Assembly (NCBI RefSeq): GCF_002355155.1
Contig: NZ_AP017369.1
Span: forward strand, 62,001-126,000
Length of the DNA stretch: 64,000 nt
Origin: Corynebacterium suranareeae
GTDB lineage: Bacteria > Actinomycetota > Actinomycetes > Mycobacteriales > Mycobacteriaceae
Direction: 5' to 3'
Shown: in pieces, positions 1 to 64,000 of the stretch
How positions within the stretch are numbered: position 1 is the first letter of the stretch
How the letters are laid out: each line of letters begins with the position of its first letter
Made by a program: the position numbers and the translations under genes
The notes under the pieces: generated by a model
Databases searched by the model: none
What the model was told of the DNA's origin: nothing
Seen by the model: the letters and a program-made list of their open reading frames with translations, nothing else

Positions 1-85
1 AAATGCGCTGGTGACATGCACGAAAACACCTGTAGGGAAACACAAAGAGAACCAAGTTAGATTCAAGAATCAAGGAGCAACCCCC

Positions 86-1129
86 ATGACCGTCAAAGTG
101 AAAAATGAGCACCGGGTGTCAGGAGAGGAGAGACAAGAATTAGATGCCAGAGTAAGCCTTCATGAAACTGCCACCATTTCTAAGGTTGTTCCTTTGCGCA
201 ACTGGGGACTCTACGTGGTTTCCGCTGTTGTTATCTTCATTTTGGCGCAGTTGGTGTGGTCAGTGATCACCGTAGAGAACTACCGCTGGGATGTTTTTGC
301 CGAGTACTTCTTTAATGATGCGATCCTTCGTGGGCTTCGTTTGACGCTGACACTGACCGTCGTATCAATCGTTGGCGGTTTCGTTATTGGTGCGGTGCTC
401 GCACTATTTAGATTGTCATCATCTGTCATTCTGAATTCCGCAGCTTATGGGTATGTGTGGTTCTTCCGTTCTGTGCCATTGTTGGTGCAGATTCTGGTGT
501 GGTACAACCTGGGATATCTGTATCCAACTATTGGTTTGGGCACGCCTTTTACCACTAATCACTGGTTGTACGAGGTGGATACCACCTCGCTAATCTCTGC
601 TTTCTTTGCAGCTACTTTGGGGTTGACTCTGCACCAGGCAGCGTATTCTTCAGAAATTATCCGTGGCGGAATCCTTGCTGTGGATAGCGGTCAAACTGAA
701 GCTGCTGCAGCCTTGGGCATCCCTGCAACCAGGCGTTTTTTCAGAATTATCCTTCCGCAAGCTGCACGCTCCATTGTTCCCAACGCATTCAATGAGATCA
801 TCGGCCAGGTTAAGGGCACATCGGTGGTGTTTGTGGTTGCGCTACCGGAACTTTTCTACACAGTTCAGGTGATTTACAACCGCTCATCCACCCCAATTCC
901 AATGCTCATTGTGGCCGTGGCTTGGTACGCGCTGATCACCACCGCATTGTCCATTGTTCAATACTACGTGGAGCGCCACTATTCCAAGGGCACAGAACGC
1001 CAACTTCCACCGACGCCGTTACAACGAGTGCGCACCTGGACAGTTAAAACTTGGCGGTCGCTGGATGATCAAAACTCAAGCGGCACCAGCGACCTGAGAA
1101 CTTCTGACAAGAAAGTGCAACGACGATGA
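86..1129 (+). CDS. Amino-acid ABC transporter permease (HisM/GlnP type)
   Basis: Membrane subunit of a polar amino-acid importer, 347 residues. After a charged cytoplasmic N-terminus of about 45 residues come membrane segments (first near LYVVSAVVIFILAQ) and, around residues 205-230, the EAA loop (EAAAALGIPATRRFFRIILP) that contacts the ATPase. The reading frame is open back to position 11, but I chose ATG 86 because AAGGAG at 72-77 lies eight bases before it. It overlaps the ATPase gene by ATGA, so the two are translationally coupled. The substrate cannot be read from sequence. The upstream part of the operon, if any, is outside the window. Confidence 0.88.
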   Translation: MTVKVKNEHRVSGEERQELDARVSLHETATISKVVPLRNWGLYVVSAVVIFILAQLVWSVITVENYRWDVFAEYFFNDAILRGLRLTLTLTVVSIVGGFVIGAVLALFRLSSSVILNSAAYGYVWFFRSVPLLVQILVWYNLGYLYPTIGLGTPFTTNHWLYEVDTTSLISAFFAATLGLTLHQAAYSSEIIRGGILAVDSGQTEAAAALGIPATRRFFRIILPQAARSIVPNAFNEIIGQVKGTSVVFVVALPELFYTVQVIYNRSSTPIPMLIVAVAWYALITTALSIVQYYVERHYSKGTERQLPPTPLQRVRTWTVKTWRSLDDQNSSGTSDLRTSDKKVQRR

Positions 1130-1908
1130 GCCAGTTAACCCAAACTCGCCAAGGTCTGGTGGAAATCACGAACGTCCATAAATTTTATGGTGAACACGAA
1201 GTCCTCAAAGATATCTCATTGACCATCAACCCCGGCGAAGTTGTTGCCCTGATCGGCCCTTCCGGCTCCGGAAAATCCACACTTTTAAGATCCATTAACC
1301 ATCTTGAAACCATTGATTCCGGATCCATCACCGTGGACGGCGAATACATCGGATACCGCCGAAAAGACGATATCTTGTACGAGCTTCCACAGCGCGAAGT
1401 CCTTCGGCGCAGGACACGTGTGGGCATTGTATTCCAAAACTTCAACCTATTTCCGCACCTCACAGCCTTAGACAACATCACAGAAGCGCCAATTGCGCTC
1501 AAGCGTCTCAACAAATCGGAAGCCCGCGTCAAAGCCCAAGAGCTTCTGGAATCCGTTGGGCTTGGTGATAAAGGCGACCATTATCCCCGCCAACTCTCGG
1601 GCGGCCAGCAGCAGCGCGTCGCCATCGCCCGCGCTCTAGCGCTCGAGCCGGATGTTATGCTTTTCGACGAACCGACCAGCGCCCTTGATCCTGAACTTGT
1701 CGGCGAGGTTTTAAGTGTCATCCGTTCCCTGGCGGACAGTGGCAAAACACTGATCATTGTCACCCACGAAATTTCATTTGCCAGGGAAGTCGCCGATCGC
1801 ATCATTTTCTTATCCGATGGCTCTCTCGTGGAGCAGGGATCTCCCGAAGAGGTTCTAGACCATCCACAACATGAGCGCACCCAAGCATTTATTAACAGCA
1901 TCCTTTAA
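1126..1908 (+). CDS. Amino-acid ABC transporter ATP-binding protein
   Basis: ATPase subunit (260 residues) for the permease at 86. Walker A GPSGSGKST at residues 44-52, Q-loop near VFQNFNLFPH, signature LSGGQQQRVAIARA from about residue 157, Walker B VMLFDEPTSALDP and the switch histidine in VTHE are all present, so it should be active. This is the GlnQ/HisP class of polar amino-acid transport ATPases. An insertion after the Walker A helix (YIGYRRKDDILYELPQREV) is somewhat longer than in GlnQ. ATGA overlap with the permease and a short gap to the binding protein indicate one operon. Confidence 0.93.
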   Translation: MSQLTQTRQGLVEITNVHKFYGEHEVLKDISLTINPGEVVALIGPSGSGKSTLLRSINHLETIDSGSITVDGEYIGYRRKDDILYELPQREVLRRRTRVGIVFQNFNLFPHLTALDNITEAPIALKRLNKSEARVKAQELLESVGLGDKGDHYPRQLSGGQQQRVAIARALALEPDVMLFDEPTSALDPELVGEVLSVIRSLADSGKTLIIVTHEISFAREVADRIIFLSDGSLVEQGSPEEVLDHPQHERTQAFINSIL

Positions 1909-1941
1909 CAAACCGTTCCAACAAAAAGAGGTAAAACAACC

Positions 1942-2943
1942 ATGTCACTAAGCAAGAAACAAACCGGAGTCGCAATCGGAGCAGCTGCACTGGCAGTCGT
2001 TATAGCAGGTGGAATCACTGCAGCCATCGTGAGTGGTGGAGGTGAATCAAATGCGGTAGCGGCAGAAACAACAGCAGCCGATGGATTTGATCTCACCTCC
2101 CAAAATGCTGCAGAACGGCCTCGCTTAGACAAGGTAGATGAAGCAGTCCAAGCCCTGGAGGAGAGCGGTTTCCAACCCATTGAAGAAGGAAAGCTCACTG
2201 TCGCGACGACCGGTGGTGCCGCACCACTGAGTATTTTCGCATCGGATGACAACTCCACTTTGATCGGAAGCGAAGTTGATTTTGCCCAACTAATCGCAGA
2301 TGGATTGGGCTTGGAGTTCAATCCGGTCGCCGTGAGCTGGGCAGATTGGCCTCTGGGTGTGTCTTCTGGAAAATATGACATCGTGGCTTCAAATGTCACG
2401 GTGACGGAAGAACGCCTCGATATTTTTGATATTGCCAGCTACCGGGTAGACCTGTTGGGATTCTATGTGGCTAAAGACAGTGACATTGAGAAAATCGAGT
2501 CCGCGGAAGACATTGAGGGACTAAAGATTGTTGTGGGATCTGGAACTAACCAAGAAGAAGTCCTGCTGCGTTGGAATGACGAACTAGAAGCGGAAGGTAA
2601 GCAACCTGCAGAATTGGCATACTACGATGACCAAGCCGCAGCACAGTTGGCACTGCAATCTGGCCGAGTGGATGCTACGTTCGGACCGAACGCGATGGGA
2701 GCTTTCGGTGCAGTGAACACCGGCGAAACCAAGCTTGCAGGCCTTGTTCCAGGTGGATGGCCACAGACAGCCAACATCGGTGCGACTACCAAGAAAGACA
2801 ATGGGTTAATTGAACCTATCGCCATTGTTCTGGAACATGCACTTGAAAGCGGTGCTTATGATGAAGTGCTGCAACGTTGGGCGTTGGAGGATGAAGCGGT
2901 AGACACCATTGAAATTAACCCTCCGGGACTGCCTCGTCAGTAG
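1942..2943 (+). CDS. Amino-acid ABC transporter substrate-binding protein
   Basis: Solute-binding protein (333 residues, SBP_bac_3 family) of the transporter encoded just upstream. The N-terminus has a positively charged start and a hydrophobic stretch (about residues 9-32), then a linker and the binding fold starting near GKLTVATTGG. There is no lipobox cysteine after the hydrophobic stretch, so the protein is probably held by an uncleaved N-terminal anchor or secreted, rather than lipid-anchored as usual for Gram-positive binding proteins. AAAAGAGG lies shortly before ATG 1942. Substrate unknown; a polar or sulfur amino acid is possible from the neighbouring locus but not shown. Confidence 0.88.
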   Translation: MSLSKKQTGVAIGAAALAVVIAGGITAAIVSGGGESNAVAAETTAADGFDLTSQNAAERPRLDKVDEAVQALEESGFQPIEEGKLTVATTGGAAPLSIFASDDNSTLIGSEVDFAQLIADGLGLEFNPVAVSWADWPLGVSSGKYDIVASNVTVTEERLDIFDIASYRVDLLGFYVAKDSDIEKIESAEDIEGLKIVVGSGTNQEEVLLRWNDELEAEGKQPAELAYYDDQAAAQLALQSGRVDATFGPNAMGAFGAVNTGETKLAGLVPGGWPQTANIGATTKKDNGLIEPIAIVLEHALESGAYDEVLQRWALEDEAVDTIEINPPGLPRQ

Positions 2944-2946
2944 ATG

Positions 2947-2986
2947 CTTTAAGAGGTTCCCAATATGAACCGGGAAACTCTTAAAG
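2947..2986 (+). terminator. Hairpin after the amino-acid ABC operon
   Basis: Fifteen-base arms CTTTAAGAGGTTCCC and GGGAAACTCTTAAAG pair with a single mismatch around a ten-base loop. It begins three bases after the stop codon of the binding protein. No T run follows, so it may act as an RNA stabiliser or a weak terminator. Confidence 0.55.
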
Positions 2987-3043
2987 GCCTGGAGGGACGA
3001 TTTTAGCGAGGCCACTTCTTCAGCTCTTTACTTTATTTCACCT

Positions 3044-3164
3044 GGCGACCAAGAAGATCTCTGGAAAAGGCAAGCTTGGTCAGATATGGCGTTTTCCAGC
3101 CCGTCAAAATTGCGGTGGCGACCAAGAATCTTTGGTGTACTCATGGATTTGGTCGTATATGCCG
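3044..3164. repeat. Decayed 73-bp tandem duplication in a non-coding gap
   Basis: The gap 2944-3303 has no credible gene. Within it GGCGACCAAGAA occurs at 3044 and 3117, and TTGGTC-NN-ATATG-N-CG at 3076 and 3149. Both pairs are exactly 73 bases apart, which points to an old, diverged tandem duplication. Function unknown. Confidence 0.5.
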
Positions 3165-3253
3165 GTCTTGGAAACTACCTCGTCCAGACCGATATTTTAA
3201 GGACTGACTTTTGGAGAAAAAGAAACTGGTCATCCTTAAACTTTTGAAAAAAC

Positions 3254-3295
3254 CTTAAAGCCCCAACCTGCTCAGATTCAGATTGGGGCTTTAAG
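3254..3295 (-). terminator. Terminator of the DUF1684 gene
   Basis: Perfect 13-bp stem (CTTAAAGCCCCAA / TTGGGGCTTTAAG) with a 16-base loop, directly after the stop of the minus-strand gene that ends at 3304. On the minus strand it is followed by a T-rich tract (GTTTTTTC), as in intrinsic terminators. Confidence 0.8.
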
Positions 3296-3303
3296 AAGTA
3301 GAG

Positions 3304-4080
3304 CTAGTTATGCTCCACCCATTTTTCGCCGGCTTCAATTGCAATGCCAAGAACATTGGCTTTGGTGGGAGTGGGGCAAAGGAAATGCTCGCTGAAGGCA
3401 AAGGGTGGAAGCCAGGTGCGGTTGAAGTCGATGAAGGTGTCGCCCTGCGCATCTGGGTAGCCCAAGCTGATGTTGCGGAATCTGTGCACGCCGTTGGCGG
3501 TTGATGCGTCGGTGAATACGGCACTAAATGAAGATCCGTTGTCGGTGACTTGAAGTTTGTATGTAGAGCCATTGATGGGGAAGTGAATCCATCCGGCGGT
3601 TGTGGTTGGGATGATGCGGCCGTCGGCGGAAAGAACATCGACAAGCTTGGTGTCGGCTTCAAATGTTGCTGGCACAATCCACTTTTGGGAAGGTTCAAAT
3701 GTGGCGATGCCTTGGAAGGTTTGGCGGGATAGGGCGTTGCGGTTAAAAGCACGAATTGCGAGGTTGCCTTGGCGTTCAATGGCGGTGAGGAGGACTTCGC
3801 CGTCATCAATTTTGTCGCCTGGCTGCAGCTGAATAGTGCCGGTGGTGGAGTACGGCTGGGGTAGTCCCTCACCAGTTAGTCCGTTAGCGGAGTTGAACCA
3901 TTTTCCGGGAATTCCAGGAAACTCCTCGGCACCATCGTGGGTGGAAGCAGTCACCCAGAATGTGCCAATTAGCGCTGTGGGGCCAGTTGCTTCAACAGCT
4001 TTTGCTTCGCGTTCTTTGTGCCAGAGTTCCCATGCTTGTGTGTTGAGTTCTGGAACTGTTTGGGTGAGTGGTTTGTTCAT
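3304..4080 (-). CDS. DUF1684 domain protein
   Basis: 258-residue cytoplasmic protein without signal peptide or membrane segments. It has the DUF1684 architecture: a C-terminal half with the pattern LQVTDNGSS...VFTDASTANGVHRFRNISL and FIDFNRTWLPPFAFSEHFLCPTPTKAN. The family has no established biochemical role that I know of. The gene is divergent from a large putative sulfur operon, and a McbR-type palindrome lies 79 bases upstream of its start, so it is probably co-regulated with it. Start ATG 4080 is preceded by GGAG (AAGGAGCCCCAC). It ends at a strong hairpin terminator. Confidence 0.8.
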   Translation of the reverse strand: MNKPLTQTVPELNTQAWELWHKEREAKAVEATGPTALIGTFWVTASTHDGAEEFPGIPGKWFNSANGLTGEGLPQPYSTTGTIQLQPGDKIDDGEVLLTAIERQGNLAIRAFNRNALSRQTFQGIATFEPSQKWIVPATFEADTKLVDVLSADGRIIPTTTAGWIHFPINGSTYKLQVTDNGSSFSAVFTDASTANGVHRFRNISLGYPDAQGDTFIDFNRTWLPPFAFSEHFLCPTPTKANVLGIAIEAGEKWVEHN

Positions 4081-4158
4081 GTGGGGCTCCTTGAGATGGG
4101 TGTGCAGGCTGCGCTAAAAGTTGGCCAAAATTCACTGGACTATTATGTTCAAAAATTA

Positions 4159-4174
4159 TAGACCAAGCGGTCTA
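4159..4174. promoter_or_regulatory. McbR-type operator upstream of the DUF1684 gene
   Basis: TAGACCAAGCGGTCTA is a perfect TAGAC-N6-GTCTA inverted repeat. This is the published consensus for McbR, the TetR-type repressor of sulfur and methionine metabolism in C. glutamicum. It lies between the divergent DUF1684 gene and the monooxygenase/ABC operon, closer to the former. That McbR binds here is inferred. Confidence 0.75.
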
Positions 4175-4336
4175 TATACTAACTAAAAATACCAATAACC
4201 ACGCTCCTCTAAAAGTGAAAAATGACACCATGTCTTTTTGTGTCAATTCACAAAAACTCACTCTACCTGCATTTACTAAAAATAATTGACAGGATAAGTC
4301 TCTTATATCCACCATGAATATTAGTATTGATCTATT

Positions 4337-4352
4337 TAGACTGAGCGGTCTA
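4337..4352. promoter_or_regulatory. McbR-type operator upstream of the sulfur operon
   Basis: TAGACTGAGCGGTCTA, a second TAGAC-N6-GTCTA palindrome, 48 bases before ATG 4401. The six spacer bases are similar to those of the first copy. A further inverted pair GGATA-N9-TATCC (4292-4310) sits just upstream and could be a site for a second regulator; that part is weak. Confidence 0.75.
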
Positions 4353-4400
4353 GGGTCTTGTGGGTAAGGAACAATAGACTCACAAAATTAGAAGGCCATC

Positions 4401-5438
4401 ATGACAACCATTGACCGCGCCGGGATTATTTCTCCGGGCAGTTTCTCCGCTGAAGATCCGCACAGTGGACTTGATCAAACACTTGAACTTTTTAACTATG
4501 CGGAAGAGCTTGGTTTCCAAACCGCGGGTATTAGGCAGCGCCATTTAGAGCGTGGATCTTCGTCGGCTTTGACGTTTTTAGCGGCTGCTACGCAAAGAAC
4601 TAATCGCATTACGTTGGAAACCAATGTGGTTCCGTTGGGCTATGAGGTGCCTTTCCGTTTAGCTGAGGATTTCTCCACGGTGGCGGCGTTGTCCAATGGT
4701 CGTCTTGCGGTGGGTATTAGTACTTCGGCTCCTCATAATGAGCTGTTGAGTTCGCTTAATCGCACGGACGCATCAGAATCTACTGATGCTTATGAACTTA
4801 TTGAACGTTTCCTTGAGGCACTTCGTGGCCAGGAACTTTCAGAGGAAATACTGCCCACTCCTTATGGGGCATTGCATAAGCCTTCGTTGCATCCGCATCT
4901 TCCAGAGTTGATCGATAACGTGTGGTTGGGTGCAGGTTCGGATCGTTCTGCGGTGTGGGCTGCTCAGCATGGTTTGGCTATTTCTTTAGGAAATCTCACC
5001 AATGCTGTTGGCGATAAGGGCTTTGAGGAGTCGCAGCGGGCGAGGATCGATCAGTACCTCGACAATTTCAACGGAAAAAACGGACCCCGCGTCGCCGTAG
5101 AGCGCGTCATTCTTCCACTTGATTCAGCAACTTCAGAGCAAGTGGCACATTATCGCGCTTTCGCAGAATCTCGTTTAGAGCGGACTCGTGCACCGCAGGG
5201 TGAGCGCCGGACTGTGATTCAGCCGGATTTGATTGGTTCTGCAGAAGAGATCATTGATCTGCTGGCTAATGATCCATCATTTGATGGCCACACTGAGCTG
5301 CGCGTCTCCTTGCCATATGCGTTTGACCAGCAAGAATACCGCCAGATTATTGGTGATATCGCAGAGCTGGTCCTGCCAAAGCTCGCATGGAACCCAAGCA
5401 AGAACCCTTCTAAAACAGTCGAGTACGCCCGTGGCTAG
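4401..5438 (+). CDS. LLM-class flavin-dependent oxidoreductase
   Basis: 345-residue bacterial-luciferase-like monooxygenase, first gene of the long operon. It shows the family pattern of an N-terminal beta strand, a conserved region around FRLAEDFSTVAALSNGRLAVGI (about residues 88-110) and a C-terminal sequence RVSLPYAFDQQEYRQIIGDIAEL. LLM enzymes use reduced FMN to oxygenate carbon next to sulfur or nitrogen; in the C. glutamicum ssu/seu loci such enzymes release sulfite from sulfonates. A McbR-type operator upstream and the ABC importer downstream fit use of an organosulfur compound. GAAGG precedes ATG 4401. The exact substrate is unknown. Confidence 0.82.
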   Translation: MTTIDRAGIISPGSFSAEDPHSGLDQTLELFNYAEELGFQTAGIRQRHLERGSSSALTFLAAATQRTNRITLETNVVPLGYEVPFRLAEDFSTVAALSNGRLAVGISTSAPHNELLSSLNRTDASESTDAYELIERFLEALRGQELSEEILPTPYGALHKPSLHPHLPELIDNVWLGAGSDRSAVWAAQHGLAISLGNLTNAVGDKGFEESQRARIDQYLDNFNGKNGPRVAVERVILPLDSATSEQVAHYRAFAESRLERTRAPQGERRTVIQPDLIGSAEEIIDLLANDPSFDGHTELRVSLPYAFDQQEYRQIIGDIAELVLPKLAWNPSKNPSKTVEYARG

Positions 5439-6459
5439 GTTCGTTGCACTACGCATCGGGCAGGCAGTCCTGGTGACGTGGGTGGCGTATACCGCAGCAT
5501 TCTTCCTGCTCTACGCGTTGCCCAGTGATCCGATTTCTTTGCTGCTTGGTCCGGATGCTGTTGATGTTTCCCCAGAAGAACGTGCTGCGTTGGCTGCGCA
5601 ATATGGTTTTGATCAGCCACTGATCCAGCAGTACTTCCACGCACTTTTCAATCTGTTTAGAGGCGATCTTGGGTACTCCGTGCAGATGGGTGGGGCAGTG
5701 TCTGCGATTTTGGGCGAGGCTTTAGGTTCCACCATCCAGCTCGCAGCGTTGGGGTTGGTGTTCGCGGTGGTCTTCGGTTTGGGCATTGCGGTGGCGGCGA
5801 CGTATTTCCAGAATCCGTGGCTGCGTCAAACTTTGCTGTCGCTGCCGTCTTTGTCGGTGTCTATCCCAGCGTTTTGGTTCGGTTTGCTGCTGATTCAGGT
5901 GTTTTCTTTCCGCCTGCAGTGGTTCCCGGCGTTTTCTGCTACTGGGTTTGAATCAATGATTCTGCCGGCCATTACTCTCGCGTTGCCGACGAGTGCGATG
6001 ATCGCGCAGGTGTTTGCGCGCAGCTTGAACACGGCGCTGCATGAGCCATATTCGGCAACTGCTTTTGCCAAAGGCGCACCCAGAATTCGTGTGGTTCTAC
6101 ACCACGCCAGCAGAAATGCGCTGCTCCCGATGCTGACCATCACTGGTTTGGTGGTCGGCCAGCTGCTCAGCGGAACCGTGGTCACAGAGACTGTGTTCTC
6201 CCGACCTGGACTTGGCCGCGTTATTGCCACGGCGGTTTCTGGCCAAGATATCCCTGTTGTGTTGGGCGCGGTGTTGGTGGGTGCGGTGCTGTATTCGGGC
6301 ACCAACCTCATTGTTGATCTGTTGTATCCAGTTTTCGATCCGCGCCAGCGCGCACGCTTGGGCGAGCGCGGTGGAGGGAAGCGTCGACAAGCAATTCCTG
6401 CTCCGGTGTTTAAGCGCAGAAAGGACAAGGCGCATGACTTCAGTGATTACTCGGTCTAA
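5431..6459 (+). CDS. ABC transporter permease, DppB/OppB type
   Basis: 342-residue inner-membrane permease of the peptide/nickel/opine class: an N-terminal membrane helix (VALRIGQAVLVTWVAYTAAFFLLY), PSDP motif, and the EAA loop region AFAKGAPRIRVVLHHASRNALLPML, ending before a basic C-terminal tail. I placed the start at GTG 5431, which overlaps the end of the previous gene by eight bases; the same frame extends further upstream but lacks the family's N-terminus there. It should form a heterodimer with the product of the next gene. Confidence 0.88.
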   Translation: MARFVALRIGQAVLVTWVAYTAAFFLLYALPSDPISLLLGPDAVDVSPEERAALAAQYGFDQPLIQQYFHALFNLFRGDLGYSVQMGGAVSAILGEALGSTIQLAALGLVFAVVFGLGIAVAATYFQNPWLRQTLLSLPSLSVSIPAFWFGLLLIQVFSFRLQWFPAFSATGFESMILPAITLALPTSAMIAQVFARSLNTALHEPYSATAFAKGAPRIRVVLHHASRNALLPMLTITGLVVGQLLSGTVVTETVFSRPGLGRVIATAVSGQDIPVVLGAVLVGAVLYSGTNLIVDLLYPVFDPRQRARLGERGGGKRRQAIPAPVFKRRKDKAHDFSDYSV

Positions 6460-7330
6460 GCCTGCTGTGAAGCAGGAGGAAAAGCCGCAATTTACCAGCT
6501 CAAGCAGATGGGATCGGATCAGTTCTTCTAGTTTTGCCAAGCCCACGGTGATACTGGCGCTGCTGTGGCTGGCGATTATTGCGGTGTGGGCGCTTGCGCC
6601 GGTCCTGGTGACTTCGGGCGATCCGATTAGCGGAAATGTTGCCGAAAAGCTGCTGCCGCCAAGCGGTGAGCATTGGTTTGGCACCGATCAGCTGGGCCGC
6701 GATATTTTCACCCGCGTGGTGTACGGAACTGGCCTGACCGTAAAGGCAGTGCTGGTCGCGGTGGGTCTCGGATTCGCTGTCGGCGGCGTGCTGGGTGCGG
6801 TCGCTGGGTTTGTGGGCGGCTGGGTGGATGCGCTGTTCATGCGTATCGCGGATGTCCTACTGTCCATTCCAAGCCTGCTGCTATCGCTTGCGGTGATTGT
6901 TGCGCTGGGTTTCGGCACGGTGAACGTGGCGATCGCGGTGGGTATTGGCGCGGTGGCCTCAATTGCCCGCGTCATGCGCGCTGAAGTGCTGAAAGTGCGT
7001 AACAACCTCTACGTGGAGGCGGCTTATGCGGCGGGCGCGACGAAGTGGCGGGTGCTGTGGCGCCATGTGCTGCCGAACTCGCTGGGGCCGGTGATTGTGC
7101 TGGTCGTGCTCGAATTCGGCTCTGCGGTGCTGGCTATTTCCTCACTCAGCTTCCTGGGCTACGGCGCCCCGCCACCACAACCCGAATGGGGCGCGCTGGT
7201 CGCCCAAGGCCGCGACTACCTTGCAGCTCAAGGCTGGATTTCCACTATCCCCGGCCTCGTCATCACCCTCACCGTCCTATCCGTCAACCGACTATCCAAC
7301 GCCCTAAACAAGAATGGAGGAGCGCGATGA
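6434..7330 (+). CDS. ABC transporter permease, DppC/OppC type
   Basis: 298-residue partner permease. The typical DppC features follow the first membrane helix: an extracytoplasmic segment with HWFGTDQLGRDIFTRVVYG, then the transport domain with EAAYAAGATKWRVLWRHVLPNSLGPV as EAA loop, and the C-terminal FLGYGAPPPQPEWGALVAQG motif. ATG 6434 lies 26 bases inside the preceding gene. A longer open frame exists upstream but encodes nothing like the family. Its end overlaps the next gene by ATGA. Confidence 0.9.
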   Translation: MTSVITRSKPAVKQEEKPQFTSSSRWDRISSSSFAKPTVILALLWLAIIAVWALAPVLVTSGDPISGNVAEKLLPPSGEHWFGTDQLGRDIFTRVVYGTGLTVKAVLVAVGLGFAVGGVLGAVAGFVGGWVDALFMRIADVLLSIPSLLLSLAVIVALGFGTVNVAIAVGIGAVASIARVMRAEVLKVRNNLYVEAAYAAGATKWRVLWRHVLPNSLGPVIVLVVLEFGSAVLAISSLSFLGYGAPPPQPEWGALVAQGRDYLAAQGWISTIPGLVITLTVLSVNRLSNALNKNGGAR

Positions 7331-8994
7331 GCGAGCCACTGCTGAGCGTCAAAGATCTAAGCCTCAGCTACCGCACCAGGCATGGGCTTATCGACGCCGT
7401 CCGCCACGTTTCCTTCACCCTTTCGCGCGGCGAACGCCTAGCCCTAGTCGGCGAAAGCGGTTCCGGTAAATCCACTATCGCCTCCACGATCGTCGGGTTG
7501 CAGTCGAATAATTTGGTGATCAACGGTGGTAGCATTCGCTTCGGCGAGACTGAGCTGTTGGGGGCAAAACCCAGGCTGCTCAACAACTTCCGCGGACGCC
7601 ACATCGGCTTTGTTCCCCAAGATCCCAGTGTGTCCTTAAACCCAGTGCACCGCATCGGTGATCAGGTTGCTGAGGTGCTGAAACTCCACGGCTTGGCCGG
7701 AAAACACGATGCCGCGCAAGCTGCCGTGGAAGCCCTCGCCGCTGCTGGCATTGACCGACCTGAATACCGCGCCCGCCAATACCCACATGAACTTTCCGGC
7801 GGAATGCGCCAACGAGTCCTCATCGCGATCGGTGTGGTGGCGGAACCTTCACTACTGATTGCCGATGAACCCACCAGCGCCCTCGACGTGACGGTGCAAC
7901 ACAAAATCCTCAACAACATTGATCAACTCACATCAGAGAAGAACCTGGCCACACTACTGATCACCCATGATTTGGGAGTTGCTGCAGAACGTTCAGATCG
8001 CATCATCGTGTTGTCTAAAGGCCACATTGTTGAAGATGGAACACCAGCCCAGATCCTGGAAGCACCTGAACATCCTTATACCCGACAGTTGATCAGCGAT
8101 GCTCCGAGTCTGCATGCGGCAAGGAGAGTGGAGGTGGCGCCACGCTCTGAGAAGCCTGGCTTTGAGCGACCTGGCTTTGAGGCGGCGCATCCTCAGGCAG
8201 CTCTGGAACTCGTCGGAATTTCCAAACAGTTCTCCCTTCCTCGCGGCACAGGCCAATCCGGTGAGGTCATCAACGCACTCACGGATGTGTCTGTCACCAT
8301 CAACAAATCCACCACCTATGGCCTGGTGGGGGAGAGCGGTTCCGGAAAAACCACCCTCGGCAGAATCGCGTTGCGGCTTGAGGATCCCACCGCAGGTCAT
8401 GTCATTTTGGGTGGCGAGGACATTACCGAAGCGCGCGGAAAAACACTTCGGGAACTGCGCCGACGAATCCAAGTGGTGCAACAGAACCCTTATGCATCCC
8501 TTAATCCGCGCATGACCATTGCACAAAATATTTATGAGCCACTGTCCGCATTCGGTGAAGGCAACCGAAAAACTAAGCATGCGCGAGCACTGGAATTACT
8601 TGACCAGGTGATGCTCCCCAGCAACGTCGCCGAACGAACCCCCGAGGGGTTAAGTGGAGGTCAACGCCAGCGCGTAGCCATTGCTAGAGCCTTGGCGTTG
8701 AGCCCAGAGGTGTTGATTCTGGATGAGCCGGTCTCTGCACTAGATGTCACCGTCCAGGCTCAAATCTTGGATCTGCTCGTTGACTTACAAAAAGAACACG
8801 ATCTGGCATACCTCTTTATCTCCCATGACCTTGCTGTGGTGCGCGATATCGCCCATGAAGTGGGCGTGATCCGGTTTGGCGAACTAGTTGAAGAAGCGGA
8901 TGCCATCTCAGTTTTTGAACGACCGCAGCATGAATACACCCAGGAATTACTCGGTGCGATCCCGATGCTTCCTCACCCATCAACCGTTATTTAA
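7327..8994 (+). CDS. Fused double ATPase of a peptide-type ABC importer (DppD-DppF fusion)
   Basis: 555 residues with two complete ATP-binding domains in one chain. Domain 1: Walker A GESGSGKST at residues 42-50, signature LSGGMRQRVLIAIG near 157, Walker B LLIADEPTSALD. Domain 2: Walker A GESGSGKTT near 335, signature LSGGQRQRVAIARAL near 442, Walker B VLILDEPVSALD. Both have the HPYTRQL/HEYTQEL-like oligopeptide transporter ends. A short linker with a repeated PGFE motif joins them. This fused form is common in actinobacterial nickel/peptide/opine importers. Start ATG overlaps the permease stop. Confidence 0.93.
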   Translation: MSEPLLSVKDLSLSYRTRHGLIDAVRHVSFTLSRGERLALVGESGSGKSTIASTIVGLQSNNLVINGGSIRFGETELLGAKPRLLNNFRGRHIGFVPQDPSVSLNPVHRIGDQVAEVLKLHGLAGKHDAAQAAVEALAAAGIDRPEYRARQYPHELSGGMRQRVLIAIGVVAEPSLLIADEPTSALDVTVQHKILNNIDQLTSEKNLATLLITHDLGVAAERSDRIIVLSKGHIVEDGTPAQILEAPEHPYTRQLISDAPSLHAARRVEVAPRSEKPGFERPGFEAAHPQAALELVGISKQFSLPRGTGQSGEVINALTDVSVTINKSTTYGLVGESGSGKTTLGRIALRLEDPTAGHVILGGEDITEARGKTLRELRRRIQVVQQNPYASLNPRMTIAQNIYEPLSAFGEGNRKTKHARALELLDQVMLPSNVAERTPEGLSGGQRQRVAIARALALSPEVLILDEPVSALDVTVQAQILDLLVDLQKEHDLAYLFISHDLAVVRDIAHEVGVIRFGELVEEADAISVFERPQHEYTQELLGAIPMLPHPSTVI

Positions 8995-9009
8995 AGGACA
9001 ACTTTTAAC

Positions 9010-10617
9010 ATGAAACTCTTTTCTCCCCGTACTGCATTAGCCGCAACAGCTTTGGTTTCAGCTCTTGCGTTAAGCGCGTGCTCCAATTCTTCGGCGCAAT
9101 CTGGCGAACCATTAGAAGGTGGCACGCTGACCTTCGCCTTGGGTAATGATCCGTTATCGTTTAGTCCTGCATCAGGTGGAAACGGCAACGATACCTGGTA
9201 TGTAAACAGACAAATTTATGATTCCCTGGTGTATCTCAATCCCGATACCACTGAGGTAGAACCGTGGCTTGCTACCTCCTGGGAGGTCAACGATGATGCC
9301 ACTGAGTTCACCTTCCATCTGCGCGATGATGTGACATTTTCTGATGGTTCCGCACTGACTGCCCAAACAGTGGTGGCTAACTTGGATGACCTCAAAGCAG
9401 CAGGGGCCAACAGCAATGCCGTTGCAGATCTACGCACCTATGCAGGCGCCGAAGCAACCGACGAGCACACCGTTGTTGTTCGTTTCGATGAACCCAACGC
9501 AGCCTTTCTCACCACCGCTTCTTCGGTGACCTTCGGAATTGTCTCTGAAGCGACCTTGGATATCCCGTTCACCGAACGTAACTCAGGTGAAAATGTCTCC
9601 GGTTCCGGCCCATTCACGTTGGCTAGCTACACCAAGGATTCCCAGGTCACATTAGATAAACGCGAGGGCTATTCCTGGGCTCCGGAAAGCTTTGACAACC
9701 GCGGCGAAGCTCACCTAGACAGCATTGAATTTAAGATCGTCCCAGAGTCCGGCAACCGCACCGGTGGTTTGAGCAGCGGCCAGATCGATGTTGCTGGCGG
9801 TATTTCCCCCAATGACATCGCCACTGTTGAAGCCACTAATTCCATTGTGTCCCGCGCCAACCCCGGTGACGTGTTTGGACTGTACTTCAATTTCCAGCAA
9901 CCAGAATTTGAAGATCAGCGCGTCCGCGAAGCTGTTGCCTTAGCGGTTGATGCGCAGGAAATCCGCGATGGTGCGCTCAGCGAGCAGTTCAACGTGGCCA
10001 CCAGCCCGCTGTCGTCCACCACCAAGGATTACATCGACGTCTCCGCCGACATCCCAGCGCATGACGTCGACAAGGCAAAATCGCTTCTCGACGACGCCGG
10101 CTGGATCGAAGGGCCCGACGGCACCAGGGAGAAAGATGGCGAGAAACTCGAGTTCCGAATCACCTACATCAACAACTTTGGCCCCAACGCCGACAGCATC
10201 GCGTTACTCCAGGAACAACTCCGCGCGGTAGGTATCGCCAGTACGCAGCTGACCGGTACCGTCCCAGAATTCCAATCGAGTATCGCCACCCGTGAATATG
10301 AAATCGCATGGCGCAACCTTTCCCGTGTGGATGGCGATGTCCTCCGCGCCGACTTCGGCGATGTGGGATCAGAAACCAACTACCCACTCAACGATCCCGA
10401 TCTGCTGTCCCGCCTGGATGCCCAGGTGAAAATCGGCAACGAAGCCGAACGCACCGCAGCGCTACACAGCATTCAACGTGACTTGGTGGCCGGTTCCTAC
10501 TTCGTCCCAGTCCATGAACTCACCACAGTGCTGGGTGTTTCCGACGACATCAACGGCGTTACCTTAGGTGCAGATTCCCGCCTTGACCTGCTCGTTGATG
10601 CACAGAAAACGGAGTAA
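9010..10617 (+). CDS. Lipoprotein substrate-binding protein (SBP_bac_5)
   Basis: 535-residue extracellular binding protein of the importer encoded upstream. Signal peptide with lipobox LSAC (cysteine at about residue 24) predicts a lipid anchor, followed by a Ser/Gly linker. Family 5 hallmarks include GGTLTFALGNDPLSFSP, WEVNDDATEFTFHLRDDVTFSDGS and the late VREAVALAVD stretch. Family 5 proteins bind oligopeptides, nickel chelates, opines or glutathione; here the monooxygenase neighbours and McbR-type operators suggest an organosulfur ligand, which is inference. The gene is followed after five bases by a small ORF. Confidence 0.9.
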   Translation: MKLFSPRTALAATALVSALALSACSNSSAQSGEPLEGGTLTFALGNDPLSFSPASGGNGNDTWYVNRQIYDSLVYLNPDTTEVEPWLATSWEVNDDATEFTFHLRDDVTFSDGSALTAQTVVANLDDLKAAGANSNAVADLRTYAGAEATDEHTVVVRFDEPNAAFLTTASSVTFGIVSEATLDIPFTERNSGENVSGSGPFTLASYTKDSQVTLDKREGYSWAPESFDNRGEAHLDSIEFKIVPESGNRTGGLSSGQIDVAGGISPNDIATVEATNSIVSRANPGDVFGLYFNFQQPEFEDQRVREAVALAVDAQEIRDGALSEQFNVATSPLSSTTKDYIDVSADIPAHDVDKAKSLLDDAGWIEGPDGTREKDGEKLEFRITYINNFGPNADSIALLQEQLRAVGIASTQLTGTVPEFQSSIATREYEIAWRNLSRVDGDVLRADFGDVGSETNYPLNDPDLLSRLDAQVKIGNEAERTAALHSIQRDLVAGSYFVPVHELTTVLGVSDDINGVTLGADSRLDLLVDAQKTE

Positions 10618-10621
10618 CGCC

Positions 10622-10741
10622 ATGAATGCAACAGACACTAAAGCGTTCCGATTCTTAGGCAGTATCTGCGGATTAAGCGCTACAAGTTATGTCCAAGCAG
10701 TCGAGAACAACACCAACAATGATCAGGAGAAGCACCAATGA
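10622..10741 (+). CDS. Small ORF (39 residues) between binding protein and monooxygenase
   Basis: An ATG at 10622 opens 39 codons ending in TGA at 10739-10741. GGAG at 10611-10614 gives a normal ribosome-binding site seven bases upstream, and the stop overlaps the start of the next gene as ATGA, the same coupling used elsewhere in this operon. The product begins MNATDTKAFRFLGSICGLSA and ends in a polar Asn/Gln-rich tail; it has one cysteine and no strong membrane segment. I recognise no family. It may be a genuine small protein or a translational coupler bridging the 120-base gap. Confidence 0.5.
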   Translation: MNATDTKAFRFLGSICGLSATSYVQAVENNTNNDQEKHQ

Positions 10742-12078
10742 GCACTAATCAACCACGTCAGGTTCACCTTGCCGCCCACTTCCCAGGGGTAAATAGCACC
10801 ACCATCTGGTCTCATCCAGATTCCAAGAGCCACATTGAATTCTCCTCTTTTGAACACCTTGCGCGCACCTCTGAGCGTGGACTGTTTGATTTCTTCTTCC
10901 TCGCCGAAGGTCTGCGTCTTCGTGAGCACAAGGGCAAGATCTTTGATCTCGATGTTGCTGGCCGACCCAACACGTTGGCAGTGCTGGCAGCATTAGCTGG
11001 TGTTACCTCCCATATCGGACTGGCCGGCACGTTGAGCACCACCTACAACGAGCCTTTTGACCTGGCAAAACAACTAGCCACCCTGGATCACCTTTCACGT
11101 GGACGTGCCGCCTGGAATGTGGTGACCTCCCCGGATGCCTTCACCGGTGAAAACTTCCGACGCGGCGGCTACCTAGACTATGAAGATCGCTATCATCGTT
11201 CCCGCGATTTCATCAATGTGGCGCGCACCCTGTGGGATGCGGACCCAGCAGAAGCAGTGCGGTACGCATCCAAATTCTTTGACATTGATGCCACATTCCC
11301 AACCCCACCAAGTCCGCAGGGACACCCCGTGGTGTTCCAAGCTGGCGATTCTGATGCGGGACGTGAATTCGCTGCCGATTCCGCTGATGTGGTGTTCACC
11401 CGCCACGCCGCATTAGAAGATGGCAAGGCGTTTTACAAAGATGTAAAGAGCCGCCTGGCCACCTATGGCCGTAAAGAAGACGATCTGAAGATTTTCCCAG
11501 GCGTGACCGTTGTGTTGGGTGATTCTGAAGCCGATGCCATTGAACGTTCCCGCCACAGCCACCGCCAACAAATCACCGGTGCCGGTGCGATTGCATTCCT
11601 GGAGCAGGTGTGGGGCCGTGACCTCACCGACTACGACCCGGAAGGTCCACTGCCCACGGTCGAACCAGATGTAGAAAATATTTCCATCACCCGTGGCCGT
11701 GTGCGTCACGCCAAGGATCCGTTGGCTGTAGCTGCAGCATGGCGTGCCCGCGCAGAACAAGACAACCTCTCCATCCGCGAGCTTGTCATTGAGGTCGCTG
11801 CACGCACCAGTTTCGTGGGTACCTACAAATCAGTGGCTGAGCAGATCAACGAGTTCATCCAGCAGCGCGCCGCCGATGGATTCATCCTCGTTCCTTCCAT
11901 CACCCCAAGTGGCCTGGATGAATTTGTAGATCTCGTGGTGCCAGAACTACAAGATCGTGGGGTGTACCGCACCGAGTATCCAGGCACCACCCTGCGTGAA
12001 AACCTGGGCATCTCCTCATCCCGCCTGGCTTCCGAATGGGCACAGTACCGCGACAACGCACTGAAAGTGAGCGTCTAG
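10738..12078 (+). CDS. NtaA/DmoA-family FMN-dependent monooxygenase
   Basis: 446 residues, the length of the NtaA/SnaA/DmoA branch of the LLM superfamily (nitrilotriacetate, pristinamycin, dimethyl-sulfide monooxygenases). Family signatures visible: HLAAHFPGVN at the N-terminus, FFLAEGLRLR, LDHLSRGRAAWNVVTSPD (about residues 115-132), NFRRGGYLDYEDRYHR, and QAGDSDAGREFAA. It would need FMNH2 from a separate reductase. AGGAGA lies six bases before ATG 10738. Its position after an importer and under McbR-type control suggests oxidative cleavage of an imported sulfur compound. Confidence 0.85.
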   Translation: MSTNQPRQVHLAAHFPGVNSTTIWSHPDSKSHIEFSSFEHLARTSERGLFDFFFLAEGLRLREHKGKIFDLDVAGRPNTLAVLAALAGVTSHIGLAGTLSTTYNEPFDLAKQLATLDHLSRGRAAWNVVTSPDAFTGENFRRGGYLDYEDRYHRSRDFINVARTLWDADPAEAVRYASKFFDIDATFPTPPSPQGHPVVFQAGDSDAGREFAADSADVVFTRHAALEDGKAFYKDVKSRLATYGRKEDDLKIFPGVTVVLGDSEADAIERSRHSHRQQITGAGAIAFLEQVWGRDLTDYDPEGPLPTVEPDVENISITRGRVRHAKDPLAVAAAWRARAEQDNLSIRELVIEVAARTSFVGTYKSVAEQINEFIQQRAADGFILVPSITPSGLDEFVDLVVPELQDRGVYRTEYPGTTLRENLGISSSRLASEWAQYRDNALKVSV

Positions 12079-12081
12079 AAA

Positions 12082-13017
12082 ATGAGTAACAATAAACAGT
12101 TCATTGTTGGTGTCGCACTTGATGCCACCGCTGATATCACTGCAGAAAACATCCTAAACACCCAACTTGCAACCGCACGTCTGCTGGATGAGCACAGCTT
12201 TGATTTCCTCACCCTCAACGATTCCTTTGAGACGGGTTTCGATGCCCTCCTCACCGCATCGTTTATTAGCACCCAAACCCACCAAATCGGCCTGATTCCC
12301 ACCGTGACCACCACGCACACTGAGCCCTTCCACATCGCTACGGCCACAGCCACATTGGATTACACCGGCCGTGCTCGAGGTGGTTGGCAGGCTGTTCCTT
12401 CACTTACGCAAGCTGATGCCAAAGCGATCGGCCGCCGCGATGTGGCGGAACCTGGCCCTGCGTGGAACGAAACCGAGCAAGTTATCGACGTTGTTCGCAA
12501 GCTTTGGGACTCGTGGGAACCCGATGCCGAAATCCGAGATGCCCGCACCGGACGTTTCCTAGACCGCAACAAACTCCACTACATTGACGCCACTTTAACC
12601 GACAGCGTGGGCGAACCCTACACCGTGAAGGGGCCATCAATCGTGCCGCACCCACCACAGGGCAACCCGCCAGTATTTGTGGTCGCTGCTGATGAACAAT
12701 CTCGCGCCGTCGCATTACACACCGCCGATGTCATCCTCGTTCCCGCCGACGATGCCGACTCCGCAGTGGCGTTGGTTACAGAATTAGAATCCCACACCAA
12801 CCGCGATGTGCTGGTGATTCCGAGTATCCCGCTGGAGGTAGAACAACTGCGCAGCAGCGTCGAAAAGCTTCTCGACGCCGGCCTCCGCGGCCTGCATCTA
12901 CGCCCGCAGCGGCTGGCGGAAGACGTCGACAAGCTTGTTTCTCATGCGCGCGAATTTGGCGAATACCGCCAAGGAACCAGCCTGCGCAACCGACTAGGCT
13001 TGCCGGCCGTGCCATGA
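12082..13017 (+). CDS. LLM-class flavin-dependent oxidoreductase
   Basis: 311-residue luciferase-like protein, the third LLM enzyme in this operon. Conserved elements: an N-terminal strand (FIVGVALDAT), TLDYTGRARGGWQAVPS matching the region where relatives have the GR.GWN motif, and EQVIDVVRKLWDSWEPDAE. It is shorter and more diverged than its upstream neighbour. Only three bases separate the genes and the ribosome-binding site is weak, so translation probably depends on coupling. Whether the two LLM proteins act together or on different substrates is unknown. Confidence 0.78.
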   Translation: MSNNKQFIVGVALDATADITAENILNTQLATARLLDEHSFDFLTLNDSFETGFDALLTASFISTQTHQIGLIPTVTTTHTEPFHIATATATLDYTGRARGGWQAVPSLTQADAKAIGRRDVAEPGPAWNETEQVIDVVRKLWDSWEPDAEIRDARTGRFLDRNKLHYIDATLTDSVGEPYTVKGPSIVPHPPQGNPPVFVVAADEQSRAVALHTADVILVPADDADSAVALVTELESHTNRDVLVIPSIPLEVEQLRSSVEKLLDAGLRGLHLRPQRLAEDVDKLVSHAREFGEYRQGTSLRNRLGLPAVP

Positions 13018-14888
13018 GCACGCTTGTTTTCATCGGCGGAGGACCCCGCACCACCGGAATATTATTGCGCCTAGCTGCAAACATTCCCGCCGAAGGCGCG
13101 CACATTACCGATATCCACGTGATCGATCCCTATCCGGCAGGCAGCGGTCGGATCTGGCGGACCAAACAATCCGGTCTGCTGTGGATGAACTCGATGGCGC
13201 AGGACGTAACCATCTTTGCCGACGATTCCGTAGAGATGAAAGGCCCTGTTATTCCTGGTCCAAGCCTTGCCGAGTGGGTGCTTGGCATTGGCCGCGAACA
13301 GGTAAAAGCCGCGGGACTGGGCGAAGAATTGGAACATTTTAGTGGCCGTTCGTTCGCATCCAGGAGGCTTCAATCGCTTTATTTGGATTGGGCTTTTCAG
13401 GAAGCTGTGGCCAGATTAGGCCAGGTCACCGTGCATGAAGCGCTGGCCATTGGGCTCGATGATTCCCAAACCGTCCATCTGGACAACGGCTTAAAAATCC
13501 AAGCCGACACCGTGGTGCTCACCCAAGGGCATTTAGATATGGTGAAATCCCCAGAGTCCGCAGCGCTGGCCTCCATCGCTGCGACCGAAGGACTAGTGTA
13601 CGTACCGCCCGGATTCACCGCTGACCAGGACTTATCTGTCCTCCCCTCCGGCAAACCGGTGCTGGTTCGTGGCTTTGGTCTGGCATTTATCGATGCCATG
13701 GTGCTGCTCATGGAAGGCCGCGGCGGTACCTTTGTCACCGTCGATGACCAACTCGAATACATTGCCAGCGGCGCGGAACCTGAACTGTGGGTCGGCTCGC
13801 GCCGGGGCGTGCCCTACCTGCCGAAACTCGGATACTCGGTGTCTCTCCACACCGACGCGCCACTATATTTCGACGATGACTCCCTATCCGCATTCGGATT
13901 TACCCTTGACTACCGCGAACACATTTTTCCCCTGCTGACTTGGAATTTGCAGTACGCCCACTATGGTCAACTGCTTGCCACCGACCCATCGCGGGCCACC
14001 GTGTCTTGGGAGGAATTATCTGCGGAACTACATCGCACGTTGCCACCGGAACTGGGTGGTTCTGACCACGACATTTCAGCATTCCTTGAAGAGGCTATTC
14101 CCGATCCCGCCGACCGCTTCGATTTCCTTAAACTAGACAAACCCCTTTCTGAACTGCACTTTAGTAACCATTTCGGCCTCTCAGAGCATATTGCCAACTA
14201 CATCTCCGACCGCATCAACCGTGCCAGCGACCCCCGCTACTCCATGGACCAAGCAGTATTTTTCACCCTGCTCAAAATCTACTTCCGCGTCCACGAACTC
14301 GCCGAAGCAGGCCGCTTCACCCTGAACGATCTCCGCGAAAACATCGACCGCTCCCTCCACAACCTCTTCTCCTACATTGCCAGCGGCCCACCACCCATCC
14401 GACTTGAACAACTCTTAGCCCTCAACCGCGCGGGCCTTGTCCACTTCCTCGGACCTGACATCCGCATCGGCATCGACGACACCCACTTCACCGCCAGCTC
14501 CGCAGCCACAGAAGGGGAAATAAAAGCAACAGCGCTTATCGACGCCTACCTCGCTTCCGATTCCGCCTCCGCCGTAGACGACACCCTCCTCCAAAACCTC
14601 CTCCAAGCAGGCGAAGTAACCGTAGAATCAATCGACGGTTCCATCTGGGGAAAATTCCTCGTCGACGGCATCGGCCGCCCCATCCGCCACGACGGCACCA
14701 CCCACCCCTCCCGTTTCCTCCTGGGGCCCCTTGTCTCTGGTGGGGGAAGCGAAGCCCCATTTTCCAGACCAGGCACCAACGCTCGAGGATTCCAACGTGC
14801 CGACCGCCTTGCCCGAAAACTCCTCGACCTCGACGAAGACCTCGACAGTGACACCCAATTAGCGACCGCGAGCAGACATCCGGACTAA
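13014..14888 (+). CDS. FAD/NAD(P)-binding protein (NAD_binding_9 type)
   Basis: 624-residue flavoprotein. The N-terminus has a dinucleotide-binding start (LVFIGGGPRTTGILLRLAA) and DPYPAGSGRIWRT, as in the NAD_binding_9 group of FAD/NAD(P)-binding proteins, with a second conserved stretch VLVRGFGLAFIDAMVLL around residue 220. The C-terminal half is unlike known reductases. It ends the operon and overlaps the preceding gene by ATGA. Because LLM monooxygenases need reduced flavin, a role as their electron supplier or as an additional oxygenase is plausible, but the family is not biochemically defined to my knowledge. Confidence 0.78.
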   Translation: MSTLVFIGGGPRTTGILLRLAANIPAEGAHITDIHVIDPYPAGSGRIWRTKQSGLLWMNSMAQDVTIFADDSVEMKGPVIPGPSLAEWVLGIGREQVKAAGLGEELEHFSGRSFASRRLQSLYLDWAFQEAVARLGQVTVHEALAIGLDDSQTVHLDNGLKIQADTVVLTQGHLDMVKSPESAALASIAATEGLVYVPPGFTADQDLSVLPSGKPVLVRGFGLAFIDAMVLLMEGRGGTFVTVDDQLEYIASGAEPELWVGSRRGVPYLPKLGYSVSLHTDAPLYFDDDSLSAFGFTLDYREHIFPLLTWNLQYAHYGQLLATDPSRATVSWEELSAELHRTLPPELGGSDHDISAFLEEAIPDPADRFDFLKLDKPLSELHFSNHFGLSEHIANYISDRINRASDPRYSMDQAVFFTLLKIYFRVHELAEAGRFTLNDLRENIDRSLHNLFSYIASGPPPIRLEQLLALNRAGLVHFLGPDIRIGIDDTHFTASSAATEGEIKATALIDAYLASDSASAVDDTLLQNLLQAGEVTVESIDGSIWGKFLVDGIGRPIRHDGTTHPSRFLLGPLVSGGGSEAPFSRPGTNARGFQRADRLARKLLDLDEDLDSDTQLATASRHPD

Positions 14889-14925
14889 AAACGGGGCCTT
14901 GATCGCCACTTTATGGACGCACACC

Positions 14926-14977
14926 AAACCACACTGCCCACGAAACCCGGAAATGAGTTTCGTGGGCAGCCTGGTTT
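14926..14977 (+). terminator. Terminator of the sulfur operon
   Basis: A 21-base stem with two mismatches, including a perfect 13-bp core CTGCCCACGAAAC / GTTTCGTGGGCAG, starting 37 bases after the last stop codon of the operon. T-rich sequence follows. Confidence 0.75.
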
Positions 14978-15004
14978 GGTTTATCGATGTTTGGTTTATC
15001 GACC
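14975..15004. repeat. 15-bp tandem repeat after the terminator
   Basis: TTTGGTTTATCGATG is followed directly by TTTGGTTTATCGACC. The rest of the gap 14889-15260 contains no gene that I can support. Confidence 0.6.
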
Positions 15005-15260
15005 TCGAAACCGGTCACACATGCCCACCGATCGCGATTTCGGAGGACATAGGCACGCCTGTCTGGTTTCCTCTGGGTTGGTTAAAATCCGACACCCGAC
15101 CTCAAAAACCATGAGCCCTCAGAATCGCTTCTAAGGGCCTTTAGTAGCCAGATACGAGAGCTCATTCCAAAAAACTCGAGGTCTTAAATCGGCGCTGAGT
15201 GAATCTACACATTAGTTTTTCAAAAAGGAAAAAGAAAGCAGACACTGAAATTGGAGATAG

Positions 15261-16463
15261 CTACCTCCAGCGTTTTCGGTTTGGTTGCTTTTTAGTGGAC
15301 CCCTCATCTAAGTATGAGCGAAAACGTGAGGTGGTTTCGTCTGGGTCAAACTCAATCCATTCTGGTGGAGTATACCCAAATGAAAATAGCAACCAGCCAG
15401 TACTTTTTCGAAATACGAAAGTTAATAGTTCAACTTTGATGGGTACTCCATCATCTTCAGACATTTTCTCAGGAAGAGTGCTGGGGTCAATTAAACGAAC
15501 GTATGCGACTCGAGGAGTTCTGTACCAAACGTGAGCAGGTACAGAGTACTCACGCAACGAAACTACGAGTTCCCGTAACCTTTCATCTGATACGTTGTTC
15601 CATCCAGACGCATTTGGGTCAAGCAATTTCTTAAAGGTTCCGATATCTGGGGAAGTTGATCCAGCGACACTGAGCAGCAGTAATGTCACACTCATTGGAT
15701 TAATGAACGAAGAAACTCCTATCTGTTCCGGCATTTCTTTTGAGAAAGCCTGCGATGTGTCGACAAGTTTTCCGGAATCTTGAGAAAGAACGCCAGAGTA
15801 GTTGCGATGCCATCGGATCCCGCGAGGATCCGTGAAACTTATTCGTGCTTGAGGTTCATTTAGATGGATATTTTTCCCATCATTGCCTGAATCGTGCGCG
15901 AGAAGGCCTGATGAAATATCAAATTTGCGTTCTCTACGTGGAGGGAGGGTTGGAACTGGAACTGGAACTGAAAGTGGCCCAATTTGTCTAAAAGGGTTTT
16001 CCAGCGCAACGTCCACAGATACATCGAAAACAGGTTCGTCGCTTTCATTAGAGATAAAGAGGTGTGAAATTTTGTCATACCTTTTGCCACTTGGTGCAGG
16101 TTCGTATGTAGTTTCCACCCAGGCGGAGACAAGGCCGGCCGTTTTATTTTTTGCTTCTGCCTCCAGCGCTCTTCGTTCCCTAGTATTTTGAAAGAAGTCA
16201 ACTACTGCAATACCTAGTGCTACGGCAACTGCTCCCACAGTGCCAAGGGCTTGAAATGTGTCTGTCCAAGGTACACCGAAGATTTGCATGATCAATCCGT
16301 AACAATCGAGAACAAAGTTGATGAGAATTAAAAAGCCATCTTTGATGGGCTGTCTTATGGTTTCCAGAGCAGTTGCATTCAACGGCATCCAAACTGAATT
16401 AGGATTAAGCAATTTCTTGAAGGCGGACTCTGATATATTCTGCGAATTCAAAACAGCCCGCAT
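15261..16463 (-). CDS. Unknown membrane protein of the toxin-antitoxin island
   Basis: Up to 400 residues. Two probable membrane helices near the N-terminus (about residues 43-64 and 70-90), then a basic heptad-like stretch (FFQNTRERRALEAEAKNK) and a large soluble domain with a proline-rich PVPVPTLPPRRERKF segment. It carries an internal repeat: FKKLLNPN...W near residue 15 and FKKLLDPN...W near residue 284. The start shown overlaps the PIN gene by 59 bases without a clear ribosome-binding site, so a later start (for example MPLNATAL) is possible. No family recognised. It lies downstream of the PIN toxin gene and probably shares its transcript. Confidence 0.6.
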   Translation of the reverse strand: MRAVLNSQNISESAFKKLLNPNSVWMPLNATALETIRQPIKDGFLILINFVLDCYGLIMQIFGVPWTDTFQALGTVGAVAVALGIAVVDFFQNTRERRALEAEAKNKTAGLVSAWVETTYEPAPSGKRYDKISHLFISNESDEPVFDVSVDVALENPFRQIGPLSVPVPVPTLPPRRERKFDISSGLLAHDSGNDGKNIHLNEPQARISFTDPRGIRWHRNYSGVLSQDSGKLVDTSQAFSKEMPEQIGVSSFINPMSVTLLLLSVAGSTSPDIGTFKKLLDPNASGWNNVSDERLRELVVSLREYSVPAHVWYRTPRVAYVRLIDPSTLPEKMSEDDGVPIKVELLTFVFRKSTGWLLFSFGYTPPEWIEFDPDETTSRFRSYLDEGSTKKQPNRKRWR

Positions 16464-16992
16464 CGTGAAGTGATTTCACCAGATTGAAAGGCTTTTGCTG
16501 TTTTAGCCTGTATGAATATTGTTGCATGAGAACTTGATCTATGGCGTGGGGTGCGGATTCAGCCGCTAGCATTAGCCATTCGTCTGCGGTGAGAAGATCG
16601 TATGGACAATCATCAGGATCGTTGTAAATGCCTTCAAAGTCTTTAATATTGTCTGTCACGATAATCGCTATGTTGGCGTGCACTGCAGCGGAATGGACAT
16701 GAGAATCTATTTCGTCCTTGTACGTCACGGTGTCATCATGGGGAAAATTCGAGATTCGATTGTCGGGAAAGTGTTTTACGATTCGGTCCCGCAGACTTTC
16801 CATTTGAGTACTCGAAGATCGAGGAAATCGCTTTCTTCTAGCTTTTACAGCTTCAGCCATAATATCTTCCGTCCAAAAAATGGACCAAGAGCCCATTGTT
16901 TCTACCGCAATGAGTGCAAACCAACTATGCAGGGTAGAAGAAGCCCAGATGTTTGCGTCGGGGAGGACGGAAGACTGACGTAAAGATGCCAC
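16405..16992 (-). CDS. PIN-domain protein, probable toxin
   Basis: 195 residues. The PIN nuclease fold is indicated by an early acidic residue in LPDANIWASS, a helix TEDIMAEAVKA, an acidic cluster YKDEIDSHVHSAAVHANI and the strand IVTDNIKDF; the acidic residues would bind the metal. PIN proteins of type II toxin-antitoxin systems cleave RNA. The start is GTG 16992, 40 bases after the HTH gene, which supports an antitoxin-toxin pair. An extra C-terminal part of about 60 residues follows the nuclease fold. The target RNA is unknown. Confidence 0.75.
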   Translation of the reverse strand: MASLRQSSVLPDANIWASSTLHSWFALIAVETMGSWSIFWTEDIMAEAVKARRKRFPRSSSTQMESLRDRIVKHFPDNRISNFPHDDTVTYKDEIDSHVHSAAVHANIAIIVTDNIKDFEGIYNDPDDCPYDLLTADEWLMLAAESAPHAIDQVLMQQYSYRLKQQKPFNLVKSLHDAGCFEFAEYIRVRLQEIA

Positions 16993-17032
16993 CTGGCTAG
17001 CCTATCAATAGAATGGCGCCAGTTCTGATTAG

Positions 17033-17464
17033 TTATTGATCAGATTCTTCTAGCTGCTGTTCAAAATCAAGGAGTTCAAAAACAGCGTCTCGTTTCTGCT
17101 GCTTCAACTCCTCTCGGAACTCAAGCACTTCATTCGAGAACAGTCTGTGGTGGCTTCCAACTTTGTGGGCATTAATTCGACCTTCACGAACATGCTTCAT
17201 GAGAGTTGGACGAGTAATCCCAAGGAGCGATGCGGCGGTCGTTGTAGTGACCTCTTTGGGCATGGTCGAAATTGAAATGGGAAGGTCCGATTCAATGGCG
17301 TGAAGCACTTTTTGGAATATCTCGTTGAGTTTGTTTGGCAGCGTTGACCCGCTTGTAGTTTGAAAATCGACTGAGCTACCACCCAGGGAAGAAATGTACT
17401 TGGCAACGGACTCTTGTTCGGAGGGGGTTAGCAGTACGGTTTGATCTACAGGCGTATTTCCCAT
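17033..17464 (-). CDS. Excisionase-type HTH protein, probable antitoxin
   Basis: 143 residues with a C-terminal excisionase/MerR-like helix-turn-helix (TTTTAASLLGITRPTLMKHV...GRINAHKVGSHHRLF), then an acidic coiled tail. Such proteins pair with PIN toxins and repress their own operon. I chose ATG 17464 because GGGAG lies eight bases upstream; an upstream in-frame ATG at 17530 would add 22 residues and has a poorer site. Regulation is presumably autorepression. Confidence 0.72.
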   Translation of the reverse strand: MGNTPVDQTVLLTPSEQESVAKYISSLGGSSVDFQTTSGSTLPNKLNEIFQKVLHAIESDLPISISTMPKEVTTTTAASLLGITRPTLMKHVREGRINAHKVGSHHRLFSNEVLEFREELKQQKRDAVFELLDFEQQLEESDQ

Positions 17465-17700
17465 GGCAGTAGCTCCCTTCAAGCTTGATCGACCAGTTTT
17501 TGTACGGAACTCCACCTTATATATTTTCACTTACAACTGCAAGGGCCTATGATGTTATGATCACAATTTCAATTCATCACCTTTGAGTGCGCTGGTTGAT
17601 AACCGACATCGCCGTCGGGTTTTCCACTGAAAAGTTGAGTACGGGAAGTCGCACTTTAAACGGTCTTAACCCACAACCGCAGGGCCTAGAAATACAAAAA

Positions 17701-17733
17701 TCCACCACAAAACATTCCAGTGCTTGTGGTGGA
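17701..17733 (-). terminator. Terminator of the aldehyde dehydrogenase gene
   Basis: Perfect 10-bp stem TCCACCACAA / TTGTGGTGGA, 18 bases beyond the dehydrogenase stop. On the minus strand it runs into TTTTTGTATTTC, a T-rich tail. Confidence 0.8.
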
Positions 17734-17750
17734 TCGTTTAGAACAGCTAC

Positions 17751-19223
17751 TTAGTCTGCGTAAGGATCCCGGATGCCGATGTATTGCACAGAGGTGTACT
17801 CTTCAATTCCTTCGAGGCCACCTTCACGGCCCATTCCAGATTGTTTAACGCCACCGAAAGGTGCAGCTGCGTTAGAGATGACACCAGAGTTGACGCCGAC
17901 TAGGCCGAACTCGAGACCATCGGAGACGCGGAAAATACGTGAGGTGTCCTGGGTGAACACATAGGATGCCAGTCCATATTCGGTGGAGTTGGCTAGGCGC
18001 AGTGCTTCTTCCTCGGTTTGGAAGGTGACGATGGGTGCGACAGGGCCGAAGATCTCTTCGCTGAGGATGGCCGCGTCTGTTGAAACTCCCGTCAGTACCG
18101 TTGGTTCATAGAAGTAACCTGGTCCTGTGCCGGATTTGCCTCCGGTGAGGGCGGTGGCGCCTTCGGAGATGGCGGCGTCGACAAGCGAAGCAACGCTATC
18201 TCGTGCCTTTGCCTCAACCAAGGGGCCGACGGTAACACCTTCATCGAGGCCGTTTCCTAAGACTTGCTCCTCAAGGCGGGCAGCGAAGCGGCGGCCGAAT
18301 TCCTCGGCAACGGATTCGTGGACGAGGAAACGGTTAGCGGCGGTGCAGGCTTCGCCGATATTGCGCATTTTTGCACCCATGGCACCTTCAATCGCGAGGT
18401 CCAGGTCGGCGTCCTCGAAGACGATGAAAGGTGCGTTGCCGCCGAGTTCCATGGAGGTGCGCAGCACTTTGTCGGCGGCTTTTTTCAGGAGCTGCTGGCC
18501 AACTGGGGTGGAGCCGGTGAAGGAGACTTTGCGGAGGCGATCGTCTTCCATAATCGGGTTGGAAATTGCAGAGGCGGAAGTACCGGAGACCACATTGAGT
18601 ACACCTGCTGGAAGACCGGCATCAAGCATGGTTTGGGCAAAGTACTGGGAGGTCAGGGGGGTGAGACGAGCTGGCTTAAGCACCATGACACAACCTGCGG
18701 CGATTGCGGGTGCGACCTTGCGGGTAGCCATGGCCAAGGGGAAATTCCATGGGGTGATCAGAAGACACGGGCCAACTGGCTTGCGGGTGGTTAGCATGCG
18801 CAAGTTGCCTTCTGGGGTGGCACCGTAACGGCCATACAGACGAACCGCTTCCTCAGAGAACCAGCGAAGGAACTCATTGCCGTAGGTGACTTCGCCACGA
18901 GCTTCAGCCAAAGGCTTGCCCATTTCCAAGGTCATCAGGGTTGCGAATTCTTCTGAACGTTCTGCTACGAGTTCAAAACCGCGTCGCAAAATATTGGAAC
19001 GCTCACGCGCAGGCGTCCTGGCCCACTCGGCCTGAACAGCGCAGGCAGCATCAAGAGCAGCCAGCGCATCCTCGGAAGTAGCAGATGCTAGCGTTGCGAT
19101 GATTTCACCCGTCGCAGGGTTTTCTACATCGAAAGTACCGCCGTCGGAGGCTTCCACCCAGGAATCACCAATCAGTAAACCCGTGGGGACTTTAGCGAGT
19201 AGCTCGGAGACATTAATAGTCAT
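17751..19223 (-). CDS. gabD: Succinate-semialdehyde dehydrogenase (NAD(P)+), GabD type
   Basis: 490-residue aldehyde dehydrogenase. Conserved features include the NAD-binding segment TPWNFPLAMATRKVAPAIAAG, the catalytic glutamate in MELGGNAPFIVF, the cysteine in GEACTAANRFLVHESV and the C-terminal PFGGVKQSGMGREGG. These fit the succinate-semialdehyde dehydrogenase subfamily and I recall a gabD3 gene at this place in C. glutamicum. The frame is open for 23 more codons, but ATG 19223 matches the usual N-terminus and has AAGGA upstream. It acts in the cytoplasm, oxidising succinate semialdehyde to succinate; other aldehydes are possible. Confidence 0.88.
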   Translation of the reverse strand: MTINVSELLAKVPTGLLIGDSWVEASDGGTFDVENPATGEIIATLASATSEDALAALDAACAVQAEWARTPARERSNILRRGFELVAERSEEFATLMTLEMGKPLAEARGEVTYGNEFLRWFSEEAVRLYGRYGATPEGNLRMLTTRKPVGPCLLITPWNFPLAMATRKVAPAIAAGCVMVLKPARLTPLTSQYFAQTMLDAGLPAGVLNVVSGTSASAISNPIMEDDRLRKVSFTGSTPVGQQLLKKAADKVLRTSMELGGNAPFIVFEDADLDLAIEGAMGAKMRNIGEACTAANRFLVHESVAEEFGRRFAARLEEQVLGNGLDEGVTVGPLVEAKARDSVASLVDAAISEGATALTGGKSGTGPGYFYEPTVLTGVSTDAAILSEEIFGPVAPIVTFQTEEEALRLANSTEYGLASYVFTQDTSRIFRVSDGLEFGLVGVNSGVISNAAAPFGGVKQSGMGREGGLEGIEEYTSVQYIGIRDPYAD

Positions 19224-19325
19224 GGTTATTCTGTTCCTTATATTTAAGGGAGTTGAGTGTCTAAGTAGTTGAACCGCTTGAAAGTAGTCCAATTACCGTA
19301 GTTTTCTTTGATACCCACCGGTTTA

Positions 19326-19427
19326 CCAGCACTAGGTAGCAACCTTCCACCACCTGAGACCATATTGCGTGGTCAGGGCATAAACGATGGATGGTTTGTG
19401 TGGATAAAGATAAGTGCCTAGTGCTGG
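19326..19427. other. Long-range inverted repeat, possible structured RNA or operator pair
   Basis: In the gap 19224-19544 the arms CCAGCACTAGG (19326-19336) and CCTAGTGCTGG (19417-19427) are perfectly complementary and enclose about 80 bases. Inside is another potential stem, CCTGA-GA-CCA with TGGTCAGG. The element could be a leader or small RNA on either strand, or two inverted binding sites. I do not recognise a known RNA family. Confidence 0.45.
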
Positions 19428-19544
19428 AAAGCTGTCTTGGTCTTGGAAGACGCTGTTGAAGGGTCGGACTGTTGGTAATCGCCAGAACCAAAACCAGGAA
19501 CCCCCGAGTTAACCCCCGCAAACTGCACTGATACCTTTGCACTA

Positions 19545-20411
19545 ATGAGAACGGTTTTTCAATTGGTGCAGGATTTCCACAAGGAAGCTCGGGGAGAGGG
19601 ATTTCCAATCAAGTGGGGTCCTGCGCGTGGGGATTATGGTGTTTTGGAGTTTCCGGCCGATGTGGATCCTGAAGGCATTAAACATATAGCGCAGACCAAG
19701 ATCCAGGCAGAGGATACTTCGGTGGATGATATTCGTCGGGCGATCACTTTGCTGCGTGATCAGGCGGAACGAGCGGGGGATTCTTTCAATCCTGGTTTCA
19801 TTCTCGCGCAGGTTGGGCCAACCATTGTGGAAACCTATGGTGGAATACCTGCGCAGTGGATGGATGCAGTGGAGCTGTTGATTAGTCCTGATGTGGAGTG
19901 GATTGGGGTTCACGGCTCTAGGAAGCTGGATATCAATGTGCACGGTAACTTGTCTGGGGTAATTTCTGCTGGCGATAAGTTGGGTGAGCTGCTTGGTGAA
20001 GACTGGACAATCAACATTGTTCAAGGTGAGCACAAGATTCAGTTGGAAGACGTTCGCCCGAGTGTTGCTTTCTTTGCGGAGGCAGCTGAACTGATTACTC
20101 AGGCAAATGCTGCGATCGCTCCTTTTCATGTGCGGATGCTCAGTAACTCAAAGATCGTGATGTCTGGCTTTAGTGATTACTCACTGGCGGGTGATTCGAT
20201 TTCTTCGGCGGGAAAACTGGCTGAGTTGGCGAGGCCGTTTGCGCACTGGAAAGAAAACGTCATTCCTACGATAGAAATAGCCATGGACTATGAACCCGCG
20301 CCGATGGCAGATCTTTGGCAGGCGGATTCTTCGGATTCTTCCGAAACGCCTGAACCATTCGATGATTTTGAACGCTTATTGCGGGAAGAAGTGCTCGTTC
20401 CTGAGTTTTAG
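19545..20411 (+). CDS. Hypothetical protein
   Basis: 288-residue soluble protein, no signal peptide or membrane segment. The N-terminal part (about residues 15-40) has GFPIKWGPARGDYGVLEFP; the middle contains IGVHGSRKLDINVHGNLSGVI; the C-terminus is acidic with a run of serines. I recognise no family. No clear Shine-Dalgarno sequence precedes ATG 19545; a GTG at 19563 is an alternative. It stands alone between a possible structured element and the VTC operon. Confidence 0.65.
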   Translation: MRTVFQLVQDFHKEARGEGFPIKWGPARGDYGVLEFPADVDPEGIKHIAQTKIQAEDTSVDDIRRAITLLRDQAERAGDSFNPGFILAQVGPTIVETYGGIPAQWMDAVELLISPDVEWIGVHGSRKLDINVHGNLSGVISAGDKLGELLGEDWTINIVQGEHKIQLEDVRPSVAFFAEAAELITQANAAIAPFHVRMLSNSKIVMSGFSDYSLAGDSISSAGKLAELARPFAHWKENVIPTIEIAMDYEPAPMADLWQADSSDSSETPEPFDDFERLLREEVLVPEF

Positions 20412-20557
20412 CTGGTTATAGGCCTGCTGTTTTACTGGAAACGTGAACGGCAGGTAAACAGGCATTTAAATTAATGCGATGAAAGTGTGTGTTTGTTGGG
20501 GTGATCATTCCTATTTTTTCACAGGAAACGCTCTGAATTCTTTCAAAGAAATGTTTC

Positions 20558-21400
20558 ATGCTTATTGGCGTGAACAATCAAACACTTAAACAAGCAGTGC
20601 CGTCAGGGGTGAAAGTATCCCCGCACAGGTTCAACCGTTTTGAAATCAAATACCTGATTCCAGAGCAAGACGTACCTGCACTCCGCGAGCAGCTGGAAAC
20701 GAGGATGAGCACGGATCCGCTCTCACCACCCGGTGGTTACCGCGTCGAATCCCTCTACTTCGATTCACCCGATCTGCGGTGCTACACCGAGAAGATTGAG
20801 GGTTTAAAGTTTCGCCGCAAGTTGCGGATCCGAACCTACGGTGAAGGGGAATTAACCCCAGATTCCATCGTGTCGGTGGAAATTAAGCAGCGGGTAAACA
20901 AAGTCACCCAAAAACGTCGTTTAGATTTGCCCTTTATATATGCGCTCGCCCTGGGCGATAGCACGGGCGCTGCGGTAGGTGAGCAGGTGGACGTCGAAAA
21001 GCTTATGGAAATTTCTCCGGAAAATCAGCACGCCCTGATCCATGAGATGGCTTCATTTGCCAAAAATTATCGACTGCGCCCGATTGCCACCACAAAATAC
21101 AACCGTGAAGCATTCGTCGGCACTGATGCAGAGGCCAGCTCACGAGTCACCATCGACCACGGTGTATCCGGCCGCGACCGCGATTTCTTACTTGGCCAAA
21201 ACCTTGACGATCGCCCCACTGTGGCCCAAGGCCTGGCAGTTGTGGAAATCAAATGCGATGAACGCGTGCCCTTTTGGCTCACCGACATGACCGCATCGCT
21301 GGAAATGTCCGTGATCCGAATGTCCAAATACTGCCAAACCATCGAAGCGTTTAACAACCGACCAGCATCTGCTCTCGGCGCTGTAGACCCCATCTTCTAA
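20558..21400 (+). CDS. VTC-domain protein (polyphosphate polymerase type)
   Basis: 280 residues forming one VTC domain, the triphosphate-tunnel fold of the yeast vacuolar polyphosphate polymerase. Typical charged strands are seen: NRFEIKYLIP near residue 28, VESLYFDSPDLRCYTEKIEG, KFRRKLRIRTYG, SVEIKQRVNKVTQKRRL and, near the end, LAVVEIKCDERVPFWL. The alternating Lys/Arg/Glu residues line the tunnel. It is cytoplasmic and lacks the SPX domain of yeast enzymes. It heads an operon with a DUF4956 membrane protein and a CotH-like protein, a combination found in many bacteria whose joint function is not known. Confidence 0.88.
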   Translation: MLIGVNNQTLKQAVPSGVKVSPHRFNRFEIKYLIPEQDVPALREQLETRMSTDPLSPPGGYRVESLYFDSPDLRCYTEKIEGLKFRRKLRIRTYGEGELTPDSIVSVEIKQRVNKVTQKRRLDLPFIYALALGDSTGAAVGEQVDVEKLMEISPENQHALIHEMASFAKNYRLRPIATTKYNREAFVGTDAEASSRVTIDHGVSGRDRDFLLGQNLDDRPTVAQGLAVVEIKCDERVPFWLTDMTASLEMSVIRMSKYCQTIEAFNNRPASALGAVDPIF

Positions 21401-21437
21401 AACCCCGCAAACCCGCGAAAACCCGAAAGGCCCACCA

Positions 21438-22151
21438 ATGTTGAGCGATCTAAGCTCCATCTTTGATTTCCAAGACCTCTCCGGCACCTTCTCCGTTGTC
21501 GATGTCCTAATCACCCTCGTCTTATCCTTCGTGCTGACCTCCGTGGTAGGCGTGGTGTATCAAAAGACACATCGACACATCTCCTACAGCCAGTCCTTCG
21601 TGCAAACGTTGGTGCTGGTGGGAATGGTCATTGCAATCATCATGCTGGTGGTCGGCTCCAACATTGCACGTGCATTCGCCCTGGTTGGCGCGCTTTCGGT
21701 GATTCGATTCCGCAATGCAGTGAAAGAAACCCGAGACGTGGGCTTCCTCTTCCTTGCCATGGCAATCGGCATGACTTGCGGTACCCGCTTCTACGTTCTG
21801 GCGATCGCGGCCACCATCGTTGTCTGCGCTGTCCTATTTATCATGTACCGCTTCGACTGGTTCAAGGCAGATATTCAACGCCAGGTGATCAAGGTTCAGG
21901 TCCCAGCCGATGGCCAAGCTGACTCCGGAAAATCATATGCAGAAGAAGTTGAATTGATCCTTGCGCAATACTGCACCTCATTTGAAATGATGTCTGCTGA
22001 ATCCGTCCGTGGTGGGGCGCTTACCGAATTCTCCTACACCGCCCAAATGCGCAAAACCGTCCAACCACACGAACTGGTAGCCAAGCTGCGTGATGTAAAC
22101 TTCGGCCAAAAAGCTACCGTCCTCACCGGCCACGACCAGACGGATGTTTAA
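21438..22151 (+). CDS. DUF4956 membrane protein
   Basis: 237 residues with about four membrane helices in the N-terminal 140 residues and a soluble C-terminal domain. The conserved centre is ARAFALVGALSVIRFRNAVKE, followed by FLFLAMAIGMTCG, characteristic of DUF4956. It lies 37 bases after the VTC gene, with GAAAGG before ATG 21438, and three bases before the CotH-like gene. In this operon type it may form a membrane platform for the VTC protein; no activity has been shown to my knowledge. Confidence 0.87.
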   Translation: MLSDLSSIFDFQDLSGTFSVVDVLITLVLSFVLTSVVGVVYQKTHRHISYSQSFVQTLVLVGMVIAIIMLVVGSNIARAFALVGALSVIRFRNAVKETRDVGFLFLAMAIGMTCGTRFYVLAIAATIVVCAVLFIMYRFDWFKADIQRQVIKVQVPADGQADSGKSYAEEVELILAQYCTSFEMMSAESVRGGALTEFSYTAQMRKTVQPHELVAKLRDVNFGQKATVLTGHDQTDV

Positions 22152-22154
22152 ACA

Positions 22155-23750
22155 ATGCCTAGCTTCAAATCCGCACGATGGAGGATGAACCGCCGCCTCT
22201 TCCTAGGAACCTCCGCAGCAATCATCGCAGTGGGTGGCGTCCTAGGCGGAGTGCAAGTTGTTCCCTATATTTCCTCCCAAGAAGTCCAAACCTCAGCATC
22301 ATCAATTGCGACCATCGACGTGGGATCAGGCAACGCAGACATCTTTGACACCTCCGTTTCCCACGAAGTAACCCTGCAGGTTTCCCAAGAAAATCTCGAT
22401 GAGATGCTCGCCGACTACCAAGAAGACGGCTCCAAAACATGGGTTAAAGCAAACATCACGATTGATGGCGTGACCATTGAAAACGTAGGAATCCGACTGA
22501 AAGGAAACTCCACACTATCCGGTCTTGGAGGCAATTCCGAAAATGGCATGCCTCAAGGTCCGGGTGGAGCCGGAGGAGATTTCCCAGAATTAAGTGAAGA
22601 GGAAATGGCGCAGTTCCAGGAGCAGTTTGCTGAGCAGACCGGGGAAGCTCGCGGCCCTGGCGGAATGGGAGGCATGGGTGGAGGTGGCATGACCTCGGTC
22701 GATGCTGACGATGTCAGTACCTGGCCACTCCTGATCAGCTTCGACAAATATGAAGAAGGCCGTGTCTACCAAGGCATGAGCCAAATCGCACTCCGCCCCG
22801 GCACCACCGTCATCAACGAAGCCATGGCGCTGGCTCTGACCGCAGAAACCGGCCAGGTCTCGCAGCAATCCAGCTTCACAACGTTTACGCTTAACGACGA
22901 ACCCTCCACCACCCGACTCCTTTTGGAACACCCCGATGAATATTATGCCAATGAGCTCGGAAACGGGGTCCTCTTCAAGGCAGATTCCAGCAGTTCTTTC
23001 ACCTACCAAGGCGAGGACCAAACGGAGTACGACGGCCAATTCAAACAAATCAATGGCGACGGAAACGGTGACATCCAACCCATCATCAACCTGCTGAAAT
23101 GGTTAGATACCGCAAGCGATGAAGAATTCGCCGAACACCTTTCTGACTACGTCGATGTCGAAAGCTTTGCCCGCTATGTGGCAACCCAAAATCTCCTGGT
23201 GAACTCCGACGATATGGCCGGCCCAGGTAGCAATTACTACCTGTGGTACGACTACGACACCGGTCTTATCAGCGTGATTTCTTGGGACCTGAACTTGGCT
23301 ATGTCCGGTTCCACTGATGCCGGCCCTGATGATGAAATCTCCATGGGCGGAGGAGGTGGCGGTGGTGGCATGCGTCCTGGTGAGAACGCTGAAACCACTG
23401 AAGCTGTTGAGGGCATGCCTGATATGGCTGAGATGGGTGAGAGGCCTGACATGGGTGACATGCAGCAACGCGAACGTCCCGAAGGCGAAGGTATGGGCGG
23501 CGGCATGGGTGGAAACCAGCTTAAAGAACGTTTCCTCGCCTCTGACGCATTCACTGAAATTTATGAGCAGGTCTATTGGGAGCTGTATGAAGAAATGTAT
23601 GGTTCCGGAAAGGCACTTGAGGTGTTGGATGAGATCGCTGCATCAATTCCAGAGACTGATGCTGTAACCGCAGACGAGATTAATACTGAAGTGATATCAA
23701 TGCGGGAATGGATCGCTGCTCGTACCGAGGCGTTGGCTTCACAACAGTAA
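22155..23750 (+). CDS. CotH-kinase-family exported protein
   Basis: 531 residues. An N-terminal membrane anchor or signal (RRLFLGTSAAIIAVGGVLGG) precedes a CotH domain: NVGIRLKGNSTL near residue 115, LLEHPDEYYANELGNGVLFK, and NLLVNSDDMAGPGSNYYLWY with SWDLNLAMSG later. CotH proteins are atypical protein kinases, best known from spore coats. Two low-complexity inserts rich in Gly, Met, Glu and Pro (about residues 128-176 and 395-455) interrupt the fold. The protein would act outside the membrane. Last gene of the VTC operon. Confidence 0.83.
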   Translation: MPSFKSARWRMNRRLFLGTSAAIIAVGGVLGGVQVVPYISSQEVQTSASSIATIDVGSGNADIFDTSVSHEVTLQVSQENLDEMLADYQEDGSKTWVKANITIDGVTIENVGIRLKGNSTLSGLGGNSENGMPQGPGGAGGDFPELSEEEMAQFQEQFAEQTGEARGPGGMGGMGGGGMTSVDADDVSTWPLLISFDKYEEGRVYQGMSQIALRPGTTVINEAMALALTAETGQVSQQSSFTTFTLNDEPSTTRLLLEHPDEYYANELGNGVLFKADSSSSFTYQGEDQTEYDGQFKQINGDGNGDIQPIINLLKWLDTASDEEFAEHLSDYVDVESFARYVATQNLLVNSDDMAGPGSNYYLWYDYDTGLISVISWDLNLAMSGSTDAGPDDEISMGGGGGGGGMRPGENAETTEAVEGMPDMAEMGERPDMGDMQQRERPEGEGMGGGMGGNQLKERFLASDAFTEIYEQVYWELYEEMYGSGKALEVLDEIAASIPETDAVTADEINTEVISMREWIAARTEALASQQ

Positions 23751-23762
23751 GGCAAGCGTTAA

Positions 23763-23824
23763 TTTAAGGGGTCGAATTTCCCATATGACTCTTTGTATGG
23801 GTGGAACCGTTTCGGCCCCTTAAA
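23763..23824 (+). terminator. Terminator of the VTC operon
   Basis: Outer stem TTTAAGGGGTCGAA / TTCGGCCCCTTAAA with one G-U pair encloses an inner stem CCCATA / TATGGG. It begins 13 bases after the CotH stop codon. Confidence 0.7.
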
Positions 23825-23932
23825 AGCGCTTCTAGAGGGTGTTGATTTTGAGACCAATGGGGCAGATGTGAATCCTGAAAGTTCACTGATCAAGAATCGG
23901 ATCAACTAGCATAAGTGCAGCTTTAAATCGAA

Positions 23933-23973
23933 CGAATTTTTGCATGGATGAAGCATTCTAGTGCAAAAATTCG
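23933..23973. repeat. Inverted repeat in the corA 3' gap
   Basis: CGAATTTTTGCA and TGCAAAAATTCG are perfectly complementary over 12 bases with a 17-base loop. A related GAACGAATTTTCGCAT lies at about 24003. It may terminate the minus-strand corA transcript. The remaining sequence of 23825-24061 shows no gene. Confidence 0.5.
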
Positions 23974-24061
23974 ACCAAAATGCACGTTTCGCCACTGAAG
24001 TTGAACGAATTTTCGCATATTTGTTCACTTAGGCATTGCGGACGCATTAAGCGGCCAAAGC

Positions 24062-25183
24062 TCACATCCACTTACTGCGCTTGAAGATCCAGTAGAGCAA
24101 GATGGTGAAGCTGATCATCGCTAAGAGCGCCAATGGGTAGCCGAATGCCCAATGCAGTTCGGGCATGATGTCAAAGTTCATGCCATAAATCGAGGACACC
24201 AGGGTTGGCGCGAAGATGATAGCCGCCCAACCGGAGATTTTCTTCATGTCTTCGTTTTGGCGCTGTGCCACAAGGGTGGCGTTGACGTTCAAAATTTGGG
24301 ACAGGGATTCGCGGTATTCGGCAACACGGGTGTTGTCGCGGGTGAGGTGGTCGGCGACGTCATCAAGGTAGGCGCGTAATTCTTCCGACATGCCACTTCG
24401 GATGAAATCTTTGTTCAGGCGTTGCACCACTTCGGTAACTGAGCTGGTGGTGTGCTGCATGTCGATGATTTCTTGGGACAGGTTATAGATACGTTCGGCA
24501 ACGGCGGCGTCACCGGAAAACACCTGGCGTTCAATTTGTTCCTGGTCGATGGCGATGCCTCGAAGGACGGGGGCGAAACCGTCGACGATGGCGTCGACAA
24601 GCCTATATGCCACGGCGCGGGGGCCGGAAGAGAGTAACTCGGCGTCGGCAAGCAATCTTTTTATGCGCACGTCAACCTGTGCTGGGTCGCTGAAGCTGGA
24701 GGCGCTGGTGCCGTCAATCCATTGATGGTCCTGGCATAAAATAGCGATGGCCTGCGGTTTCATGAGGATGTGAAACTCGGAGAAATCTACTTCTTCGCGG
24801 GAGTCAATGTAGCGTGCGGAACGGATCGCGATGAAAATGATGTCCTCATAGCGGTCCAACTTGGGGCGCTGTTGGCCGTGCAGCAAATCTTCCACGATGG
24901 TGGGGTGCAGATCCCAGGCCTCTGCAAGTTCCTCAATCGCGGGTTTGGACGGCGCAGGGTAGAGCGACATGACCATACGATTGGATGCGCCTTCGGCGAA
25001 TTTCAAACCATCAGCAACAGTGGCGCCCAGGGGCGGACGCTGAGGAATGCCGTCAGTGACATAGCGAGTCAGCGGGGAAACTTCTTGGGGAGTTGGTGCC
25101 ATACCTGCTGAATCAGGAAGATACCGACGTCTGAGCATATCCCGTCTGCGGATCGCCCCGTTGGTCTCATAATTTTTTGGCAT
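24062..25183 (-). CDS. corA: CorA-type magnesium/divalent cation channel
   Basis: 373 residues. A long cytoplasmic domain with a coiled stretch leads to two C-terminal helices; the signature YGMNF follows the first helix, and the acidic MPEL loop precedes the second (LALLAMISFTILLYWIF). The protein ends in a basic tail, as usual. CorA forms homopentamers that admit Mg2+, sometimes Co2+ or Ni2+. The gene is monocistronic by its surroundings. Start ATG 25183 has GGAG shortly upstream. Confidence 0.92.
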   Translation of the reverse strand: MPKNYETNGAIRRRDMLRRRYLPDSAGMAPTPQEVSPLTRYVTDGIPQRPPLGATVADGLKFAEGASNRMVMSLYPAPSKPAIEELAEAWDLHPTIVEDLLHGQQRPKLDRYEDIIFIAIRSARYIDSREEVDFSEFHILMKPQAIAILCQDHQWIDGTSASSFSDPAQVDVRIKRLLADAELLSSGPRAVAYRLVDAIVDGFAPVLRGIAIDQEQIERQVFSGDAAVAERIYNLSQEIIDMQHTTSSVTEVVQRLNKDFIRSGMSEELRAYLDDVADHLTRDNTRVAEYRESLSQILNVNATLVAQRQNEDMKKISGWAAIIFAPTLVSSIYGMNFDIMPELHWAFGYPLALLAMISFTILLYWIFKRSKWM

Positions 25184-25271
25184 TTTTCAACTCCTTCAGC
25201 AGTACTGGACAGCATTTTCTCTTAAGACAGTATTGCCGAAGAACTGGTAAATGACCTACTTGAGAGGCATT

Positions 25272-25715
25272 CTAGCCCTCTTCCAGCTCACTTAACCTTT
25301 CACGCAGACCTTCGGGGAGCGAGTTAAACCACTCTTCCTCCTGGCCAGGTTCCATAAGCAGGCGACCATATTCAGTCATATTTGAACCAGGAATCTCCGT
25401 TATATAAACCCACACCTCTTCATTGGGGATTCCCAAAATCAACGCAATCTCCGAAGTAATCCGCAGCAATAGCTCCTCTTTTTGCTTTTCACTGCGGCCG
25501 GATCGAATGGTTGCCTGGATCCAAATATGGTTTTCCGAAGTCGGCTGCGCACCAATGAAATAAGAATCAGGCTCCACCTCATTGAAAATCACCTGCACCA
25601 AGTACTTAGGCGCAAGCGCTATTTCATGGTGGGCATCAGTGATTGCTTCCGCGATGCGTTGCTTAGCTTCCCTAGAAATGCGAATTCTTTGCGACCAACA
25701 AGTATAGGTAGGCAT
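25272..25715 (-). CDS. cis-3-Chloroacrylate dehalogenase homologue (Cg10062-like tautomerase)
   Basis: 147-residue tautomerase-superfamily enzyme. After removal of Met, the key residues fall at the positions known for cis-CaaD and for C. glutamicum Cg10062: Pro1, His28, Arg70, Arg73, Tyr103 and Glu114. From memory the sequence is nearly that of Cg10062, a poor dehalogenase that hydrates acetylene carboxylate and can decarboxylate the product. The physiological substrate is unknown. The gene stands alone between corA and the ClC gene. All catalytic residues are intact. Confidence 0.9.
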   Translation of the reverse strand: MPTYTCWSQRIRISREAKQRIAEAITDAHHEIALAPKYLVQVIFNEVEPDSYFIGAQPTSENHIWIQATIRSGRSEKQKEELLLRITSEIALILGIPNEEVWVYITEIPGSNMTEYGRLLMEPGQEEEWFNSLPEGLRERLSELEEG

Positions 25716-25859
25716 GGGCGTGAACCTCTTTCATTTTTTGGCGAACCTGCTAGAGATCTACTAGAGCACCTCTAGGGAACCAGGGAACCTTTTAGTGAAC
25801 CTGCAAATTTAGAAGCTTTCCCTCATCATAGTTTTAATTGAGGCGCGGTGGCCGAAATT

Positions 25860-25915
25860 ATTTGAACCGGACAATTTGAGCCGGACTATTCGAGCCAGAT
25901 AATTTGAGCCGGATA
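25860..25915. repeat. Four tandem 14-bp repeats upstream of the ClC gene
   Basis: Units ATTTGAACCGGACA, ATTTGAGCCGGACT, ATTCGAGCCAGATA and ATTTGAGCCGGATA follow without spacing. They end 23 bases before the ClC start codon. They could be clustered regulator sites or a simple slippage repeat. Confidence 0.85.
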
Positions 25916-25938
25916 TTTAGTCAGGAATTAAATATCCG

Positions 25939-27261
25939 GTGGTGTCGCTTTTACTAGCTATAGTGTTTCGCGTGCCAAATCGAGTTCCTGTAACAACCAT
26001 TCCGCTTAATCGACTAGCCGTTATCGCCGCCATCATCGGGGTGGGTACTGGTCTTTTTGTTGCTGCGCTGAACTGGTCGGCCATTGGGGTGGAACGGTTG
26101 GTTTATGGTGCGGATCATTTGCATAACCAGAATCCAGTGGCCAATGTGTCGCCGCTTCGGTTGTCAATCACGGTTGTTGTGCTCAGCGTGGTGGCGTCGT
26201 GGGCGTGGTTTTTTGTGCACCGGACTGGGTGTAAAGAGGTGTCTATTGTTGGTGCTGTTCGTGGTGAGAAGATGCCGATTATAGAAACCATAGCTTCCGC
26301 ATTTTTGCAGGTCACTACAGTTGCGGCGGGTGCTCCGGTGGGTGCAGAAAACGCGCCTCGGATTGCGGGTGCTTTGGTAGGTGAGCGTTTTACTAGGTGG
26401 CTGCAGTTAGATATTGATGCAAAGCGTATTTTGGTGGCGTCGGCTGCGGGTGCTGGTTTGGGTGCTAGCTTCCACCTCCCATTGGCGGGTGTGTTGTTTG
26501 CTCTTGAGGTGTTGTTGGTGGAGGCCTCCACGCGCACTGTTGTCATCGCAATTATCACCACGACCGCCGCGGTTGCTACCACTGGTTTTTTTGTGCAAAC
26601 CCCGGATGTTTTCAGCACTGTTCCGTTGACGGAAAGCCCGTGGATGCTGTTCGCTGCGATGGTTACCGGGGTGGTTGCTGGGATTTGCGGGCACTGGTTC
26701 TCGGCGGCGGCACATAAAATGGCGCAGGCTTCACCAAAGGGTGTGAAGATTTTGTGGCAGATGCCGTTGGGATTCCTTGCGATCGCCGTGGTGATTTATT
26801 TCTTCCCGGAGACCTTGGCTAATCCAAGGTGGCTTGCTGATTCCATGCTTGGCGACGGCCTTATCTTGGGCACCATTTTGTTGGTGTTGGTCCTGCGTAC
26901 CGCCATGTTCTTGCTGGCCTTCCGGGTAGGCATGGTTGGTGGAAACCTGATTCCTGCCTTCGCGTTGGGTGCGATGGTTGGTGGGGTAGTGGGGGCTATT
27001 TTGGAGCCCATGACCAACGTCCCGATCGCCGCTTTTGCGCTCCTTGGTGCCGCTGCGTTTTTATCTACCACCATGGCCGCGCCACTGTTCGGGCTGATCG
27101 CCGCGGTGGAATTCACCGACATGGAAGCCCAAGGCTACCTGCCGATTTTCTTAGCGGTAGCGTCGGCGGTGCTTGCGGTCCGCGTTTGGTCTGTGGTGTC
27201 CAGGCGCGAGCTCCGCGCCATCCCAATCACCTACGCAAGCTGGACGGGCGAGCTCAAATAG
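25939..27261 (+). CDS. ClC-family chloride channel/transporter
   Basis: 440 residues, about ten membrane helices. The ClC selectivity elements appear as VAAGAPVGAENAPRIAGAL (with the gating glutamate in GAENAP) and GLGASFHLPLAGVLFALEV, plus a later GNLIPAFALGAMVGG helix. It lacks C-terminal CBS domains. ClC proteins exchange Cl- for H+ or conduct Cl-. The start shown is GTG 25939; GTG 25972 would also work and no clear ribosome-binding site decides. Its end overlaps the convergent ribM gene by eight bases. Confidence 0.87.
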   Translation: MVSLLLAIVFRVPNRVPVTTIPLNRLAVIAAIIGVGTGLFVAALNWSAIGVERLVYGADHLHNQNPVANVSPLRLSITVVVLSVVASWAWFFVHRTGCKEVSIVGAVRGEKMPIIETIASAFLQVTTVAAGAPVGAENAPRIAGALVGERFTRWLQLDIDAKRILVASAAGAGLGASFHLPLAGVLFALEVLLVEASTRTVVIAIITTTAAVATTGFFVQTPDVFSTVPLTESPWMLFAAMVTGVVAGICGHWFSAAAHKMAQASPKGVKILWQMPLGFLAIAVVIYFFPETLANPRWLADSMLGDGLILGTILLVLVLRTAMFLLAFRVGMVGGNLIPAFALGAMVGGVVGAILEPMTNVPIAAFALLGAAAFLSTTMAAPLFGLIAAVEFTDMEAQGYLPIFLAVASAVLAVRVWSVVSRRELRAIPITYASWTGELK

Positions 27262-27961
27262 CCTGTTCGGCAATACGCTTTTCGACGCCTCCCTCCACCA
27301 CTTCCTTCTTTTCCTTCTGCTGCACCCGCATCCACACCACAAAACCCCAGCTGACAAACACGCCGTACACCAGGTACAGCACCGCGGATGGGTAGTAACC
27401 AGCGGTAAATAGTAGTGGCACACCAACCAGGTCGACTCCGATCCAGATCAGCCAGAATTCAGTCCAGCCGCGTGCCATTCCGTATGTGGCCAGGATTGAT
27501 CCAACAAAAATCCACGCATCCGCCCATGGTCCCCAGGAACCTAATGCTTGGAAAATCCAGGCGCAGCTTAAAGTTCCAACAATCGCGGCGATCACTAGTC
27601 CGGTGCGTTCTTTGGTGGTTGCCCATCGAGGAATAACGGCTACAGCATTTTCAGGGGACAGCGCACGACGTTTCGCAGCTGACCATTGGTACCAGCCATA
27701 ACTACTGACGATGATGAACATGATCTGTCGGCCTGCTTGACCATAGAGATCGAGGTTTTGCGGAGTGTGGAAAAGGCCACCCATAAAAACTGTAAAAAGT
27801 AGTGCGTTACCTAAAATTCCGATTGGCCATGCCCACACGATGCGGCGCATTCCAGCCCATGCACTAAATAATCCAAAAACATTACCGATGATTTCGCGCC
27901 ACAGGATGGGTACTCCACCGATCCACAGTGTTGCGTCTAATAATTCGGTTATAGGATTCAT
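27254..27961 (-). CDS. ribM: Riboflavin transporter RibM (PnuC family)
   Basis: 235-residue PnuC-family membrane protein with about seven helices. PnuC-like features include WAWPIGILGNALLFTVF and SYGWYQW near residues 45-100. PnuC proteins import nicotinamide riboside, but the FMN riboswitch directly upstream identifies this copy as the riboflavin importer RibM (PnuX) described in C. glutamicum. Transport is thought to be facilitated diffusion with trapping as FMN. AAAAAGGGG precedes ATG 27961. The C-terminus is charged and cytoplasmic. Confidence 0.9.
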   Translation of the reverse strand: MNPITELLDATLWIGGVPILWREIIGNVFGLFSAWAGMRRIVWAWPIGILGNALLFTVFMGGLFHTPQNLDLYGQAGRQIMFIIVSSYGWYQWSAAKRRALSPENAVAVIPRWATTKERTGLVIAAIVGTLSCAWIFQALGSWGPWADAWIFVGSILATYGMARGWTEFWLIWIGVDLVGVPLLFTAGYYPSAVLYLVYGVFVSWGFVVWMRVQQKEKKEVVEGGVEKRIAEQAI

Positions 27962-28048
27962 GATCTTGTCCCCTTTTTAGGATCTAAAACATGTAATCCT
28001 CGGGGCCTTAATTCCGGGTACACCAAAAATCGGTGAAACCGCGGTTCT

Positions 28049-28190
28049 CTTGCATCCGGACTGTAACCGTCGGCTCCGGAATTTAACCGGATCTGCTGAC
28101 CCACTTGTTAGTGGCGCTCGCGGGCTTGACGTTTCATATCTGATGATTCGTCTTACCGCCGGTGGGGAATTTCGCCCCGCCCTGAGAACA
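28049..28190 (-). promoter_or_regulatory. FMN riboswitch (RFN element) of ribM
   Basis: Read on the minus strand, the conserved RFN blocks occur in order: GGGCGAAATTCCCCACCGG then CGGTAAG, AGCCCGCGAGCG, GGTCAGCAGATCCGG, ATTCCGGAGCCGACGGTTA and AGTCCGGATG. FMN binding is expected to lower ribM expression. Between the aptamer and the start codon, CCCGGAATTAAGGCCCC could pair with the AAGGGG ribosome-binding site, which would favour translational control; that part is inferred. Confidence 0.95.
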
Positions 28191-28196
28191 AACCTC

Positions 28197-28202
28197 ACTA
28201 TA
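28197..28202 (-). promoter_or_regulatory. -10 box of the ribM promoter
   Basis: TATAGT on the minus strand lies just upstream of the riboswitch, placing transcription start close to the first aptamer bases. The -35 region is poorly conserved. Confidence 0.55.
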
Positions 28203-28359
28203 GCGCTTGATGCGGAAAGTGTGAAGTAAATGAACCGCGCTGGTTAAAACTTGTACTAACTGAACACCGGGTAACGGGCTCATGAAAACTTGTCGAGACC
28301 CCGGTATTCGCCCGCGGTGCCTACTACCGTGGCTGGCAAGCCCACTTAGAGGAGGACTT

Positions 28360-29736
28360 GTGACCACTACCTATCCAGATTTCCTTGAAAATTCTTCGCT
28401 TCAGCCAGATATGGAGCATTGGGAAACGGAAGGGGGTGCGCAGGAAACCGCTATCACTTATGTGTTGGATACGTCCGTATTGTTGTCGGATCCGGTGTCG
28501 TTGACCAGGTTCGCCGAACACGATGTTGTTCTGCCAATTGTTGTCATTACGGAGCTAGAAGCTAAGCGTTCCCACCCGGACCTTGGCTTTTTTGCTCGCC
28601 AGGCGCTTCGTATGTTGGATGAGCTGCGTGAAGTGCATGGGGATTTGTCCAAGCCGCTGCCCATCGGTGATGAAGGCGGACACATCCATGTGGAGTTAAA
28701 CCATCAAAATGTAGAGTCCTTGCCGGTGGGTTTCCGCCTTGGTGGCAATGACACCCGCATTCTTGCTGTGGCAAAGAACCTGCAGGAAGAGGGCCACAAT
28801 GTGGTGTTGGTGTCGAAGGATTTACCGATGCGGATTAAAGCGTCGGCAAGCGGAATTGCCGCACAGGAATACCGCGCTGCCCTGGCCCGCGACCGTGGTT
28901 ACACCGGCATGACCCACGCCACCATCACCGATGACCAGCTCAGTGAACTTTATGACACCGGCGAGGTGCGCATTGCAGAGCTAGAGCATCTGCCCGTCAA
29001 CCATGGCTTCGCCCTGAAATCCAACAGCGGATCGGCGCTTGGCCGCATCAATGCTGAGAAAATCATTGAGCTTGTCCCCGGCGACCAGCAGGTATTTGGC
29101 ATCAGCGGGCGCAGCGCCGAGCAGCGGGTTGCTATTGATTTGCTTAACGACGACTCCGTCGGCATCGTCTCCATCGGAGGGCCCGCCGGAACCGGAAAAA
29201 GTGCACTCGCGCTGTGCGCTGGTCTGGAGGCGGTGATGGAACGCCGCATCCAGCGCAAAATCATTGTGTTTCGCCCGCTGTTTGCCGTCGGTGGTCAAGA
29301 GCTGGGTTATCTCCCGGGTGATCAAGAAGAGAAAATGGGGCCATGGGCGCAGGCAGTTTTTGACACCCTAAGTTCCATGGTCAGCCAAAACATCATCGAC
29401 GAAGCCCTCTCCCGCGGCCTCATTGAAGTCCTTCCGCTAACCCACATCCGCGGACGTTCGCTTCACGACGCCTTCGTCATCGTCGACGAAGCCCAATCCT
29501 TAGAACGAAATGTCCTACTCACCATGCTGTCGCGCATTGGCCAAAACTCCCGCGTGGTTCTCACTCACGATGTAGCTCAACGCGATAACCTGCGCGTTGG
29601 TCGCTATGACGGCATCGTTTCCGTTGTGGAATCCCTCAAAAACCATGAACTATTTGGCCACATCACCTTGCAGCGTTCGGAACGCTCCCGCATCGCCGAG
29701 TTGGTCACCCAAGTTTTGGACGCACCATCTTTGTAG
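28360..29736 (+). CDS. PIN-PhoH protein (PhoH2/YlaK type)
   Basis: 458 residues with two domains. The N-terminal PIN nuclease domain has [12 protein letters not shown] (about residues 30-41), [24 protein letters not shown] and [14 protein letters not shown]; the C-terminal PhoH ATPase has Walker [10 protein letters not shown] near residue 277 and Walker [11 protein letters not shown]. PhoH2 proteins unwind and cleave RNA and in mycobacteria belong to a toxin-antitoxin unit. I chose GTG 28360, preceded by AGAGGAGG; a longer frame upstream lacks homology and signal. No separate antitoxin gene is evident next to it. Confidence 0.9.
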
Positions 29737-29782
29737 TTTCGCGGTGAGGATTCAACATTTTTTGAGGGTCACTGCTGATGAC

Positions 29783-29829
29783 TGGTGAATCCTAACGCTT
29801 TTAGACCTCAAAAGCGTTAGGATTCACCA
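29783..29829. terminator. Bidirectional terminator with a perfect 20-bp stem
   Basis: TGGTGAATCCTAACGCTTTT and its exact complement flank a seven-base loop. It terminates the PhoH transcript and its right arm covers the last codons of the convergent minus-strand gene that stops at 29817. Confidence 0.85.
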
Positions 29830-30254
29830 TTTTCCGACGGTGGGTTCAAATTTGTGGTGGATCGAAACATTCGGGGGAGGTTGATGATCGCCAAGGTTAC
29901 TGCGCTAACTAGCCAGGCACCCGCAAATGATCCAACACAGATGTAGACGAGCCCGACTCCCCACAGCCCTGTGTCATCGTAAGGTGCTGAGACAGCCGCG
30001 AATACGATACCGATGGCAATGGTCAGGCCAACCGCGATCCGGTTGATGATCCTTTTCCAAGGTAAACGCTTTCGATAACCCCAGTAGGAAAGTGCGACGC
30101 ACACTAAGGCGAAGTTGACGCAAGCTCCGAAAACCTGCGGGTGGGTGAATTCATATTGTCCATCAAAAACCATGATGAAAAGGACCCACGCTGCAGCGCA
30201 GATGAGGCCAGCAAGGAAACTGAAAAATCCCAGGCCGTACGCACGGTTGTTCAT
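29817..30254 (-). CDS. Small four-helix membrane protein, function unknown
   Basis: 145 residues with four predicted membrane helices (AGLICAAAWVLFIMVF, VNFALVCVALSYWGY, RIAVGLTIAIGIVFAAV, and a last one near GSFAGAWLVSAVTLAII). No family recognised. ATG 30254 lies 22 bases beyond the citH terminator, so either its own promoter overlaps that hairpin or it is read through from citH. The Shine-Dalgarno signal is weak; an in-frame extension upstream runs through the terminator and is unlikely to be translated. Confidence 0.65.
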   Translation of the reverse strand: MNNRAYGLGFFSFLAGLICAAAWVLFIMVFDGQYEFTHPQVFGACVNFALVCVALSYWGYRKRLPWKRIINRIAVGLTIAIGIVFAAVSAPYDDTGLWGVGLVYICVGSFAGAWLVSAVTLAIINLPRMFRSTTNLNPPSENGES

Positions 30255-30275
30255 ACTGGGTGAGAATACAAGAAA

Positions 30276-30315
30276 AATCCCTCCCCCGTGCACAGAACAA
30301 CACGGGGGAGGGATT
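30276..30315 (-). terminator. Terminator of citH
   Basis: Perfect 15-bp stem AATCCCTCCCCCGTG / CACGGGGGAGGGATT. On the minus strand the stem is followed by TTTTTCTTG, typical for rho-independent termination. Confidence 0.92.
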
Positions 30316-30331
30316 CGTCGAAAAGCTATTT

Positions 30332-31939
30332 TTAAGCGCTGAGTGGCACAACGCCGATGAATAGCGCTACGGCGAGCATCGCAATGGATACGATGCAGGC
30401 ACGCCACAGAACCTTCTTGTGGTGATCGCCAAGGTTGACATTGGCGAGGGACACTAGCAGGAGGATCGCTGGAACCAGCGGGCTTTGCATGTGAACCGGC
30501 TGGCCGGTGATGGATGCGCGGGCCATTTCCACAGGCTCGATTCCGAAGTGGGAAGCGCTTTCTGCAAGAACCGGAAGGATACCGAAGTAGAAGGCGTCGT
30601 TGGACATGAAAAATGTCATTGGGATGGACAGCAAACCGGTGATCACAGCCAGGTGAGGGCCCATGGCGTTCGGAATAACGGTGGTGATCCAGGTGGCCAT
30701 CGCATCGACCATGCCGGTGCCGTTGAGCACGCCGACCAAAACACCTGCTGCCAAAACCATGGAGACAACGCCGACGATGCTGGAAGAGTGCGCCAGCATT
30801 TCGTTTGCCTGATCCTTGACCTTAGGGAAGTTCACCGCGAGGGCAAGTCCAGCGCCAGCCATGAAGACGAAGGCGAGTGGGAAGATATCGGCAACCAACA
30901 AAACCATGACCACTGCCGTCAGAGCTGCGTTGAACCAGAACAGCTTCGGGCGTAGCGTTGCGCGATGTGGATCGAGCAGGGAGTCAGTCATGTTTTCTGC
31001 GAGTGTGGATTCGTTGAGGTTGATGTGCTGCTCAGTTTCAACTTCGCGGTCTTCAACAATTACGCCACCGCCGTTAGGGCCAGGCTTAGGGGTGTTCTGA
31101 TCTTTACCCGAGCCTTTACCAGAGCCTTTACCCAGTCCGCCCAGCCCTGGGTAGCCCTTCTTGCTGGAGCTGGAGCCGGATCCGGAATCTGATTCAGGCG
31201 CATCCAGACCTGGTCCACCAAAGCGTGAAGAGTCGATCTTGCCCAGGCGCTTGCGCTCGGACAGTCCGAGGAACCATGCAAAGAGCAGGCAGATGACCAC
31301 GCCGGCGATAAGCGATGGGACCATTGGTACGAAAACGTCGGCTGGTTCAAGGCCAAGTGCTGCTGCGGCGCGAACGGTTGGGCCACCCCAAGGGAGGATG
31401 TTCATGGTGCCGTTGATCAGGCCAGCGGTGCAGGTGAGAACCACGGGGCTCATTCCTAGGCGCAGGTAGATGGGCAGCATTGCGGAGGTGGTGATGATGA
31501 AGGTGGTGGAGCCGTCGCCGTCGAGGGAGACTACACCGGCCAGGATTGCGGTGCCGAGGACAACTTTTGCGGGGTCGTCGTGGAGGACCCTGGTGATGCC
31601 GCGGATTAGGGGGTCGAAAAGTCCGACGTCAATCATGATTCCGAAGAACATGATTGCAAACATGAGGAGTGCTGCGGTGGGGGCCATGTCTTTGATGGCG
31701 TCAAGTGCCATGTCGCCTAGGCCGAGTCCTGCGCCTGCGATGAGACCGAAGATGGTGGGGACCAACAGCATGGCCACCATGGGGGTCATGCGTCCCAGCA
31801 TGATCAGTGTCATGAAGGTGAGGATCATGGCGAATCCGAGGACTACCAGTATTCCGTCTGAAGGGGTGTGGCTTAGCGTGTAGTCAGCGGCTAGGGCCGT
31901 GACTTGTCCCGAAGCCAGGAGAAGTGTTGAGCTGCTCAT
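30332..31939 (-). CDS. citH: Citrate transporter CitH (CitMHS family)
   Basis: 535-residue secondary carrier with about twelve helices, CitMHS type, known in C. glutamicum to take up citrate complexed with Ca2+ or Sr2+. Conserved stretches include FAIMFFGIMIDVGLFDPL, LDGDGSTTFIITTSAMLPIY and, late, FFMSNDAFYFGILPVLAE. A long central cytoplasmic loop (about residues 240-310) is rich in Gly, Ser and Lys. ATG 31939 has AAAGGG upstream; the open frame continues farther but without homology. It is divergent from citAB, which controls it in response to citrate. Confidence 0.93.
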   Translation of the reverse strand: MSSSTLLLASGQVTALAADYTLSHTPSDGILVVLGFAMILTFMTLIMLGRMTPMVAMLLVPTIFGLIAGAGLGLGDMALDAIKDMAPTAALLMFAIMFFGIMIDVGLFDPLIRGITRVLHDDPAKVVLGTAILAGVVSLDGDGSTTFIITTSAMLPIYLRLGMSPVVLTCTAGLINGTMNILPWGGPTVRAAAALGLEPADVFVPMVPSLIAGVVICLLFAWFLGLSERKRLGKIDSSRFGGPGLDAPESDSGSGSSSSKKGYPGLGGLGKGSGKGSGKDQNTPKPGPNGGGVIVEDREVETEQHINLNESTLAENMTDSLLDPHRATLRPKLFWFNAALTAVVMVLLVADIFPLAFVFMAGAGLALAVNFPKVKDQANEMLAHSSSIVGVVSMVLAAGVLVGVLNGTGMVDAMATWITTVIPNAMGPHLAVITGLLSIPMTFFMSNDAFYFGILPVLAESASHFGIEPVEMARASITGQPVHMQSPLVPAILLLVSLANVNLGDHHKKVLWRACIVSIAMLAVALFIGVVPLSA

Positions 31940-32186
31940 TGCTGCCCTTTCTGTGTTTCTCGAAACTTTGAGATCCCGAGTGTTCTGTGTTGCTTGTGGG
32001 AGTATAAGGTGGCGTGTGTCACGCACAGAAGTGTTTGGTGCATTGCCTGAGGTAGTGCGCAAAAGAAGACTTTTGTGCATTATGCTCAGATTCGTTGGCC
32101 TGGGACTTCGCCTCACGCTCTGTCGATAATTACCCCCCGGGGGTGGGCGTGCCTGTTGGTGGATCCAAACGAAAAACTTCAAGGAG

Positions 32187-33803
32187 GTGGACATCATTCG
32201 CTTTGCTACCCGAATACTGGTGATTCAAGTGGCTACCGTCGCTTTGGTGGTAGCTATCTGCACCGGAATCTTCGCAGTTTTGATGATGGATCAGATGAAA
32301 ACTGAGGCCGAGCACACAGCGTTGTCCATCGGACGTTCAGTGGCATCCAATCCGCAGATCCGCGAGGAAGTAGCGCTTGATACTCAAACAGGCGCAAGCC
32401 CGTCAGCCGAAGAATTAGCCAACGGAGATATCCAAGCCATTGCCCAGGCGGCCAATGAACGCACCGGAGCCTTGTTCGTTGTGGTCACCGACGGTTTAGG
32501 TATCCGCCTGTCCCACCCAGATGAGGAACGTCTAGGTGAGCAGGTGAGCACTAGCTTCGAGGCAGCCATGCGAGGTGAAGAAACCATGGCGTGGGAGACC
32601 GGAACCCTTGGTGCATCCGCACGAGCAAAAGTACCCATCTTCGCGCCGGATTCTAATATCCCAGTTGGTGAGGTCAGTGTTGGGTTTGAACGCGACAGTG
32701 TTTATTCTCGCCTGCCCATGTTCCTCGCAGCCCTCGCGCTTATTTCTGTGTTGGGAATCCTCATCGGCGTGGGTGTAGCCATGGGCATGCGTCGGCGTTG
32801 GGAGCGCGTGACCTTAGGTCTGCAGCCAGAAGAGCTGGTCACCCTTGTGCAAAATCAGACCGCTGTCATTGATGGCATCGATGAGGGGGTGCTGGCGCTG
32901 AGCCCAAATGGAACAATTGGGGTGCATAATGAGCAAGCACAATCCATGATTGATGCAGGTCCTATGAGCGGCAGAACGTTGAAAGAACTAGGCCTTGACC
33001 TGGGGCTTGATGGCGTTGTGCTGCATGGTCAGCATCCAGAAACCGTTGCGCATAACGGCAGGATCCTCTATCTGGATTTCCACCCCGTGCGCCGAGGGGA
33101 TCAAGATTTAGGCTACGTGGTAACCATCCGCGATCGCACCGACATCATTGAACTCAGTGAACGCCTCGACTCTGTGCGCACCATGACCCACGCACTGCGC
33201 GCCCAGCGCCACGAGTTTGCCAACCGCATCCACACCGCAACAGGGCTTATCGACGCCGGCCGCGTCCACGACGCGGCAGAGTTTCTAGGCGATATATCCC
33301 GCAACGGGGGACAGTCACATCCATTAATCGGATCAGCGCACCTCAATGAAGCATTTTTGAGCTCATTTTTAAGTACTGCTTCTATTTCGGCATCTGAAAA
33401 GGGCGTTAGTCTGCGCATCAACTCTGACACGCTCATCCTTGGCACCGTCAAGGAGCCAGAAGATGTAGCAACCATTTTGGGTAATTTAATCAACAATGCC
33501 ATCGATGCTGCGGTGTCAGGTGAGGCACCACGGTGGATTGATCTTACGCTGATGGATGATGCCGATACGCTGGTCATTTCTGTTGCAGATTCTGGCCCTG
33601 GCATTCCAGAGGGCGTGGATGTATTTGCCACAGCCTCCCAGATAGGAGACTCTGAAGATAATGAACGCACCCACGGGCATGGCATTGGACTGAAACTGTG
33701 CCGGGCTTTGGCTAGATCACATGGTGGCGATGTCTGGGTGATTGATCAAGGAACCGAAGATGGCGCTGTATTTGGAGTGAAACTACCGGGAGTAATGGAG
33801 TAA
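32187..33803 (+). CDS. citA: Citrate-sensing histidine kinase CitA
   Basis: About 538 residues: first membrane helix (residues 6-36), an extracytoplasmic PDC/PAS sensor domain for citrate, second helix (MFLAALALISVLGILIGVG), a cytoplasmic PAS domain, the phosphoacceptor region ALRAQRHEFANRIHTATGL (histidine after QR), and an ATPase domain with NNAIDAA, DSGPGIP and GHGIGLKLC boxes. The only in-frame GTG near the expected N-terminus (32187) overlaps the Shine-Dalgarno AAGGAGG (32181-32187); initiation at ATC 32193 or ATT 32196 would fit the spacing better. Pairs with CitB. Confidence 0.93.
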   Translation: MDIIRFATRILVIQVATVALVVAICTGIFAVLMMDQMKTEAEHTALSIGRSVASNPQIREEVALDTQTGASPSAEELANGDIQAIAQAANERTGALFVVVTDGLGIRLSHPDEERLGEQVSTSFEAAMRGEETMAWETGTLGASARAKVPIFAPDSNIPVGEVSVGFERDSVYSRLPMFLAALALISVLGILIGVGVAMGMRRRWERVTLGLQPEELVTLVQNQTAVIDGIDEGVLALSPNGTIGVHNEQAQSMIDAGPMSGRTLKELGLDLGLDGVVLHGQHPETVAHNGRILYLDFHPVRRGDQDLGYVVTIRDRTDIIELSERLDSVRTMTHALRAQRHEFANRIHTATGLIDAGRVHDAAEFLGDISRNGGQSHPLIGSAHLNEAFLSSFLSTASISASEKGVSLRINSDTLILGTVKEPEDVATILGNLINNAIDAAVSGEAPRWIDLTLMDDADTLVISVADSGPGIPEGVDVFATASQIGDSEDNERTHGHGIGLKLCRALARSHGGDVWVIDQGTEDGAVFGVKLPGVME

Positions 33804-33812
33804 TGGAGTAAT
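33789..33812. repeat. Triple 8-bp repeat at the citA-citB junction
   Basis: GGAGTAAT occurs three times in a row. The units carry the citA stop codon, repeated Shine-Dalgarno sequences and the citB start region. Confidence 0.95.
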
Positions 33813-34467
33813 GGATCAAACACTTAAAGTTTTAGTAATTGATGATGATTTCCGCGTCGCCGGCATTCACGCCTCCATTGTTGATGCGTCCCCTGGATTT
33901 TCGGTGGTCGGTACCGCGCGCACCCTCGCAGAGGCAAAAACGCTGATCGCCACATTTTCCCCAGACCTTTTGCTTGTTGATGTCTACCTTCCCGACGGCG
34001 ACGGCATTGACCTCGTGGGCACTTCCAACATTGATGCGTTTGTGCTCAGCGCAGCCGATGACATCAAAACAGTTCGACGCGCCATGCGCGCCGGGGCACT
34101 CGGATATCTGCTCAAACCATTTCCCCAAAAACGTCTCGTGGAACGCCTTGACCGTTACGTCCGCTACCGCCATGTCTTATCCGGCACCCAAGGACTTTCC
34201 CAAGACAAAATTGACCAGGCAACCGCAATCCTCAACGGCACCCAAGCGCCAGTCACCGTCTCTAGATCCGCCACAGAGCAATTGCTTCTCGACGCCCTGG
34301 AAGGCCAAGAACTCTCTGCAACAGAAGCTTCCGAAGCCGCCGGAGTTTCACGTGCCACAGCACAGCGCAGGCTGGCAGCGATGGCTAGCCAAGGTGTGAT
34401 CCAGGTTCGCCTTCGGTACGGACAGTCCGGGCGACCAGAGCATCTATATTCAAAGCCACTGCTCTAG
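33811..34467 (+). CDS. citB: Citrate response regulator CitB
   Basis: 218 residues: receiver domain with acidic pair VIDDDF, phosphorylation aspartate in LLLVDVYLPDGDGIDL (about residue 54) and the lysine in GYLLKPF, then a C-terminal DNA-binding domain of the CitB/DcuR type (ATEASEAAGVSRATAQRRLAAM). It activates citrate uptake genes when CitA senses citrate. ATG 33811 lies eight bases after the citA stop and is served by GGAG within the 8-bp repeats. Its end overlaps the convergent dehydrogenase gene by four bases. Confidence 0.93.
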   Translation: MDQTLKVLVIDDDFRVAGIHASIVDASPGFSVVGTARTLAEAKTLIATFSPDLLLVDVYLPDGDGIDLVGTSNIDAFVLSAADDIKTVRRAMRAGALGYLLKPFPQKRLVERLDRYVRYRHVLSGTQGLSQDKIDQATAILNGTQAPVTVSRSATEQLLLDALEGQELSATEASEAAGVSRATAQRRLAAMASQGVIQVRLRYGQSGRPEHLYSKPLL

Positions 34468-35378
34468 TAACCTTTGTGGATGTCCACCTCGGTCAGCATC
34501 TTTTCTCCAGCAAGAAACCGTCGATAGTTTTCTGCCACCACTGGGGCAAGCATGCGATCCATCGAGGTCAACGTGTTGGCTACGTGCGGGGTAATGATCA
34601 CGTTGCTGCGACCCCACAGTGGATGACCGTCGGGCAATGGTTCAGGGTCGGTGACATCCAGCCCTGCTCCGGATATTTCTTGGGCATCTAAGGCATTAAC
34701 TAAAGCTTTTGTATCTACTACTTCTCCGCGAGCAACGTTGATCAAGGTTGCAGTCGGCTTCATTGCTTTAAGCTCTGCCTGTCCGATCAAATGGTGGGTA
34801 TCCGCGGTAAGAGGTACGCACAGCACCACATGGTCGGCGTCGGCAAGCGCCTGGTGCAGGTTGGATATAGGTGCCGTGGCATCAAAATCTTGGGTTGGGT
34901 TACCGGTCCTGCTTACTGCTAAAGACTTTGCGCCAAAAGGTTTCACCATGGCTGCTAGATGTTTACCGATTCCACCAGCTCCCACAATGGCGACCGTTGC
35001 GCCATCAAGCCATCTGGTCTGCTGATCCACCTGGCTGCGTGGTGCCCAACTATCGGCGCGCACCATGGTGGGGTGCATATGAATCAGTCCCAGCAAAAGG
35101 CCCATTGCTGCTTCGGCAACCTGTTGGCCATACACCCCTGATGCATTTGACCACCGACGTTTGTCATCAATCTGCCCAGCTGTGAAATATGCGTTAAGCC
35201 CTGCATTGGGAAATTGCACCCACCGCACTTGGTCGGGAAGTGGGGGAAATTCTGTGCCTGGTGTTTGAGTAAACACAAACCCTTCGGCCTTCTCAAGGGA
35301 GTCGACTATTTCTGCGCCTGCTTCCTTTAAAGCCTTGGTGGTGAGTGGATAATCGCCAAAACCAACAAAGATTTTCAT
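34464..35378 (-). CDS. D-isomer-specific 2-hydroxyacid dehydrogenase
   Basis: 304 residues. The NAD-binding domain has VAIVGAGGIGKHLAAMVKPFGAKSLAVSRTG around residue 135, catalytic arginine region LINVARGEVVD, glutamate in DVTDPEPLP and the histidine in VIITPHVAN. It would interconvert a 2-oxo acid and a D-2-hydroxy acid (for example glyoxylate/hydroxypyruvate type); the substrate cannot be specified. ATG 35378 has GGAG three bases upstream; the longer frame encodes no homologous extension. It sits alone, convergent to citB. Confidence 0.85.
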   Translation of the reverse strand: MKIFVGFGDYPLTTKALKEAGAEIVDSLEKAEGFVFTQTPGTEFPPLPDQVRWVQFPNAGLNAYFTAGQIDDKRRWSNASGVYGQQVAEAAMGLLLGLIHMHPTMVRADSWAPRSQVDQQTRWLDGATVAIVGAGGIGKHLAAMVKPFGAKSLAVSRTGNPTQDFDATAPISNLHQALADADHVVLCVPLTADTHHLIGQAELKAMKPTATLINVARGEVVDTKALVNALDAQEISGAGLDVTDPEPLPDGHPLWGRSNVIITPHVANTLTSMDRMLAPVVAENYRRFLAGEKMLTEVDIHKGY

Positions 35379-35493
35379 GGGCTCCAGGATAGGTTGTTGG
35401 TGTGAGGTTGGGTTTTGTACTCCTGAATGCTTCATTTCCACACTCGTGGGTAAAGTTGGTGCCGAATCAACAATCTCTTTTGGAGGAACTTTA

Positions 35494-35925
35494 ATGAGCA
35501 TTTCCAACGCAATCCTGCGTGGTGTGTCTGGCGCTTATATTCTGCAGTCCGGCTACGGAAAACTTGGATTGCCTAATGAGGCCGCTGCTGGCATTCAGGG
35601 TCTAGCTGCAACTGGTGTTCCAGCGGTGGCTGATATGGATGCAGAGACTTTCGGTAAGTTTGTTGCCTACTCGGAGTTGGGTATCGGTGGAGCTTTGCTT
35701 GCTCCATTTATTCCTAGCCGTCTTGCAGGTTTGGGTCTTGGTGCTTTCTCTGCAGGTTTGTTGGCCATTTACTTCCGTAACCCAGCGATGACTCAAGATG
35801 ATGGAATCCGCCCTTCCCAGGATGGAACCGGATTGTCTAAGGATCTTTTCCTTGCTGCTATTGCGGGTGCTTTGGTGTTCGCACCTGCTAAGAAGCGTAA
35901 GAAGGCGAAGAAGAAGTCTAAGTAA
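35494..35925 (+). CDS. Small membrane protein with Lys-rich tail
   Basis: 143 residues, with about three to four hydrophobic segments (ELGIGGALLAPFIP, LGLGAFSAGLLAIYF, DLFLAAIAGALVFAP) and a strongly basic C-terminus of alternating Lys residues. The beginning (ILRGVSGAYILQSGYGKLGLP) resembles DoxX-like membrane proteins. TGGAGGAAC precedes ATG 35494. Function unknown; stands alone before a terminator. Confidence 0.7.
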   Translation: MSISNAILRGVSGAYILQSGYGKLGLPNEAAAGIQGLAATGVPAVADMDAETFGKFVAYSELGIGGALLAPFIPSRLAGLGLGAFSAGLLAIYFRNPAMTQDDGIRPSQDGTGLSKDLFLAAIAGALVFAPAKKRKKAKKKSK

Positions 35926-35931
35926 GCTTGT

Positions 35932-35962
35932 TTGAACGGCGCTGGTTAGCAAGGCCGTTCAA
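35932..35962 (+). terminator. Hairpin after the Lys-tail membrane protein
   Basis: TTGAACGGC and GCCGTTCAA pair perfectly around a 13-base loop, seven bases after the stop codon. Confidence 0.65.
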
Positions 35963-35983
35963 TCGCACTGTTAAACACTGATT

Positions 35984-36021
35984 TTGAACAGTGTTCAAAA
36001 ATTCCTTGAACACTGTTCAAG
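35984..36021. promoter_or_regulatory. Pair of BioQ-type operators upstream of bioB
   Basis: TTGAACAGTGTTCAA (35984-35998) and CTTGAACACTGTTCAAG (36005-36021) are two palindromes of the TGAAC-N3-GTTCA form. BioQ, the TetR-type biotin repressor of corynebacteria, binds a very similar TGAAC-N3-GTTAC motif, so these are probably its sites controlling bioB. Centre-to-centre distance is 22 bases, about two helical turns. Confidence 0.75.
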
Positions 36022-36133
36022 TCATGGGTTAAGGTTGTCGCTTAAGGCACGCGTCTTTTTGCATGCGCGCGCCCAATTTTTCTTCAGCGTGCTTTGAGTG
36101 CGCCGTTTTTGACAACCAGCCTTTAGGAGACCC

Positions 36134-37138
36134 ATGACCATCCCCGGCACCATCCTTGACACCGCCCGCACCCAAGTTCTGGAACAAGGAATTGGACTTA
36201 ATCAGCAACAGTTGATGGAGATCCTCACGTTGCCTGAGGAACAGATACCGGATCTGATGGATTTAGCCCACCAAGTTCGACTCAAGTGGTGCGGGGAAGA
36301 AATCGAGGTCGAGGGCATTATTTCTCTCAAAACTGGTGGTTGTCCTGAAGATTGTCATTTCTGTTCACAGTCTGGGTTGTTTGAATCGCCGGTGCGTTCG
36401 GTGTGGCTGGATATTCCGAATCTGGTGGAAGCCGCAAAGCAAACAGCGAAAACAGGAGCTACTGAGTTCTGTATTGTCGCTGCAGTTAAAGGTCCTGATG
36501 AAAAACTCATGACTCAGCTGGAAGAGGCAGTTCTTGCCATTCACTCTGAGGTGGACATTGATGTTGCGGCATCCATTGGAACACTGAACGAGGAACAGGT
36601 TGAGCGTCTTGCTGCTGCTGGCGTGCATCGCTATAACCACAACCTGGAAACAGCACGTTCCTACTTTCCCCAGGTTGTAACCACACATACGTGGGAAGAG
36701 CGCCGTGAAACTTTGCAGTTGGTTGCCGATGCGGGATTGGAAGTGTGTTCCGGTGGCATCTTAGGTATGGGTGAATCTTTGGAGCAGCGTGCAGAATTCG
36801 CTGTGCAGCTAGCGGAGCTTGATCCGCATGAAGTTCCCATGAATTTCCTTGACCCTCGCCCGGGCACGCCGTTTGCTGATCGTGAACTCATGGACAGCCG
36901 TGATGCTTTGCGTTCTATCGGTGCCTTCCGCCTTGCCATGCCTCACACGATGCTTCGTTTTGCTGGTGGCCGCGAACTTACCTTGGGTGATAAAGGTTCC
37001 GAACAGGGCCTTTTGGGTGGAATTAACGCAATGATCGTTGGAAACTACCTGACCACGCTTGGTCGCCCGATGGAAGAAGACTTGGACATGATGGATCGCC
37101 TCCAACTTCCAATCAAGGTTCTTAATAAGGTCATCTAA
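36134..37138 (+). CDS. bioB: Biotin synthase
   Basis: 334-residue radical SAM enzyme converting dethiobiotin to biotin by sulfur insertion. The [4Fe-4S] motif C-x3-C-x2-C appears in [14 protein letters not shown] (about residues 69-80); other hallmarks are [29 protein letters not shown] and [12 protein letters not shown]. Length fits the family. AGGAG precedes ATG 36134. The two genes after it follow closely and form an operon; the paired palindromes upstream suggest repression by biotin through BioQ. Confidence 0.97.
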
Positions 37139-37148
37139 AACAACTGCC

Positions 37149-37388
37149 ATGAACAACGATCTCCAAATGGCCATGATTTTGGCCGATGACCCGCTTTTCC
37201 ACCCCAACACCGGCAAGCCTTTTAATAGTGAACACAAACTGTCACCTTCTGCGCGAGCTGGTTTTGAAGCACCCCGTTATTGCCAACTCTGCGGCCGACG
37301 CATGAAAGTCCAAGTCCGCCCCGATGGCTGGGATGCGGAATGCTCACGCCACGGATCCGTCGATTCCTCCTATTTAGGCCGCCGATAA
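37149..37388 (+). CDS. bsaP: Biotin synthase auxiliary protein BsaP
   Basis: 79 residues, ten bases after bioB. The C-terminal half has [20 protein letters not shown] followed by a third cysteine in AECSRHGS; these could bind a metal or iron-sulfur centre. This is the small actinobacterial partner reported to be needed for BioB activity in mycobacteria and corynebacteria, probably helping to rebuild the cluster consumed in each turnover. Its stop overlaps the next start (TAATG). Confidence 0.85.
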
Positions 37389-37681
37389 TGCGCGGCCACC
37401 TCATTGACGGCGACGGCCGCTGCATCCACTATCACGGCCCGCTCGACATCGTCGGCAACAAATGCGCCACATGCAATCAGTGGTGGGCGTGTCATCGCTG
37501 CCACGAGGAGATCGCGGGACACCCGTTCGGGAAAATGCTTATCGACGCCCCCTCCTCCCTTCAATGCGGTCACTGTGGGGGACTTACGGCCTATGGCGCG
37601 CAAAAATGCCCGCGGTGCGGGCATGGTTTCAATCCAGGCTGTTCGCTCCACACTCCGTTGTACTACAAAATACCCTCTTGA
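37388..37681 (+). CDS. CHY zinc-finger protein
   Basis: 97 residues rich in paired Cys/His: HYHGPLDIVGNKCATC, WWACHRCHEE, LQCGHCGGLTAYGAQKCPRC and NPGCSLHTPLYY. This is the CHY zinc-finger domain, a metal-binding module with several zinc sites; functions in bacteria are undefined. It overlaps bsaP by TAATG and so is co-translated with the biotin genes. A link to cluster or metal supply for BioB is a guess. Confidence 0.85.
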   Translation: MRGHLIDGDGRCIHYHGPLDIVGNKCATCNQWWACHRCHEEIAGHPFGKMLIDAPSSLQCGHCGGLTAYGAQKCPRCGHGFNPGCSLHTPLYYKIPS

Positions 37682-38255
37682 CCTGTGTGTTTGCGGGTTG
37701 ATTAAAGGGTGTGTAACTTAATTGAAGTCAGCGCGACCAACAACGCCCCACCACAGTGTGGATTGTGTGGCGGATCTAGGAAAACAAACGCTGGCAAAAC
37801 ATCAACAAACCTTCCATTTTTGAAGAACATCACCGATTTGGTGAACATCATCAAGATGAAGTAACGTTGAACAAGCTGCCAACAAGACATCAACCAACAA
37901 AAAACGTTGTGTGTTTTGGGGTGTGCGTGTGTTGTTTGAGAACTCAATAGTGTGCCATTTATTTTATTTTTGTCACTACCATTTCACATATTTTTGTGAG
38001 GTGGTGGGTCATGCCGGGTGGTGGATCGCCAAAATTATCCATCACTGTAAACAATAAAACTATTGTTGGCATGATTGTCGTGTGGGTGGTCTTGTTCCCC
38101 GTCAAGGGAAGAAACCCACACACATCATTATTTATTTTGATAATGCCAATAACACCCTCTTTTTTCTGACCGCTCCTTGTGTGTGGTTGGTGGGGGTGTT
38201 GTTGTTTTTGTCAGGTGTTGGGCTTTTCACAAGCCTTAAGCATTTTTCATGTTTT
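37678..38255 (+). promoter_or_regulatory. rRNA promoter and leader region
   Basis: A candidate promoter TTGACC-N17-ATTAAA lies at 37678-37706, partly in the end of the CHY gene; a second, TTGGTG-N18-TAACGT, at 37838-37867. TGTTGTTTGAGAACTCAATA (from 37930) matches the conserved boxA-type antitermination sequence of actinobacterial rRNA leaders. AAGCCTTAAG near 38231 can pair with sequence after the 16S gene to form the processing stem. Confidence 0.65.
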
Positions 38256-43296
<5,041 letters not shown>

Positions 43297-43418
43297 CCCT
43301 TTTGGGGGTTGTTCTAACGCAACGTAACAAATGAGCATATAAAAATGTGTGTTCGCGTCCATTATGCAGTGTCTGACACAACACAACCAGCCTGTGTGGT
43401 TGGTTTGGTGTGTGGTTG

Positions 43419-43536
43419 TGTCGGTGGTGATAGTAGCAGGGAAACGCCCGGTCCCTTTCCGAACCCGGAAGCTAAGCCTGGTTACGCTGATGGTACTGCA
43501 CTCGGGAGGGTGTGGGAGAGTAGGTTACCGCCGACC
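43419..43536 (+). rRNA. rrf: 5S ribosomal RNA
   Basis: About 118 bases. GAAACGCCCGGTCCC, CCGAACCCGGAAGCTAAGCC and GGGAGAGTAGG are conserved 5S blocks, and TCGGTGGT near the start pairs with ACCGCCGA near the end to form helix I. Confidence 0.93.
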
Positions 43537-43556
43537 AAAAACTTAACAAAAATAGT

Positions 43557-43602
43557 AGAGGTGTGGTACGCAACGATGATGTTGCGTACCACACCTCTTT
43601 TT
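43557..43602. terminator. Terminator of the rRNA operon, bidirectional
   Basis: Perfect 18-bp stem (AGAGGTGTGGTACGCAAC with its complement) and a six-base loop, followed by TTTTT on the plus strand and TATTTTTG on the minus strand. It serves both the rRNA operon and the convergent MFS gene. Confidence 0.95.
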
Positions 43603-43688
43603 GTGTTTTCTGGGGTGCTTGGGTTGCTTGCTTGTGGTGCCGGCTGGTGGGGGCCGGCGTCGACAAGCAAAAAAGCTTGCTATCGAGA

Positions 43689-45125
43689 TCAGGCTTTAGA
43701 TGCGACAGCAGGTTTCGGTGCCGTTATCTTGGGTTGCGTAGCCAGCTGTGTGGCTTTTGGAATGAGGATTGCTGCGATGATGGTGGCGGCAATCGCGAAT
43801 ACAACGTTAATGCCGAGTGAAACACTGCCGGCGAGGGAGATGCTGGAGTCGCGAAGCGCTAAGAACACTGAGGTGGAGATAGCGATGCCGAGCGCTGCTC
43901 CGAGAGAGGAAGACATTTTAAATACGCCAGCACCAGCGCCTGTGCGGTCTGTGGGAAGTGTTCCAAGAGCGGTGTCGGTGACTGGGGTGGCGAAAAGACC
44001 AAGGCCAAGCCCGTAAAGGGAGAAACCCGCGAGGGAAATAAGGATGTAGGTTGAGGCGCTGACTGCAGTGATCATCAAGAGAGCAGTGCCAGCTGCTACC
44101 AAAATGCCTGCGGTGATGATGACTACGCGGGCACCGACTTGCTGCATTGCTTTTTCACCGATTCGGATGAAGAGAATGACAAACACTGCGAATCCAATAC
44201 TGGTGAGGCCTGAAACCGTCGCGGAAATGCCCCAACCCATTTGCTGAACCCACATGACTACCGCCACAACTCCGCCCGTGGCACTCATGATGAAGTTGGT
44301 GATGGTTGCGCCGCTGAATGCCCGATTCTTGAAGAGATTGAAATCGAGCACTGGCCAGCTGGCGAGGCGTTCAACAAAGAGAAACACAGCCAAGAAAGTT
44401 ATAGAGACCGCAAGTAGTGTCCACGTTATCCAGTGCGTCCAGCCAAGTGATTCACCTTGGGTAATGAACAATTCGAGTGACAATACACTGAGGGCTAAAA
44501 CGATGATGCCATTCCAGTCCAAACGCATCCCAACGGATTGAGCTGGGCGGGATTCTGGGATGTGGCGAGTCAATGCAATGGCAGTGACGGAGACAATTGC
44601 GCAAAGGGCAAATATTCCTCTCCAGCCAAAGGGGCTTGCTACAACAAGACCGGCGAAAAGTGCACAGAATCCAGTGCCACCCCATGAGCCGATAGACCAA
44701 ATAGAGACTGCTCGTTGGCGGTCAGCGCCCAACCAATATGTTTTCACCAAGGCTAGAGATGAAGACATGATGGCTGCTGCTGCCAATCCTTGGAGAACTC
44801 GGCCAGTGATGACCATCTGAGTGGCTAAAGAGGTGGTGGCGGATGCTATGAGGAGGGATCCTACGATATTGAGAATGTTGCCGATCATCATGATGCGCAC
44901 TCGACCAAAAACATCGGCAATGCCTCCGGCTGCGACGATGAATGTTCCGCAAAACAGCGCGGCCGCCACCACAGCAATGTTCATCGTGCTGTCACTCATC
45001 CCAAGATCGGTTGCCATGTCGGGTCCGATGTTTAGCGTTGATTGGGCAAATAGCCAAAATGTGAGAACCGATAAAACAATGCCGATGAGGGCTTTGTCAT
45101 CGCCTTTGAATGCTGTAGAGGACAT
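43689..45125 (-). CDS. MFS exporter (DHA2/EmrB-like)
   Basis: 478 residues with about 13-14 membrane helices. Motifs of drug:proton antiporters: GGIADVFGRVRIMMIG after helix 2, ITGRVLQGLAAAAIMSSSLALV in helix 4, and WSIGSWGGTGFCALFAGLVV (motif C region). The start at 45125 has GGGAG five bases upstream; an upstream in-frame ATG lacks one. Substrate unknown. Two identical-spacing operators lie just before the start. It may be coordinated with codA, whose stop is 117 bases upstream. Confidence 0.85.
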   Translation of the reverse strand: MSSTAFKGDDKALIGIVLSVLTFWLFAQSTLNIGPDMATDLGMSDSTMNIAVVAAALFCGTFIVAAGGIADVFGRVRIMMIGNILNIVGSLLIASATTSLATQMVITGRVLQGLAAAAIMSSSLALVKTYWLGADRQRAVSIWSIGSWGGTGFCALFAGLVVASPFGWRGIFALCAIVSVTAIALTRHIPESRPAQSVGMRLDWNGIIVLALSVLSLELFITQGESLGWTHWITWTLLAVSITFLAVFLFVERLASWPVLDFNLFKNRAFSGATITNFIMSATGGVVAVVMWVQQMGWGISATVSGLTSIGFAVFVILFIRIGEKAMQQVGARVVIITAGILVAAGTALLMITAVSASTYILISLAGFSLYGLGLGLFATPVTDTALGTLPTDRTGAGAGVFKMSSSLGAALGIAISTSVFLALRDSSISLAGSVSLGINVVFAIAATIIAAILIPKATQLATQPKITAPKPAVASKA

Positions 45126-45136
45126 CCGAACTCCCT

Positions 45137-45202
45137 TTTCTATCAATCTATAGAAACTTGCAGAATCGACTCTAATTCATGATTTCAATAGGTTGATAGA
45201 AA
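45137..45202. promoter_or_regulatory. Two TTTC(T/A)AT-N6-ATAGAAA operators before the MFS gene
   Basis: TTTCTAT-CAATCT-ATAGAAA (45137-45156) is a perfect inverted repeat; TTTCAAT-AGGTTG-ATAGAAA (45183-45202) differs in one arm base. Spacing within each is identical and the two start 46 bases apart. They look like sites for one dimeric repressor of the exporter gene. The regulator is not encoded next to it. Confidence 0.7.
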
Positions 45203-45242
45203 TATGGGAAGCGTCACATGGTTTTTACGCTTAAAAGGATGG

Positions 45243-46490
45243 TTAGACGTTCCAGTTCACCTGTTCAGGTTTCCTGGAAAGTACCTTCTTACCTCGGTGA
45301 ATGCTCAATAAAACACTTGCTTTGCGTTGTATGGCTTCTTTGGTGCTGTGGGCATCGAGAACTAGTAAGTTGGCTGGGGCATTCTCGGTGATTTCATGGT
45401 TATCAATCCCTAAGTTTCCAGCTGGATTCGTGGTGATGAAGGACAGGGCGTTTTTCAAATGGTCGGCCGTTAACATGTGGGAGACATGTAGTCCGGAATC
45501 GAGAATACGGAGTAGGTCTCCATCGCCCATGGGGTAGAAGGGATCATTCATGGAGTCTTGGCAGAAGCTGACTGGAATGCCCCACTCGGTGAGCTGTTTT
45601 ACTGGTGCTACACCTCGGGGTACTGGATTTTGGAAACCAAGCCCCTGGAGATGAAGGTTCTCGTTGGGGCACACGGCAAAACGAACCTTGGAAGCTGCCA
45701 ACTTAGGTAAAAGTCGAGCCATATATCCGGGTGAGTAGTAGCCCATTGCTACAGAGTGGGAGACTACTGTTTGTTCACCCATGTCACGTTTTGCAGCTTC
45801 CGCGGCAAGGACTTCAACGAATCGGGAGTGGGGATCATCGATTTCATCGGTGTGGATATCGATGGGGGCTGAGTGCTTTTCCGCAAGATCAAAAAGCCAC
45901 TTTACTGACTCAACGCCATCATCACGTGTTGGTTCAAGGTGTGGGATGCCACCAACAACGTCAGCACCCGCAGACATAGCATCGGAGATTAACTTCTGTC
46001 CACCTTCATAAGCGAAGATGCCATTTTGAGGAAATGCGACAATTTGAATGTCGCACCACTCGCGGACTTCATCGCGAAGTTCTGCAAGTGCCTCAAATCC
46101 TGCAAAGGTGGGGTCGGTGACATCGACATGTGTGCGGATGAAACCAGCGCCATGTTCTGCTGCGCGACGAGCCGCCTGGAGGGCTTTTGCTTTGATGTCT
46201 TCCTTGACGTGGAAGCCTTGAGTTTTGCGGTCGGCCCAGATGTCGATTGCTTCAAAAAGTGTGCCGGAGGCATTCTCGCGGGGAACCCCGGCAGTGTTCG
46301 CATAATCTAGGTGGATGTGCGCTTCAACGAACTGAGGGGTAACCAGCCTTCCGTCGGCATCGTAATCATCAGCGCGACTGTCTTCTTCTGATCGAAGTGC
46401 AGAGGGGGTAATTGTTGAAATTCTTCCACCCTCGATGGTGATATCAACAAGCTCTGCATTGTTCTTGACTTGAGCATTAATAATGCGCAT
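45243..46490 (-). CDS. codA: Cytosine/creatinine deaminase family amidohydrolase
   Basis: 415-residue metal-dependent amidohydrolase. Metal ligands: VEAHIHLDYAN (H-x-H near residue 60), GFIRTHVDVTD, IDIHTDEIDDPHSRF, SHSVAMG and the aspartate in FCQDSMNDPFYPMG, which identify the cytosine deaminase branch. In C. glutamicum the corresponding gene is called codA and has been assigned creatinine deaminase activity. GGAG lies five bases before ATG 46490. The catalytic set is complete. Confidence 0.9.
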   Translation of the reverse strand: MRIINAQVKNNAELVDITIEGGRISTITPSALRSEEDSRADDYDADGRLVTPQFVEAHIHLDYANTAGVPRENASGTLFEAIDIWADRKTQGFHVKEDIKAKALQAARRAAEHGAGFIRTHVDVTDPTFAGFEALAELRDEVREWCDIQIVAFPQNGIFAYEGGQKLISDAMSAGADVVGGIPHLEPTRDDGVESVKWLFDLAEKHSAPIDIHTDEIDDPHSRFVEVLAAEAAKRDMGEQTVVSHSVAMGYYSPGYMARLLPKLAASKVRFAVCPNENLHLQGLGFQNPVPRGVAPVKQLTEWGIPVSFCQDSMNDPFYPMGDGDLLRILDSGLHVSHMLTADHLKNALSFITTNPAGNLGIDNHEITENAPANLLVLDAHSTKEAIQRKASVLLSIHRGKKVLSRKPEQVNWNV

Positions 46491-46526
46491 GAGAACTCCG
46501 TTCCTACATGTCAAAGGCATATTTTT

Positions 46527-46550
46527 AAGTGCTGGAAAATCCAGACACTT
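46527..46550. promoter_or_regulatory. Inverted repeat upstream of codA
   Basis: AAGTGCTGG-AAAAT-CCAGACACTT pairs with one bulge. It lies between the stop of the secreted protein gene and codA, on the minus strand, without a T run, so it may be an operator or a weak terminator. Confidence 0.4.
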
Positions 46551-46585
46551 TCTATTCTATTGCTTGACAGATATTTGGTGTGGAG

Positions 46586-47143
46586 TTAAACGATGATCGT
46601 CAGTTGCCGCAGGTAGTTCTTGAGTATTCCTTCTGCATCGGGTACTTCCACTTGGCCTTGTCCGAGAACCTCAATAGTTTTTGTCGGTGCGCTTTGGGTA
46701 GGGCTGAAAACTGCAGCGGGGTCTGTGAGCGGTGTATCAGGAGAACTTGGAGAGCTCGGCACATTCGGGGTACTGGAAGCAGCAGGAGACTCGGTGGCTT
46801 CAGTATTTGGCGTGCCAACTGCACCCTCTTCAGAAGGTACTGCTCCATTCCCTACAGTTCCTTTAAGTCCACAGTTCTCGGCAGCGGCATCTACTTGGGC
46901 TAGCGCAGCAAGAATTTGATTTCCGCGCTCATCAAATGCTGCGAGTGCTTGCGCCTGGGCTACTTTTGCTTGGTAGTCTGCATCATTTGTCCAATAGGCC
47001 TCTGCGGTGGCGCAAGAAATTTCACCTTGGGGGACTTGGTTTAATAGGGCTCCAACAGCGGCATGGCTGGTGGGTGAAGCTGAAATTGCGATAATTGTAG
47101 AGCAAGCTAGGACGCTGAAAGCCCGGGCAGAAAACTTAAGCAT
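46586..47143 (-). CDS. Secreted protein, paralogue of the upstream gene
   Basis: 185 residues with a classical signal peptide (cleavage likely after SPTSHA). The mature domain (about residues 29-95) has two conserved cysteines in GEISCATAEAYW and AENCGLKG that probably form a disulfide. A Pro/Ser/Thr-rich linker of about 60 residues follows, then a short C-terminal hydrophobic segment (VEVPDAEGILKNYLRQL). The product is extracellular or wall-associated. I know no function. It closely resembles the next gene. Confidence 0.75.
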   Translation of the reverse strand: MLKFSARAFSVLACSTIIAISASPTSHAAVGALLNQVPQGEISCATAEAYWTNDADYQAKVAQAQALAAFDERGNQILAALAQVDAAAENCGLKGTVGNGAVPSEEGAVGTPNTEATESPAASSTPNVPSSPSSPDTPLTDPAAVFSPTQSAPTKTIEVLGQGQVEVPDAEGILKNYLRQLTIIV

Positions 47144-47190
47144 GGGAAAAGTATGCCACCTTAATTAATGTGATTGCTTGTAACATGCAA

Positions 47191-47222
47191 AAAGCTCCCA
47201 CGGCCGAAACCATGAGAGCTTA
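47191..47222 (-). terminator. Hairpin between the two secreted-protein genes
   Basis: AAGCTC and GAGCTT with an inner CGG/CCA-type continuation form a hairpin after the stop at 47236. The minus strand continues AGCTTTTTGC, a short T run. Confidence 0.65.
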
Positions 47223-47235
47223 AAAGGATGCAGAC

Positions 47236-47793
47236 TTAAGCCGCAAACTGTGCCAGGAATTGCTGGAAAGCTTTTTGTAGATCTGGAAGCTGAACGTTGC
47301 CAACACCTGGAACTTCAACGGTGAAGGATGGCAGACCTGCAGGGGTTAGGTTCAATACAGGAGCTGCAGGTGCCGCAGGAGTTTCTGGGTTGCTCGGTGC
47401 GGGAGATGAAGGTGCAGGCGCTGGAGCTGCAGAATTATCCTGGTTTTGAGCTGGTGCGGTTGAAGCTTCGCCCTGGTTAGCGGCGGTGGTGCCACCCTTG
47501 AGGCCACAACGGTTTGCTGCTTCATCAACTCGGGCAAGTGCTGCCTTGATTTGTGGTCCGCGGGAATCAAACATAGCCAAAGCGTTGGCCTGGGCAACCT
47601 TGCTGTTGTAATCAGCTTCGGTGGTCCAGTACTTTTCTGCCTGGGAGCAGCTGATTTCTCCGGATGGGAGGGCGGAGAGGGCGTCGTCGATGATGTCGGC
47701 GGATGCGATTGCTGGGCTGGCGAGGGTTGCTGCACCCACGAAGGTTGCGGTGAGGGCTACGGCCTTGGACTTTGCGGAGTTGAGAAAGCTCAT
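47236..47793 (-). CDS. Secreted protein, tandem paralogue
   Basis: 185 residues. Signal peptide (LTATFVGAATLASPAIASA), then the same small domain: GEISCSQAEKYWTTEADYNS, KVAQANALAMFDSRG and AANRCGLKG, a Pro/Ala-rich linker, and the end FTVEVPGVGNVQLPDLQKAF. I chose ATG 47793 because TAAGG lies about nine bases upstream; ATG 47799 is also possible. The paralogues match closely in the domain and only loosely in the linker. Function unknown. Confidence 0.78.
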   Translation of the reverse strand: MSFLNSAKSKAVALTATFVGAATLASPAIASADIIDDALSALPSGEISCSQAEKYWTTEADYNSKVAQANALAMFDSRGPQIKAALARVDEAANRCGLKGGTTAANQGEASTAPAQNQDNSAAPAPAPSSPAPSNPETPAAPAAPVLNLTPAGLPSFTVEVPGVGNVQLPDLQKAFQQFLAQFAA

Positions 47794-47889
47794 AGCCATC
47801 AACCTTACGGAAGGAACTGAAATACACCAGTGTTACGGGTGGGAATTCATTAACAATTTGATAAACCAACAAGTGACTAGGATGGGTAT

Positions 47890-48816
47890 GTGTTTGATGA
47901 ACTCACTGCTCGTGCCCATAATTCTGCGTTGAGGTCTATTGCTCGTGTTGTTGCTGAGACAGTGGAGCCAATGGGGGAGGATGAGGCGAGGGAAGGCGTC
48001 GTAAAGCAATTAAAAGCTGGTGGCGTGCTGGCGGTGACTGGGGCAGGGGTGTCGACTGACTCGGGCATCCCCGATTATCGCGGCCCGCAGGGCAGCTTGA
48101 GCAGGCATCGGCCGATGACGTACCAGGAGTTTCGGCACGATCCGGCGGCGTCGCATCGGTATTGGGCGCGGTCATTTGTGGGCTGGCGGGTGATGGATCA
48201 GGCGCGGCCGAATCGCACACATTTCGCCATGGTGGAGCTGGAGCGACATGGGTTTTTAAGCGGTGTGGTCACGCAAAATGTGGATGGTTTGCATGCGGAA
48301 GCCGGCACGAAAAATCTTGTCGCGCTGCACGGCGACCTCGCGCATGTCATGTGTTTGAACTGCGGTTTTAGTGAGGATCGGCACCTTTTCGATGAACGCC
48401 TCGAAGCCGCCAACCCTGGCTATGTCGCCTCAATTCGCCTGGAACCTGGCGCCGTCAACCCGGACGGTGACGTCTTCCTCGACGACGCCCAAGTGCGCCG
48501 CTTCACCATGGTCGGCTGCCTACGCTGCGGCTCGCTCATGCTCAAACCGGACGTGGTTTACTTCGGCGAACCCGTGCCTACGGCCCGGAAAAAAGATTTA
48601 AAAACGCTTCTCGACGCCTCCTCCAGCCTTCTCATCGCCGGCTCCTCCCTAGCCGTCATGAGTGGTTACCGGATCGTCATCGAAGCACAACGCCAAGGAA
48701 AACAAGTAGCTGTCATCAATGGTGGGCCGGGTCGAGCCGATGGTCGCGTTGATATTTTGTGGCGCACCCGTGTTGCACCGGCATTTGATGACATTTTAGA
48801 CGCGCTGGATATTTAA
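47890..48816 (+). CDS. Sirtuin-type NAD-dependent protein deacylase
   Basis: 308 residues. Sir2 motifs: VTGAGVSTDSGIPDYRGPQG (about residues 50-69), TQNVDGLHAEAG, the catalytic histidine in ALHGDLA, zinc cysteines in MCLNCGF and VGCLRCGSL, and GSSLAVMSGYRIV. It removes acyl groups from lysines using NAD. No ribosome-binding site precedes GTG 47890, and TAGGAT lies a short distance upstream, so the mRNA may be leaderless. It is transcribed alone. Confidence 0.9.
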   Translation: MFDELTARAHNSALRSIARVVAETVEPMGEDEAREGVVKQLKAGGVLAVTGAGVSTDSGIPDYRGPQGSLSRHRPMTYQEFRHDPAASHRYWARSFVGWRVMDQARPNRTHFAMVELERHGFLSGVVTQNVDGLHAEAGTKNLVALHGDLAHVMCLNCGFSEDRHLFDERLEAANPGYVASIRLEPGAVNPDGDVFLDDAQVRRFTMVGCLRCGSLMLKPDVVYFGEPVPTARKKDLKTLLDASSSLLIAGSSLAVMSGYRIVIEAQRQGKQVAVINGGPGRADGRVDILWRTRVAPAFDDILDALDI

Positions 48817-49129
48817 GTTTGGGGGTTCGGAGGTTGGTGATTCCAGCAACTGCCATATTTGACCAAAACCTAAAGCTCCGCAGTCTCCCTTGGTCTTTAG
48901 ATGAACTGAGGTTAGAAATTTCTTTCACGGGCTAAGAAAGTATGACGCCACAGAATCGCGTCTAACTTGAGTTGGTCCAACTATCGGAGCCGTCTATTGG
49001 CTCAGAATCACCCTTAAAGGGGGCATTCAAAGAAACAGGCCTTTTGTGACGCCTGCCATACGCAGGGAAAATAAAGTTCATGCATGAATTTCCTTGTGTA
49101 TGTGACTTGGATCATGTAGCTTTTCTTTT

Positions 49130-49162
49130 ATTCGCATATGCTTTGCGAATATAGAAATATTC
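49130..49162. promoter_or_regulatory. Overlapping palindromes upstream of the catabolic operon
   Basis: ATTCGCA-N7-TGCGAAT (49130-49150) overlaps GAATAT-AGAA-ATATTC (49147-49162). They end 31 bases before the transporter start and are good candidates for binding of the IclR regulator encoded at the end of the operon. The remainder of the gap 48817-49129 shows no gene. Confidence 0.6.
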
Positions 49163-49193
49163 TCAAGGCTTAAGGAGAAGGAGAGCAGGGGTT

Positions 49194-50507
49194 ATGACTT
49201 TGACAAACGAACACAACCCGCCAGTCGCCGAGGCGACCGCGGGCACAACCCCCATGGCGAAAGTCATCAGGGGTGCAATTCTGGGAACTGTCGTGGAGTA
49301 CTACGACTTCGGAATCTATGGATATATGGCGACGATTCTCGCCGTGCATTTCTTCCAAGGAAATGAAACAACTGCCCTACTAGGAACTTTTGCAACGTTT
49401 GCCGTGGCATTCTTCATGCGCATTCCTGGCGGAATCTACTTTGGCCACATCGGTGATAAATACGGACGCAAAAAGGCACTGACCTGGACCATCCTGCTGA
49501 TGGCTGCAGCAACAGCCCTGATGGGTATGCTTCCCACCTACGTCACCTTAGGAATCTGGGCAACCGTATTGCTGGTTCTTGCTAGGTGCTTGCAAGGCTT
49601 TGCCGCAGGAGGTGAACTTGGTGGCGCAAATGCTTTTGTTTCTGAATACGCACCAACTAAAAAACGTGCCTCTTTAACCTCAATGGTGAATAGTGGAACT
49701 TATATCGGATCACTCCTTGCATCGTTGATGGCTCTGGGTCTGACTACCTTCGTGTCCATCGAAACCATCGATGCCTGGGCATGGCGCATCCCATTCCTGC
49801 TCTCCGTGGTCATCGGCCTGATCGGTTTGTATATCCGAAACAGCCTTGAGGATTCTCCTGAGTTTGCGAAAATGGAAAACTCTGAGGAAAAAGAAACACT
49901 GCCAATCAAAGTGCTTCTGACAGAATCCGGCAGCAAAGTTCTTGTCATTATTGCCCTAGGTGCCATGATCACCGGTGGTTACTACATTGCCTCTGTTTAT
50001 GCAGCAACATATCTGCAGATAGTGGGTGGACACACCTCAACAATGGCTTATACCTCAACATGTATTGCCATGATCTGTGGTGTTATCACCCTTCCGCTAG
50101 CAGGACGGTTGGCAGACAAAATTGGACGAAAACCACTCTTTTTAATCGGCTCAATCCTCGGAGTGATTCTTGGCTACCCAGCCTTCCTGCTCATGTCTTT
50201 GGATAATCCTTATCTCGCAGCAGCAAGCCAATCCATTCTCTTCATTTTGGTCTCGCTAGTAAATGGAGCTTCATTTGCCGCATACGCAGAAATGCTGCCA
50301 ACCAGAACGCGGTATTCAGGCATTGCCTTGGCAAATAACACCTCAAACACCCTGCTTGGAGGAACAGCACCATTTATTGCAACACTGCTGATTTCACAAA
50401 CCGGCCAAAATATTTCACCGGCGTACTACTTCATCGCTTGTTGTGCAGTCACCGTCATCGCGGCGCTCATATATAAGGAGACAAAAGGCCAGGAGCTTCC
50501 ACTATGA
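49194..50507 (+). CDS. MFS metabolite:proton symporter (MHS family)
   Basis: 437 residues, twelve helices. MHS-family marks: GTVVEYYDFGIYGYMA at helix 1, IPGGIYFGHIGDKYGRKKALT, RCLQGFAAGGELGGANAFVSEYAP, and a second RLADKIGRKPLF loop. Relatives take up organic acids such as shikimate, citrate, benzoates or betaines. A strong AAGGAGAAGGAGAG precedes ATG 49194. It begins a six-gene unit and probably imports that pathway's substrate, likely a carboxylic acid. Confidence 0.9.
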   Translation: MTLTNEHNPPVAEATAGTTPMAKVIRGAILGTVVEYYDFGIYGYMATILAVHFFQGNETTALLGTFATFAVAFFMRIPGGIYFGHIGDKYGRKKALTWTILLMAAATALMGMLPTYVTLGIWATVLLVLARCLQGFAAGGELGGANAFVSEYAPTKKRASLTSMVNSGTYIGSLLASLMALGLTTFVSIETIDAWAWRIPFLLSVVIGLIGLYIRNSLEDSPEFAKMENSEEKETLPIKVLLTESGSKVLVIIALGAMITGGYYIASVYAATYLQIVGGHTSTMAYTSTCIAMICGVITLPLAGRLADKIGRKPLFLIGSILGVILGYPAFLLMSLDNPYLAAASQSILFILVSLVNGASFAAYAEMLPTRTRYSGIALANNTSNTLLGGTAPFIATLLISQTGQNISPAYYFIACCAVTVIAALIYKETKGQELPL

Positions 50508-51310
50508 GCCATCCGCTGGACGGAAAGATCATTCTAGTCACCGGAGCAGCGAGTGGAATGGGGTTCGAAGAGTCCTTCCTGCTTGCTTCTCAAGGCGCGA
50601 CAGTATGGATGACTGATATTGCTGAAGACAAGCTCACGCACGCACACCAAAAAATCACCGAAGCTCTACCGGAACAGGTCGGGGATATCCACAGTGCGGT
50701 GTTAGATGTAGCGGATCCAGAATCGTGGCAGAGTCTCGCTGAGCAGATCAACAAGACTTCCTCCCGTTTAGATGGATTAGTAAACAATGCAGGTCGTACT
50801 TTGCGCGCATCTCTTGTAGAAACCAGTGATGAGGACTGGCTCAGCGTCATGAACATCAACCTCAACAGTGTGTTTTATGGCATGAAGTACTGTTATCCGC
50901 TGCTTTCACAATCTGAAAACGGTGCGGTGGTCAATGTATCTTCCACTGCTGGTCTCATGGCACACTCAGGGCCGGCTTATGGAACTTCAAAATGGGGTGT
51001 TCGTGGACTTAGCCAATCGGCTGCTCTGGAATTTGGCGGTAAAGGAATCAGAGTTAACTCCATCCACCCAGGTTTGGTATCGAGTCCTTTGCTTAACTCT
51101 GGATCTACCGAGTTTGTTGAAGAATCACTCAAAGCAATTCCCATGAATCGGATTGCTGAACCGCAAGAAATCGCCGAGGTAGTCAGCTTCCTCTTAAGTC
51201 CCCAATCTTCCTACATCACAGGAACCGAGATTGTTATTGATGGTGGATTGAATTCAGGCGGTACCTACAAACAAATTGTTGATCGAATCAACGCACAACT
51301 TCCACTCTAA
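50504..51310 (+). CDS. Short-chain dehydrogenase/reductase
   Basis: 268 residues, classical SDR. Cofactor motif TGAASGMGFE near the N-terminus, NNAG, catalytic Ser and YGTSK (Y-x3-K). The acidic residue ending beta 2 (DIAEDK) points to NAD rather than NADP. It overlaps the transporter gene by ATGA. It most likely oxidises a secondary alcohol of the imported compound to a ketone. It differs enough from the second SDR in the operon that the two probably handle different steps. Confidence 0.88.
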   Translation: MSHPLDGKIILVTGAASGMGFEESFLLASQGATVWMTDIAEDKLTHAHQKITEALPEQVGDIHSAVLDVADPESWQSLAEQINKTSSRLDGLVNNAGRTLRASLVETSDEDWLSVMNINLNSVFYGMKYCYPLLSQSENGAVVNVSSTAGLMAHSGPAYGTSKWGVRGLSQSAALEFGGKGIRVNSIHPGLVSSPLLNSGSTEFVEESLKAIPMNRIAEPQEIAEVVSFLLSPQSSYITGTEIVIDGGLNSGGTYKQIVDRINAQLPL

Positions 51311-51320
51311 GGAGTACTCC

Positions 51321-51716
51321 ATGCTTAAAATCACCGAGCTTATGCCTCAATTACAAAACCTTTATGGGCGCCAAAGCCGAGCGATTGATACCGGTAACGG
51401 AGTCGGGTGGGCTGACACCTATACAGCGGATGGATCATATTCATCGCCCAGCTATGAAAAGGCTTTTGTAGGAACTGAAGAACTGATCGAATTTGGCAAT
51501 AGTTTCCCAGTGCGCAGCCCTGGCGCAAAGCATTTGGCGCTTAATTTTCATGTCGTTGAGCAGACAGAAGAAGGGGCTGAAGTTATCTTGAACTTCGTTG
51601 TGGTCCAAGGAGAACCAGGAAAAGAATGCACAATCCTGAGAACTGTCACCGCTTTTGATTCCATCCGAATTATTGATGGCGAGCCACGACTATCTTCGCG
51701 ACGAATTGAATTCTAG
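51321..51716 (+). CDS. NTF2-like (SnoaL/ketosteroid isomerase fold) protein
   Basis: 131 residues. The pattern RAIDTGNGVGWADTYTADGSYSSP near residues 18-40, followed by a strand-rich half (LALNFHVVEQTEEGAEVILNF), matches the SnoaL-like group of the NTF2 superfamily, cone-shaped folds used as isomerases, dehydratases or dioxygenase beta subunits. TAAGGAG precedes ATG 51321. In this operon a double-bond isomerase or dehydratase would fit, but this is inference. Confidence 0.78.
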   Translation: MLKITELMPQLQNLYGRQSRAIDTGNGVGWADTYTADGSYSSPSYEKAFVGTEELIEFGNSFPVRSPGAKHLALNFHVVEQTEEGAEVILNFVVVQGEPGKECTILRTVTAFDSIRIIDGEPRLSSRRIEF

Positions 51717-51760
51717 ACAGTAAACAGTACCGACCAACTTTTAAAGAAAGACATTACAAC

Positions 51761-52576
51761 ATGGAAAACTACGTAAACCACAGCCCAATTGAAGCTCAGT
51801 ACCCAGATCTACCTGGAAAAACCATGGTGGTCACTGGAGCCGCACAAGGTATGGGACGGCTTTTTGCAACACAGCTGGCATCACGTGGAGTCAATGTTGT
51901 AATCACAGACCTCAACGACACAGTACTTGAAGCAGCAGAGGAGATTAATCAAGAATTGGCCGAAGCCAACTTGGCACAAGAGTCCGGCAAAGTAGTAGGT
52001 GTTGTTGCCGATGTGACGAAAAAGCAAGATCATGAAAAGACGCTGTCGGCGGCAGTTGAAAACTTCGGCGGACTCCACGGATGGATCAACAATGCTGGAG
52101 TGTTCCCAGAGGCTGAGTCACTGGACATTCCAGAATCACAGTTTGATCTAGCATTTGATGTCAACACTAAGGGCACATTGTTTGGCTCGCAGGTTGCTGC
52201 CGGTTACATGAAGGATCATGGTGGCGGAAGCATCGTTAATATGGCATCTGTTGCGGCCTTGCGTATCCGCAGAGGCAGGGGAGCTTACAACACCGCAAAA
52301 GCTGGAACCCTGCAGCTTTCTTATAGCCTCGCAGTGGAATTAGGGGATTTCAATGTGCGGGTAAATGCGGTTGCACCTGGTTTTATTGATACTGCGATGA
52401 CGCAATGGGTGCATGAACGAGAAGGCGCACTAGAACATGCTTTGGGCAATGTTCCACTGCATAGAATTGGTGCTCCAGTTGAAGTATTTGCGGCTGTGCT
52501 TTTCTTGCTATCTGATTCAGCAAGATACATCACCGGAAGCTGCATCTCTGTGGACGGAGGTTCACGCCATGTCTAA
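51761..52576 (+). CDS. Short-chain dehydrogenase/reductase
   Basis: 271 residues, classical SDR with TGAAQGMGRLFA, NNAGVFPEA, a serine in VNMASVAAL and YNTAK. DLND at the end of beta 2 suggests NAD. The C-terminus has the usual SARYITGSCISVDGG. AAAGAAAG lies upstream. Its last eight bases overlap the flavoprotein gene. Confidence 0.88.
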   Translation: MENYVNHSPIEAQYPDLPGKTMVVTGAAQGMGRLFATQLASRGVNVVITDLNDTVLEAAEEINQELAEANLAQESGKVVGVVADVTKKQDHEKTLSAAVENFGGLHGWINNAGVFPEAESLDIPESQFDLAFDVNTKGTLFGSQVAAGYMKDHGGGSIVNMASVAALRIRRGRGAYNTAKAGTLQLSYSLAVELGDFNVRVNAVAPGFIDTAMTQWVHEREGALEHALGNVPLHRIGAPVEVFAAVLFLLSDSARYITGSCISVDGGSRHV

Positions 52577-54008
52577 AGATTTTGATGTCATAGTGATTGG
52601 ATCGGGTGGTGCAGGACTATCCGCTGCTATTTCTGCTTCTGAACATGGAGCTGATGTGGTCATCCTGGAGGCTGAACCAAGCATTGGGGGTTCAACAATC
52701 CGATCAGCTGGTGTATTAGTTGCAGCTGGAACAAGTGTTCAACACAGTCTGGGCGTGGCAGATTCACCTCGAGAAATGTATCAGCACTATATGGACCTAA
52801 ACCAGTGGAAAGTCTTGCCTGGTCCGGTATGGAATTTTTGCCACGAGTCAGGGCCCATGTTTGAGTGGATGTTGGAGATGGGCCTTGAAGTTCCTGCTCA
52901 GCATTCCACTAATGCCCATATGCCAGGGCTAACTCGGGGTGGGGTGGAAAACAACAAACGATGCCACGTACCGAAAGGGCAAGGCAAAGGACTTGTAGAA
53001 GTACTAGATAAACGCCGACAAGAACTAGGCATCCCTGTTCGTCTAAACAGCAGAGTTACCGATTTAATTATTGAAGACAATCGAGTGCACGGAGTAAAAC
53101 TGGGAAAGGAAAGCATCCGTGCCGGTGCTGTGATTGTGGCATCTGGTGGATTCGCCCGCAACCAGGATCTTATTAGGAAGTATTTTCCAGATGCACTCGA
53201 TGCTGGAACAAGTTTCTTTGCTGTTGCCGCAGATGGATCTAGAGGTGATCACCTGAAATTTGCAGAAAAGCATGACCTGAAAGTCTTTGGCGAGAATTGG
53301 GGGCTATTGCTGCTTACCGCCAGGTTCCAACGTTTTCACCATTGGGTTAGCGGTTTTCCGCCTGCATCTCGGATTTATGTTGATGCCCAGGGGCTTCGCT
53401 GCATGGACGAAGATTCCACATATGCGGTCAACCAAGGGCAATGGAAAGCAGTGGGTAAGACAGTGTGGGCTGTTTTCGATGAGCGTGCACGTTTGAATCT
53501 GCCCACCGATGTTGAAGATTGGCAACCTGAACGAATCTTAGAGGAAGTAGATAAAGGTGTAGTTCTTAAGGCAGGGTCTTTGGAGGAGTTGGCAGGAAAG
53601 ATCGGAGTGCCACGAGAAAACTTGAAAAGTTCAGTAGACCGCTGGAATCACATGCTTCCCAACGGGATTGATGATGATTTCAGACGACATGACACTCTTC
53701 AAGCTAAGGGAGCCAAGCTGAAGCTTGATGCAATTGAACAAGGTCCTTTTTATGCGGTGCAAATTGTTCCCGGTGAATTGGTGTGTACGCATACAGGATT
53801 GCAGATTAATTCCACTGCACAAGTTGTAAATTCCAGCGGCAGTTTAGTTGATGGTCTTTTTGCAGCTGGCGAGGCAGCAGGGGGAATTTTAGGTGAGCGA
53901 TATGTTGGTGCTGGAAATTCGGTTACCAATGGTTTAGTTCTGGGAAAAATCGCAGGTACGCAAGCTGCGCTTTCACAGAATGAACCTATGTCCCAGGTGT
54001 TAATCTGA
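52569..54008 (+). CDS. FAD-dependent dehydrogenase, ketosteroid-dehydrogenase/fumarate-reductase type
   Basis: 479 residues. FAD-binding start DVIVIGSGGAGLSAAISASE, EAEPSIGGSTIRSAG, and the C-terminal GLFAAGEAAGGILGERYVGAG place it in the FAD_binding_2 group with 3-ketosteroid-delta1-dehydrogenase and flavocytochrome fumarate reductase. These enzymes add or remove a double bond next to a carbonyl. Together with two alcohol dehydrogenases this suggests desaturation of a cyclic ketone. A longer open frame upstream lies within the SDR gene; ATG 52569 fits the FAD motif. Confidence 0.85.
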   Translation: MSKDFDVIVIGSGGAGLSAAISASEHGADVVILEAEPSIGGSTIRSAGVLVAAGTSVQHSLGVADSPREMYQHYMDLNQWKVLPGPVWNFCHESGPMFEWMLEMGLEVPAQHSTNAHMPGLTRGGVENNKRCHVPKGQGKGLVEVLDKRRQELGIPVRLNSRVTDLIIEDNRVHGVKLGKESIRAGAVIVASGGFARNQDLIRKYFPDALDAGTSFFAVAADGSRGDHLKFAEKHDLKVFGENWGLLLLTARFQRFHHWVSGFPPASRIYVDAQGLRCMDEDSTYAVNQGQWKAVGKTVWAVFDERARLNLPTDVEDWQPERILEEVDKGVVLKAGSLEELAGKIGVPRENLKSSVDRWNHMLPNGIDDDFRRHDTLQAKGAKLKLDAIEQGPFYAVQIVPGELVCTHTGLQINSTAQVVNSSGSLVDGLFAAGEAAGGILGERYVGAGNSVTNGLVLGKIAGTQAALSQNEPMSQVLI

Positions 54009-54012
54009 ATCG

Positions 54013-54696
54013 ATGACTGAAGATACTAAGCCGGTAGGTGCTAAGACTCTGGACAATGGGCTTAGGGTGCTTGAAGCGGTGACAGCTGAGTCATCGGGGA
54101 TAACGTTGACTGAGTTGGCTGCCCAAACGCATCTTCATGCCACTGTTGTGTTCAGACTGTTGCAAACTTTGGAAGCTCATCGACTTGTTCGCAGAGATGA
54201 GAACAAAAGGTACTTTGCAGGATCTGGACTTATCCATTTGGCAGCCTCAGTCGATGTGGATCTTAAAGCGTTGGTGTCTCCTTATCTGCAAAGACTGGCT
54301 GACCGGACGCAGGCTTCTGCATATGTCATGATTTCTATCTCTGAAACTCAAGTAATGGCTGAACAAGTCGTCCAACCCATGATGCATCTGCCATATGTAA
54401 CGTTTTCAGCAGGTAGTATCCATGCCCTTGATCGGGGTTCTGGTGGTCGTGCCATTTTGGCTGGGCGAGCACCTTCTCGGAATGATTCGGAGGAGGTTAA
54501 ACTTGACCGGGAGCGTGGATATTCCATTAGTCATGGGGAGGTTCTTCCCAACGTGTATGGCGTGGCTGCTCCGTTGTCGCTGCCGGATCGTTTTCCAGAA
54601 GCATCAATTGGCGTATCCCTGCTTGATGATAAAAATTTGGATGAGATTGCAGATTTAGTCCGCGGTGTAGCTCGAGAGATCTCACTCCAAATTTGA
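54013..54696 (+). CDS. IclR-family transcriptional regulator
   Basis: 227 residues: an N-terminal winged helix (GITLTELAAQTHLHATVVFRLLQTLEAHRLV) and a C-terminal effector-binding domain (SAGSIHALDRGSGGRAILAG, GYSISHGEVLPNVYGVAAPL). Four bases separate it from the flavoprotein gene, so it is probably co-transcribed and controls its own operon, likely through the palindromes at 49130-49162. The effector would be the pathway substrate or intermediate. The end overlaps the convergent lipase gene by 15 bases. Confidence 0.87.
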   Translation: MTEDTKPVGAKTLDNGLRVLEAVTAESSGITLTELAAQTHLHATVVFRLLQTLEAHRLVRRDENKRYFAGSGLIHLAASVDVDLKALVSPYLQRLADRTQASAYVMISISETQVMAEQVVQPMMHLPYVTFSAGSIHALDRGSGGRAILAGRAPSRNDSEEVKLDRERGYSISHGEVLPNVYGVAAPLSLPDRFPEASIGVSLLDDKNLDEIADLVRGVAREISLQI

Positions 54697-55644
54697 CACC
54701 AACGTACTTAAATTTGCTCTGACCAGGGCGCGGACGCGGGAGTCATAGGGCATGGCTTCGTGGAGGACAACGGAGTTTGGGTCCAGGTTTTCAACCCAGA
54801 TGTTTTTCACACGTTCCAGTTCTTCTGAGTTCCGTGCCTCTAGGAAGCAGGTTTCTGGTGGTTGGATCACGGTGTCAAAGTGGGTGGCGATGCACAGGTA
54901 GGTCACGCCGGGATCGAGATCGCCACCTTCATTGATGGCATTGATGGTGTCGTGGCCTCGGATCATTTCAAATCCAGCTTCCCCAAACCATGAGTTCACT
55001 ACGGAATTAACTACCGTTTCACCTCGGTTGTTGCGGATCAGTGGGCTGACAATGCCTCCCATGGTGGTTCCGTGGTTGGGTACAGCTAGTGACACCATGT
55101 GTTTTACTTTTGTTGCACCTCCCAAAACGCGCATCCAGTATCGCAAAAGCACACCACCTTGGGAGTGTCCGACCACGATTACTTTTGATGCCCCAGTAGC
55201 GAGCAATACTGTATCTATATAGGCCCCAATTTGTGCGGATGATTCTGCCACGGCTCCTGTGGCGCGTTGGCCAAAATCGGGTGCAAAAACTGCCCATCCA
55301 TCGCGGCGTAAATCTGCACCGAGGTCTTGCCAATCGCCTTTTGTGGCTCCGGTTCCGTGTATTAAAACGACAGGCCAGGGGCGTTCTTTGGTGGGCCGTG
55401 CTCGCCAATCGTCTTCAAAAAGGCCACGTGAACGCATGCGTGCCAGCATGGGTAGTGAATTGGAGTGGTCTTCGTTGAGTTTGCCGCGGTTTTTGGGGTT
55501 GCGGTAGAAGTTTGTTGCGATCTCATTGACCACATCATCTGGTAATGCATCAGCTTCCGGAGCATTGTCGGTGGGTAGGTTTTTCCACACGGACCTTAAC
55601 GCATTGGTGAGTTCTCGGCGGAGATCATTAAGTGCGTCAACCAT
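54682..55644 (-). CDS. Lipase-like alpha/beta hydrolase
   Basis: 320 residues. Oxyanion region PVVLIHGTGATKGDW near residue 95, nucleophile elbow VGHSQGGVLLRYW (Gly-His-Ser-Gln-Gly) and later AVPNHGTTMGG identify the triacylglycerol lipase/acylhydrolase family of actinobacteria (lipase class 2). Downstream acidic and histidine residues (DLDPGVTY, ATHFDTVI) complete the triad. No signal peptide, so either cytoplasmic or non-classically exported. It is the second of two tandem paralogues and starts nine bases after the first stops. Confidence 0.85.
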   Translation of the reverse strand: MVDALNDLRRELTNALRSVWKNLPTDNAPEADALPDDVVNEIATNFYRNPKNRGKLNEDHSNSLPMLARMRSRGLFEDDWRARPTKERPWPVVLIHGTGATKGDWQDLGADLRRDGWAVFAPDFGQRATGAVAESSAQIGAYIDTVLLATGASKVIVVGHSQGGVLLRYWMRVLGGATKVKHMVSLAVPNHGTTMGGIVSPLIRNNRGETVVNSVVNSWFGEAGFEMIRGHDTINAINEGGDLDPGVTYLCIATHFDTVIQPPETCFLEARNSEELERVKNIWVENLDPNSVVLHEAMPYDSRVRALVRANLSTLVSNLE

Positions 55645-55653
55645 GTCCCCAAC

Positions 55654-56544
55654 TTAGCCGAGGCGCGCTACCCGGTCGAGCTCTGCGCGCACGATTTCTA
55701 TTACTCGGGGGTCGCGCACCATGTCGTTGTGGGCGATCATTGCGCGTGGGTGTTCATCTTCTACCCAAATATTGTGAACTCGATCGGGGTCGTCATCTTC
55801 GCTCACCTCAAGGAATGCCACTTCTGGTGGTTGGATGAATGGATCAAAATGGGTGCCGACGCAGGTGTAGGTAACGCCAGGGTCGAGGTCGCCTCCGTCG
55901 GCTAGGAATTCAATAATGTCGTGTCCGCGAAGCTGCTCAAATCCGGTGGGGCCAAAAAGTCTGTGCATCAATCTTTCGACCGTTCCTTCACCTGACTTCA
56001 CCTTCGTCATTGGATTCAAAATGCCACCCATGAGGGTTCCGTGATTGGGTGTGGAGATAGATATCATATGCCTGACCTTCATGTATCCGCCGTAGGTACG
56101 CATCCAATACCGCGCCACCACGCCTCCTTGCGAGTGTCCAACGAGCACAATTTGCGCGGCTTTAGTCACCAGCAACACGGCATCTATGTAGGCGCCGATC
56201 TGGGCAGCGGAGGCTGCAATGGGTTCGGTGGCGCGTGTTCCAAAATCAGGTGCAAACACCGCCCAGCCCTTGCTGCGCAGTTCAGCGCCCATTTCCTCCC
56301 AGGAACCTTTGCTGGCGCCAGAGCCATGAATCAGCACAACCGGCCAAGGCCGAGCGCCGCTTGGTCGCGCTCGCCAATCATCTTGGAAGAACCCTTTTGG
56401 TTTCAGCCGTGCGGTCAGGGGCAGGGTGATATTTGTTGCGTGGTCATAGAGCTCCTGGGTGAGTTCCTCCGCGAAATCCTCCCGCGGCTTGCGCCGTATC
56501 TTCGCCACGCCGCGCTTAATAGCGCGCTTTAACAAATGGGCCAT
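55654..56544 (-). CDS. Lipase-like alpha/beta hydrolase, tandem paralogue
   Basis: 296 residues, clearly related to its downstream neighbour: PVVLIHGSGASKGSWEEMG, VGHSQGGVVARYW, STPNHGTLMGG and GGDLDPGVTYTCVGTHFDPF. The N-terminus is strongly basic (KRAIKRGVAKIRRKPRED) and lacks a hydrophobic signal. The start is ATG 56544 or the GTG six bases upstream; neither has a good ribosome-binding site. The pair probably forms an operon. Confidence 0.83.
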   Translation of the reverse strand: MAHLLKRAIKRGVAKIRRKPREDFAEELTQELYDHATNITLPLTARLKPKGFFQDDWRARPSGARPWPVVLIHGSGASKGSWEEMGAELRSKGWAVFAPDFGTRATEPIAASAAQIGAYIDAVLLVTKAAQIVLVGHSQGGVVARYWMRTYGGYMKVRHMISISTPNHGTLMGGILNPMTKVKSGEGTVERLMHRLFGPTGFEQLRGHDIIEFLADGGDLDPGVTYTCVGTHFDPFIQPPEVAFLEVSEDDDPDRVHNIWVEDEHPRAMIAHNDMVRDPRVIEIVRAELDRVARLG

Positions 56545-56716
56545 GTGCACACATTAACGCCGTAGGCATGGTTGCGCTCGCTGAGCGATTTTGCTTTTCG
56601 ACGCCACCCTCCGTAACAGTTCCAACTCAAACCACCAACGATTCAACCGTTATCGCTTTTGTCTATGAAAATAGTGCAAAAATGGAGTTTAAGCTGTCGT
56701 GGAGAGGATGATCATC

Positions 56717-57550
56717 ATGAGCAATGTGCAGCAGTTTCATCGATTTTTTGATGATTCCGCAGTCTACTATCCCTGTTTCGTCCCGCTAGACCGAGCAATC
56801 GGCGAACATTTTGATCGCCAGAACAAGCCGATGTCCAGATTCATCGGCACGCTTATTTTGCCTCTGGCCAAGTTGGAAGAAGCTGCTCAATACACCGGAG
56901 ATCAAGTACTGCGTGTATCTGCAGTAATCAGTACAGACGAACTGGGAGATCTGCGACGAGATTTCTATGAACTCCCCAACATTGATATCGCTTCGGTAGA
57001 AATCAAACTCGTTGGTGCAGCACTAACCACCACCGCGTGGCTTGATGATGTAGAAAAATTTATCCAACAACACCGCAACACTTTAGTGTGGGTGGAAATC
57101 CCTACCGCCTTGGTCACGGCAGATACCGTCCGAAGGCTGCGCCATATGGGAGCTGGCTTAAAGTACCGAACTGGTGGTGATCGGGAAGAGCTCTTCCCAG
57201 CACCCGAAGATTTGATAAAGGTGCTGAGTACTGCCATTTCTGCTTCATTGCCGTTCAAGCTCACTGCTGGTCTGCACCGTGCATTGCGGTACAAGGACGA
57301 AAAAACTGGCCGTCTGCATTTCGGTTTCCTTAATATTGCAGCTGCGGTGGCAACCCTGCGTTCTGGGAAAGGAGCGGATGAAGCACTGAAAATTCTTCAG
57401 GGCGATGATGCCGCTCCATTGGTTCATGCTTTGCAGAGTGATGAAAATTGGCGGGATTCATTCCGAAGTTTCAGCACGTGCAATGTGGTGGAACCGCTTA
57501 ACACCCTGATTGATCTTGATATTTTGGCAGAAAGCGATGTCCACCCTTAA
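56717..57550 (+). CDS. Unknown protein, paralogue of the one in the homogentisate operon
   Basis: 277 residues, cytoplasmic, no signal or membrane segment. By eye about half identical in the C-terminal part to the product at 61220: LRHMGAGLKYRTGGDREELF, LPFKLTAGLHRALRYKDEKT and LHFGFLNIAAAV. The repeated beta-strand/helix pattern with basic residues (KYRTGG, KLTAGLH) suggests a TIM-barrel-like fold; the family is uncharacterised to my knowledge. I chose ATG 56717, nine bases after GGAGAGG. It is monocistronic and convergent to the GntP gene. Confidence 0.7.
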   Translation: MSNVQQFHRFFDDSAVYYPCFVPLDRAIGEHFDRQNKPMSRFIGTLILPLAKLEEAAQYTGDQVLRVSAVISTDELGDLRRDFYELPNIDIASVEIKLVGAALTTTAWLDDVEKFIQQHRNTLVWVEIPTALVTADTVRRLRHMGAGLKYRTGGDREELFPAPEDLIKVLSTAISASLPFKLTAGLHRALRYKDEKTGRLHFGFLNIAAAVATLRSGKGADEALKILQGDDAAPLVHALQSDENWRDSFRSFSTCNVVEPLNTLIDLDILAESDVHP

Positions 57551-57571
57551 AAGCGGCAGAATAAGTAGTCA

Positions 57572-59035
57572 TTACTGCAGGGCTGGGAACATGAACCCAA
57601 GTGCAATAATGGCTAGGACTCCAATAAACGGAACGATCACCGTCACTACTCCAATATCCTTGTAGGACTGGCGGTGTGTCATTCCTGTGACCAGCAACAA
57701 TGTCACGATTGCGCCGTTGTGTGGCAGGGAATCGAAGGAAACTGAGGCCATAGCCATAGCGCGGTGGAGGAAATCTAGGGAGATGCCTTGGGCATCTGCC
57801 AAAGGAACAAGATACTCCGCGAAACTTTGCATCGCGATGGTAAGACCACCCGAGGAAGATCCTGTAATTCCCGCGATCACTGCTGTTGCAAGGGAACCCA
57901 CGATAACTGGGTTGTCGCTGACATCGAAAAGGCTGTCGCGGATAACAGCAAAAATGGCCAAGGACGCGATCACGCCACCATATGCTACTTCGGAAGCGGT
58001 GGTGAAGACGGGAAGCACAGCATTTTTCGCACCATCGGAAAGGGCGGTGATGTAGTCTTTAACGGATTTTGGAGACATGATAAAGATCGCGATGATGGCG
58101 GTAACAAGTGCTACCACCACTGACCACACACCAATCACATTAGACAGTGCAACCCCGCCAAATTTTTCTTCTGACAAGTAGGAGAAATCCAAAACATCCG
58201 ACAAGACATAAACAAACAGCAAGTTGGTGATGACAACAACCAGAATTGGAAATAACCCGATAAAGCCACGCAGGTGAAGATTGTGAGTGATGCGGGTGCG
58301 TTCTGCGATTACTACTCCGCGCTTTCCTACTTCTTCAAATTCATCATCGGTATTGGGGTTGGGATCTTTACCGTCGATGTAGTGGGAAGTATAGCCTTCG
58401 CCAGCCTTTTCCAGCTGCTTCTTGCGATAGTTCAACCATGCCATACCCAGCCCAAACGTAATGGCAGCGCCAATGATGCCTAGCAGCGGTGCGGCAAAGG
58501 ATGTGGTATTAAAAAATCGTGTTGGAATCGCATTGTGGATTTGTGGAGATCCCGGCAATGCAGCGGTGGCAAAAGTGAAGATACCCAGTGCAATTGCAGC
58601 TGGCATGAGCTTTTTAGGAATATTTGCTTCACGGAACAAAGCACTAGCAATGGGGTAGATCGTAAACGCAATAACCCAGGCAGACACGCCACCATAGGTG
58701 AGTAGTGCGGTGGCGATGACTGTTGCCAACACTGCTCGTTGAGGTCCAAGAAGTGTTGAAATCCAATGGGCTAGGTCTTTTGCTAGGCCACTCACGGTCA
58801 TGAGTCGACCAAAAATTGCCCCGGCCAAAAACAGTGGGAAGAAACTAACGATGAATCCACCCAAGGCAGGCATAAAAATTTGGGTATAGGTGGCTAACAT
58901 CGGGGCACCGGAGAATATCACCGCGATCATTGCGGAGATCGGGGCAATGACGACCACGGAATGGCCCCGGTAGGCCATGGTGATCAAAAATGCTAGTGAA
59001 ATTAAAATTCCAAGCAGGGGGATGAACGTAGACAT
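57572..59035 (-). CDS. GntP-family permease
   Basis: 487 residues with about twelve to fourteen helices. GntP/hydroxybutyrate-permease signatures: LGGFIVSFFPLFLAGAIFG, TYGGVSAWVIAF, LPGSPQIHNAIPT, GSSSGGLTIAM and SFDSLPHNGAIVTLL. A charged cytoplasmic loop of about 60 residues lies in the middle. Relatives carry gluconate, 3-hydroxybutyrate or other acids. Because the operator-like sequence at 59130-59147 resembles that before the homogentisate dioxygenase gene, it may import a substrate of that pathway. ATG 59035 has AAGGACG upstream. Confidence 0.85.
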   Translation of the reverse strand: MSTFIPLLGILISLAFLITMAYRGHSVVVIAPISAMIAVIFSGAPMLATYTQIFMPALGGFIVSFFPLFLAGAIFGRLMTVSGLAKDLAHWISTLLGPQRAVLATVIATALLTYGGVSAWVIAFTIYPIASALFREANIPKKLMPAAIALGIFTFATAALPGSPQIHNAIPTRFFNTTSFAAPLLGIIGAAITFGLGMAWLNYRKKQLEKAGEGYTSHYIDGKDPNPNTDDEFEEVGKRGVVIAERTRITHNLHLRGFIGLFPILVVVITNLLFVYVLSDVLDFSYLSEEKFGGVALSNVIGVWSVVVALVTAIIAIFIMSPKSVKDYITALSDGAKNAVLPVFTTASEVAYGGVIASLAIFAVIRDSLFDVSDNPVIVGSLATAVIAGITGSSSGGLTIAMQSFAEYLVPLADAQGISLDFLHRAMAMASVSFDSLPHNGAIVTLLLVTGMTHRQSYKDIGVVTVIVPFIGVLAIIALGFMFPALQ

Positions 59036-59129
59036 AAAACGTCCTTGGTTGAGGTGAGTCTGGGGGTGTTTATCTAAGACAATCGACAATTTATGTGATT
59101 GAGGGCACAGTACAATAACGCCCTGAAAA

Positions 59130-59147
59130 TAGTCAAGGCATGAACTA
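59130..59147. promoter_or_regulatory. Operator-like TAGT-N10-ACTA upstream of the GntP gene
   Basis: TAGTCAAGGCATGAACTA shares the ten bases GCATGAACTA and the same 18-base spacing with the site at 59973-59990. A hairpin AAAAGGG-N11-CCCTTTT (about 59151-59175) next to it may end the marR transcript. Confidence 0.55.
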
Positions 59148-59223
59148 ATAAAAGGGTAAAATTGACGCCCTTTTGACAAAAATCCCACGTGTGAAGCTAC
59201 ACCCGTTTATCCCCCGAAAGTAG

Positions 59224-59751
59224 CTAGCGCCTTTGCTCTCGAACCTCCTCTGCGCGCTTTCCGTTGAGGAGTTTATTGAGCAGTGAAATTAAAAGATCCC
59301 TTTCGATCGCGGTGAGGGAGCTAGACCATTGGGTTTCGAGGTCGTTTTGTAGAGGGAAGACTTTGTTTATATATTCCTCACCTTTGGGTGTGAGGATAAG
59401 GAGTTTTGACCTGCGATCTTCAGCCGATGCCTCCTGGGTAACATAACCCTGCTTGAGCAGTGGCTTCAGTAAATTTGAGATTGCCGATTTTCCCATTCCG
59501 GTTAGTTCAGCGGCTCGTGCCGGGGTGAGTGGACCAGCAAGCCAGACGACGAAAATAACGCGATAAGCTGCCCAACTTGACTCCTCGGGGCGGTGGACTG
59601 TCGCATCAAAGTCGTATGTGAGCAGGTGGGACACCCGATTAAGTGCTACGGAGAGCTGGTTGGCTGTTGGGTCTGAATGTGGAACTAGTTCGGCCACTTT
59701 GGAGCTGGCAAACTCTGCAAAATTCCGATATTCCAGATTGTCTTGTGTCAT
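59224..59751 (-). CDS. MarR-family regulator
   Basis: 175 residues. Winged helix: ARAAELTGMGKSAISNLLKPLLKQGYVTQEASAEDRRSKLL, preceded by a helical part with VHRPEESSWAAYRVIFVVW. MarR proteins bind aromatic ligands and repress nearby catabolic genes. It is divergent from the homogentisate operon, and related to the second MarR gene at 63375. GGAG lies five bases before ATG 59751. Likely the repressor acting at the TAGT-N10-ACTA sites or at the palindrome 59838-59854. Confidence 0.87.
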   Translation of the reverse strand: MTQDNLEYRNFAEFASSKVAELVPHSDPTANQLSVALNRVSHLLTYDFDATVHRPEESSWAAYRVIFVVWLAGPLTPARAAELTGMGKSAISNLLKPLLKQGYVTQEASAEDRRSKLLILTPKGEEYINKVFPLQNDLETQWSSSLTAIERDLLISLLNKLLNGKRAEEVREQRR

Positions 59752-59837
59752 TTCGTCTCCTTTGTTTGAAATGAGCATAATCCAATCCAAATTGCGTAGT
59801 TGTAAAAGGATCTTGGAATGTGTGAAAAGCCAATGGG

Positions 59838-59854
59838 GGTGAAAATTTCACCCT
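59838..59854. promoter_or_regulatory. Palindrome in the marR-hmgA interval
   Basis: GGGTGAAA-A-TTTCACCC, a perfect inverted repeat 87 bases upstream of the marR start, in the 257-base interval between divergent genes. Possible autoregulatory MarR site. Confidence 0.5.
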
Positions 59855-59972
59855 CTAAAGCAAAGATTGCAATGGTGTTAAAAGTGTTATTTTCCCGGGG
59901 GATTTATGGAAACCGTGAACATTGCAAGGTCTGTTGAGAATTGAGGGTAGACGAGAGTTTAAGTGAACGATA

Positions 59973-59990
59973 TAGTACATGCATGAACTA
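59973..59990. promoter_or_regulatory. Operator-like TAGT-N10-ACTA upstream of hmgA
   Basis: TAGTACATGCATGAACTA is palindromic except for its one A/A pair and sits 18 bases before ATG 60009, a position where bound repressor would block transcription. It shares GCATGAACTA with the site upstream of the GntP gene. Confidence 0.6.
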
Positions 59991-60008
59991 CATTGAAAGG
60001 GAAACATC

Positions 60009-61217
60009 ATGGCTTACTACCGTTCTCTAGGAACACTTCCTCGCCAGCGCCACACGGTTCTGCGCGGAGAAGATGGACGTTTACGTTTTGAAGAACTCAT
60101 GGGGGAAGAAGGCTTTTCCTCTGATTCATCGTTGCTGTACCACAAGGAAATTCCATCTGCATTGGTTGATGCGCGTCCGTGGGTGCTTCCGGATCAAACA
60201 CTGACTCCTAATGATCCGTTGATTCCACTGCACTTAAAGCTTCATGAATTAGATGCGCCCGCGGGACAAAAAGTTAATGCGGTGACAGATCGTCGTTTGG
60301 TTCTTGGAAACTCTGATGTACGTATTTCCTATGCGAAAGTAAATGAGACCTCGCCACTGTATAAAAACGGTGTCGGTGATGAATGCGTTTATGTTGAACG
60401 TGGCTCGGCACTTTTAGAAACTCAATTTGGTGCCCTAGAGGTATCCCAAGGCGATTATGCCATGATTCCTCGTGCAGCAATCCACCGCTGGGTCCTGCGA
60501 GATGGTGAAGAAGCACGACTTTATTTCATTGAAGCAAATAGCCATATCGCGCCACCAAAACGCTTTTTGTCCAAGTATGGCCAGCTTCTAGAACATGCTC
60601 CTTATTGTGAGCGTGACTTCCGAGGACCAACTGAGATTCTCTTACGTGAAGAAGAAGATGTAGAGGTTTATATCAAGCACCGTGGTGCAGGACCTTCCGG
60701 ATTGTCTGGTTCCATCCATGTCTTGCCTACACACCCATTTGATGTGGTGGCGTGGGATGGCTGCCTGTATCCCTATGTTTTCAACATCAAGGATTACATG
60801 CCGTTAACGGGTAAAGTGCACCAGCCACCACCATCGCACCAGGTGTGGGAGGGATGGAACTTTGTGATCTGCAACTTTGTTCCTCGAAAAGTTGATTACC
60901 ACGAGGGCGCGATCCCAGTTCCGTACTACCACTCCAACGTGGATTCTGATGAGGTCATGTTCTACGTCGAAGGTAACTATGAGGCACGAAAAGGGTCAGG
61001 AATTAAAGAAGGATCCATTTCTCTGCACCCTGGTGGACACCCGCACGGGCCACAGCCAGGTGCAATGGAAGCATCCCTTGGCGTTGAATACTTCGATGAG
61101 ACCGCAGTGATGGTTGATACCTTCAAACCTCTGCTGCTTGGTGAGGCAGGAATTGCCTGCAATGATCCAAAATATGCCTCTTCCTGGACTGGCGGTCGCT
61201 GGATTGGAGAGTCATAG
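60009..61217 (+). CDS. hmgA: Homogentisate 1,2-dioxygenase
   Basis: 402-residue cupin dioxygenase opening the homogentisate ring to maleylacetoacetate. Cupin start with CVYVERGSALLETQFGALEV near residue 125, and in the C-terminal domain the Fe(II) ligands in PYYHSNVDSDEVMFY (His and Glu) and LHPGGHPHGP (His). The sequence fits the shorter actinobacterial branch (about 400 residues against 430-445 in proteobacteria and humans). GAAAGGGAAAC precedes ATG 60009. First gene of a three-gene operon. Confidence 0.92.
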   Translation: MAYYRSLGTLPRQRHTVLRGEDGRLRFEELMGEEGFSSDSSLLYHKEIPSALVDARPWVLPDQTLTPNDPLIPLHLKLHELDAPAGQKVNAVTDRRLVLGNSDVRISYAKVNETSPLYKNGVGDECVYVERGSALLETQFGALEVSQGDYAMIPRAAIHRWVLRDGEEARLYFIEANSHIAPPKRFLSKYGQLLEHAPYCERDFRGPTEILLREEEDVEVYIKHRGAGPSGLSGSIHVLPTHPFDVVAWDGCLYPYVFNIKDYMPLTGKVHQPPPSHQVWEGWNFVICNFVPRKVDYHEGAIPVPYYHSNVDSDEVMFYVEGNYEARKGSGIKEGSISLHPGGHPHGPQPGAMEASLGVEYFDETAVMVDTFKPLLLGEAGIACNDPKYASSWTGGRWIGES

Positions 61218-61219
61218 GT

Positions 61220-62038
61220 GTGTCTACGCTTCAACAAATCACTAAATTTTTTGATGATGCCGCAATTTTTCCACCGGGCTTAGCACCGCTGCGCGAAGCG
61301 GTTCAAGCCCACATTGCAAGACGAGACGATCCCGTATCTCAAGTGGTGGGTCCATTCATTGTGCCTGTGGCAAAACTAGCGGAAGCTGCCACCTATGCAG
61401 GTGGGGAAAAACTTGATGTATCGGTGATTCTTAATTCCACAGAAGTTGATCTGTTGGTGGAAACAGCCAAAAAGTACTCCAACATTGAGATTGTGGCTGT
61501 GGAGGCCAAAATAGTTGATGGGCTTGAGGGGATAGCTGAAATACGGGAGAGGTTGGCGTCGACAAGCATTTTCGTTGAGCTACCCGCTGACCTGGTCAGC
61601 GCTGACAACCTTAAATATCTGCGCACGCTGGGCGCCGGGCTGAAGTTTCGCACCGGCGGGATCCGCCAAGAGCTTTTCCCCACATCACAGCAGCTTATCG
61701 ACGTGCTCGCTCTGGCAATCAGAACGGAAATCCCTTTCAAATTGACGGCTGGGTTGCATCGTGCGATGCGATACAAGGATGAAAAAACCGGATTTCAACA
61801 TTTTGGATTCCTCAATGTGGCCGCAGCTGTTAAAGAGTTGCAATCTGGGCATGGGGTAGAAGCAGCGCTTCAAATTTTGGACTCGGACGATGCGCAGCAA
61901 GTGATTGAAGTGGTGTCCAGGGATCAGCAGTGGCGCACATCGTTTCAAAGCTTTGGCACCTGCAGCATTGCAGAACCATTGGAAACTTTGGCAGATATTG
62001 GCTTTATCGACACCACGATTTTTGACATCGAAGGATAG
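61220..62038 (+). CDS. Unknown protein between hmgA and fahA; candidate maleylacetoacetate isomerase replacement
   Basis: 272 residues, cytoplasmic. GTG 61220 lies two bases after the hmgA stop and fahA starts five bases after its end, so the three are one transcript. Conserved with the paralogue at 56717: LRTLGAGLKFRTGGIRQELF (about residues 134-153), IPFKLTAGLHRAMRYKDEKT and FQHFGFLNVAAAV. The order of strands and basic residues suggests a phosphate- or carboxylate-binding barrel. It does not look like the zeta-class glutathione transferase or the DinB-type isomerase. Its position implies the missing isomerisation or another step of homogentisate breakdown; unproven. Confidence 0.75.
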   Translation: MSTLQQITKFFDDAAIFPPGLAPLREAVQAHIARRDDPVSQVVGPFIVPVAKLAEAATYAGGEKLDVSVILNSTEVDLLVETAKKYSNIEIVAVEAKIVDGLEGIAEIRERLASTSIFVELPADLVSADNLKYLRTLGAGLKFRTGGIRQELFPTSQQLIDVLALAIRTEIPFKLTAGLHRAMRYKDEKTGFQHFGFLNVAAAVKELQSGHGVEAALQILDSDDAQQVIEVVSRDQQWRTSFQSFGTCSIAEPLETLADIGFIDTTIFDIEG

Positions 62039-62043
62039 GACAT

Positions 62044-63270
62044 ATGACTTCAACGGCAGTAAAAGAACTAGCAACCGACGGTTTTGGAATCGAAAACCTC
62101 CCCTATGGTTCATTTGAACTTGAGGGTGAAACCCATTTGGGAGTCCGATTGGGGGATCACGTCATTGACCTTAAATCACTGATTTCCAAAATAGGTGGAT
62201 TAGACGAAGAGGTAGCTCGCGCAGCTTCCGCCTCCAACTTGGATCTGCTTCTAGCCGGCGGAAAAGCCATATGGTCACCGCTGCGTGCATGGTTGCAAAC
62301 AACCCTAAAAGATGAAGAGGCATCAGAAGAAGTACTGGCCAGCGCCGTGCCACTTAATGAAGTGACCATGAAGCTGCCATTTACCCCAGCTGATTACGTG
62401 GATTATTATGCGTCCGAGCATCACGCAACCAATCTTGGAAAAATGTTCCGCCCCAATGAAGATGCGCTAAAGCCCAACTGGAAGCACCTCCCAGTTGGAT
62501 ACCACGGCAGGTCAGGAACCATTTTTGCATCAGGAACAGATGTTATTCGCCCAAAGGGTTTGCGTCCCGGCCAAGATTCCATTCCATCATTTGGGCCAAG
62601 TAACCGGCTTGATATTGAAGCAGAGATGGGCTTTGTTCTAGGTGGATCTGCACCTCGTGGTGAGGTAAATATTGCAGATGCAGCAGATCATATTTTTGGC
62701 GCATTTTTGTTTAATGACTGGTCAGCTCGTGATATTCAAAACTATGAGTATGTGCCTTTAGGTCCCAACCTTGGAAAATCTTTCGCCTCCACGGTAGGCG
62801 AATGGGTTGTACCTTTTGAAGCTTTAAACGCGGCTCGAATCGCTCCACCGAAAAGAACTTTTGAGCTCGCGCCCTACCTTCAGGATCCAACAGATGAGCA
62901 CGGTGAATTTGGCCTCGATGTGACTTTAACCGTGCGTCTTAATGATCAAGCAGTGTCTCATCCTCCATTTGGGTTGATGTACTTTACCGCGCCACAAATG
63001 CTGGCACATATGACCGTTAATGGCGGTTCCCTGCGCCCAGGCGATATGTTTGCCTCGGGCACCATCTCTGGCCCGGATGCCAACCAACGTGGATCATTCA
63101 TTGAACTTTCCTGGGGTGGAAAAGAACCACTGCAACTCGAAGACGGTAGTGAGATCACCTTTCTCCGGGATGGCGATACCGTAACACTGCAAGCAGTTGC
63201 GCCTGGACCTGATGGTTCAACAATCAGCTTTGGTGACTGTGTGGGAACGATCAAACCAGCAACCGACTAA
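62044..63270 (+). CDS. fahA: Fumarylacetoacetase
   Basis: 408 residues, full FAH length. Catalytic and metal-binding motifs: DYVDYYASEHHATNLGKMFR (Asp ligand and catalytic His), LDIEAEMGFVLG (two Glu ligands), FNDWSARDIQNYE (Asp) and the late region MLAHMTVNGGSLRPGD. It splits fumarylacetoacetate to fumarate and acetoacetate, the last step of the pathway. GAAGGATAGGACAT precedes ATG 62044. Followed by a strong terminator. Confidence 0.95.
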   Translation: MTSTAVKELATDGFGIENLPYGSFELEGETHLGVRLGDHVIDLKSLISKIGGLDEEVARAASASNLDLLLAGGKAIWSPLRAWLQTTLKDEEASEEVLASAVPLNEVTMKLPFTPADYVDYYASEHHATNLGKMFRPNEDALKPNWKHLPVGYHGRSGTIFASGTDVIRPKGLRPGQDSIPSFGPSNRLDIEAEMGFVLGGSAPRGEVNIADAADHIFGAFLFNDWSARDIQNYEYVPLGPNLGKSFASTVGEWVVPFEALNAARIAPPKRTFELAPYLQDPTDEHGEFGLDVTLTVRLNDQAVSHPPFGLMYFTAPQMLAHMTVNGGSLRPGDMFASGTISGPDANQRGSFIELSWGGKEPLQLEDGSEITFLRDGDTVTLQAVAPGPDGSTISFGDCVGTIKPATD

Positions 63271-63278
63271 GCCTTGAA

Positions 63279-63326
63279 ACAAGAGCCGGTGTACGGAAAA
63301 GTAATTTTCCGCACACCGGCTCTTGT
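63279..63326 (+). terminator. Terminator of the homogentisate operon
   Basis: A 22-base stem with one mismatch around a four-base loop (arms begin ACAAGAGCCGGTGT and end ACACCGGCTCTTGT), eight bases after the fahA stop. Confidence 0.9.
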
Positions 63327-63374
63327 AATCTTTGGGGTAACAAGAAAGACGCTTTTCGACGAAAGAAGACGCAC

Positions 63375-63881
63375 ATGACGGTTAACTCAGAAAGTTTTGA
63401 ATACTGGGATTTTGTGCGAAGCAGCCGAGCGAAACTTTCGGAGGAATTATCTGGAATTGATATCAGCCCCAATGATTTAGCCATGATTCTCAACCGTGCA
63501 TCCGGTGTTGCCACCGGGGTTTCCGAAGCAGAAGTTCACCGCCCGAAAGGCATGGGGTGGAATGCCTTTAAAGTGCTTTTTATTTTGTGGATGGAAGGTG
63601 ACCTAGAGCAGCATCGCGTGGCCATGCTTGCAGGAACTAGCAGGGCAACCACCTCGTCGATCGTTAAATCTTTAGTCAGTGCAGGGTATGTAGAGCAAAC
63701 ACCGTCGACGATCGATAAACGCACGCATGTGCTTTCTTTGACGCTGTCAGGGGCAGAACTAATCAAAGAATCGTACTTGGAACAAAATGACATTTTATCC
63801 TCGTGGAACCGCAGACTGACTAAAACTGAACAAGAAATTTTAAAGATGCTGCTTTTGAAGTTGCTGCGAGGAGATGAATAG
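63375..63881 (+). CDS. MarR-family regulator, second copy
   Basis: 168 residues, related to the regulator at 59224: VHRPKGMGWNAFKVLFILW, HRVAMLAGTSRATTSSIVKSL and YVEQTPSTIDKRTHVLSLT. It may respond to a different intermediate or regulate another part of the locus. ATG 63375 has AAGACGCAC upstream, a weak site. It lies after the fahA terminator, thus probably has its own promoter. The 119 bases after it to the window end contain no supported gene. Confidence 0.85.
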   Translation: MTVNSESFEYWDFVRSSRAKLSEELSGIDISPNDLAMILNRASGVATGVSEAEVHRPKGMGWNAFKVLFILWMEGDLEQHRVAMLAGTSRATTSSIVKSLVSAGYVEQTPSTIDKRTHVLSLTLSGAELIKESYLEQNDILSSWNRRLTKTEQEILKMLLLKLLRGDE

Positions 63882-64000
63882 TTAGGGTTGCCGCGGATCT
63901 GGAGATTTTCAATTAAGTTTGAGGTATATCTCGGGCTCAAATAACTCAAATGAGCTGTAGGTTTCTGATTTGAGGTGGTATTAGAAGATGCAAAACACTG

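Follow-up and report, generated by a model that had tools for sequence, protein, structure and literature searches.

Introduction

Homogentisate, a product of tyrosine, is degraded through a cis-trans isomerisation for which the textbook enzyme is the zeta-class glutathione transferase (GST) MaiA/GSTZ (TIGR01262), and I discuss here a gene, called X throughout, that shares with it the proposed reaction and the place in the pathway, although X has no GST family match, is predicted to be a TIM barrel and not a GST fold, and carries a conserved cysteine of its own. The same kind of cis-trans step is catalyzed in the parallel gentisate pathway by the mycothiol-dependent, DinB-type maleylpyruvate isomerase (MDMPI; PF11716, TIGR03083), but X does not match that family either, and the two such proteins of the source genome, Corynebacterium suranareeae, lie elsewhere, one of them in a gentisate-type cluster. 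Deoxyribose-phosphate aldolase (DeoC/DERA), in which two catalytic lysines cooperate in Schiff-base chemistry, shares the TIM barrel with X, accounts for its best PDB fold matches and has catalytic lysines that align with lysines of X; however, there is no significant sequence match, Cys248 and His180 are conserved in X, and X stands in a homogentisate operon whereas DERA serves nucleoside breakdown. An analogy in chemistry to the reaction proposed for X is offered by maleate cis-trans isomerase, a member of the Asp/Glu racemase superfamily that uses an enzyme cysteine for a cofactor-free cis-trans isomerisation; it is absent among the PDB matches listed for X (best 50 of 1624).

The gap that X may fill can be glimpsed in Rhodococcus: R. 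ruber Chol-4 is able to grow on homogentisate, and hmgA and hmgB, but no isomerase, are named in the legend describing its cluster (PMC6498646), while for R. globerulus HmgA and HmgB are named as detected in a passage of PMC11889516. In many soil homogentisate degraders X immediately precedes the gene for the final pathway step. If X is indeed the isomerase, a hole in the pathway would be filled, for example in the Rhodococcus homogentisate clusters, a family annotated as "hypothetical protein" would gain a name, and a further, unrelated solution to the textbook isomerisation would come to light, in which a lysine iminium works together with a cysteine thiol of the enzyme on an aldolase-like barrel.

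The operon and its link to the homogentisate pathway

The window, meaning the whole stretch of 64,000 nucleotides that was analyzed, contains the following features around X:

56714-57550, + strand: X2, a paralogue of X (46-48% identity) with the conserved residues retained
57572-59188, - strand: GntP-like transporter (PF02447, 19.8 bits, under the 22.5 cut-off)
59224-59790, - strand: MarR-family regulator, divergent from hmgA (PF12802, 42.8 bits)
60009-61217, + strand: hmgA, homogentisate 1,2-dioxygenase, 402 aa (Pfam HgmA_N and HgmA_C above cut-off)
61220-62038, + strand: gene X, proposed maleylacetoacetate isomerase without a thiol cofactor, 272 aa
62044-63270, + strand: fahA, fumarylacetoacetase, 408 aa (TIGR01266, 381.4 bits, cut-off 375.3)
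63375-63881, + strand: second MarR-family regulator (PF01047, 43.8 bits)

These coordinates and family matches bear out the order of dioxygenase, 272-residue protein and fumarylacetoacetase proposed in a sequence-only reading of this DNA, as well as the tight packing, the three genes lying on the + strand with gaps of 2 and 5 bases; the KFRTGG and KLTAGLHRA motifs that it had picked out in X are likewise present and conserved. The hmgA product matches TIGR01015 weakly (72.6 bits against an NCBIfam cut-off of 510.75) and, judged by sequence, belongs to a homogentisate 1,2-dioxygenase clade distant from that family.

Linkage was scored when a fahA match began no more than 400 bases downstream of X on the same strand, and fahA followed X in 29/29 loci of the same family, in 78 of 80 named actinobacterial loci (79 if L103 is counted, where the fahA match starts 520 bases on) and in 17 of the 19 loci with X from a sample spread evenly over the phylum, the first two sets overlapping by at least seven contigs that, from their identical lengths, apparently belong to both. 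A family sample of 151 genomes had X in 46, HmgA in 59 and the two together in 45 (Fisher p 8e-25, without correction for relatedness). The tie to fahA extends across three phyla, with the orders hppD-hmgA-X-fahA in Tsukamurella and hppD-X-fahA-hisC-hmgA-permease in Priestia (Bacillota), and with hmgA and hppD on one strand and X-fahA on the other in Kovacikia (Cyanobacteriota); in the phylum sample it is fahA and not hmgA to which X is linked most tightly. There, 10 of the 21 X genomes have no HmgA passing E 1e-60, so that the pathway in those genomes rests on fahA and, in some, on weak HmgA or HppD matches, and one locus (L116) has X without fahA. It is nearly certain that X acts in the homogentisate pathway.

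A family of its own with a predicted aldolase-like barrel

X matches no Pfam or NCBIfam family at E<=1, which covers TIGR01262 and the GST Pfam domains, PF11716 and TIGR03083 of the DinB/MDMPI type, and the sequence profiles of DERA; PF01557 of the FAH family is matched by the neighboring fahA and not by X, and none of its three loci in the genome is X. A Pfam search over 82 members of the X family gave scattered matches only (best E 0.0063 and 0.0073), the sequence search against PDB gave nothing credible (best E 0.11 and 0.23), and there was no match in PHROGs or in phage records, while 28 pattern matches in viral contigs yielded none that was confirmed. Of 24 plasmid records matching X, 22 are annotated "hypothetical protein" and the other two carry no annotation there, and among the titles and abstract beginnings listed from open-licence PMC, none dealt with this family or with a maleylacetoacetate isomerase that works without thiols.

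The AlphaFold model of X is a TIM barrel (pLDDT 96.1, pTM 0.93) of the DERA kind, with moderate similarity: among the best 50 of 1624 PDB matches, the nine at the top, from six entries, all bear the name aldolase or deoxyribose-phosphate aldolase, and other TIM barrels come next. The TM-scores are moderate, with 1mzh_A giving E 2.1e-5, probability 1.00 and TM 0.53 by query and 0.63 by target. Lys142 lies on strand 6 and Lys174 on strand 7 of the model, and a weak local profile alignment with E. coli DERA (P 0.046) places them on K167 and K201, respectively, sequence kinship falling short of significance (hhalign probabilities of 0.4% and 1.2%, P 0.046); a forced global hhalign gave a meaningless alignment and was discarded. 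Lys142, Lys174, His180 and Cys248 are conserved in the family. K142, H180 and C248 are each present in 105/107 proteins, and the two exceptions are the same for all three residues; one of these proteins (L131) sits in an hmgA-X-fahA cluster. Selenocysteine was also considered, since five matches reported an inner TGA, and was rejected after six-frame reading with TGA as U: L115 has no TGA in the aligned part, L113, L116 and L117 have theirs at its very end and never at Cys248, and the frame of L114 passes the Cys248-equivalent cysteine without a stop.

Known isomerases and operons without X

The earlier reading had held that no GST- or DinB-type isomerase is encoded here, and this is true of the operon and, for zeta-class GST, of the whole source genome (no TIGR01262 match at E<=1), as it is of 396 actinobacterial genomes searched at cut-off, against 1 of 14 control genomes over it. 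For the DinB type it fails beyond the operon: the source genome encodes two MDMPI_N proteins, both over the TIGR03083 cut-off, one clustered with an FAH-family hydrolase and a gentisate-dioxygenase-like protein and the other, also a TIGR03085 protein, located elsewhere.

In addition, 14 genomes of the family sample have HmgA without X, and in 12 of them hmgA adjoins fahA. Among 18 X-less genomes searched, none had X elsewhere or maiA over the cut-off; clustering the neighboring frames of 14 X-less loci produced no common replacement gene and no candidate isomerase beside hmgA-fahA, each neighbor family occurring in at most five loci and one being HppD, and single MDMPI queries found no match within a few kb around these loci. 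On the FahA tree the X-present/X-absent label switches 11 times, and FahA from loci with X differs from FahA of loci lacking it in alignment columns and in the length of end branches (Mann-Whitney p 0.024, without correction for relatedness), from which nothing is claimed. The pathway thus seems to run without X in some genomes, and with 12 such operons lacking X and maiA alike, the step must be bypassable or X accessory. Because of these 12 operons and the two DinB-type proteins, X should not be taken as the sole or an indispensable isomerase.

Proposed function and alternatives

The operon, the genomic linkage, the predicted fold and the conserved residues were computed, and it is from these that I infer the substrate, reaction and chemistry. 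X is probably a maleylacetoacetate cis-trans isomerase that needs neither glutathione nor mycothiol, and this is the best supported reading because the link between X and fahA recurs in three phyla, because X occupies the place where the isomerase gene is missing, and because it combines the lack of any GST or DinB match with an aldolase-like barrel and a conserved cysteine. HmgA would open homogentisate to maleylacetoacetate, X would turn its cis double bond to trans, and FahA would hydrolyze the resulting fumarylacetoacetate to fumarate and acetoacetate. Within X, Lys142 may form an iminium with the ketone adjacent to the double bond, assisted by Lys174 in the manner of the DERA lysine pair, and Cys248, directly past strand 8, could then take the part of the glutathione thiol by adding to the activated double bond, so that the bond rotates before the thiol leaves; these iminium-plus-cysteine details are tentative and could well prove otherwise.

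The same earlier reading had left the choice between a different isomerase and a hydrolase acting directly on maleylacetoacetate. The fold of X is indeed nearest to Schiff-base C-C lyases and the aldolase lysine pair aligns, as would suit a cleavage to maleate and acetoacetate parallel to FahA, but such an enzyme would make fahA redundant, and as fahA stays beside X in nearly every locus this reading is very unlikely, while the isomerase half of the proposal is the one that the evidence favors. The tight link to fahA rather than hmgA in the phylum sample, together with the DERA-like lysines, might instead point to a Schiff-base decarboxylase or condensing enzyme that uses the acetoacetate released by FahA; however, CoA transferase and acetyl-CoA acetyltransferase genes lie about 5 kb away in the R. 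rhodochrous locus and the R. ruber cluster includes acetoacetyl-CoA synthetase, so acetoacetate seems to be routed to CoA, and with the conserved cysteine left unexplained I regard this as very improbable.

X could also be accessory, or a repair enzyme, beside an isomerisation that is spontaneous, driven by mycothiol or the work of a DinB-type enzyme encoded elsewhere, unless FahA acts on maleylacetoacetate and the step drops out altogether. The X-less operons and the DinB-type proteins described above speak for this, and dispensability fits an accessory role as it fits an isomerase; but in the tyrosine clusters of Priestia, Kovacikia and Tsukamurella X is present and the isomerase alone is unnamed, and dispensability is seen for a known isomerase as well: in humans, a lack of GSTZ1 is described as apparently without clinical significance, and a nonenzymatic bypass of the step in mice is known from a title in a reference list. 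An accessory role is, on balance, unlikely. A new-fold isomerase that still requires a low-molecular-weight thiol is quite improbable: mycothiol is described for Actinomycetes and bacillithiol for Firmicutes, which would offer such a cofactor, but this one family has its own conserved cysteine and occurs across phyla whose thiols differ, a cyanobacterium among its carriers. The cyanobacterial thiol is glutathione.

Beyond the isomerase reading itself, X may perhaps found a multi-phylum family of aldolase-fold cis-to-trans isomerases in which lysine iminium and cysteine together replace, within one enzyme, the small thiol on which both known families of maleylacetoacetate/maleylpyruvate isomerases depend, with X2 applying the same chemistry to another substrate, a suggestion that I consider speculative and slightly less likely than the mechanism above.

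Neighboring genes

Homologues of the divergent MarR-family regulator lie close to hmgA in many related loci. The GntP-like transporter, which possibly imports homogentisate, recurs close to hmgA-X-fahA in three further genomes of the genus (L177-L179) and in Rothia (L033). Furthermore, the paralogue X2, which shares the 64-kb window with X and went unmentioned in the sequence-only reading, has a 77% identical copy in genome G643.

The operon and its neighborhood

The gene called X here encodes an unnamed 272-residue protein between the genes for homogentisate 1,2-dioxygenase (hmgA) and fumarylacetoacetase (fahA), and the sequence-only reading had suggested that it may be either a different, possibly cofactor-independent maleylacetoacetate isomerase or a hydrolase of maleylacetoacetate.

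60009-61217, + strand: hmgA, both HgmA Pfam domains above cut-off
61220-62038, + strand: X, 2 bases after hmgA and 5 bases before fahA
62044-63270, + strand: fahA, product over the NCBIfam fumarylacetoacetase cut-off
56714-57550: X2, a paralogue 46-48% identical to X, tail to tail with a GntP-like gene

The HmgA of the window lies far from the TIGR01015 model (72.6 bits, cut-off 510.75). Upstream of hmgA are a divergent MarR regulator gene and the GntP-like transporter gene, with X2 beyond, and a row encoding an MFS transporter, two short-chain dehydrogenases, an FAD_binding_2 oxidoreductase and an IclR regulator occupies 49194-54696. Since no HPPD exceeds its cut-off in the window genome (best 115 vs 277 bits, inside a 640-codon frame), the homogentisate of this strain may be of external origin.

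The steady neighbor of X

X matches nothing in Pfam, NCBIfam or PHROGs at E<=1, and 24 plasmid records found by tblastn carry either "hypothetical protein" under the match (22) or no annotation there (2). It is rare in the genus of the window (5 of 171 genomes) and present in 21 of 396 genomes drawn across the actinobacterial phylum. Among 151 genomes of the window's family, 46 hold X, 59 hold HmgA (E<=1e-100) and 45 hold both (Fisher p 8e-25, without correction for relatedness), G116 having X and no HmgA. Sequence was returned for 30 of these X places, the window among them, and in 29/29 others hmgA precedes and fahA follows X, while in the remaining 16 X genomes HmgA lies, by coordinates, directly beside X in 15. 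A peptide-pattern scan of genome contigs gave at least 593 stretches, at least 584 of them confirmed as X; the best 80 of these, all actinobacterial by name and with at least seven contigs that, by their lengths, appear to recur among the family loci, have fahA within 400 bases downstream on the same strand in 78 cases and hmgA before X in 76. At L103 the fahA match begins 520 bases after X, bringing the loci with fahA to 79 of 80; L067 has no fahA, at L075 and L079 X is preceded by a MarR gene and not by hmgA, and upstream sequence is short at L048 and L106.

Loci were fetched for 19 of the 21 X genomes of the phylum draw, the other two being the window and G022 (locus L032). In these, fahA follows X in 17, the exceptions being L116, without fahA, and L140, which ends at a contig edge; hmgA directly precedes X on the same strand in 3, and another three (L127, L129, L130) have it on the opposite strand, no more than about 1.5 kb away. 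Ten of the 21 hold no HmgA better than E 1e-60, with weak HmgA or HppD matches close to some of their X genes. Given this regularity of fahA and the far lesser one of hmgA, the steady neighbor of X is fahA, not hmgA. By eye, two fahA-less X genes directly adjoin a gene or fragment for an FAD-type aromatic hydroxylase (L116:4948-7654, L193:6016-7347).

Tyrosine clusters extend the picture, two of them beyond Actinomycetota: Priestia megaterium (Bacillota) has the order hppD-X-fahA-hisC-hmgA-amino acid permease, an unannotated plasmid of Kovacikia minuta (Cyanobacteriota) carries X-FahA on the strand opposite to its HmgA and HppD matches, and Tsukamurella (Actinomycetota) has hppD-hmgA-X-fahA. 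In all three, isomerization is the sole step after hydroxyphenylpyruvate without a named or clearly matching gene, and X is left over. The paper on Rhodococcus ruber Chol-4 reports growth on homogentisate, gives a cluster legend of lp, hmgR, hmgA, hmgB, ech and acs in which no isomerase is listed, and mentions hmgABC genes in general terms (PMC6498646); X is present in the homogentisate cluster of another R. ruber strain (L041). For R. globerulus, HmgA and HmgB are reported as detected (PMC11889516), and a strain of Streptomyces albidoflavus has the order hmgA-X-fahA (L042).

Other explanations for the isomerization step

X could possibly have only an accessory role in the pathway. Fourteen genomes of the family sample have HmgA without X, and in 12 of them hmgA and fahA are adjacent (fahA was not seen at the X-less L181 and L191, which have weaker HmgA matches). 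A FahA tree was built from 125 rows; X accompanies 110 of them, and most of these were included because they have it. Along this tree the X label switches 11 times, and starred branches force 9 of the switches; X is therefore often missing where hmgA and fahA stay together. In these 14 genomes and four from outside the family, a search found X at E<=0.001 in none (an empty result that says little unless a positive control stands beside it), and no zeta-class isomerase (maiA) exceeded its cut-off, two weak GST matches being seen. The zeta-class model TIGR01262 is likewise over cut-off in 0/396 actinobacterial genomes (and in 1/14 control genomes) and finds nothing at E<=1 in the window genome. 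Weaker GST matches (E<=1e-10) occur in 43 of the 396, mostly in one family, and two of the 43 (G267, G461) also hold X.

It is also possible that an unlinked DinB-type, mycothiol-dependent enzyme is the isomerase of the window strain, whose genome encodes two MDMPI_N proteins over the TIGR03083 cut-off. The gene of the first clusters with those for a protein resembling gentisate dioxygenase (260 bits to TIGR02272, whose cut-off is 442) and for a hydrolase of the FAH family; the second, which also matches TIGR03085, is encoded elsewhere and is free of an assigned role, and this keeps such an enzyme in consideration. A paper on Streptomyces albidoflavus lists a mycothiol-dependent maleylpyruvate-isomerase-family protein with tyrosine-pathway genes, which speaks for this DinB-type alternative (PMC11012174).

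G560, of the same genus, retains X although it has, about 2 kb away from fahA, an MDMPI gene with FAH-family matches (L177:3600-5341). In G461, X is shortened mid-gene (L117), and about 1 kb from HmgA on a separate contig (L119) lies the gene for a GST-like protein that scores 58 bits against TIGR01262, possibly a replacement.

Predicted fold and proposed chemistry

The AlphaFold model of X (82 sequences; pLDDT 96.1, pTM 0.93) has eight strands alternating with helices and, judged by its structural matches, is a barrel. The nine top PDB fold matches, drawn from six entries, all carry the name aldolase or deoxyribose-phosphate aldolase (best 1mzh_A, E 2.1e-5, TM 0.53/0.63); behind them come further TIM barrels at weaker E-values, and the likeness to aldolases is thus partly that of the common barrel. 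A profile of 82 X members retrieved no credible PDB sequence (best E 0.11), and the Pfam matches of these 82 were only scattered (best E 0.0063). Kinship with deoxyribose-phosphate aldolase is not established by sequence: hhalign gives a probability of 0.4% against one DeoC and of 1.2% (P 0.046) against a profile of four sequences of this aldolase. The latter, an unforced local alignment, nevertheless sets Lys142 of X on DeoC Lys167 and Lys174 on Lys201, the two catalytic lysines of the aldolase.

In the model, Lys142 and Lys174 lie on strands 6 and 7, and Cys248 directly follows strand 8. Among 107 distinct X proteins (two alignments combined, with the X proteins of L117, L140 and L193, which are shortened or cut, left out), D12, P19, R144 and G196 never vary, E95, E120 and K174 are each kept in 106, and K142, H180 and C248 are each kept in 105; the conserved residues may share one pocket. 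The last three are lost jointly in two fahA-adjacent proteins (L131:7405-8331, L126:6724-7662), possibly dead or repurposed copies.

Known isomerases use the thiol of glutathione or mycothiol, glutathione being named in the literature. X may isomerize with its own thiol and a lysine iminium: the lysine would form an iminium with the ketone adjoining the double bond and so expose this bond to attack by the conserved thiol of X itself, and rotation followed by thiol release would yield the trans form.

The paralogue X2

The conserved residues of X are retained in X2, which may act on another unsaturated acid. The X2 of G643, of the same genus, is 77% identical to that of the window (pN 0.17, pS 0.80). 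The 16 kb covered there (L176) hold neither an HmgA nor a FahA match, and the GntP gene is shortened and in pieces. The window has no amidohydrolase-like gene between X2 and GntP; the G643 copy of X2 shares four bases with a gene for a 247-residue protein that is amidohydrolase-like by eye (L176:8156-9762).
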